Source of the DNA: a virus
Reading direction: 5' to 3' (one strand)
IMG/VR virus record: IMGVR_UViG_3300037882_003791
Span: 1-27,627 of that record
DNA: 27,627 bases
Under the pieces are notes generated by a model. The model was given only the letters and a program-made list of their open reading frames with translations, did no database searches and was not told where the DNA came from. Position numbers and translations under genes: made by a program. Each line of letters begins with the position of its first letter. The stretch's first letter is position 1. Positions 1 to 27,627 of the stretch are shown in pieces.

Positions 1-589
1 AAACCCACAAACAGCAGGTGACGGACTAGCCTATCTATTCCACACCGCAGGGGCGTTTACTCGGTTCAGTGGATCAGCCGCAGATGTGCAATTAACTCAT
101 GATGGCCACAAATGGTATATCCCGTTCTGTGAAGGAACTAGACCACAGATAAATATGCTGCGGTCTGATGGTGTAGTTTCACGGGCGAGTGTTTTAACCG
201 ACCATACGGCAATGTGGGCAGGCGTGATGACAGAGCCAGCAGCACGTTGCTCAAACTGGCTACTAACTAACGGCGGAACAATTGAACTAGGACAAACAGC
301 AGTTATCCCAGGCAACTTTGATGGCATCACAACAGCCGACGCATTAAGCGCAGACAACGTGAAATGCACAATATTTGCTGGACGATTCAATCAAGGTACA
401 ATCAACTGTGATCCGAATGGCGTTGGTGCTGTTGGGCTCGGGCTCGAATCTGCGCTAACGACTTCGACGGACCGTAAGGCGTCGAGCAGCGGTAAGAGGC
501 GGCGATTAAGTGTTAGAGGCCACTGTGTTCGGTTGGCGGCAAAACTCGCCGCGATGAACGCAACGGCAGACAATTACTTCTTGGATTAG
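1..589 (+). CDS. Phage accessory/structural protein, 5' end outside window
   Basis: The frame is open to the left edge of the window (codons start at base 2), so the gene is probably partial; a GTG at 86 is the first internal start and would give 167 residues. I do not recognise the family. The readable part is rich in Gly, Ala, Thr and Asn, with a short motif GNFDG that recurs in the next gene, which suggests beta-rich virion proteins. The last 45 residues are basic and low in hydrophobic content (ASSSGKRRRLSVRG), unlike the rest; I looked for a frameshift there but the other frames contain stops. It lies upstream of the capsid gene, in the position where phages carry portal, protease or head accessory genes. 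Function unknown. Confidence 0.55.
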   Translation, partial: NPQTAGDGLAYLFHTAGAFTRFSGSAADVQLTHDGHKWYIPFCEGTRPQINMLRSDGVVSRASVLTDHTAMWAGVMTEPAARCSNWLLTNGGTIELGQTAVIPGNFDGITTADALSADNVKCTIFAGRFNQGTINCDPNGVGAVGLGLESALTTSTDRKASSSGKRRRLSVRGHCVRLAAKLAAMNATADNYFLD

Positions 590-634
590 GAAAATCATGT
601 CAACAAAAACGGCTCAGGATTAAAAGGATAAGCG

Positions 635-940
635 ATGGCTGGGACAGTTAAGGCAACAATTGCGGCAAATGGCGTAAGCAGTGTGTTCCTAATGACGGGC
701 AACTTTGATGGAGCAATCTTTGGGGTTTTCAACGGCGGCGCTGCGTATCTCGAAAAGTCTCAAGATGGGGTCAACGGTTGGGGCCCAATCGACTTGGCGC
801 CGAGAGACGAACGGTTTCCGGTAATCAAAGTCAGAGATACTTACCACTTCTTTGTCGTGAACTCTGGTGAAAATTCCTACCGATTGCGGCTAGAAAATGC
901 CGCTGGGACAGCTGATGTTAAGATCTCGACGAATCAATAA
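635..940 (+). CDS. Small beta-rich phage accessory protein
   Basis: This 101-residue protein has alternating hydrophobic stretches typical of a beta sandwich, and the segment LEKSQDGVNGW. A similar E-x-S-x-D-G-V-x-W pattern (ERSADGVTW) occurs in the gene just after the capsid gene. An AAAGGA ribosome binding site stands about 6 bases before the ATG. Between it and the previous gene is a nine-codon mini-ORF (597-623, MSTKTAQD) that may be a remnant or may couple translation. It ends two bases before the next gene, so the two are probably co-translated. A decoration or head-fibre role is possible but only inferred; no family is recognised. Confidence 0.6.
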   Translation: MAGTVKATIAANGVSSVFLMTGNFDGAIFGVFNGGAAYLEKSQDGVNGWGPIDLAPRDERFPVIKVRDTYHFFVVNSGENSYRLRLENAAGTADVKISTNQ

Positions 941-942
941 CT

Positions 943-1449
943 ATGACTACTCTCGACAATGACGACTTGGCGGCCATCTCAGCTTTAATTGACTCCAGAA
1001 TTGCAGCTGGCGTAACTCCGCAGCTCAACCGCATCGAAGCCAAGACCAACTTGATTGGCACAGGCGCAGTGGCTGTGATTGCGATGGTGTCGCCGACGGG
1101 TGAGATTAGTTCGCAGATCATTATCGGTGATGACTACTTGGAAGCGAATAATCGCGAGTTCTCGTGGATTGTCCCTGCGGTGCCTGGTGTGGTGATGGGG
1201 ACCGCTCAGTTCTATTTCGGTGGCAAGCCGATTACGGGCGGACCGGGTTGGCTTGTGCTGGGCGAGATTTCCGATGCTGGCGGCGGGAATTGGCGTGTGG
1301 CGGCGGAGCTGCCACGGACTGCGACAACGGGACTGATAGAGGGTCTGTATCGCTGGAGTGGCGAGATCCGCGATGTGTCGGGTAATGAAGTGACTCGCAT
1401 TCGCAGCGACAGCAATCGGCATGTCCAGTTGGTCAGCAAGCAGACGTAA
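943..1449 (+). CDS. Unknown phage structural-type protein
   Basis: A 168-residue protein that starts two bases after the previous stop, so it is probably translated in the same run. The N-terminus (about residues 1-40) is a likely amphipathic helix (DDLAAISALIDSRIAAG). The rest looks beta-rich, with Gly-rich turns (FYFGGKPITGGPGWLVLGEI) and a late segment GLYRWSGEIRDVSGNEV that resembles an Ig-like or fibre-type fold. There is no signal peptide or membrane segment. A helix followed by a beta domain fits a head fibre or accessory virion protein placed upstream of the capsid gene, but that is inference. Its stop is followed within 10 bases by a palindromic repeat. Confidence 0.6.
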   Translation: MTTLDNDDLAAISALIDSRIAAGVTPQLNRIEAKTNLIGTGAVAVIAMVSPTGEISSQIIIGDDYLEANNREFSWIVPAVPGVVMGTAQFYFGGKPITGGPGWLVLGEISDAGGGNWRVAAELPRTATTGLIEGLYRWSGEIRDVSGNEVTRIRSDSNRHVQLVSKQT

Positions 1450-1458
1450 GTCGTTCTT

Positions 1459-1560
1459 GTAGCTGGACCGGCCACGGTTCAGACGACGAACCAGACGAAC
1501 CTCGCCTACGGCTACGGGTTAACCAACTGAACCCTGGCGGGATCAGCTGGGATCAGCTAC
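1459..1560 (+). repeat. GTAGCTG/CAGCTAC palindromic repeat, copy 1
   Basis: The left arm starts GTAGCTGGACCGGCCACGG (class A2); the right arm is the complement of class A1 (ends in GGCGGGATCAGC). A second short repeat (1501-1523, CTCGCCTACGGCTACGGG) sits inside. The right arm carries a tandem duplication of GGGATCAGCT. Confidence 0.85.
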
Positions 1561-1577
1561 TAGCGGGATCGGTCAAG

Positions 1578-1823
1578 ATGGCGAGACACAGGCAAGACAA
1601 GGATCGTCGACGCAAACGTCGCAATCGGTGTCGCACTGGTAAGACTAGGTTTCGTAGTCAATCAGAGGCGATTCACAGTCTGCATTGTTTTCAGAACGCT
1701 TGTGCTCGAGAGATCATCCCAAAGCGAGTCTACCAATGCGAGTTCTGCAACGGGTGGCATTTGACGAGCACTGATCCGCTGGGAGTAGCTGATCCCGCCA
1801 GGGTTCAGAAGATTCGTAGCTGA
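1578..1823 (+). CDS. Small basic CxxC protein, C-terminus encoded by a repeat
   Basis: An 81-residue, very basic protein (N-terminus RQDKDRRRKRRNRC) with a core of YQCEFCNGWHLTS, a CxxC...H pattern seen in many short phage-encoded zinc-ribbon-like proteins. Cys residues upstream could complete a metal site. The last dozen residues (from GVADPARV on) are read from intergenic repeat DNA: the frame runs through one 31-bp unit, and the stop is the TGA in the GTAGCTGA of the next unit. A nucleic-acid-binding role is plausible but not shown. It could be a short spurious frame, but the CxxC core argues against that. Confidence 0.5.
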   Translation: MARHRQDKDRRRKRRNRCRTGKTRFRSQSEAIHSLHCFQNACAREIIPKRVYQCEFCNGWHLTSTDPLGVADPARVQKIRS

Positions 1824-1899
1824 TCCCGCCAGGGTTCAGAAGATTCGTAGCTGATCCCGCCAGGGTTCAGAAGATCTGAATTCTGGCGAATCCAGCTAC
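1785..1899 (+). repeat. GTAGCTG repeat, copy 2: three tandem 31-bp units plus closing arm
   Basis: Three near-perfect tandem units begin at 1785, 1816 and 1847, each GTAGCTGATCCCGCCAGG followed by GTTCAGAAGAT. A single right arm of another class (TTCTGGCGAATCCAGCTAC) closes the element. The first unit overlaps the end of the upstream gene. Confidence 0.9.
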
Positions 1900-2106
1900 G
1901 TTTGTGAAAGGAAATCCGAAAACACTGCTGAATAGTGGTGCGTGCTTTTTCAGCTCTTCAGCGACCGGCCCACCAATGCGAATTGCCGACTGCAAACAGC
2001 CTTTGCTGATATGCGGAAAGCTTTCGCGAACTGTGTGTAGCCGCGTCTCTCCGAGACACGGGAATGGTAGTTAGATGGTCAATGTACAAGGAGCTTTGAA
2101 AGAACC
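1900..2106 (+). promoter_or_regulatory. Capsid gene leader region
   Basis: A 207-base non-coding stretch before the capsid gene. It contains one copy of another planctomycete-type repeat (2037-2055, GTAGCCGCGTCTCTCCGAG) and a good ribosome binding site (AAGGAG, about 2088-2093) about 13 bases before the ATG. I see no convincing -35/-10 pair, though a late promoter would be expected here. A 32-codon reading frame from ATG 1976 is not supported. Confidence 0.35.
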
Positions 2107-3630
2107 ATGCCAAAAATTTCACTAGAGCAGGCAAGTCGAAACATCGGCGACAAGCGACGCGAACTGACGTCGGCCAGCACCGCGTTTCAGGAAGCAATCA
2201 AGGCCTACGAGGCCAGCGGAACAGCAATTGCCAGTTTCCGCAAGGATAATACTGGCGAATTGTCGGACGAGAAGAAAGACGAACTTGCCAAATTGGAGTC
2301 TGCCCGCCAGGCGGCTAGGCAGGCAATGATGACGGCCGGCGATACTGCTCGCAATATCAAGGAAGAGTTGTCGGATATGGAGTCCGATTTCTCTGTGATG
2401 CAGTCGAGCAACGCCCTGGAAGACTTCCTGAGCTCTTCGCACGGCGGCATCTCTAACATCGGGACCGATGGTGCGAGCCTTGGAAGTGGACCGGGTTCAA
2501 CTGGTGGCAATGCTGGCGGACTAAACGATAGCATTCGCGTGTTGGCTCCGACCGACAAGCAAATGGAGTACAACCTGGGCGTGTACTTCCAATCGATGAT
2601 GATCGCGGCGATCGATCGCGCTAATCCGGCGGATGTGGCTAAGAACTACTTCAAGAACGATCACGTTGCGGCAGCCATGTCAGCTCATGATTTTTCTCGG
2701 GGCGGTTCATTCGTGCAGGGTGAGTACGCCAACTTCTACATTGGCTTGCTGGCTCAGAAGGCCGTTCTGCGGTCTTGCGGCGTGCCAACGATTCCAATCG
2801 TCAACGGTTCGATGACTATTCCCAAGATCACCGATGGTGTGATGGGTGGTTACCGGGGCGAAGAGCAAGCGATGGCGGTTGAGGAGATGAAGACTGGCGA
2901 CGTGACGTTGACTCCCAAGGAAATGTACGTCATGGTCGCAATGACTCTCAAATTGTTGCGAGTCGCTTCGGTTTCGGCGGCGACGATGGTTCGCGAAGAG
3001 ATGGTGCGAGCGGGTGCAATTCTCGAGGATCGCCACTTCATTCGTGGTTTGCCCAGTGGAGCTGGTCCTACCGGTCTGCGATGGCGAGCTGCTGCAAACA
3101 ACATTGTTCCGTTCGTAAAGGCCGGAGCGACTAGTCAGCGAGTGGTGAACTTCATCGAAATGCTGCAGCTCAAGTTGACCGAGGCAAGTGTTGACCTGGA
3201 GAATCCATACTGGATCACCACTCCAGGCATCATCGCGTACTTGAAGACTTTGTTGAATGTCAACAACCTGCCGTTGTTCCCGGAGCTCAGCCAAGGCAAG
3301 TTGGGAATGTTTCCATTCAAGGCTACCAACATTGTCCCGAATAACATCGCGACCCCAGTGTTGGCGGCCAACGGTGCACCGTCAGCGGCTGCACCTGGGT
3401 ATTCTGAGTTGATGTTCCTGGACGTAGCCAAGCAGATCATCGGTGATGTGCCAGGGGTGATTCTGGATATGTCCAAGGACGCGACCTACGTGACGCCAAC
3501 TGGTCAGACTGTCAATTGCTTCCAGCAAGGGCAAGTCCTGTTCAAGCTGACCCAAGAGAACGACATTCACACTCGATTCGAAGAGTCGATCTGTGTCGGT
3601 GTCGACTTGGATTGGACAGTCGCACAGTAA
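2107..3630 (+). CDS. HK97-type major capsid protein
   Basis: This 507-residue protein forms the icosahedral shell. Residues 1-120 are strongly helical and charged, as in the scaffolding-like delta domain of HK97-type capsid precursors. A Gly/Ser-rich linker follows (about 122-145), then the shell domain with the N-arm and E-loop-like segment (YFKNDHVAAAMSAHDFSRGG, then GSFVQGEYANFYIGLL), a spine-helix-like stretch (VASVSAATMVREEMVRAGAILEDRHFIRG) and a beta-rich C-terminus (VLFKLTQENDIHTRFEESICVGVDLDW), all as expected for PF05065. It is longer than the usual ~390 residues because of the delta domain, which a prohead protease would probably remove; no protease gene is in view. A strong hairpin follows the gene. 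Confidence 0.9.
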   Translation: MPKISLEQASRNIGDKRRELTSASTAFQEAIKAYEASGTAIASFRKDNTGELSDEKKDELAKLESARQAARQAMMTAGDTARNIKEELSDMESDFSVMQSSNALEDFLSSSHGGISNIGTDGASLGSGPGSTGGNAGGLNDSIRVLAPTDKQMEYNLGVYFQSMMIAAIDRANPADVAKNYFKNDHVAAAMSAHDFSRGGSFVQGEYANFYIGLLAQKAVLRSCGVPTIPIVNGSMTIPKITDGVMGGYRGEEQAMAVEEMKTGDVTLTPKEMYVMVAMTLKLLRVASVSAATMVREEMVRAGAILEDRHFIRGLPSGAGPTGLRWRAAANNIVPFVKAGATSQRVVNFIEMLQLKLTEASVDLENPYWITTPGIIAYLKTLLNVNNLPLFPELSQGKLGMFPFKATNIVPNNIATPVLAANGAPSAAAPGYSELMFLDVAKQIIGDVPGVILDMSKDATYVTPTGQTVNCFQQGQVLFKLTQENDIHTRFEESICVGVDLDWTVAQ

Positions 3631-3662
3631 GCAGGCTGTAGCGGTTTAGTCTGTAGGGAAAA

Positions 3663-3688
3663 GCCAGCGGTGAAAAAACACCGCTGGC
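3663..3688 (+). terminator. Hairpin after capsid gene
   Basis: A perfect 10-bp inverted repeat (GCCAGCGGTG / CACCGCTGGC) encloses an A6 loop. No T-tract follows on the + strand; four T follow on the minus strand. It may be a partial terminator, an mRNA-stabilising 3' end or a bidirectional element. Confidence 0.6.
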
Positions 3689-3742
3689 GAATCCAAATCA
3701 AAAACTAAAACAAAAGACCCTCAAAGAAGGATCAAATAAAAC

Positions 3743-4234
3743 ATGCAAAGTGCATTAGGAAAAGACGTACGGTCGCAGACGCGAGTTGTGACCGCAGGAG
3801 CGTTCGCGGCATTGATCGCTGGCGATACTGGTGTCCAAAAGACGACAGGTGTTGTGCTGTTGAATTCTCAGCCTGTTCGAGCTAGCTCGGTTAGTTTTGA
3901 CATCCCCGTCGACATTAGCATTCCGGCCGGGCAATCGGCAAGCTACGAAGGTTTCGTTGAGCGATCGGCGGACGGTGTAACGTGGGTTGAAGTTGAAGGA
4001 CCGCGATCCAAAGGCAGTTGGGCTAATCCGGCCGGCGCCGCAGGGGCATTATCTGTTTCAGATGCGATTCGCGTTGGGGCGGATGTGATTCAGGCTGGCT
4101 GCGATCGAGTGCGGGCCAAAGTGACAACAACGTTTCCTGCCACTGCGATCCCAACTGTTCGCGGCCTGAGCGTGCTGCTAGGCGGATTAGATGTCCGCGG
4201 TGCAGTTCCTCGTAGCCAACGATCGGTAACGTAA
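3743..4234 (+). CDS. Beta-rich accessory protein after capsid (possible head decoration)
   Basis: A 163-residue protein directly after the capsid gene, where siphoviruses often place decoration or accessory head proteins. An AAGGA ribosome binding site is about 11 bases before the ATG. The sequence looks like an all-beta fold: DIPVDISIPAGQSASYEGF, then VERSADGVTWVEV, then DRVRAKVTTTFPATAIPTVRG. The E-x-S-x-D-G-V-x-W pattern is shared with the protein at 635-940. There is no signal peptide. The decoration role rests on position and fold impression only. It is followed by a good terminator, so it may be the last gene of the head mRNA. Confidence 0.6.
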   Translation: MQSALGKDVRSQTRVVTAGAFAALIAGDTGVQKTTGVVLLNSQPVRASSVSFDIPVDISIPAGQSASYEGFVERSADGVTWVEVEGPRSKGSWANPAGAAGALSVSDAIRVGADVIQAGCDRVRAKVTTTFPATAIPTVRGLSVLLGGLDVRGAVPRSQRSVT

Positions 4235-4253
4235 TCGCTGATGCTGTCTAATT

Positions 4254-4287
4254 CGCAGACCGCGCACTGTGCGGTCTGCGTTTAATT
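4254..4287 (+). terminator. Rho-independent terminator
   Basis: A 10-bp perfect stem (CGCAGACCGC / GCGGTCTGCG) with a 7-base loop is followed by TTTAATT. It lies 20 bases after the stop of the preceding gene, separating the capsid pair from the connector genes. Confidence 0.7.
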
Positions 4288-4290
4288 GTA

Positions 4291-4311
4291 GGATGGGACG
4301 CCGTCCCATCC
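4291..4311 (+). repeat. GGATGGGACG palindrome
   Basis: A near-perfect palindrome (GGATGGGACG / CGTCCCATCC with one central base). A degenerate second copy is at 7569-7589. This is a typical short intergenic repeat, separate from the GTAGCTG family. Confidence 0.75.
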
Positions 4312-4396
4312 TGCAACGTAGAGACGAACGACACGCCCTTCGAAGACTCAGGGACGTGCCACCCGTAAATAATTCGCAAAACTCAAGGTGATCAAA

Positions 4397-4840
4397 ATGT
4401 CGCGTGTGGCCGTTCAAATGATTCGCGATCGCGGAGCTAATTTCCGTGGCGAAAAGGTGTTGTTTCAGGAAGATACAGCCAATCGGCTGGTGTCTGAGGG
4501 GGCGGCTCTGTTTTTAGATGATAACGGCGAACCTATTCTCAAAACCACCGGAGTCGTTGAATCTGCTGGCGACACCGGCAGTTCGAATTCTGGCGGAAAT
4601 GGCGGTGCCGATGGTGCTGCGAATAAGAAAAAGCCAAAGGGTAAGGTTAAGACCACGGATGTTAATCCATTCGAGATCGACGGCTTCGACCCCAAGGTCA
4701 TCGCTGCTCTGGCTGATGTTGGCATCACGAACCCCGAAGAGCTGCGAGCCTACGTGGCCAGCGGTAAGACGTTGGCCGAATTGCCCGTGATCGGTACTGT
4801 CACGAAGGAATTGCTGGACCTGTACGGGGCAGAAGCCTAA
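4397..4840 (+). CDS. Small phage protein with C-terminal helix-hairpin-helix-like domain
   Basis: I chose ATG 4397 because AAGGTG lies 7 bases upstream; a GTG at 4388 would overlap that site. The 147-residue protein has three parts: an N-terminal domain (RDRGANFRGEKVLFQEDTANRL, then VSEGAALFLD) of a kind common in small phage head-tail-region proteins; a low-complexity Gly/Asn and Lys-rich linker (about 57-85); and a C-terminal helical domain (FDPKVIAALADVGITNPEEL, then RAYVASGKTLAELPVIG) resembling HhH/SAM-type repeats that bind DNA or protein. It precedes the connector genes. Role unknown; a neck-assembly or DNA-contact role is possible. Confidence 0.6.
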   Translation: MSRVAVQMIRDRGANFRGEKVLFQEDTANRLVSEGAALFLDDNGEPILKTTGVVESAGDTGSSNSGGNGGADGAANKKKPKGKVKTTDVNPFEIDGFDPKVIAALADVGITNPEELRAYVASGKTLAELPVIGTVTKELLDLYGAEA

Positions 4841-4844
4841 GGTC

Positions 4845-4876
4845 TGGAATTTGAAATTTGAAATCTGAGATTTAGA
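4845..4876 (+). repeat. AAATTTG/AAATCTG-rich repeat
   Basis: Short degenerate direct repeats (TTTGAAATTTGAAATCTGAG). Similar tracts are at 5516-5557 and 17106-17152. All three are between genes. Confidence 0.5.
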
Positions 4877-4882
4877 ACCCCC

Positions 4883-5512
4883 ATGTCAATTGTCCTCGGT
4901 ACAACTCGACGCATCAGCCGCTATCCGTTCGACGGCATTGCGGCGAATGTCGTTTTGCCTGTTCTGCTGGAGGGCGACAAGGGTTTGAAGAAGCACGCGC
5001 AGATTCGCCACAGCTTGGAGGATGGTCCGCTGCTGGAGTACTTGCTGGATGCAATTGAGTACGTTGAAGAACGCGGCAGAGTGTCACTGATCAATCAGCG
5101 TGTTTTTCATGTGCTGCACTGCTGGCCAGGCGGTCAAACCGTCCATTGCTCGCGCGGGCCCCTTGTCAGTGTCGAGGCGGTTAAGTATCTGGATTCGGCT
5201 GGCGCAGAGCAAACGGCGTCGACGGATCTGTGGCGAGCTGACACGCGGTCGCGGTGGGGTGGTCTGTTCTTTAGCGACGCATTTTCGGAGACTCTGGCTG
5301 AAGGTGATGGCGTTGTGTGGGCCGAGATGACATGCGGCTATGGAACGACAGCGGATGCGGTGCCAAGTCAGTGGAAGCAGTTGATCAAGGTTGTGGCAAC
5401 GCATTGCTACGAGCGTCGGGAGTTGGCGGCTGGCGGTGGGTTTGATGAAGCGTTCGAGCGTGTGTTGCATCGTAAGTTTTCAGCGGCTGGACAATTGAGA
5501 CGCTACGGGTAG
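4883..5512 (+). CDS. Head-tail connector (gp6-like / phiE125 gp8 family)
   Basis: A 209-residue adaptor that would sit under the portal. The family pattern is clear: an early helix with an aromatic-terminated loop (LLEYLLDAIEYVEERGRVSL), INQRVFHVLHCWPGG, then the conserved RGPLVSVEAVKYLDSAG and a late helical segment beginning VPSQWKQLIKVVATHCYERR with a charged C-terminus. This matches the Phage_connect / phiE125 gp8 type (HK97 gp6-like). Its place between capsid and head-closure genes is the usual one. There is no strong ribosome binding site; the leader is an A/T-rich repeat tract. Confidence 0.8.
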   Translation: MSIVLGTTRRISRYPFDGIAANVVLPVLLEGDKGLKKHAQIRHSLEDGPLLEYLLDAIEYVEERGRVSLINQRVFHVLHCWPGGQTVHCSRGPLVSVEAVKYLDSAGAEQTASTDLWRADTRSRWGGLFFSDAFSETLAEGDGVVWAEMTCGYGTTADAVPSQWKQLIKVVATHCYERRELAAGGGFDEAFERVLHRKFSAAGQLRRYG

Positions 5513-5515
5513 ATT

Positions 5516-5557
5516 GCAAATCTCCGATTTCAAATCGCAAATCTCAAAAATTAGAAA
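5516..5557 (+). repeat. AAATCTC/GATTTC-rich repeat
   Basis: A second tract of the A/T-rich family (CAAATCTCCGATTTCAAATC, then GCAAATCTC). It fills the gap between connector and head-closure genes and leaves no clear ribosome binding site for the latter. Confidence 0.5.
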
Positions 5558-5559
5558 TC

Positions 5560-5937
5560 ATGCCCGACTATCCAAAGCAAGAAACTGGCACGGTGCGCGG
5601 GACAGTCTGTTACCGCGACGTTGTGGCGATCCGTGAAGACATCGCGCCGGACGGTGCTAGTCAACCGGCCTACGATCGATTGGTGCATTCCGAGCTGTTG
5701 GCCGAGGTTCTGCAGGTGTCCGGCGGTGAGTTTGTGCGTGGTAAACAGGTGGAGGCTCGGACGACATTCGTAGTCTCAATCGACTGTGTACCGGGAATTC
5801 ATAATCGCTGCGAAGTTGAAATTCTGACTGGACCTTACGCAGGTCGAAAAGTCTATGTAGGTCGCGTGCATCACGAGACCGCCAGATCCCGGCCAGTCAA
5901 TTTGCAGTTGCACTGCGCAGATTCGCGGCAAGTGTAG
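5560..5937 (+). CDS. Head closure / head-tail adaptor protein (SPP1 gp16-like)
   Basis: A 125-residue protein with the beta-barrel pattern of the Phage_H_T_join family (PF05521): an early strand TVRGTVCYRDVVAIRED, a middle segment SELLAEVLQVSGGEFVRGKQ and VEARTTFVVSIDCVPG, and a final pair NRCEVEILTGPYAGRKVYVG. These proteins close the head after packaging and join it to the tail. Length and position between connector and gp10-like gene fit. The stop codon TAG is the TAG of a GTAG-starting palindromic repeat that follows at once. Confidence 0.7.
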   Translation: MPDYPKQETGTVRGTVCYRDVVAIREDIAPDGASQPAYDRLVHSELLAEVLQVSGGEFVRGKQVEARTTFVVSIDCVPGIHNRCEVEILTGPYAGRKVYVGRVHHETARSRPVNLQLHCADSRQV

Positions 5938-6025
5938 GCGCGTCTCTCCGAGACTCGAAGTCATCAGGCACTCGCAAGTCCAATCCGCGTCTCGAAGCGA
6001 CCTGGCCTCGGAGAGACGCGGCTAC
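5934..6025 (+). repeat. GCGTCTCTCCGAG inverted repeat
   Basis: The arms GCGTCTCTCCGAG (5940-5952) and CTCGGAGAGACGC (6007-6019) are perfect 13-bp inverted repeats, extended almost fully by GTAG...CTAC. A single arm also occurs at 2037-2055. The right arm runs into the ribosome binding site (GGAGG) of the next gene. Confidence 0.85.
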
Positions 6026-6034
6026 GGAGGAATC

Positions 6035-6496
6035 ATGAAACATCAGTTCGGCATTCATATCGATCCAGCGACGGTAAGAGCGGCAGATAAGCTGTTGTCC
6101 GCAATCGAGGAGCAGGCTCGCGGGGCGGCGATCGGTCGAGTGCTACGAGATGCCGGTAACTTGCTCAAGAAAAAGGTCCGCGAAGTTCTGCCCAAGCCTG
6201 GATACCCTGGTGACAAGGCTGGCCTGAAGCCATTGCGTGACACAGTCTCAATAAAGGTGAAGAATTACCAAGGCGGGTTCTTCAAGGTGTTGATTGTTGG
6301 TTACGCATTGCCATCGGGAGCGCACGGGCACTTAGTGGAGTTCGGGCACGACATGGCAGTGACTGGCAAGCGTGTTGCGGGGAAGGGGTATTTCACGGCG
6401 GCCGTCCAAATGGCTCAGTCGCAGGTCGATACCACGATTCTTAATGGCGCTCGTCGCGAGGCGGCCAAAGTGCGGCCAGTATCCACAACCCCGTAA
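6035..6496 (+). CDS. HK97 gp10-like neck/tail protein
   Basis: A 153-residue protein of the HK97 gp10 family (PF04883), which takes part in head-tail joining or tail completion. Signature segments are the N-terminal helix (ATVRAADKLLSAIEEQARG), the VLRDAGNLLKKKVREVLPK segment, and the conserved HGHLVEFGHDMAVTGKRVAG followed by KGYFTAAV. The ribosome binding site is strong (GGAGG, 6026-6030, spacing 4) and directly follows a palindromic repeat arm. Order and length match the family. Confidence 0.8.
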   Translation: MKHQFGIHIDPATVRAADKLLSAIEEQARGAAIGRVLRDAGNLLKKKVREVLPKPGYPGDKAGLKPLRDTVSIKVKNYQGGFFKVLIVGYALPSGAHGHLVEFGHDMAVTGKRVAGKGYFTAAVQMAQSQVDTTILNGARREAAKVRPVSTTP

Positions 6497-6547
6497 TTCG
6501 TTAAACCGAAGGCGAGGGTGTAATTCCCGTAGACAAGACTGAGATTT

Positions 6548-7036
6548 ATGTCAGGCAAAATAACTTTTCTCGACGAGCTAACAGGCGACCTCGTTCGACA
6601 TCTTCGGACGGCACCGCAGGCAACCATCGATGGTGCAATTGTTCCGTCGATCGCATCAATGGTTGGTGAAGATCAAAACGCCAGGATCTTCCCCGAGGCG
6701 GCAAGGTTCGGTGTGGCGATGCCGCAGATTGTCTACACGCAAGCCGGCGGACACTCACCAAAAACCCTTGGTGGACCAGACGGTTGTGAAGAGATCACAC
6801 TGCACATCTACGCCTACGCAGTCGAGCAGCCGCGATCGCGATTGCTGGCGAGAGCCATTCTTCAGCGATGCGTGGCTGGCGATAATTCGATGTGGGGTGC
6901 AGCAGTCGGCAACGTGGGTACAGCAGTCCACGTTTGCAACGGAGGAATTGTCGATACGGGAGTGCACGAGGCGCGAGACCAGTCGGATAAGAAATCGTTT
7001 TGGACGCGGTTGGTTTTGAAATTGGTTATTTCGTAG
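6548..7036 (+). CDS. Tail completion / terminator protein (DUF3168-like)
   Basis: A 162-residue protein in the tail-completion slot after the gp10-like gene. An N-terminal helix (FLDELTGDLVRHLRTAP) and the middle segment EEITLHIYAYAVEQPRSRLL resemble DUF3168 or gpU-type tail terminators, whose strand-helix core caps the tail tube. The C-terminus ends in a strand pair (FWTRLVLKLVIS). Similarity is modest, so position carries much of the call. The stop codon is the TAG of a GTAG repeat start at 7033. Confidence 0.6.
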   Translation: MSGKITFLDELTGDLVRHLRTAPQATIDGAIVPSIASMVGEDQNARIFPEAARFGVAMPQIVYTQAGGHSPKTLGGPDGCEEITLHIYAYAVEQPRSRLLARAILQRCVAGDNSMWGAAVGNVGTAVHVCNGGIVDTGVHEARDQSDKKSFWTRLVLKLVIS

Positions 7037-7044
7037 TTGATCCT

Positions 7045-7127
7045 GTAGCTGGACCGGCCACGGTGCAGTTGTAAACCTCGCCTGTGGCTACGGGGTAAAC
7101 AACTGAATCCTTGGCGGAATCAGCTAC
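7045..7127 (+). repeat. GTAGCTG/CAGCTAC palindromic repeat, copy 3
   Basis: The left arm is class A2 (GGACCGGCCACGG), the right arm a degenerate A1 complement (TTGGCGGAATCAGCTAC). An internal copy of the CTCGCC...GGCTACGGGGTAA repeat lies at 7077-7100. A stray GTAGTTGATCC half-arm precedes it at 7033. Confidence 0.8.
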
Positions 7128-7151
7128 TCTGAAACAATTCTGGACTGAGAA

Positions 7152-7574
7152 ATGAGTGGCGAAATTCCAAGGGGACGAACCGGCGAAGCAGGCAGTACCA
7201 AGATCGTGACTGTTCGTCTAGACAGCTTCCAGCAACACGAGGCGATTTATAATGCCAGTCGCGATCGTGACATTTCTATCAACTCATTCTGCCTGACTGC
7301 TATTCTCAACGCCGCTGCTATCCCTGGGACTCTTGACGAGGCGGTTAAACGTCGACTCGCTGATCTGGCTGTTAGTCGTCCGGCGCAACCGATCGTGAAG
7401 AACCCAAAGACGAAGGAGGAAATCAGTCAGACAGTTCTCGACGCAACAAAGCGCAGCAGCGACCCGTTTGATCTGATCACTCTAAAGCAGCTCGAGCGGA
7501 TTGCCCGCGAGTCGGGAGTTCCCGAAGCCTGTGCCTTTCGAATCGTACAAATGTTCATGGAAGCCGTAGGATAG
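7152..7574 (+). CDS. Ribbon-helix-helix-like protein inside tail module
   Basis: A 140-residue protein whose N-terminal third (KIVTVRLDSFQQHEAIYNAS, then RDRDISINSFCLTAILNAA) has the strand-helix-helix pattern of Arc/MetJ-type DNA-binding proteins: a short strand of alternating residues, a helix, the S-x-N-S-F turn and a second helix. The C-terminal part is helical and charged (LKQLERIARESGVPEACAFR, then IVQMFMEAVG). A regulator between tail completion and tail tube genes is unusual; it could tune late gene expression or be an added cargo gene. The stop TAG is supplied by the following palindrome (7569-7589). Confidence 0.55.
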   Translation: MSGEIPRGRTGEAGSTKIVTVRLDSFQQHEAIYNASRDRDISINSFCLTAILNAAAIPGTLDEAVKRRLADLAVSRPAQPIVKNPKTKEEISQTVLDATKRSSDPFDLITLKQLERIARESGVPEACAFRIVQMFMEAVG

Positions 7575-7589
7575 GACGCCGTCCTGTCT
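7569..7589 (+). repeat. Degenerate GGATAGGACG palindrome
   Basis: A second, less perfect copy of the element at 4291 (GGATAGGACG, one base, CGTCCTGTCT). It overlaps the stop codon of the gene before it. Downstream (about 7603-7630) is CGGCAGGAGCCTCGCACTCC, another repeat-like piece without a gene. Confidence 0.6.
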
Positions 7590-7693
7590 GTATCTGCATT
7601 AAGCTCGGCAGGAGCCTCGCACTCCCCCCTCCGAAAACACCAATGAAAGTTTGTGTGATTCGTTGGTCCGGTTTTATGGAGTGATTTCCAAAC

Positions 7694-8107
7694 ATGTGCG
7701 AACTTCAACAAGGTGCAACGCTGGCATTTTCTGTTAGCGGTGCGTTGTATCAGGTGCTGAACATAGCTCGGTTTTCGGCTCCCATTCCGGTCATCGACGA
7801 CACGGATTTGGCCGACACTGTCAGTCGCAAGAAGTGCGCTGGGAAATTGCAAGACCCACAGATGTTCACCATTACGGCTCGCAACATTGGCACTCAGGCT
7901 CGACCGTCCAAAGGCGTCGTGCAAGATCTGACAGTCACGCATCCGCTCGCCGCAGGCCGAACTACTCCAGAGATCCTTGACGGGTCTGGGTTTGTTGTCG
8001 ACGTGCGAACGCCGGAGTTCAGTTCGGACAGCGAAGCCAGGCAGACAATCGAAATCGACTGGCAGTTCGATGGCGATCCAATGCCAACACGAACGCTAGC
8101 CGCTTAA
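7694..8107 (+). CDS. Major tail tube protein
   Basis: A 137-residue protein that should polymerise into the tail tube. Recognition rests on the segment PQMFTITARNIGTQ, then LTVTHPLAAGRTTPEILDGS and GFVVDVRTPEFSSDSEARQT followed by IEIDWQFDG, which match siphovirus tube proteins: two beta sheets and a long loop. GGAG lies 12 bases before the ATG. It comes after tail completion and before the tail chaperones, as expected. A strong terminator follows immediately, which fits a highly expressed gene. Confidence 0.7.
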   Translation: MCELQQGATLAFSVSGALYQVLNIARFSAPIPVIDDTDLADTVSRKKCAGKLQDPQMFTITARNIGTQARPSKGVVQDLTVTHPLAAGRTTPEILDGSGFVVDVRTPEFSSDSEARQTIEIDWQFDGDPMPTRTLAA

Positions 8108-8124
8108 TAATTCACCCCAGTGAA

Positions 8125-8175
8125 GGCGGTCTCGCGAGTTTCACCGGACCCGCGGGACCGCCGCTTTGTTTCTTT
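8125..8175 (+). terminator. Terminator after tail tube gene
   Basis: A 12-bp stem with one G-T pair (GGCGGTCTCGCG / CGCGGGACCGCC, loop 14 bases) is followed by the T-rich run TTTGTTTCTTT. It lies 17 bases after the tail tube stop codon. Confidence 0.75.
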
Positions 8176-8235
8176 GTAGCTGATCCCGCCAGGGTTCAGG
8201 AGATTGCCCATCTGAACCGTGGCCGGTCCAGCTAC
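8176..8235 (+). repeat. GTAGCTG/CAGCTAC palindromic repeat, copy 4
   Basis: A compact copy: class A1 left arm (GATCCCGCCAGGG), 12-base spacer, class A2 complement on the right (CCGTGGCCGG). Confidence 0.9.
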
Positions 8236-8263
8236 GGCTTAAACAAGAGAAGGTCCACTTGTA

Positions 8264-8812
8264 ATGTCATCAGAAAATCGAATCGTTCTTCAAGCGTGGT
8301 TTGGCGAAACGCCAACGGGCCAGAAGCTTGAAAAGCCTAGCTTTCAGATCTTCGTTGAAGGCAGTGTTGTTGCGGAGCGTCGCGGGAAGGATGTTGTCCG
8401 CGAGTTGATTGGATTTGTATCCAAGGAGCCGGGTCGGCCTATCAACTTCTTGCCGGTTATCGCGGCGTTTCGCGATTTGATTCCCCACTTCGAAGTGCAG
8501 ATTCGGACGGCTCTACTAGAGTGGCGAGCCGAGCAGAAGGCGGAGGCTGAAGTAAAGGTAGCTGCGCTGCAAAAGAGTGTGGCTGCGGCCAATGACGATT
8601 TGACGAAGTCATTTGCTGAAGACGCTCTTCAGTCGGCTCAGTCGTTATTGCAGTCTGCCGAGGTGCAGCATCAGGTCGAAGCTAGCGTGAAGCGAACCGG
8701 CAATGCACCAGATGAAGAGGCGATCGAGCAGTTACGCAAAGATTTGCAAAAGCCTGTCGAGGAGTCTACTGACGGATCAGATGATCCCGATGCCAACGAG
8801 CAGAATTTGTAG
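8264..8812 (+). CDS. Unknown tail-region protein
   Basis: A 182-residue protein between tail tube and tail chaperones. The first 95 residues look globular (FQIFVEGSVVAERRGKDVVR, then ELIGFVSKEPGRPINFLPVI). The remainder is a long charged helix, probably a coiled coil (EWRAEQKAEAEVKVAALQ and on), ending in an acidic Asp/Glu-rich tail (STDGSDDPDANEQNL). No family is recognised. GAAGG lies about 12 bases before the ATG. It is flanked on both sides by GTAGCTG repeats, like a separable unit. An additional tail assembly factor is possible but only from position. Confidence 0.6.
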   Translation: MSSENRIVLQAWFGETPTGQKLEKPSFQIFVEGSVVAERRGKDVVRELIGFVSKEPGRPINFLPVIAAFRDLIPHFEVQIRTALLEWRAEQKAEAEVKVAALQKSVAAANDDLTKSFAEDALQSAQSLLQSAEVQHQVEASVKRTGNAPDEEAIEQLRKDLQKPVEESTDGSDDPDANEQNL

Positions 8813-8824
8813 CGGAGTGAATTT

Positions 8825-8893
8825 GTAGCTGATCCCGCCAGGGTTCAGTCTTTGCGCCCATGAAACCCTCTGAACCGTGGCCGGTCCAGCTAC
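8825..8893 (+). repeat. GTAGCTG/CAGCTAC palindromic repeat, copy 5
   Basis: Class A1 left arm, class A2 complement right arm, 21-base spacer. It occupies nearly the whole gap before the tail chaperone gene. Confidence 0.9.
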
Positions 8894-8905
8894 GAAAACC
8901 AAAAC

Positions 8906-9280
8906 ATGCTAACTAAAGAACAAATTGCCGCTCGTCGAGTGTCCACGACTCCATCTGTCCTGGAATTGCCAGATGGCGAGAGTGTGTTTGTATTGCCGGT
9001 CGGTTCCCGGTTGATGCGAGATTATCGCCAATGCTTGCGAGACGAAGATGGTAAGCCGATTGACGAGCGAAAGCAGTTTGTTGACGAGCTGCTGATTGCA
9101 AGAGTCTTGGTCAATGCCGATGGCTCGCGGATGTTCAGCGACGAGGACGTCTTAAACGGGTTGCTGACCGACCTTGATCCAAGTACGTGGGATGCTCTGA
9201 TGGAGTACGCTTGGAGCTTTATCGCTGGTGGTGATCGCCAAAAAAAATCCTCGCCGACGACATCTACCGAAGCGTCTTAA
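8906..9280 (+). CDS. Tail assembly chaperone, short form (G-like)
   Basis: A 124-residue protein just upstream of the tape measure gene, the place of lambda G in siphoviruses. The N-terminus MLTKEQIAARRVSTTPSVLE with DGESVFVLPVGSRLMRDYR is typical of these chaperones: a small beta part on the side facing tape measure, then helices (LLTDLDPSTWDALMEYAWSF). Near the 3' end lies an A8 run in slippery phase; ribosomes that slip back one base make the G-GT fusion. The zero-frame product stops at 9278-9280, 11 codons after the slip. These chaperones coat the tape measure during tail assembly and are absent from the finished virion. Confidence 0.75.
   Translation: MLTKEQIAARRVSTTPSVLELPDGESVFVLPVGSRLMRDYRQCLRDEDGKPIDERKQFVDELLIARVLVNADGSRMFSDEDVLNGLLTDLDPSTWDALMEYAWSFIAGGDRQKKSSPTTSTEAS
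9240..9247 (+). promoter_or_regulatory. Programmed -1 frameshift site (A8 run)
   Basis: The zero-frame codons are CAA AAA AAA, so the heptamer A AAA AAA (9241-9247) is in exact X XXY YYZ phase. The -1 frame has a TGA at 9232-9234 just upstream and is then open from 9235 to 9633 without an early start codon. A small hairpin CCAGA-TCG-TCTGG (9287-9299) lies about 40 bases downstream. Confidence 0.8.
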
Positions 9281-9633
9281 GAATCGCCAGATCGTCTGGT
9301 CTGCCGCCCAGCGTGATTGAAGAGTCTTGGACGCTGGACGAAATTCTTGATGTGGGCGAGCTGGACGACTTGGAGGCGGCTGGTCAAGCCAAGCGGTTGG
9401 TGGGTCGCATTTGTGCCGAGATCCATAATGCGGTCCGCAATTACGGTTGGATGCGTCACGCCGACAAAAACACGCCACCGCCGACGCCGCTGGACGAGAC
9501 CAGATGGCTGCCGCGACGCGTCAAGCGAAAGAAGGTCAAGAAGTCTTCGGCTTCAAGCACCGTCGCCCAGCCACTAACACAGGGCGAAGCTGTCTCACAA
9601 AAGATCAAGCAGGCGTTTTCGGATTGGTGGTAA
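9247..9633 (+). CDS. Tail assembly chaperone, GT extension reached by -1 frameshift
   Basis: This is the second half of a G-GT fusion (total about 242 residues, 8906-9633). After slipping, translation continues ILADDIYRSVLRIARSSGLP and so on, through SWTLDEILDVGELDDLEA, a Trp-containing helical segment (AEIHNAVRNYGWMRH), a basic stretch (RRVKRKKVKKSS) and a C-terminal amphipathic part ending FSDWW. The only start in this frame is a GTG at 9313 without a ribosome binding site, so independent expression is unlikely. In the lambda paradigm the T part binds the tail tube protein while G binds the tape measure. The tape measure gene follows after one repeat. Confidence 0.75.
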   Translation: MLADDIYRSVLRIARSSGLPPSVIEESWTLDEILDVGELDDLEAAGQAKRLVGRICAEIHNAVRNYGWMRHADKNTPPPTPLDETRWLPRRVKRKKVKKSSASSTVAQPLTQGEAVSQKIKQAFSDWW

Positions 9634-9645
9634 CAAGATTTCTTA

Positions 9646-9698
9646 GTAGCTGATCCCGCCAGGGTTCAGAAGACCTGAATTCTGGCGAATCCAGCTAC
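9646..9698 (+). repeat. GTAGCTG/CAGCTAC palindromic repeat, copy 6
   Basis: Class A1 left arm, class A3 complement on the right (TTCTGGCGAATCCAGCTAC); spacer of only 5 bases. Confidence 0.9.
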
Positions 9699-9729
9699 GA
9701 CGGAGAGCCTACATAGAAAGCCCCATCAC

Positions 9730-11694
9730 ATGACAATCATTAGCAAGTACGCTTACAAAGCCGTTTGGGATGCGACCGAACTTTCCAAGGGCTTGATGAA
9801 TTCTCGCGCTCTCTTTCAGGCTCAGAAGAAGATCGTCGAGGATTCTCGCACGCCATTCGATCGGCTGGCGATCGGACAAGAGAACCTCAACAAGCTGATT
9901 GAGAAGTACCCTGAACTTGCATCGCAAAAACTGCGACTGGAAAAGCAGCTCGAGAAACAGTATTTGCTTGAAGAGTCTGCGGTACGGAAGTTGGACGCTG
10001 CGGAGCGCCAGCGTCTGAACACTCTACTGACCGTTGCAGAGAAACAGGAGCGAGCCGCGGCCCGGATGGAGAAGGCTCGGGCTCGCGTTCAGCAGCGGTA
10101 TAGTACCTTCGATGAATCTGGCGGTGCTGGGCTGGACGGACCAAACTGGGGCGGAAAGGATGAAGAATCTGGCGGTGGCATGTCGCTTGGTGGGCTTGGC
10201 AAAGCCGGACTAGCGGCTGGGGCGGCGGTTGGGGCTTATAAGCTCAGTACCGCATTGAAAGATATCGCAACGCAGGGTATCGCGGCCAATAAAGAGGTGG
10301 AACGAGCGGAGATTACGTTCGAGCATTTCTCGGGCTCGGCGGACGTATCGGCAAAGATGATGGATCGTCTTCGCACGATGTCTTCGGACGCTGGCGTGTC
10401 GTTTAACGCATTGTCCGATGGTGCAGCGAGATTCATGGTACAGGGGTTCTCGGGTGATGATGCAATCAAGACGATGTCGCAGATCGCCGAGGTGACGGGT
10501 GGCATACCGGAGCGGATGGATCGATTATCGATTGCATTTGCGCAGGTGAAATCTAAGGGGCAACTGTTCGCGGAAGAAATGCAGCAGATGAACGAGTCAG
10601 GATTCAGTCCATTGATTGAACTGGCGCAGGTTCTTGGGGTTGAAGTTTCCCAGGTCAAGGACCAGATAGAAAAGGGCAATGTAACCTGGGAAGTGTTTGC
10701 CAAGGCGATCGACAAGGCGACCAGTGCCGGCGGTAGGTTCGACGGCTTCCTTGATAAATTCAAGGGCACTTCGCTAGGGGCGGCCAACGAATCGGCGGCC
10801 GCTTGGGAAAATGCTTATGCCAGGATCGGCAAGGCCATGGAGCCGGTGACGTCGATGTGGGCCAAGTTTTCAACAAGAATCGCCAAAGATCTGGCCGACT
10901 CTGCGGACGCTCTGTCTGGGGCATCGGGGGCTCCCGTTGTCGAAGACAAGGCTGCGATGCAGGAGCGAAAGAAGCAGGAAGCGCGAGCCAAGGAACGGGC
11001 GAGGATCGATGAGACCAGGAAGCGTGAACAGGCAGCTTTTGCGGAGATCGAAGCGAGGAATGCGGAGCAAGCTGGAGTTGCTGGCAGTGGACTGCAGGAT
11101 CAGCAGTTTGGGTTGATCAAGAGCTTGGCGTCCGACGAGGAACTGGCGAAGTTCGAGAAGATGTATTCGCTGTTGAGCGATTTCAATAAGGAACAGGCCA
11201 AGCTTGGTGCGATCGAGAATTTTAAGAGCGGTCTAGGCTTGGGGGATTTGTCGGGCTACCTGGGCGCAGAGGCTAAGGCGGAACTTAAGAAGACAGAGCA
11301 GCTCGAGAAACAGCTTGAGCTACGACAAAAGCAACAAGAGGTGATCGATCGGTCGAAGCAGATTGCAGAGAAGTTTGCTTCGGATGAACAGAAACAGGTC
11401 GACGCTCTTGCTGATCTTGAGATGGCTCGGCGGTTTGGCGGACTGAGTCAAGCGGACTTCGATCGCGAGTCGAAGAAGGTTGTGGCCACAGAATCTAAAG
11501 GCGGTGGTTTGGCGACTTCGATGCAGGCCGGGTCGGCCAAGGCGTATGAATTCATGGCTGGCGTTCAGGATCGAGGCCAGCGAGAGAAGATGCAGGAGAA
11601 GCAGGAGAATAAGCAACTTCAACTGCGAATGATCAAGGCCATTGAAAAGGTCGAGGCCGCCGTGAAGGAATCTGAGATGGCAGCGGCCGGATAG
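9730..11694 (+). CDS. Tape measure protein
   Basis: A 654-residue protein that sets tail length. Residues 20-130 are a long charged helix (AAERQRLNTLLTVAEKQERA and similar). Then comes a Gly/Ala-rich hydrophobic stretch (about 148-172, MSLGGLGKAGLAAGAAVGAY). Residues about 190-370 contain the conserved tape-measure domain (TIGR02675-like): VERAEITFEHFSGSADVSAK, ARFMVQGFSGDDAIKTMSQI, KGQLFAEEMQQMNESGFSPL, and VTWEVFAKAIDK with a Gly-rich follow-up. The C-terminal third is coiled coil rich in Lys, Glu and Gln. At about 0.15 nm per residue it predicts a tail close to 100 nm. Only one short hydrophobic segment is seen, and no peptidase or lysozyme domain. Confidence 0.85.
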   Translation: MTIISKYAYKAVWDATELSKGLMNSRALFQAQKKIVEDSRTPFDRLAIGQENLNKLIEKYPELASQKLRLEKQLEKQYLLEESAVRKLDAAERQRLNTLLTVAEKQERAAARMEKARARVQQRYSTFDESGGAGLDGPNWGGKDEESGGGMSLGGLGKAGLAAGAAVGAYKLSTALKDIATQGIAANKEVERAEITFEHFSGSADVSAKMMDRLRTMSSDAGVSFNALSDGAARFMVQGFSGDDAIKTMSQIAEVTGGIPERMDRLSIAFAQVKSKGQLFAEEMQQMNESGFSPLIELAQVLGVEVSQVKDQIEKGNVTWEVFAKAIDKATSAGGRFDGFLDKFKGTSLGAANESAAAWENAYARIGKAMEPVTSMWAKFSTRIAKDLADSADALSGASGAPVVEDKAAMQERKKQEARAKERARIDETRKREQAAFAEIEARNAEQAGVAGSGLQDQQFGLIKSLASDEELAKFEKMYSLLSDFNKEQAKLGAIENFKSGLGLGDLSGYLGAEAKAELKKTEQLEKQLELRQKQQEVIDRSKQIAEKFASDEQKQVDALADLEMARRFGGLSQADFDRESKKVVATESKGGGLATSMQAGSAKAYEFMAGVQDRGQREKMQEKQENKQLQLRMIKAIEKVEAAVKESEMAAAG

Positions 11695-11707
11695 CGTTTG
11701 CCTCCCC

Positions 11708-11777
11708 GTAGCTGATCCCGCCAGGGTTCAGTTCTTGAATCTCTGAAAAACCTCTGAACCGTGGCCGGTCCAGCTAC
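11708..11777 (+). repeat. GTAGCTG/CAGCTAC palindromic repeat, copy 7
   Basis: Class A1 left arm, class A2 complement right arm, 22-base spacer; 13 bases after the tape measure stop. Confidence 0.9.
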
Positions 11778-11813
11778 AGGAGATCCATCTGCGGTAGTTC
11801 CGAAAATCAGTGC

Positions 11814-12758
11814 ATGCCAACAATCCAGACCATGAGACCCGACGCCAATGTTTCTTTGCGACGCAACAAGGACCAGTTGGTTGTCGAGCAAGATTTTCAC
11901 ATTCGAATTCGAGCTGACGATGTCAACCAAGATCGATTGACGATACTCTATGGAACTCCAGGCGTGCCGCTGTTCAATGTGATCTACGGCAGCTATGGCA
12001 TGCTGCTGTCCAGTGCTGAAGGTGATCGTCATCCCGATGATCCGCTGTTGTGGGATTGCGTCTATCATCTATCCAATGTTGTCGAAGAGGGAGCCGATCG
12101 CGACCCAACGAACGGCAATCAGCAGACCGGCGACCCGACTGTTTGGATCCCGATGGTGGAGTTGGGCTTTGAGGAATACGATGAAGTCCTGCGCGAGTCG
12201 CTGGACTACACCGAGGATCAAAAACACACCAGCATCGATGGCGAGGATCCGGTTGGTTACAACGCTAAGAAATGGCTGAACAGTGCTGGCCAACCCTATG
12301 ATACAGGGTTTGTTCGACGCCGTCGCATTATCACTCGGCAGTTCACGCAGTTCGAAAAAGCTTCAGGCGTTGGAGCTCGAACGCTGGATCAAATCATGGA
12401 TTGGCACGAGACGATCAATGATGGGATGTACCTCAATCGGGCGAAACGGACGTTGATGTTGACTGTCGACAAAGTGGCGATCGGCACCTACTACTCGGTG
12501 CGAGCTTGGCGAGTCGACATGACATTGCACTACAAGAAGTCTGACTGGCGAATTAAGCAGTTGGACGTCGGTTGGAATTACAAGGCTTCGGCAACATCCA
12601 CCGACCTTTTGGCCTTCACCGACAAGCCAGGTAATTCAATCCTTGGTGCGTTGGACGGCAAGGGACTGAAGGCTGCGGATCCAGAGCAGCCAGCGATTCG
12701 ATACCACAAGGAATTCGAGGACGCGAATTTTGCTTCGTTTCTCAGGTTGCTAACGTAG
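11814..12758 (+). CDS. Distal-tail-position protein, unknown family
   Basis: A 314-residue protein following the tape measure, where distal tail or baseplate hub proteins are encoded. No known family is certain. The sequence is mixed: a beta-rich start (NKDQLVVEQDFHIRIRADDV, LTILYGTPGVPLFNVIYGSY), an acidic central part, then a strongly conserved-looking run (VRRRRIITRQFTQFEKASGV, WHETINDGMYLNRAKRTLML) and a strand pair YYSVRAWRVDMTLHYKKSDW. There is no clear ribosome binding site for ATG 11814; ATG 11832 is an alternative. A role as distal tail protein is inferred from order only. Confidence 0.6.
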   Translation: MPTIQTMRPDANVSLRRNKDQLVVEQDFHIRIRADDVNQDRLTILYGTPGVPLFNVIYGSYGMLLSSAEGDRHPDDPLLWDCVYHLSNVVEEGADRDPTNGNQQTGDPTVWIPMVELGFEEYDEVLRESLDYTEDQKHTSIDGEDPVGYNAKKWLNSAGQPYDTGFVRRRRIITRQFTQFEKASGVGARTLDQIMDWHETINDGMYLNRAKRTLMLTVDKVAIGTYYSVRAWRVDMTLHYKKSDWRIKQLDVGWNYKASATSTDLLAFTDKPGNSILGALDGKGLKAADPEQPAIRYHKEFEDANFASFLRLLT

Positions 12759-12815
12759 CGGAATGCGTCAAGCATTTCGAATTCAGATACTCAAGAGACT
12801 CTAAGGCAAACCACT

Positions 12816-13493
12816 GTGGCAAAAGAAAAACCAGTCGGGTTTTATCCTGCTACAGCCCATCGGATACTGAATCGATTGGGGATTGGCGCAGAAAGCGAAT
12901 TCATCGAGCGGCAGCGAGGTCGCGGACGTGGATCGACTATCAAGTATTTCGTGCTTGCTGAAGACGCAACGAGTTTGCCCGTCTACGCGTGGCCGGGTGA
13001 TTTCGACCAAGAGACAGGAGAAATAAATCCAAGGCCAGACTCGACGCCATTTGAGTTGTATTATGCTAATGACGAATTGCGGCCAGGAACAAAAACTGCA
13101 AAGGCCGGATACACAGGCAAATATGGCATTGATGAAAACGGCTTGGACATGTTCATCAACGGCCCTTGCGTGACTGGATGCACATCGACCGCAAGTATCA
13201 GCGGCACTTTAGAAGACGGTGAAGTTGGCACGGAATACGAAGCGACATTGACTGTGTCTGGTGCAGACGATGACGGCGTCACATCGCCTAATCTGCCTGC
13301 TGGCCTTGAGCTTGATCCAGACACTGGCGTTATTTCTGGCACGCCAACGGAGGCTGGAACGTTTTACATTGTCTTCACGGCAACTAGCGAAGATCCACCA
13401 ATCTGTGCGGCGACTGAAATGATTAAATTGATCATATGGCCCGAGGGCGAAGGTCCAGAACCAGAAGAGCCACCAGGAGGTGGAGAGCCGTGA
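12816..13493 (+). CDS. Tail-tip type protein with Ig-like He_PIG domain
   Basis: A 225-residue protein starting at GTG 12816 (AAGG about 10 bases upstream). Residues 1-110 are a unique domain (RQRGRGRGSTIKYFVLAEDA, VYAWPGDFDQETGEI). Residues about 128-210 form a bacterial Ig-like domain of the He_PIG type: the hallmark LPAGLELDPDTGVISGTPTE followed by AGTFYIVFTATS is clear. The C-terminus is a Pro/Glu/Gly-rich linker. Such domains on phage tail proteins contact the cell surface. The stop overlaps the GTG start of the next gene, and the strong AGGAGG site for that gene lies inside this one, so the two are translationally coupled. Confidence 0.7.
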   Translation: MAKEKPVGFYPATAHRILNRLGIGAESEFIERQRGRGRGSTIKYFVLAEDATSLPVYAWPGDFDQETGEINPRPDSTPFELYYANDELRPGTKTAKAGYTGKYGIDENGLDMFINGPCVTGCTSTASISGTLEDGEVGTEYEATLTVSGADDDGVTSPNLPAGLELDPDTGVISGTPTEAGTFYIVFTATSEDPPICAATEMIKLIIWPEGEGPEPEEPPGGGEP

Positions 13494-15031
13494 CCGGACA
13501 TATGCAAACCAATTGCGAAGGCAGTGATTGTTGTGGCAATAACATCGGCGATCCTCCCCCACGCTGTGATTGTTACGCAGGCGGCGATGTATGCAGTATC
13601 TGGTGGAAATGCAACGTCCCGGCCAGTATTTTCGGTCTGCCTAGCAAGCCGCCATACAGAATGCGAATCACCAAAGCAGACAATCGAGACGATGAGGACA
13701 TTGAAACGATTCTTGAATCTACTGAGGTCGAGGGTCGGTGGTCTGTGCCTGACAATACCGACGCTTACTTTCGTGTCCAGTTGTGTTGTGACGATCCAGG
13801 ATATGGTGAATGCCGCTGGCGTACTTTGTTTGAAGGCCAGATTGATTCAGTCACAACGCCATGCGATATTGCTGTGGTCGGCGTTGCTCTTATTTTAGAT
13901 GAAAATAATAATCCTAATCCGGCTGGTCCGTATCGATGCGGCGGGAAGCTTCGGGTCCACGGGGCCGGGGGGCAGACTATATTTGGATCGTGCGCTCCAG
14001 GCATAACTTCACTGAAGGTCGGTGGAGTTGTTGTTGGGGGCGGCTCTCCTTTTGTTGGCTGTGTGCCTGAAGGACTTGGCCCAAACTGTGCTGCTGGATC
14101 TGCATTACTTCCAGAATGCGACGGCATTGCTCCTGATCGTCGATACATTGACATTGAATTGCCTACTTCAAGCTGCAATCAAAAAGTCGCTGTCGAAGCA
14201 ACAAACGGATGCGGGCAAGTTCGTGTTTGCGAAGTGACTTTGCCATGTGAAGCCCATTACAATTATTACCGTGTTGAGGTTCCGACCTGGAACGGCCTTA
14301 ATCGCACTTGTAGTGGCGCAGAAGATCAACCGCCGGGATGGCCAAATCCAACCAATAGCGATTTCACGTGGGCTCAGTCCTGGTCGAATGCCGTGTCGTT
14401 GACTGGCAGTGTCGGAGGGTCTTATTTTGTCGCAAAGCATTTGAACTGTCCGAATCACAATCCGATTGCGACAGGCACGTTTGATTGGCGTTGGATCGTT
14501 AGTGGCCTGCATCGAAAGTACGACTCGGCGACGGGCGGGCTTATAACTCTCCCAATGAACTACGATTTACACTGGTGGGGCAACATAAAGTATTCTCTCG
14601 GGTTCAGACCAGACGCACAGTTATCCCTCGGCGATGTGATTGTTTCATTTGACGGCCCGTTGTTCTATCACGTTGAACAGCAAGGACCGGGGCAGTTCGG
14701 CAACGAGCAAGTGATTTCTGATGGCCAATATCCCGGCCCTCAACAGTCAGTCAATTTTCAACGCCTTTTTCGTATCATTGGAATGTCTAATCCGATGACC
14801 TGCTCACCATGTGACGACCAACAATTAACGACCCAAATCACATGGGAGAAAATAACGCCTTGGGATTGGTCGATTCAATTAACTCCGGGTATTGGGCAAC
14901 CTCCACAATGGCTGATTCCTGATTATCAAGTTGGTGGAGGCTGGACAGGGCCGTATCCGGTTCCGTTTAGTTGCGTTGGCAACGCAACCGTGCAAACCGA
15001 GGTTCTTGAAGCGGAGTTGATCAGTTTATGA
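13490..15031 (+). CDS. Large Cys-rich putative tail/host-interaction protein
   Basis: I place the start at GTG 13490: AGGAGG lies about 10 bases upstream and GTGA overlaps the previous stop. A start at 13436 is possible by frame but would add an Arg-rich leader and has no such site. The 513-residue product has about 25 cysteines, many in close pairs (NCEGSDCC, CDCYAGGDVC, LCCDD, CSPCDD), plus many Gly, Pro, Trp and Tyr, as in extracellular disulfide-bonded proteins. No signal peptide is seen, which fits a virion part. No family is recognised. With the preceding Ig-like gene and the following gene (overlap ATGA) it forms a three-gene coupled unit, probably for receptor recognition. Confidence 0.65.
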   Translation: MTGHMQTNCEGSDCCGNNIGDPPPRCDCYAGGDVCSIWWKCNVPASIFGLPSKPPYRMRITKADNRDDEDIETILESTEVEGRWSVPDNTDAYFRVQLCCDDPGYGECRWRTLFEGQIDSVTTPCDIAVVGVALILDENNNPNPAGPYRCGGKLRVHGAGGQTIFGSCAPGITSLKVGGVVVGGGSPFVGCVPEGLGPNCAAGSALLPECDGIAPDRRYIDIELPTSSCNQKVAVEATNGCGQVRVCEVTLPCEAHYNYYRVEVPTWNGLNRTCSGAEDQPPGWPNPTNSDFTWAQSWSNAVSLTGSVGGSYFVAKHLNCPNHNPIATGTFDWRWIVSGLHRKYDSATGGLITLPMNYDLHWWGNIKYSLGFRPDAQLSLGDVIVSFDGPLFYHVEQQGPGQFGNEQVISDGQYPGPQQSVNFQRLFRIIGMSNPMTCSPCDDQQLTTQITWEKITPWDWSIQLTPGIGQPPQWLIPDYQVGGGWTGPYPVPFSCVGNATVQTEVLEAELISL

Positions 15032-16137
15032 AAACTTGGAAGCATCCGATTCATTGGCCGCCCGGTAAAGGTCCTGCGGATGTCAAGAGTACTGGAGAGT
15101 CGCCAGATGCACAAAAGTGCGACGAGTTGTCTGCTGGCATCAATCTCCTGACATCACTTAGCTTGATGCCAAAGCACATGGAAGTCCAGAGTCGATGCCT
15201 TGATTCTTGGGTGACAGTTGGGTGTAAAGTGATTGCACAAAATACTGCCGAGGAAATCAATCAGCTAAAGCCTATTTACCATCAAGTGCATGAGTGGATT
15301 GAGTGTGATGATACAAGCACAGCGTATGAGTACCCAACGCAGAAGTTGATTAGTCTCGCAGAAAGCGCGGCTGCTCTGGATGCTGCGATTATCAATAGTG
15401 ATATTGAAATTATTTGTAGGCAAAAACAACTTAAATCGCTGATTGAGCGATCAGAAAGTGAATTTGTCCTAGGCATTCGTTGGAACTATTCAGTCTCCCC
15501 AAGCCATGCAAGAGAGTTTGAGTGGGGGTTTGATCTGATAGCTATGAGCCCTGAGCAGGTTGGTCTCTTGCCAAAGGACATGCCGTTTGCCATCGGTCAA
15601 CCGATGTGGGACTATGCGCTACCAGAGATATTGATGATGTTTGGATTCAAGCCGAAGATATCACATTCAAGAGTGCTATTTCACCATGACCATCCTCAGC
15701 ATTGGAACGATAGAAGTCACAGGTTAGGAAAAAATTGGTTAGCGAATTTCACTGGCCAGCCGTTTGATGACGTTTGGTTTAGGCGGTCCATTGACAGTGA
15801 GTACCTGTATTACAAATCTGATGGCGTTTACCGTCGCAACCATTGGATGCCGTTGCATTGGTACGCACCGTTGAATCGCAAGGTTTGGGGGCCCCAAGAA
15901 GCACGCCAGTGGTTCTTCGAAGGTTGGCAGCCGGGTATTCCTGAATCATGTGGTTGTAGCGAAAAATGGGCATCGTTACCAACGCCAAGCAAAGATATCT
16001 TCGATACCCCACAGTCGTTTTTTCGATGGGGGTGGGATCGTCACAACCATGTAAGCCGATATCACGCAAGTAAGCCAGTTATGTCGTTCCACGATGCAGT
16101 TTCGTGGTTTTGGCCGTCGCATGCCATGCCTGGTTGA
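15028..16137 (+). CDS. Glycosyltransferase-like protein with ERV/ALR-like C-terminal motif
   Basis: A 369-residue protein coupled to the previous gene by ATGA. Residues about 35-260 resemble a GT-A-like family seen in phages and bacteria: an early surface motif (INLLTSLSLM... SRCLDSWVTVGCKVIAQNT), a DxD-like position in INSDIEI (Asp125), HAREFEWGFDLIAMS and FAIGQPMWDYALPE. Residues about 290-365 resemble a small domain related to ERV/ALR thiol oxidases: ARQWFFEGWQPGIPESCGCS, then FFRWGWDRHNHV ending SKPVMSFHDA, with the HN motif and a CGC pair in place of CxxC. I recall this pairing in phage proteins but cannot confirm it here. Donor, acceptor and redox activity are unknown. It might modify a virion or surface glycan. 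Confidence 0.5.
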   Translation: MKTWKHPIHWPPGKGPADVKSTGESPDAQKCDELSAGINLLTSLSLMPKHMEVQSRCLDSWVTVGCKVIAQNTAEEINQLKPIYHQVHEWIECDDTSTAYEYPTQKLISLAESAAALDAAIINSDIEIICRQKQLKSLIERSESEFVLGIRWNYSVSPSHAREFEWGFDLIAMSPEQVGLLPKDMPFAIGQPMWDYALPEILMMFGFKPKISHSRVLFHHDHPQHWNDRSHRLGKNWLANFTGQPFDDVWFRRSIDSEYLYYKSDGVYRRNHWMPLHWYAPLNRKVWGPQEARQWFFEGWQPGIPESCGCSEKWASLPTPSKDIFDTPQSFFRWGWDRHNHVSRYHASKPVMSFHDAVSWFWPSHAMPG

Positions 16138-16196
16138 ATACAATGGCCTTGATGAAAAGCAGTTACACGAAGCTAGCCTAAGCTTCCAGATTTGCC

Positions 16197-16568
16197 ATGC
16201 ATCATAAGAAATTCAAGCGAAGGCGAACCGGGCCAAGGCTGTGCAGCTATCCCGGCTGCAAAGTAGTGGTGATGGGCGGTGGTCGGTGTGATCAACACGC
16301 TCGTTCTCTCGACTTCAGCCAGCGGAGGCGGGAAGGTAAGAAGTTTCTGAATTCGACGGCTTGGCTACGCTGCAGGGCACTCAAGTTATCCATGGACCCA
16401 TGGTGCGAACGGTGCGCAGTTTCAAAGCCACAGCCCGTTCCGGCAGTCGATGTCCACCACATTCGCCCTCGGGACACTCACCCAGAACTCTCGCTGACCT
16501 TAAGCAATCTAGAATCGCTATGCAAGAGCTGCCACGGTGTGGAAACGGCGAGGGAGGTTCGTAGCTAG
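16197..16568 (+). CDS. HNH endonuclease
   Basis: A 123-residue HNH nuclease. An N-terminal metal-site pattern is visible (Cys16, Cys21, Cys31, His34), then Cys70-x-x-Cys73, the catalytic HH of VDVHHIRPR (His87-His88), Asn104 in LSNLESL and Cys109-x-x-Cys112-His113. This is the ββα-metal fold of phage HNH proteins that often sit near terminase genes and help packaging or processing of DNA ends. The stop TAG falls in CGTAGCTAG, at the start of a degenerate repeat. It is the first gene of the packaging and regulation section. Confidence 0.85.
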   Translation: MHHKKFKRRRTGPRLCSYPGCKVVVMGGGRCDQHARSLDFSQRRREGKKFLNSTAWLRCRALKLSMDPWCERCAVSKPQPVPAVDVHHIRPRDTHPELSLTLSNLESLCKSCHGVETAREVRS

Positions 16569-16617
16569 ACCGAAGACTATTGCAGGATTGTTTAACCCGT
16601 AGCCGTAGGCGAGGCTT
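16569..16617 (+). repeat. Degenerate repeat with GTTTAACCCGTAGCCGTAGG arm
   Basis: The sequence 16589-16617 is the reverse complement of the CTCGCCTACGGCTACGGG element found at 1501 and 7077. It fills the gap between HNH and the next gene. Confidence 0.6.
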
Positions 16618-16619
16618 GC

Positions 16620-16949
16620 ATGAGATTTACAAAACCTAATAAGTACCGGAACGCTCCTGTTGTCGTGGATGGTATCCGTTTTGCCAGTAAGCGCGAGGCG
16701 GGTAGGTATCTGACGCTGAAGTTGCTGTCGAAGGCTGGAAGGATCCGCGATCTGAAAATGCAGGTCAGGTTTAAGCTGTTGTGCAACGGTCATCACATTA
16801 CCACGTATGTGGCCGATTTCACTTATGAAGAATGGGCCAATGATGACTGGCAGTCAGTCGTCGAGGACGTGAAGGGCGTTCGAACAGACGTCTACAGGCT
16901 GAAACGCAAGTTGATGCTCGCTCACGGTATCGAAATTCGTGAGGTGTGA
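16620..16949 (+). CDS. DUF1064 nuclease-like phage protein
   Basis: A 109-residue protein matching the DUF1064 pattern (PF06356): KYRNAPVVVDGIRFASKREA with GRYLTLKLLSKAGRIRDLKM, then TTYVADFTYEE and VVEDVKGVRTDVYRLKRKL ending in GIEIREV. The E...D...ExK arrangement (Glu in SKREA, Asp in ADF, E-x-V-K of EDVKG) is that of the PD-(D/E)XK nuclease fold; such proteins resemble Holliday junction resolvases such as RecU or T7 endonuclease I and may resolve branched DNA before packaging. Length is normal. Start ATG 16620 follows the repeat directly; no strong ribosome binding site is seen. Confidence 0.8.
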   Translation: MRFTKPNKYRNAPVVVDGIRFASKREAGRYLTLKLLSKAGRIRDLKMQVRFKLLCNGHHITTYVADFTYEEWANDDWQSVVEDVKGVRTDVYRLKRKLMLAHGIEIREV

Positions 16950-16958
16950 AGGTCTTTC

Positions 16959-17019
16959 GTAGCTGGACCGGCCACGGTTCAGGGGTATGTAAAGACTGAA
17001 CCCTGGCGGGATCAGCTAC
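16959..17019 (+). repeat. GTAGCTG/CAGCTAC palindromic repeat, copy 8
   Basis: Class A2 left arm, class A1 complement right arm, 13-base spacer. It separates the nuclease pair from the promoter and sigma-like gene. Confidence 0.9.
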
Positions 17020-17053
17020 GAAAAATGACCACGAGAAACTTTTGTAAAACTAC

Positions 17054-17081
17054 TTGACTCGCTTTGAGGCTTCGCTAGAAT
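17054..17081 (+). promoter_or_regulatory. Sigma-70 type promoter upstream of sigma-like gene
   Basis: TTGACT (17054-17059) and TAGAAT (17076-17081) are separated by 16 bases, each one or two changes from consensus. It is the best housekeeping promoter I see in the window, 120 bases before the next gene, with a 5' leader of about 110 bases that contains an A/T-rich repeat (17106-17152). Confidence 0.55.
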
Positions 17082-17105
17082 CAGCCGCAGAGCTACCAAC
17101 TCCAC

Positions 17106-17152
17106 TTTCTAAATTATCGAATTATCAGATTTCTAATTTGAAATCGTTAATT
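17106..17152 (+). repeat. AAATTATCGAATT-type A/T-rich repeat
   Basis: Third copy of the A/T-rich family (CAGATTTCTAATTTGAAATC). It lies in the leader between promoter and the sigma-like gene. Confidence 0.45.
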
Positions 17153-17200
17153 CGTCTCCACCGCGTCTTACGCATCCGTTTCTTATGGATGTGTTTTTGA

Positions 17201-17914
17201 ATGGACGCTACTCCAAAACCGCTAACAATCGATGCTGCTTTTGTGCAGTTGCGCGAGCTGCAAGGGCAGTTGCTGGAGCATGCTATTGGGTTGGCCGATC
17301 GCATTGCTGCTAAGGCAGTGCGTAGGTACTCGTGGTTGTGCGCTGACGATCTGCGTCAGGAATTGTTGATTCCTTTGCCTCGGTGGATCGATCGGTACAA
17401 CCCCAAGGATAAATCGGGTACATCGTGGTCTAAGTACCTGTATCACAAGATGAATTTCTATCTGAAGGACGTTCTTCGCAGGGAGGATCCTGTTGGGATC
17501 AAATGGCCGCAGCGGGAACAGTATCCGACTTGGTTTCGCCTGGGTGATCAGTCGGCCAGGTTGTCGATCAGTGGCGATGATTCCCAAGACGAATCATTGA
17601 CCGGCGAATCTGGCTATGGCAGTGATTGCCCGGACGAATTATTGGGTAAAACGCTGGAGATCTCTGTTGAATTATCGAGCGATGAAGACGATCAGATTTG
17701 GCAGCGAGATCTAGCTGGGCTGCTCAAATTGGCGAAGCAAAATCGCAAGCGAAAGCAGTACCAGTTGCTGGTCGATGCTGGGAATGGTGTCGCTCGGGTG
17801 CCGAGGTGTGAGTTTTGGGACTCGTCAAAATCGCGTGTTCGATTTGCACCCAAGAAGGTTGTTAGTCTTGCGAGTTGGGTGGGCCACTCGCGCAGTCAGT
17901 TAACGTTTTGGTAG
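17201..17914 (+). CDS. Sigma-70 region-2-like regulator
   Basis: A 237-residue protein. Residues about 28-95 resemble sigma factor region 2: a helix (LEHAIGLADRIAAKAVRRYS), the acidic ADDLRQELLI that corresponds to the polymerase-contact helix (2.2), RYNPKDKSGTSWSKYLYHKM and NFYLKDVLRRED (2.3-2.4, pattern RYxPxxGxxFxxYLxxrI...dxLR). A Ser/Asp/Glu-rich linker follows (about 125-165). The C-terminus is basic (KLAKQNRKRKQYQLL) but I do not see a normal region 4 HTH. It could be a phage late-gene regulator or a cousin of small phage ArpU/sigma-like activators. It has its own promoter, and the downstream genes are probably in the same transcript. Confidence 0.5.
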   Translation: MDATPKPLTIDAAFVQLRELQGQLLEHAIGLADRIAAKAVRRYSWLCADDLRQELLIPLPRWIDRYNPKDKSGTSWSKYLYHKMNFYLKDVLRREDPVGIKWPQREQYPTWFRLGDQSARLSISGDDSQDESLTGESGYGSDCPDELLGKTLEISVELSSDEDDQIWQRDLAGLLKLAKQNRKRKQYQLLVDAGNGVARVPRCEFWDSSKSRVRFAPKKVVSLASWVGHSRSQLTFW

Positions 17915-17922
17915 GAGTGATC

Positions 17923-18426
17923 ATGACAAAAGACCATACAAATGTCGAGGTCGTCGTTAGTCGACGCTTTGGTTCCATCATGCCATACCATGTGTGCATT
18001 GCGGGGCATGATGAATTATGGGAGCAAGGTTACTCGGAACATGAGGCAATTGAGCGGCTGAAATGTACCCATCCAACAGAGATGGAAGGGCGTATAGTCT
18101 CTGTCACGCGGAGGGGGCTTGTTACCCAAGATTTAAGGGACATGCCTGAAGATAAGGTGAACTATCATTTGATGGGAATAGTGGAACTGAGAGACGCATG
18201 CCAATCAGCCATCAACTTTGCTGAAGAGAACTCGATATTGCGATGTCAAATTGATCGACAGAGCAGAATTATAGCTGCCTTGGTGGTCGCAAACGGTGGG
18301 GAGGTCAATGGAGAAGTGTGGGATAGAATCCATCGCCAAGTAGTGTTTTCACCATACACGATTCGCACGACAGAAAGTTCAGTCTATATCGAGTTGTCGG
18401 ATGTCAAAACCAATGCAACAAGCTAA
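17923..18426 (+). CDS. Unknown protein A upstream of terminase cassette
   Basis: I chose ATG 17923 (TAGGAGTG just upstream); the frame is open back to 17875 but that would overlap the sigma-like gene. The 167-residue protein is soluble, with a beta-like start (VEVVVSRRFGSIMPYHVCIA), a helical middle (VELRDACQSAINFAEENSIL, CQIDRQSRIIAALVVANGG), possibly a short coiled coil, and a beta-like end. No family recognised. Its last four codons (N-A-T-S) and stop lie in the 47-bp direct repeat, overlapping a truncated copy of the small terminase start. Base composition looks lower in G+C than the neighbours. Confidence 0.6.
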   Translation: MTKDHTNVEVVVSRRFGSIMPYHVCIAGHDELWEQGYSEHEAIERLKCTHPTEMEGRIVSVTRRGLVTQDLRDMPEDKVNYHLMGIVELRDACQSAINFAEENSILRCQIDRQSRIIAALVVANGGEVNGEVWDRIHRQVVFSPYTIRTTESSVYIELSDVKTNATS

Positions 18427-18457
18427 AAAAACACCTGAAAAATACACTGGGCAAAAG
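18411..18457 (+). repeat. 47-bp direct repeat, left copy (truncated TerS start)
   Basis: Identical over 47 bases to 19383-19429 (starts CAATGCAACAAGC, ends ACACTGGGCAAAAG). The copies are 972 bp apart, a multiple of three. It carries ATG 18413 and the first 15 codons of the small terminase, then one extra codon and TGA (18461-18463), which overlaps the next gene's ATG. Confidence 0.95.
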
Positions 18458-18463
18458 TCATGA
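18413..18463 (+). pseudogene. Truncated 5' end of small terminase gene
   Basis: A 16-codon frame reading MQQAKKTPEKYTGQKS, identical for 15 residues to the start of the real small terminase at 19385. The stop TGA overlaps ATG 18460 as ATGA, so the fragment might still serve as a translated leader coupling the next gene. Confidence 0.8.
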
Positions 18464-19398
18464 CAATTGACATGGTTATGCACACGTCGGCGGATCTTGA
18501 GCCGCTATCTCTGTTTCTAAATCCTCGCAGAGAAGCCAAGCCACTTGCTTCGAAAGAGCATACGTTGATTGAGCGGTTTCCACATATCTACACATCCGAT
18601 TCGATCGGAATGGCCTTTGATAGGTCGCCACTTGTTTTGACTCCGAGACGTTGGGTGAAATGTTGTTGCTCGATCGGTTTCGGTGATTTGTGGCCACTTT
18701 TCATTCATGGCGTGCGAACAATCGACGGTGAACTGACGAAAAGTTCTCCTCAAGAAGTGGCACAGAAGTGCATCAATCGAGCTCATTCGTTTCGAACAAT
18801 CGACGCGGAACTGATGACGCCGGTTGCTATGCCAGCACTTCGTTTAAGCAAAATCCTTTCAATGTATTTTAGTGACTGGAGGATTATCTCAGGTACTACC
18901 AAGGCGTTCGAAGTTTGGAAGAACGGATTTCCGATTTGCCGGAACCAAAAGCAACTTTATCAGCACTTAGGGGTCGTCCTTCCGAATGATGTACCATTCA
19001 CGCTAACGCAATTCTTGACGACTGCGGAATCTCACGCGAGAGATTTGAATAATGAGTATGTAGGCGATGAACACCTATTACTGGCGATGTTAGACGATCC
19101 AAGTTGTGCTTCGTTATTAGAATCGGTAGTTAGCTTAGACCGCTTGAGATCTGCTTGTTCACGGTTCAGATTTAAACGGCCCCTAGAGGAGAGAATACCC
19201 TTTTTTACACCAAGAGTTAAATCTGTTATTGAGTATGCATCACTCGATGCAGAGTACGCTGGCTATTGTGTTAGTCCTCAGTGCATTTTGCGAACATTGA
19301 TTAAAGGGGATAGTGTTGCAGTTTTTTTGCTAGTTGAATCTGGATGTGCAATCGACAGATTGAGAGATTTAGTGGGTAATAACAATGCAACAAGCTAA
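18460..19398 (+). CDS. Stand-alone Clp N-domain protein in inserted cassette
   Basis: A 312-residue protein. Residues about 175-308 match two Clp_N repeats, the N-domain of ClpA/ClpC chaperones: FTLTQFLTTAESHARDLNNE, YVGDEHLLLAMLDDPSCASL (compare YVGTEHLLLALL), then FTPRVKSVIEYASLDAEYAG, SPQCILRTLIKGDSVAVFLL and VESGCAIDRLRDL. There is no AAA+ module, so it cannot unfold proteins itself; it could bind substrates or compete with host Clp. The N-terminal 170 residues are unrecognised (RWVKCCCSIGFGDLWPLFIH is notable). The gene is flanked by perfect 47-bp direct repeats and ends in the right one with N-A-T-S, like the gene before it. It is plausibly a cargo gene that modulates host proteolysis; this is inference. 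Confidence 0.65.
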   Translation: MTIDMVMHTSADLEPLSLFLNPRREAKPLASKEHTLIERFPHIYTSDSIGMAFDRSPLVLTPRRWVKCCCSIGFGDLWPLFIHGVRTIDGELTKSSPQEVAQKCINRAHSFRTIDAELMTPVAMPALRLSKILSMYFSDWRIISGTTKAFEVWKNGFPICRNQKQLYQHLGVVLPNDVPFTLTQFLTTAESHARDLNNEYVGDEHLLLAMLDDPSCASLLESVVSLDRLRSACSRFRFKRPLEERIPFFTPRVKSVIEYASLDAEYAGYCVSPQCILRTLIKGDSVAVFLLVESGCAIDRLRDLVGNNNATS

Positions 19399-19429
19399 AA
19401 AAACACCTGAAAAATACACTGGGCAAAAG
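19383..19429 (+). repeat. 47-bp direct repeat, right copy (start of TerS)
   Basis: Right copy of the repeat at 18411-18457. It contains the stop of the Clp N-domain gene and the start of the small terminase gene, which overlap by 14 bases. Confidence 0.95.
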
Positions 19430-20317
19430 GGCCGCAAGGCTCTGACTCCAGCCCAGAAGGCTCAGAAGAATCGAGTGGCTGGGCGCGGCGAACCGATGAA
19501 GGCTCCGATTGACTTGCCGGATCCGCCAAGTCAATTGAGTGCCCACGCGCAGGCTGAGTGGGATCGCATTGGTAGGTACTTGAAGCTGACCGAACGAGTT
19601 GCCGCGGTGGATCGTCAATCGTTGGCGGCTTATGTGTCCAGCTTTACGTTGTACTGCGGTGCCATGGAGGCGTTGCTGGTGAATGGCCAGCCGCTGTGGG
19701 GTCTTTCCAATATGCGGCCCAAGCGAAGCGTGTTCTGTGACATCGCGTTTGATCATGGCCGCCAGACAATTCGTCTGGCCCGACAGTTTGGAATGACCGC
19801 TAGGTGCCGACACTTGGATCATCGTGTTACCGGTCGGCCAGCTACGCCGCAAGAGATTCACGACTTGCGTGGTACGGAGAAGCGTCGTAAGCCAACGGGC
19901 CGTATCGCGAAGTCGGTGGAGTTCGATGAGGATTCGGTGAGGCCGCCGGATTGGTTTTCGTTGAGCGAAATTGCTATCCGTGAGTGGGATCGGTTGGTGG
20001 GGCAATTGTCGGTTCTGGATTTGTGGACTCCGTTGGACGTGGCTGCGGTAACAGTCGGCTGTGCTAGTTTCGCTTTGGTGCTGACTTGCTGTGATCGGTT
20101 GAAGGAAGAGCTGACAACGATTGAAGTGGGTGACGGTGTCGCGGTTCAGAATCCGCTCTTGGCGATTCGATCGCGGCATGTCGAGCTGTGTAGTGAGGTT
20201 TGGAAGGACTACGGAATGAATCCAATGGATCGTGTGAATTTCAGTCGGATGGATGGTCGCGATGATTCCGGTGATGGGCCGCATAAGTTGGCGATGTTCC
20301 CAGAGGATGCGGCGTAA
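19385..20317 (+). CDS. terS: Phage small terminase, P27 family, duplicated domain
   Basis: A 310-residue DNA-recognition subunit of the packaging motor. It carries two copies of the P27/Terminase_4 domain (PF05119). Copy 1, about residues 45-150: PPSQLSAHAQAEWDRI, VDRQSLAAYVSS, LVNGQPLW and ARQFGMTARCR. Copy 2, about 185-290: PPDWFSLSEIAIREWDRL, PLDVAAVTVGC, VGDGVAVQNPL and KDYGMNPMDRV. Both share PP, EWDR, a central Asp, a G-rich turn and the GM...R end. Usual P27 proteins are 110-180 residues with one domain. A basic linker (EKRRKPTGR) joins the halves. The N-terminus is Lys-rich. The large subunit gene does not follow; the clamp gene does. Confidence 0.75.
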   Translation: MQQAKKTPEKYTGQKGRKALTPAQKAQKNRVAGRGEPMKAPIDLPDPPSQLSAHAQAEWDRIGRYLKLTERVAAVDRQSLAAYVSSFTLYCGAMEALLVNGQPLWGLSNMRPKRSVFCDIAFDHGRQTIRLARQFGMTARCRHLDHRVTGRPATPQEIHDLRGTEKRRKPTGRIAKSVEFDEDSVRPPDWFSLSEIAIREWDRLVGQLSVLDLWTPLDVAAVTVGCASFALVLTCCDRLKEELTTIEVGDGVAVQNPLLAIRSRHVELCSEVWKDYGMNPMDRVNFSRMDGRDDSGDGPHKLAMFPEDAA

Positions 20318-20322
20318 TGTAG

Positions 20323-20342
20323 TTGACCGCTCCGCCGGTCAA
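20323..20342 (+). repeat. TTGACCG...CGGTCAA hairpin repeat
   Basis: A 7-bp perfect inverted repeat with a 6-base loop, right after the small terminase stop. No T-tract, so it is a repeat or mRNA element, not a clear terminator. Confidence 0.55.
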
Positions 20343-20357
20343 ACGTCTTCGCTCTTA

Positions 20358-20406
20358 GTAGCTGGATTCGCCAGAATTCAGACTGAACCCTGGCGGGATC
20401 AGCTAC
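20358..20406 (+). repeat. GTAGCTG/CAGCTAC palindromic repeat, copy 9
   Basis: Class A3 left arm (GGATTCGCCAGAATTCAG) directly joined to the class A1 complement on the right (CTGAACCCTGGCGGGATCAG). It is the last copy; none occur in the operon that follows. Confidence 0.9.
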
Positions 20407-20444
20407 ATAGCGGTACTGACAACGAAGTGATTGAGAAAAGGTGA

Positions 20445-21632
20445 ATGATGCGAGTTAGTTGTGATCGATTGAAGTTATCTGAAGCGTTTTCCGTAGTGAG
20501 TTCGCTGGCAACGAAGGGTAGCAGTCGCGAAGCTTTGCAGTGTGTAAAGTTGGATGTTCGAGCTGGTTCGGTGACGTTGAGTGCTACGAACTTTGACACG
20601 AGCATTCGTCTGGAGCTAGACGGTGCCGAGCCGCTGGAGAGCACGCCGCTGAAGGCCGCAGACGGGGCGGCTCTTTTGCATGTCGGCCGGGTTGGTCAGA
20701 TCATTCGCGAGACGCCTGACGATCGATTGAAGTTTGAGTTGGCGAATAAACCTGGCGAGGATGGTGATTTCCTTCGCATTTCCAGTTTGAATAGCGAATT
20801 CAAATTGCCTGTGATTGATCCTAAGGAGTTCCCTGCAGTAAAGGCTTGGGAAGAGACGGATTACCTTGAGTTGCCTGTGCGATGGCTTCGCGAGGCGATT
20901 CGACGGACGGCTTTTGCGACCGATCCTAATTCGACTCGATTCGCGTTAGGTGGCGTGCGGTTGGAGATGACCGACGAGTGTAGCCTTACGTTGATTGCGA
21001 CCGATGGGCGTCGACTGGCTAAAGTGAATGGTTCGGCGACAAAGGTAGGTAATCCCGGTGTGCATGGGATTGTCGCGGCGATTGTTCCTACTCCTGCCAT
21101 GGTCTTGGTGTCTAAGACGTTGGGTGATAGTGATGCGGCGGTCAAGCTTGCGATCCACGGTAATGATGTGGTGTTTTTTGTCGGCGGGGTGACGGTCACG
21201 ACTCGGCAAGTCGAAGGCAGGTATCCCAATTGGCGCAGCGTTTTGCCGACTCGCGATAATCCAAGCAAGATTTCTTTGAATGTTGGGTCCGCGCATAACG
21301 TGATTCGTCAGGCCGCGATTGTGGCCGACAGTGAGTCCCGCGGGTTGGACTTCGAGCTCACAAGCGGCAGTTTGCTGTTGTCCGCATCGACGGCGGACCT
21401 CGGTAGGAGTCATGTCGAGTTGCCAATTGCTTACGAGGGCCAGCCGATTCACATGAAGATGGATTATCGGTTTGTCTGTGATTTCTTGAAGGCCTTGGAT
21501 GCGACTGATTCATTCACGTTGGACGTTGTTTCTTCGACTGCTTCGGCTTTGCTGACTACCGACGATGGTTATTCGTATGTCGTGATGCCAATGGCGCTGG
21601 ATCGTCCAATTAAACCTGCTGCTGCGAAATAG
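20445..21632 (+). CDS. dnaN: DNA polymerase III beta sliding clamp (phage-encoded)
   Basis: A 395-residue clamp. The three-domain pattern is intact: domain 1 (DRLKLSEAFSVVSSLATKGS and SVTLSATNFDTSIRLEL), domain 2 with FALGGVRLEM and the signature ATDGRRLAKV (Asp187-Gly188-Arg189-Arg190), domain 3 with VTVTTRQVEGRYPNW (Glu257-Tyr260) and the C-terminal YSYVVMPMAL that lies near the partner-binding pocket. It encircles DNA and tethers polymerases or ligases. Length is close to the usual 366-380. Two adjacent ATGs (20445, 20448) are possible; AAGG is just upstream. It starts the tight operon that runs to the integrase. No polymerase gene is seen, so it probably works with host replication proteins. 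Confidence 0.9.
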   Translation: MMRVSCDRLKLSEAFSVVSSLATKGSSREALQCVKLDVRAGSVTLSATNFDTSIRLELDGAEPLESTPLKAADGAALLHVGRVGQIIRETPDDRLKFELANKPGEDGDFLRISSLNSEFKLPVIDPKEFPAVKAWEETDYLELPVRWLREAIRRTAFATDPNSTRFALGGVRLEMTDECSLTLIATDGRRLAKVNGSATKVGNPGVHGIVAAIVPTPAMVLVSKTLGDSDAAVKLAIHGNDVVFFVGGVTVTTRQVEGRYPNWRSVLPTRDNPSKISLNVGSAHNVIRQAAIVADSESRGLDFELTSGSLLLSASTADLGRSHVELPIAYEGQPIHMKMDYRFVCDFLKALDATDSFTLDVVSSTASALLTTDDGYSYVVMPMALDRPIKPAAAK

Positions 21633-21641
21633 GTGTGAGCC

Positions 21642-22538
21642 ATGGAAGCAAAGATTAAAGCAATTGCGCCTTGGTTTGGCGGAAAACGAACGCTTGCACC
21701 AAAGGTTGTTGAGCAGCTCGGGAAGCATACTCAATACTTTGAGCCGTTTTGTGGTTCGATGGCGGTGTTATTCGCTAAAGAGCCAAGCCAAAAAGAAACG
21801 GTGAATGACCTCCATGCTGATTTGGTAAATCTTGTAAATCTTGCAAATGTTCTGTCAAGAATCAGTTCTGCTGAAGATCTTTACGATCGATTGTCGCGGA
21901 CATTGTTTTCTCAGGGGATTCTTGAGACTGCTAGATTGCAGTTAGAGCGGAATGATGGGCAGGACCATGTCGAACGAGCGTATTGGTACTTTCTTGCGAG
22001 CTGGATGGGACGGAATGGAACTGCGGGTACCGCTCGACTCGATTATCAAATAGCGGTTCGCTGGACAAAAAACGGCGGATCCCCAACTGTTCGATTTAGA
22101 AACGCCACGGAATCAATTCCTTGGTGGCATGAACGACTGAAAAACGTTGTGATTCTTCGGCGAGATGCTTTTTCGATTATTGATCGATTCGAGGATTGCG
22201 AAGGAACTGTTATTTACGCGGATCCGCCATACACCAGCCAGACCAGAGGGGATGGCAAGAGCGTCAAAAACGGAGGCGGGGGAAAATATCTGCACGAATT
22301 TGATCACACCGGCGGATTGTTTGAGGATGACCATAGTCGACTAGCTGAAATCCTTCGCGGGTACCGGAATGCTCGAGTGGTTGTTAGTTACTACGACTGC
22401 GATCGAGTGCGAGAACTTTACGATGGCTGGACGTTCATAGACTGCACGATGAAGAAACAATTGCACGCTCAAAATGGTCGAGGTGCTCGTCAGAAAACCG
22501 CACCTGAAATGCTAATCGTTAATGGTCCAGCTTACTGA
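21642..22538 (+). CDS. D12-class N6-adenine DNA methyltransferase
   Basis: A 298-residue Dam-like enzyme that would transfer a methyl group from S-adenosylmethionine to adenine N6. Key parts: APWFGGKR (residues 9-16) and YFEPFCGSMAVLF (Phe33-Gly38 region) bind the cofactor; the catalytic ADPPYTSQTRG has Asp194-Pro-Pro-Tyr197. Between them is the target-recognition helical part (RAYWYFLASWMGRNG). Length is typical of the MethyltransfD12 family. It lies 9 bases after the clamp gene and 24 before the cytosine methylase. Probably an orphan methylase that protects phage DNA from restriction; target site unknown. Confidence 0.9.
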   Translation: MEAKIKAIAPWFGGKRTLAPKVVEQLGKHTQYFEPFCGSMAVLFAKEPSQKETVNDLHADLVNLVNLANVLSRISSAEDLYDRLSRTLFSQGILETARLQLERNDGQDHVERAYWYFLASWMGRNGTAGTARLDYQIAVRWTKNGGSPTVRFRNATESIPWWHERLKNVVILRRDAFSIIDRFEDCEGTVIYADPPYTSQTRGDGKSVKNGGGGKYLHEFDHTGGLFEDDHSRLAEILRGYRNARVVVSYYDCDRVRELYDGWTFIDCTMKKQLHAQNGRGARQKTAPEMLIVNGPAY

Positions 22539-22562
22539 TTCGATAAAGGGGAGACGCTTTGA

Positions 22563-24410
22563 ATGCATAAAGAACTGATCATCGATAGTTTTGCCGGCGG
22601 CGGCGGCGCTTCATTGGGAATTGCATGGGCTCTTGGACGAGTCCCAGATATTGCAATCAACCACGATGAGGACGCTATTGCAATGCATGCGGCCAATCAT
22701 CCAAGCACGAAACATGTGCTCGAGGATGTCTGGAAAGCGGATCTCAAAAAGCTGGTCGGAAGACGCAAGGTAGGTTTGCTTTGGCTTAGCCCCGACTGCA
22801 AGCACTTCAGTCGCGCGAAAGGCGCCAAGCCTGTAGAAAAGAAAATTCGCTCGCTCGCTTGGATTGCTTGTAAGTGGGCGGCGGAAGTAAAGCCGCGCAT
22901 CATTTGCCTTGAGAATGTTCGCGAATTCGCGGATTGGGGCCCGCTTGTACCTCGAATGCATTGCAAGAACTGTGGTTGGAAGGGCACGAAGGGCCAAGCA
23001 GTATTGATGCGAGTCAATTCACGGTGCCCGAGCTGTGATTCCAAGAAGCTGCAAACAACTGATGAGCTTGTGCCGTGCCCAAACCGTAAGGGGCTGACTT
23101 TCAAGCGATTCGTGGGACGACTTCGCAATCTTGGGTACAACGTCGAGTGGCGGAACCTAGATGCTGCGGACTACGGCGCGCCAACGCATCGAAAGCGGCT
23201 GTTTTTGGTGGCTCGTCGCGATGGTGAGACGATCAATTGGCCAGAGCCAACGCACTGCAGCCCGTCTAAGCTTGAAGCAACTCCACTTTTTGATCAGCTC
23301 AAGCCCTATCGAACGGCGGCGGAGTGTATCGATTGGTCGATCGAGTGCCCGTCAATCTTCGATCGCAAGAAGCCACTAGCAGATAAGACGATGCGGAGGA
23401 TTGCTCTTGGCATCAAACGGTATGTGCTTGAGTCTTCTGAGCCGTTTATCGTTCAGACGTCTCACACGGGGACAACTGGCAGAGGTTCGTATGTTTGGCC
23501 GACTGGCGAGCCGACACGAACGATAAGTAGGTCCAACGAATTCGCCGTGGTGAGTCCTGTTTTGAGTCGATACAACGGCTCAAAAACGCAAGCCGACGAT
23601 CGATGCCAGCAGATGGAGTTTCCTTTTTCAACTTTGGATACTCAGCCAAGATTCGCTCTGGTGTCGCCGACATTAGTTTCGATCACGCACAACGGCGAGC
23701 GTAAGCCGATCGACCCAAACGAGCCATTGCCGACGATCACCACGGCGCATCGCGGTGAAATGGGGCTAGCGGCTGCTACGTTGGTTCGACAATTCGGAAA
23801 ATCGAGTGGAGTAGATATCGAACAGCCATTGCCGACCACAACTGCGGGTGGCGGTGGCAAAACATCGGTTATAGCCGCTACTTTAGGGCAGTCTGGCTTG
23901 GTGTCGGCTTTCATCGCCAAGCACTTTGGCGGGATGGTTGGCGTTGAAGTTGATACGCCGCTTCCCACAACAACGATGCGAGGGACGCAGAACCAGCTTG
24001 TCGCTGCGAACTTAGTGCATTTGAATCACGGCGCTAAGCAATGGAGTGGTTGCGATGATCCGATGAGGACTGTAACGACTGGCAACCACGCCGCGTTGGT
24101 CTACAGCTTCTTAGTCAAGTACTTTGGAACTGCGATCGGTGCGAATCTACTTGAGCCAGCTCCAACGGCAACAGGGAAAGACAGATTTGGCTTGGTTACA
24201 GTGACGATCAACGGTGAGCCATACGTGATTGTTGACATTGGCATGAGAATGTTGACTCCGCGCGAGTTGGCTAGGGCGCAGGGCTTCCCAGATACCTACG
24301 AGCTGACAGGTACTAAGACCAGCCAGGTTGCACGAATCGGCAATTCAGTCTGCCCTCACGTTGCGTCCGCAATCGTTGGTGCAAATTGCAATGCGGAGGT
24401 CCTAGCATGA
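22563..24410 (+). CDS. C5-cytosine DNA methyltransferase with repeat-rich target region
   Basis: A 615-residue enzyme that methylates cytosine C5. Motif I is DSFAGGGGASLG (residues 8-19); motif IV is SPDCKHFSRAKG (catalytic Cys79, with Asp in place of the second Pro, as in a phage-type branch); motif VI is ENV (117-119); motif VIII-like sequence DYGAPTHRKRLFLVARR; motifs IX-X are RELARAQGFPDTY and GNSVCPHVASAI (593 on). A zinc-ribbon insertion has Cys134, Cys137, Cys155 and Cys158. Between residues about 315 and 560 seven degenerate repeats of PxPTxT...LV...G type occupy the target-recognition region. It is longer than the usual 330-450. AAGGGGAG precedes the start. No restriction partner is seen. 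Confidence 0.88.
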   Translation: MHKELIIDSFAGGGGASLGIAWALGRVPDIAINHDEDAIAMHAANHPSTKHVLEDVWKADLKKLVGRRKVGLLWLSPDCKHFSRAKGAKPVEKKIRSLAWIACKWAAEVKPRIICLENVREFADWGPLVPRMHCKNCGWKGTKGQAVLMRVNSRCPSCDSKKLQTTDELVPCPNRKGLTFKRFVGRLRNLGYNVEWRNLDAADYGAPTHRKRLFLVARRDGETINWPEPTHCSPSKLEATPLFDQLKPYRTAAECIDWSIECPSIFDRKKPLADKTMRRIALGIKRYVLESSEPFIVQTSHTGTTGRGSYVWPTGEPTRTISRSNEFAVVSPVLSRYNGSKTQADDRCQQMEFPFSTLDTQPRFALVSPTLVSITHNGERKPIDPNEPLPTITTAHRGEMGLAAATLVRQFGKSSGVDIEQPLPTTTAGGGGKTSVIAATLGQSGLVSAFIAKHFGGMVGVEVDTPLPTTTMRGTQNQLVAANLVHLNHGAKQWSGCDDPMRTVTTGNHAALVYSFLVKYFGTAIGANLLEPAPTATGKDRFGLVTVTINGEPYVIVDIGMRMLTPRELARAQGFPDTYELTGTKTSQVARIGNSVCPHVASAIVGANCNAEVLA

Positions 24411-25723
24411 TCGAGATCGGCGGGAGTACTATTGCAGCATCAATCTACGGAGTTGTTATGAACGAAACGCAGTTGGAGAAAGACTTCATTAAGTGGCTGG
24501 CCCCGCAGTGCGTGGAGATGCGTTACAGCAGATGGTTCACCACGGAGTCAGGAGAGTGCGACGAAGGCGACTACTGCGCGGACTGTGTCGAGGCCGAGCT
24601 AACAGAAAGGAAGTCCGCGGGCAGTCAGTTCGTAGTCGTCGAAGGTTGGGACGAAGCGGTGACTTCTGATCGGGAACGTAGTTGCGACCGTTGTGGATGC
24701 TTGCTCGAAACGAGTCCAACTCGGGAGTTCATCAAGGAGGATATATCGCAATTAGCGGAGATGGTCGCGGAGATGGTCGACGGCGAGCAGCTCGACCCAG
24801 ATCTCGCTACATCGATCCATAACTGGCTTACTGGCATGGGCGACCGGCATGAGTCGGATTGGGAGAAGGTTGCGCCCCACGCAGCGAGACTGATGGCGAA
24901 CGACAACCAGCAAGTAGTACCGGCCGGGTTCATTACTTACACGCCGGCCGATGCACGCGATTGGTACGACCACGACTCGGTTTGGCTTGGGATCTACCAA
25001 TGGTTCGCCGAGCGACTAATCGCCGGCGAGTACCCTCTTGAGTACCTGGTTGACACGTCGGGAATCAACCGCAGTTCGCTTCGAGAGATCGCGGACATGA
25101 AAGAGCCCTCGAAGGTGATAAAGGGACTTCTCTCATTCGTTGGATCAACGTGCGGCCGAGGTAAGTTCCTTGCTAGTTTGGGTCTCGAACGCCAGGCAGA
25201 CTTAGACACTCCGATACGGATGGAGGACCGCCGATGCGACTGGCCGACGTTCGGAGTGAGGGGTCGCAAGCTAATCGAGTCTCCGAATAAACACCACCCG
25301 GAAGCGAAGGTGCTGACTAAGGCAGAGCTGCTGTTTTCGACGGATGGTAGATGGGAATACCAAGCCTACTACGACTACGCGCACTACGATCGATCGTACT
25401 GGTGCGTGTCGTTCTGTCAGGACGATGGAGAGTCACTGGCAAACTTCACTTCGAGAGTCAATGCCGATCTGGAAGCGATGTTGGAGCCGTGCGACCAAAC
25501 CGAATATAGTCGACTGGCGGACCTGAGGAACTGGGATCAAATTCGCGAGGCGATAAGCAAGGTGTTCTACTACGCCAACCCGCCGGCTACGCAGTCCGAG
25601 TGGGAGGTAGAACTGACCGACCTGCTGATGGACGTCGATGGGTTAGTCCTGACCGGACGAAGAATCCATATCGATAGGAAGAAAATGGCGACACTGAAGC
25701 GTTGGATCAAGGACCAGAAATGA
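24407..25723 (+). CDS. Unknown Cys-containing protein coupled to cytosine methylase
   Basis: I place the start at ATG 24407: GGAGG lies 7 bases upstream and ATGA overlaps the methylase stop. A start at 24386 or 24458 is also open. The 438-residue protein has a likely zinc site in the first part (CDEGDYCADC, then CDRCGC), a helical acidic segment (LAEMVAEMVDGEQL), a Trp/Tyr-rich middle (DARDWYDHDSVWLGIYQWFA) and a polar C-terminus (RRIHIDRKKMATLKRWIKDQ). No family is recognised; no nuclease or helicase motif is visible. Its coupling to two methylases makes a role in DNA modification or defence evasion plausible. Codon usage looks more G+C-rich than the adjacent methylase. Confidence 0.6.
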   Translation: MIEIGGSTIAASIYGVVMNETQLEKDFIKWLAPQCVEMRYSRWFTTESGECDEGDYCADCVEAELTERKSAGSQFVVVEGWDEAVTSDRERSCDRCGCLLETSPTREFIKEDISQLAEMVAEMVDGEQLDPDLATSIHNWLTGMGDRHESDWEKVAPHAARLMANDNQQVVPAGFITYTPADARDWYDHDSVWLGIYQWFAERLIAGEYPLEYLVDTSGINRSSLREIADMKEPSKVIKGLLSFVGSTCGRGKFLASLGLERQADLDTPIRMEDRRCDWPTFGVRGRKLIESPNKHHPEAKVLTKAELLFSTDGRWEYQAYYDYAHYDRSYWCVSFCQDDGESLANFTSRVNADLEAMLEPCDQTEYSRLADLRNWDQIREAISKVFYYANPPATQSEWEVELTDLLMDVDGLVLTGRRIHIDRKKMATLKRWIKDQK

Positions 25724-25887
25724 TAACACTGCCCGACATGGCTTGGATTGGATGGGATGGCGAACTCAAGTTTCCATCTGCTCATCACCTCAAAGATCCA
25801 ATTATGGCAATCGCTCGAGACGACAGACTGGTTGGCCGACTACTCGACGGGCGAGAATACAACCAGTTTCCATCGGTGAAGGAGTAA
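25720..25887 (+). CDS. Small unknown protein
   Basis: A 55-residue protein (MITLPDMAWIGWDGELKFPS and on) whose ATG overlaps the previous stop as ATGA, with AAGGA 7 bases upstream. The gene is too tight between its neighbours to be chance, but has no recognisable domain. Its stop is three bases before the TTG start of the HTH gene. Confidence 0.6.
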   Translation: MITLPDMAWIGWDGELKFPSAHHLKDPIMAIARDDRLVGRLLDGREYNQFPSVKE

Positions 25888-25890
25888 GCC

Positions 25891-26178
25891 TTGTCAACAA
25901 TTCAACTGACTGCAGTTGAGCTGGAAGAGCTTCTGAATAAAGTAGCTACCGAAACAGCGGAGCGTGTCGTTGCTCATCTTTTGAAGACAGACGATAGGCT
26001 GCTGGATGTCTACGAGGCCTCGAAAGTACTTGGATGTAGCGTTTCAACTGTCGAGCGTTGGACCAGGGAACGAAAGGTGCCCAGTCACAAGATTGGGAAG
26101 TTGAGGAGGTACAGGCATTCTGAATTGCTCGCCATCGATAAGCAGATCTTCGAACAAACACCTATTGAAAGCACTTAA
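25891..26178 (+). CDS. Excisionase-type helix-turn-helix protein
   Basis: A 95-residue protein starting at TTG 25891, chosen because AAGGAG lies 7 bases upstream and the preceding stop is adjacent. The N-terminus is a long helix (VELEELLNKVATETAERVVA). Residues about 38-85 are a MerR-like HTH_17 (LLDVYEASKVLGCSVSTVER with WTRERKVPSHKIGKLRRYRH), as in excisionases (PF12728). It is directly followed by the integrase, so it probably acts as recombination directionality factor or as regulator of the integrase. It could also be a simple transcription regulator. The TTG start may keep levels low. Confidence 0.8.
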   Translation: MSTIQLTAVELEELLNKVATETAERVVAHLLKTDDRLLDVYEASKVLGCSVSTVERWTRERKVPSHKIGKLRRYRHSELLAIDKQIFEQTPIEST

Positions 26179-26180
26179 TT

Positions 26181-27566
26181 ATGGTCAGCGTTATTCGTCG
26201 CAAGCAGGGCGGTCGGAACGGATGGCGAATTCGATTTGTCTTTCGGGGACGTAGGCTTGAGGTCTACTTGGCTGGCGTCAGAAAATCGGTCGCAGAGACT
26301 GCTGGCCGACACATCGCGGATCTCGCAAAAGCCAAAGAAAAGAATCTGGCTGCTGATCTAACGGACGTCGCCTGGGCAGAGGGCACCATTGGAAGCCTGC
26401 GTGAGCGATTAGCCGATTTTGGTTTAGTTTCACGTCTGAAATCAGCCTCAAATGAGTGCAAAAGCACTCTCGATACCTTTGTGCAGGCCTACATCGATGG
26501 AAGAACGGATGTGAAGGCAACTACGCGTACGAACTACGGGCAGACTAAAAGGCTGCTGGTTGAGTATTTTGGCGTTACGAAGTCGATCGAGTCGATCACC
26601 GCAGCCGACGGTGATCGTTGGCGATGCTGGATGCTAGAAAAGAAGCTGGCAGCTTCCAGCGTTAGCAAGCACGTCAAGCGCGCGAGAACAATCTTCGATC
26701 ATGCAATGAAGGATCGCTTGGTCAGCGGCAATTCGTTTAAGGAGGTTCGAGCCGGGGCCGAGACAAATCCTGCACGGCAGGCCTACATCGATGCTGTCGA
26801 TGCTCAGAAGATCATGGATAACTGCCCTGATGCTGATTGGCGAGTGATTTTCTCGCTCGCAAGGTGGGGCGGACTGCGATGCCCCAGCGAGATACTGACT
26901 CTTAAATGGGACGACATCAATTGGGATCAAGGAAAGATTCGCATTGACGCGCCTAAGACTGGCTTGCGATTTTGCCCACTCTTCCCCGAACTGCGCGCCG
27001 TTCTCGAAGAGGCGTTCGAACTCGCTGACGAAGGATCTGTTCGGTGCGTGACACGATACTCTCCCCAGCAAAAAAATCTGAGGACACAACTTGAGCGTAT
27101 CATCCAGAAAGCCGGACTAACGCCGTGGCCGAAGCTCTTCAACAACCTCAGAGCCAGCCGGAGAACTGAACTTCAGGAGATATACCCAAGCCACGTCGTC
27201 GACGCCTGGCTCGGCCACTCGACCAAAGTTGCCGAGGCACACTATTTGCAGGTCACTCCTGAGCACTGGGATCGTGCTTCCGGGTACCACACCGGGTACC
27301 ACACTTCTACCCGCCAACAGCCAGCGACTGGCCATCGCGAAACGAAAAAACCCCAACAAAACACAAGTTTCGCTGGGGTTGGATGGTTGCTTCACAACGG
27401 TGAAGTGACCCCTATGGGGGCTGAACTACTTGCGATTCTACAGTCTTCTTGGAGTGAATTTTGCCAGGGTACCACCATGGGTACCACACCGGATTCCGTT
27501 ACCAATGGGCTACTAGCATTTATTGAGTCGGAATTCGATCGAGCTTCGGCGCTGCCTTCAGGCTAA
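26181..27566 (+). CDS. int: Tyrosine recombinase integrase
   Basis: A 461-residue phage integrase. The N-terminus (GWRIRFVFRGRRLEVYLAG) resembles an arm-binding domain; residues about 95-195 are the SAM-like core-binding domain (TLDTFVQAYIDGRTDVKATT). The catalytic set is Arg233 (GGLRCPSE), Lys259 (APKTG), Arg324 in NNLRASRR (the preceding His of HxxR is Asn321), His346 (WLGHS) and nucleophile Tyr355 (AHYLQV). A tail of about 95 residues after the catalytic core carries DNA-level repeats and a minus-strand terminator. It starts two bases after the HTH gene. The window ends 61 bases later, so the attachment site is probably here or close by. Confidence 0.92.
   Translation: MVSVIRRKQGGRNGWRIRFVFRGRRLEVYLAGVRKSVAETAGRHIADLAKAKEKNLAADLTDVAWAEGTIGSLRERLADFGLVSRLKSASNECKSTLDTFVQAYIDGRTDVKATTRTNYGQTKRLLVEYFGVTKSIESITAADGDRWRCWMLEKKLAASSVSKHVKRARTIFDHAMKDRLVSGNSFKEVRAGAETNPARQAYIDAVDAQKIMDNCPDADWRVIFSLARWGGLRCPSEILTLKWDDINWDQGKIRIDAPKTGLRFCPLFPELRAVLEEAFELADEGSVRCVTRYSPQQKNLRTQLERIIQKAGLTPWPKLFNNLRASRRTELQEIYPSHVVDAWLGHSTKVAEAHYLQVTPEHWDRASGYHTGYHTSTRQQPATGHRETKKPQQNTSFAGVGWLLHNGEVTPMGAELLAILQSSWSEFCQGTTMGTTPDSVTNGLLAFIESEFDRASALPSG
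27282..27302 (+). repeat. Paired GGGTACCAC motif, left pair
   Basis: GGGTACCAC at 27282 and 27294 (12-bp spacing), with the palindrome GGTACC. Read as G-Y-H-T in the integrase frame. Confidence 0.7.
27345..27380 (-). terminator. Minus-strand rho-independent terminator inside integrase gene
   Basis: On the minus strand the stem CCCCAGCGAAAC / GTTTTGTTGGGG has 12 bp with two G-T pairs and a TTGT loop, then T6. On the + strand the same stem has A-C mismatches and no T-tract. It would stop transcription entering from the right. Confidence 0.75.
27467..27487 (+). repeat. Paired GGGTACCAC motif, right pair
   Basis: GGGTACCAC at 27467 and 27479, again 12 bp apart, 185 bp from the left pair but read in another frame (G-T-T), so conserved at DNA level. 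Confidence 0.7.
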
Positions 27567-27610
27567 AAACCTAAATCCAAAAAACATCATCTCCAGAGTT
27601 TTTCGGATTT
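27565..27610 (-). terminator. Possible second minus-strand terminator
   Basis: On the minus strand AAATCCGAAAAAC / GTTTTTTGGATTT gives a 13-bp A/T-rich stem with one G-T pair and a 12-base loop, followed by AGGTTTTTAG. Weaker than the terminator at 27345. Confidence 0.45.
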
Positions 27611-27627
27611 GCGCAGGACAGAGATCG

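Follow-up and report, generated by a model that had tools for sequence, protein, structure and literature searches.

In phage lambda, attP is located outside int. The myxobacterial phage Mx8 carries attP inside int, and a review of myxophages describes how integration yields a new int 3' end, the product of which is still an active enzyme with changed specificity (PMC6070905). The Islander paper counts the integrases of Mx8 and SSV among those that reach across attP (PMC4383910). In the archaeal suicidal (SSV-type) integrases, as reviewed in PMC8371274, attP also lies within int and the gene is changed by integration, being split so that the catalytic part is parted from the N-terminal part; the same review describes self-disrupting integrases as restricted to archaea. 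As for the sites themselves, according to a survey of tyrosine recombinases an N-terminal arm-binding domain recognises arm sites located close to where recombination takes place (PMC8138268), and a mycobacteriophage paper reports an attP core flanked by pairs of putative arm sites (PMC10865867).

We analyzed the whole of IMG/VR virus record IMGVR_UViG_3300037882_003791, 27,627 bases in length and referred to below as the window. Its genes include those for a capsid protein, a tape measure, a terminase small subunit, a sliding clamp, two methyltransferases, an excisionase-like HTH protein and an integrase; no tRNA gene was found throughout the window. The clamp is a phage-encoded full-length DNA polymerase III beta clamp (20445-21632), near the genes for the terminase small subunit and two DNA methyltransferases. 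Two long open reading frames, 13436-15031 (531 aa) and 15028-16137 (369 aa), lie near the tail genes and have no PHROG match, and the first has no Pfam match as well. The tyrosine integrase gene, int, is a plus-strand open reading frame of 461 aa at 26181-27566 (Pfam Phage_integrase, E 2.3e-9; relatives down to E 9.7e-131). Directly 5' of it, at 25891-26178 on the plus strand, an HTH protein that is a probable excisionase (RDF) matches Pfam HTH_17 (E 1e-10) and PHROG 66 (excisionase and transcriptional regulator, E 1.2e-7). The PF00589 catalytic tyrosine recombinase domain was detected in 30/30 members of the integrase family, and R228, K259, R324 and Y355 are invariant. The HxxR box (residues 321-324) reads NNLR, with N322 nearly invariant among 30 relatives, and in the next box GNS replaces GHS in many related integrases. 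The N-terminal domain (26181-26390, plus strand) is modeled as three strands and a helix with a pLDDT of 88.3. Its top VIA match is 3rmp_C, which concerns attP recognition by a P4-like integrase (Z 4.9, rmsd 1.6 over 51), a weak match with non-integrases scoring close behind. Together with the covariation with arm sequence reported below, the model points to this domain as the likely arm-binding domain.

The 9-bp repeat GGGTACCAC occurs at 27282-27290, 27294-27302, 27467-27475 and 27479-27487, always on the plus strand, with no further copy on either strand of the whole window. Its chance expectation is 0.04, and four copies were seen in 0/100 shuffles. The start-to-start distance is 12 bp inside each pair and 185 bp from pair to pair, and the frames of the two pairs differ, since the first is translated as GYHTGYHT and the second as GTTMGTT. 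Between the pairs, at 27402-27419 within the int open reading frame, lies the putative attachment core GAAGTGACCCCTATGGGG on the minus strand. Its 18 nt are identical to a stretch in genome G495 that takes in the 3' end of a planctomycete tRNA-Glu(UUC) gene and 3 nt of its flank, and the core stands at the offset expected from the relatives; the exact core pattern was present in 1/296 genomes searched. The tRNA-Glu genes of the closest relatives (L047 and L077) match the window at 13/16 positions, starting at 27405, and 2000 mononucleotide shuffles of the window tail gave a best tRNA-Glu match of 13 and a mean of 9.6. The P pair (GGGTACCAC-ACC-GGGTACCAC, 27282-27302, plus strand), the core and the P' pair (GGGTACCAC-CAT-GGGTACCAC, 27467-27487, plus strand, 47 nt beyond the core) are contiguous in the window, with candidate arm pairs on both sides of the core, and because of this contiguity we read the window as an unintegrated attP. 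The region 27282-27487 is, with high confidence in this prediction, attP, located at the 3' end of int, with the two pairs as its arm-type sites P and P'. Two N-terminal domains of the integrase, spaced by 12 bp, would probably bind each pair, and the integrase would cut and rejoin at the core, a copy of the 3' end of the host tRNA-Glu gene. We infer the host, attB and crossover of the window phage, because no integrated copy of it was found.

A first-pass annotation of this DNA had described the four motifs as two equally spaced pairs read in different frames and had proposed them as candidate arm sites for integrase or excisionase. The exact positions agree with that description, and the integrase part of the proposal is supported by relatives, in which putative P and P' pairs occupy the same positions and the arm sequence tracks the N-terminal domain. 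The annotation had held that a core mapped far away, together with a lack of protein binding, would count against arm sites; the putative core lies between the two pairs.

Mx8 (AF396866) has its elements in the order of the window: a tandem pair comes first, then a minus-strand hairpin that has an A-run, next a core resembling a tRNA and, last, additional repeats. Similarly, its excisionase gene uoi lies just 5' of int, as the HTH protein gene does in the window. The Mx8 (L280) hairpin with its A-run, between the tandem repeats and the tRNA-like core, is unmentioned in those parts of the literature that were consulted. On the other hand, the two integrases are barely related (BLASTP E 0.42; 14.5 bits on the A1 profile), the pair period is 11 in Mx8 and 12 in the window, the Mx8 host phylum differs from that of the planctomycete family described below, and the Mx8 tail lacks the conserved peptide of that family (-0.3 on the conserved-tail profile), and we assign the window to the Mx8 kind by working mode and not by proven descent. 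With the SSV-type integrases the window shares the predicted placing of attP within int and an expected change of the gene by integration; in the window, however, the catalytic domain would stay whole and the tail alone would change. With its core beginning 156 nt past the codon for the catalytic Tyr355, which ends at 27245, the window integrase is predicted not to be a suicidal integrase of the SSV type. Mx8 Int and this planctomycete family are milder, tail-only bacterial versions of the self-disrupting integrases. Lambda Int has N-terminal, core-binding and catalytic domains like the window integrase, and its arm sites flank the core on both sides; comparison of full-length lambda Int with the window integrase gave Z 18.5 and rmsd 16.3 over 315.

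A single-protein IMG/VR search with the window integrase found no relatives, and a search of phage records returned just one weak match, Burkholderia KS5. Related integrases were found in 30/294 Planctomycetota genomes at E ≤ 1e-20 and in 121/296 genomes of one planctomycete order at E ≤ 1e-60. Among 59 relative loci examined, 53 have an antisense tRNA gene beginning 151-259 nt past the catalytic Tyr codon. These tRNAs are of many isotypes, and the closest relatives (~50% identity) are mostly in tRNA-Glu. The int frame is open from the Tyr codon to inside the tRNA in 51/53 loci, as against 5 and 7 for the other plus frames and 10-16 for the minus frames; it is thus kept open across this stretch although putative DNA sites lie there. 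In the window, too, the int reading frame crosses the entire attP. The arrangement with attP inside int, known from one myxobacterial phage, therefore seems to be common in Planctomycetes, judging by these sequences. Literature searches found no planctomycete integrases with attP inside int, which is not proof of absence. We do not consider the arrangement universal: distant relatives with short tails carry paired repeats 3' of the int stop codon.

The relatives have tandem pairs of other sequences, located between the Tyr codon and the tRNA at the position of the window's P pair and often with the same 12-bp period. On the int side, with 8/9 matches, a lag of 12 was found in 38/73 regions, a lag of 23 in 14 and a lag of 10 in 10. 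In four loci (L083, L066, L087 and L096) the int-side arms hold at least 3 repeat copies or two pairs ~23 bp apart. To place the element borders, up to ~40 kb before int was taken for 50 elements and a far-side copy of the tRNA end was sought. A far-side core repeat of 14-30 bp was found in 26/50. The other 24 have no core repeat of at least 14 bp: 10 have no antisense tRNA, 12 have no repeat, and two, excluded before the set of 26 was formed, have one of 13 bp. Beyond the core repeat a lag-12 pair with 8/9 matches or better was found in 17/26 elements and every other lag in at most 1/26, and these P' pairs mostly start 41-59 nt beyond the core. The far P' matches the P of its own element at 16.2/21 positions and that of other elements at 12.1/21 (0/10,000 permutations as high), the element's own P pair being the top-ranked match of P' in 13/26. 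Across 31 proteins, arm sequence correlated with the N-terminal domain (Mantel r 0.63, p 2e-4), also after control for the catalytic domain (partial 0.57), but hardly with the catalytic domain after control for the N-terminus (0.12, p 0.10).

Between the window's pairs lies a predicted intrinsic terminator on the minus strand (27341-27380), with a stem running from 27380 to 27349, in which 14 pairs were counted, and a T-rich tail at about 27341-27350. The minus-strand fold has -28.1 kcal/mol (z -5.3, none as good in 200 shuffles) and the plus strand z -1.7, so that the strong opposite-strand terminator noted at first pass is real and strong on the minus strand only. That annotation had further suggested a host gene on the minus strand just beyond the junction, and this is supported: the relatives have the tRNA there, with the terminator oriented along its transcription. 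After integration the tRNA gene would adjoin int on the opposite strand and be transcribed toward the phage-borne hairpin, which would take over from the displaced host terminator in ending the tRNA transcript and would stop antisense transcription into int, shielding it. We consider this double role likely. It is also conceivable, though we hold it improbable, that the terminator serves phage transcription alone and is unconnected with the host tRNA, in keeping with a free phage that has no tRNA. Against this, terminators scoring at least 16 between the arms and the tRNA were oriented toward the tRNA, on the minus strand, in 27/54 regions and on the plus strand in 3/54, the window included. 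At this score the shuffle control had a mean of 5.85 and a maximum of 9 (20 shuffles). The cut-off of 16 was our choice, and without it the counts are 37 and 6 of 54. Moreover, several elements have a similar hairpin before the far core copy, the expected position of the original tRNA terminator.

The first-pass annotation had also taken the window end for a prophage junction, and here we differ, since arms and core stand together as in an uncut attP. If the window were instead attL or attR, at one end of a prophage, its true core would lie outside, both pairs would be on one arm and the host would begin past 27566. The contig does stop 61 bp past the int stop codon, and some relatives have more than one int-side pair. 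Nevertheless we judge this very unlikely, because the pairs enclose a tRNA-Glu 3' end at the core offset of the relatives, the window lacks a tRNA gene and the P' spacing matches that of the relatives.

The exact GGGTACCAC pair, an 18-base pattern with three free bases in the middle, was found at 40 unrelated loci in public genomes. At 11/40 (L006, L018, L020, L021, L022, L027, L032, L034, L037, L039 and L044; Aeromonas, Pseudomonas, Edwardsiella, Lachnospiraceae and others) it adjoins a tRNA gene, 47-67 bp beyond the tRNA 3' end on the same strand, with no open reading frame of 100 codons spanning it, and at one further locus it lies 254 bp beyond. The window geometry agrees with these loci because its second pair begins 47 nt beyond the core. 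On the int side, a minus-strand open reading frame spans the pair in L008, L010, L019 and L040; the first three match an integrase pattern and L040 is integrase-like by profile. That the repeats were instead selected at the protein level, as GYHT and GTTM repeats of the integrase tail, is scarcely credible, even with some exact matches elsewhere falling in threonine-rich coding repeats, given that the two pairs are in different frames, that P' pairs stand apart from int in integrated elements and that an identical DNA pair adjoins tRNA genes at the 11 loci just named. Many of the remaining loci were not counted as att sites, being inside reading frames such as the threonine-rich repeats. The motif in L012 was also set aside, as it lies within overlapping reading frames and is probably there by chance; the L012 genome holds an integrase relative at E 5.8e-71, and it was via L012 that the planctomycete branch was reached. 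The tRNA-gene islands of other bacteria share the GGGTACCAC pair, though their integrases, where seen, are distant.

On this reading the two puzzling repeats of the window become parts of one complete attP. Integration would exchange the integrase C-terminal end for a peptide translated from the antisense strand of the tRNA gene; in the window, as expected from the relatives, the segment 27420-27566 (plus strand) is the int end in attP form that would be cut off. When the attP form was joined in silico, the int frame was open at least 35 codons beyond the core in 22/26 relatives, as against 11 and 8 for the other frames, and the integrated tail differed from the joined-attP tail in 26/26. After 5/26 elements without a usable segment past P' had been dropped, the post-P' tails proved to share a peptide, with a consensus around ELxxLxxxWxxLxxxxRxxI; the true tail exceeded all frame and shuffle controls in 19/21 (leave-one-out). 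Among uncut attP forms in IMG/VR, 8/14 long tails without a tRNA score 15-25 bits on the conserved-tail profile, two of the eight being duplicates and six independent. Because these uncut forms match the profile, the peptide is confirmed independently of in-silico joining. The window tail past the core scored -1.5 bits (best shuffle 0.8), and no match was found in its other frames. Integration is thus predicted to remove, in relatives, a conserved tail peptide that the window lacks. We offer only tentatively the idea that the Planctomycetota Int exists in two forms set by the state of the DNA, the tail peptide favoring integration or blocking excision. The free element would then make Int with the conserved peptide and the integrated element Int with a tail read from antisense tRNA, integration itself would throw the direction switch, and the tail of the window integrase would have diverged from that of other members.

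The attP reading yields a rule by which attP, attB and the borders of elements can be located in Planctomycetota, a phylum in which integrases that end in peptides from antisense tRNA are common. Because arm sequence varies with the N-terminal domain in a large number of natural pairs, the arm-recognition code might be read from them, and a conserved peptide encoded by the unintegrated gene alone opens many systems to tests of the directionality question that Mx8 raised. Finally, loci L105-L107 in genome G511 have an int-side-like terminator and a core copy before the far core, left of the element, which suggests two tandem elements at a single tRNA-Glu gene.
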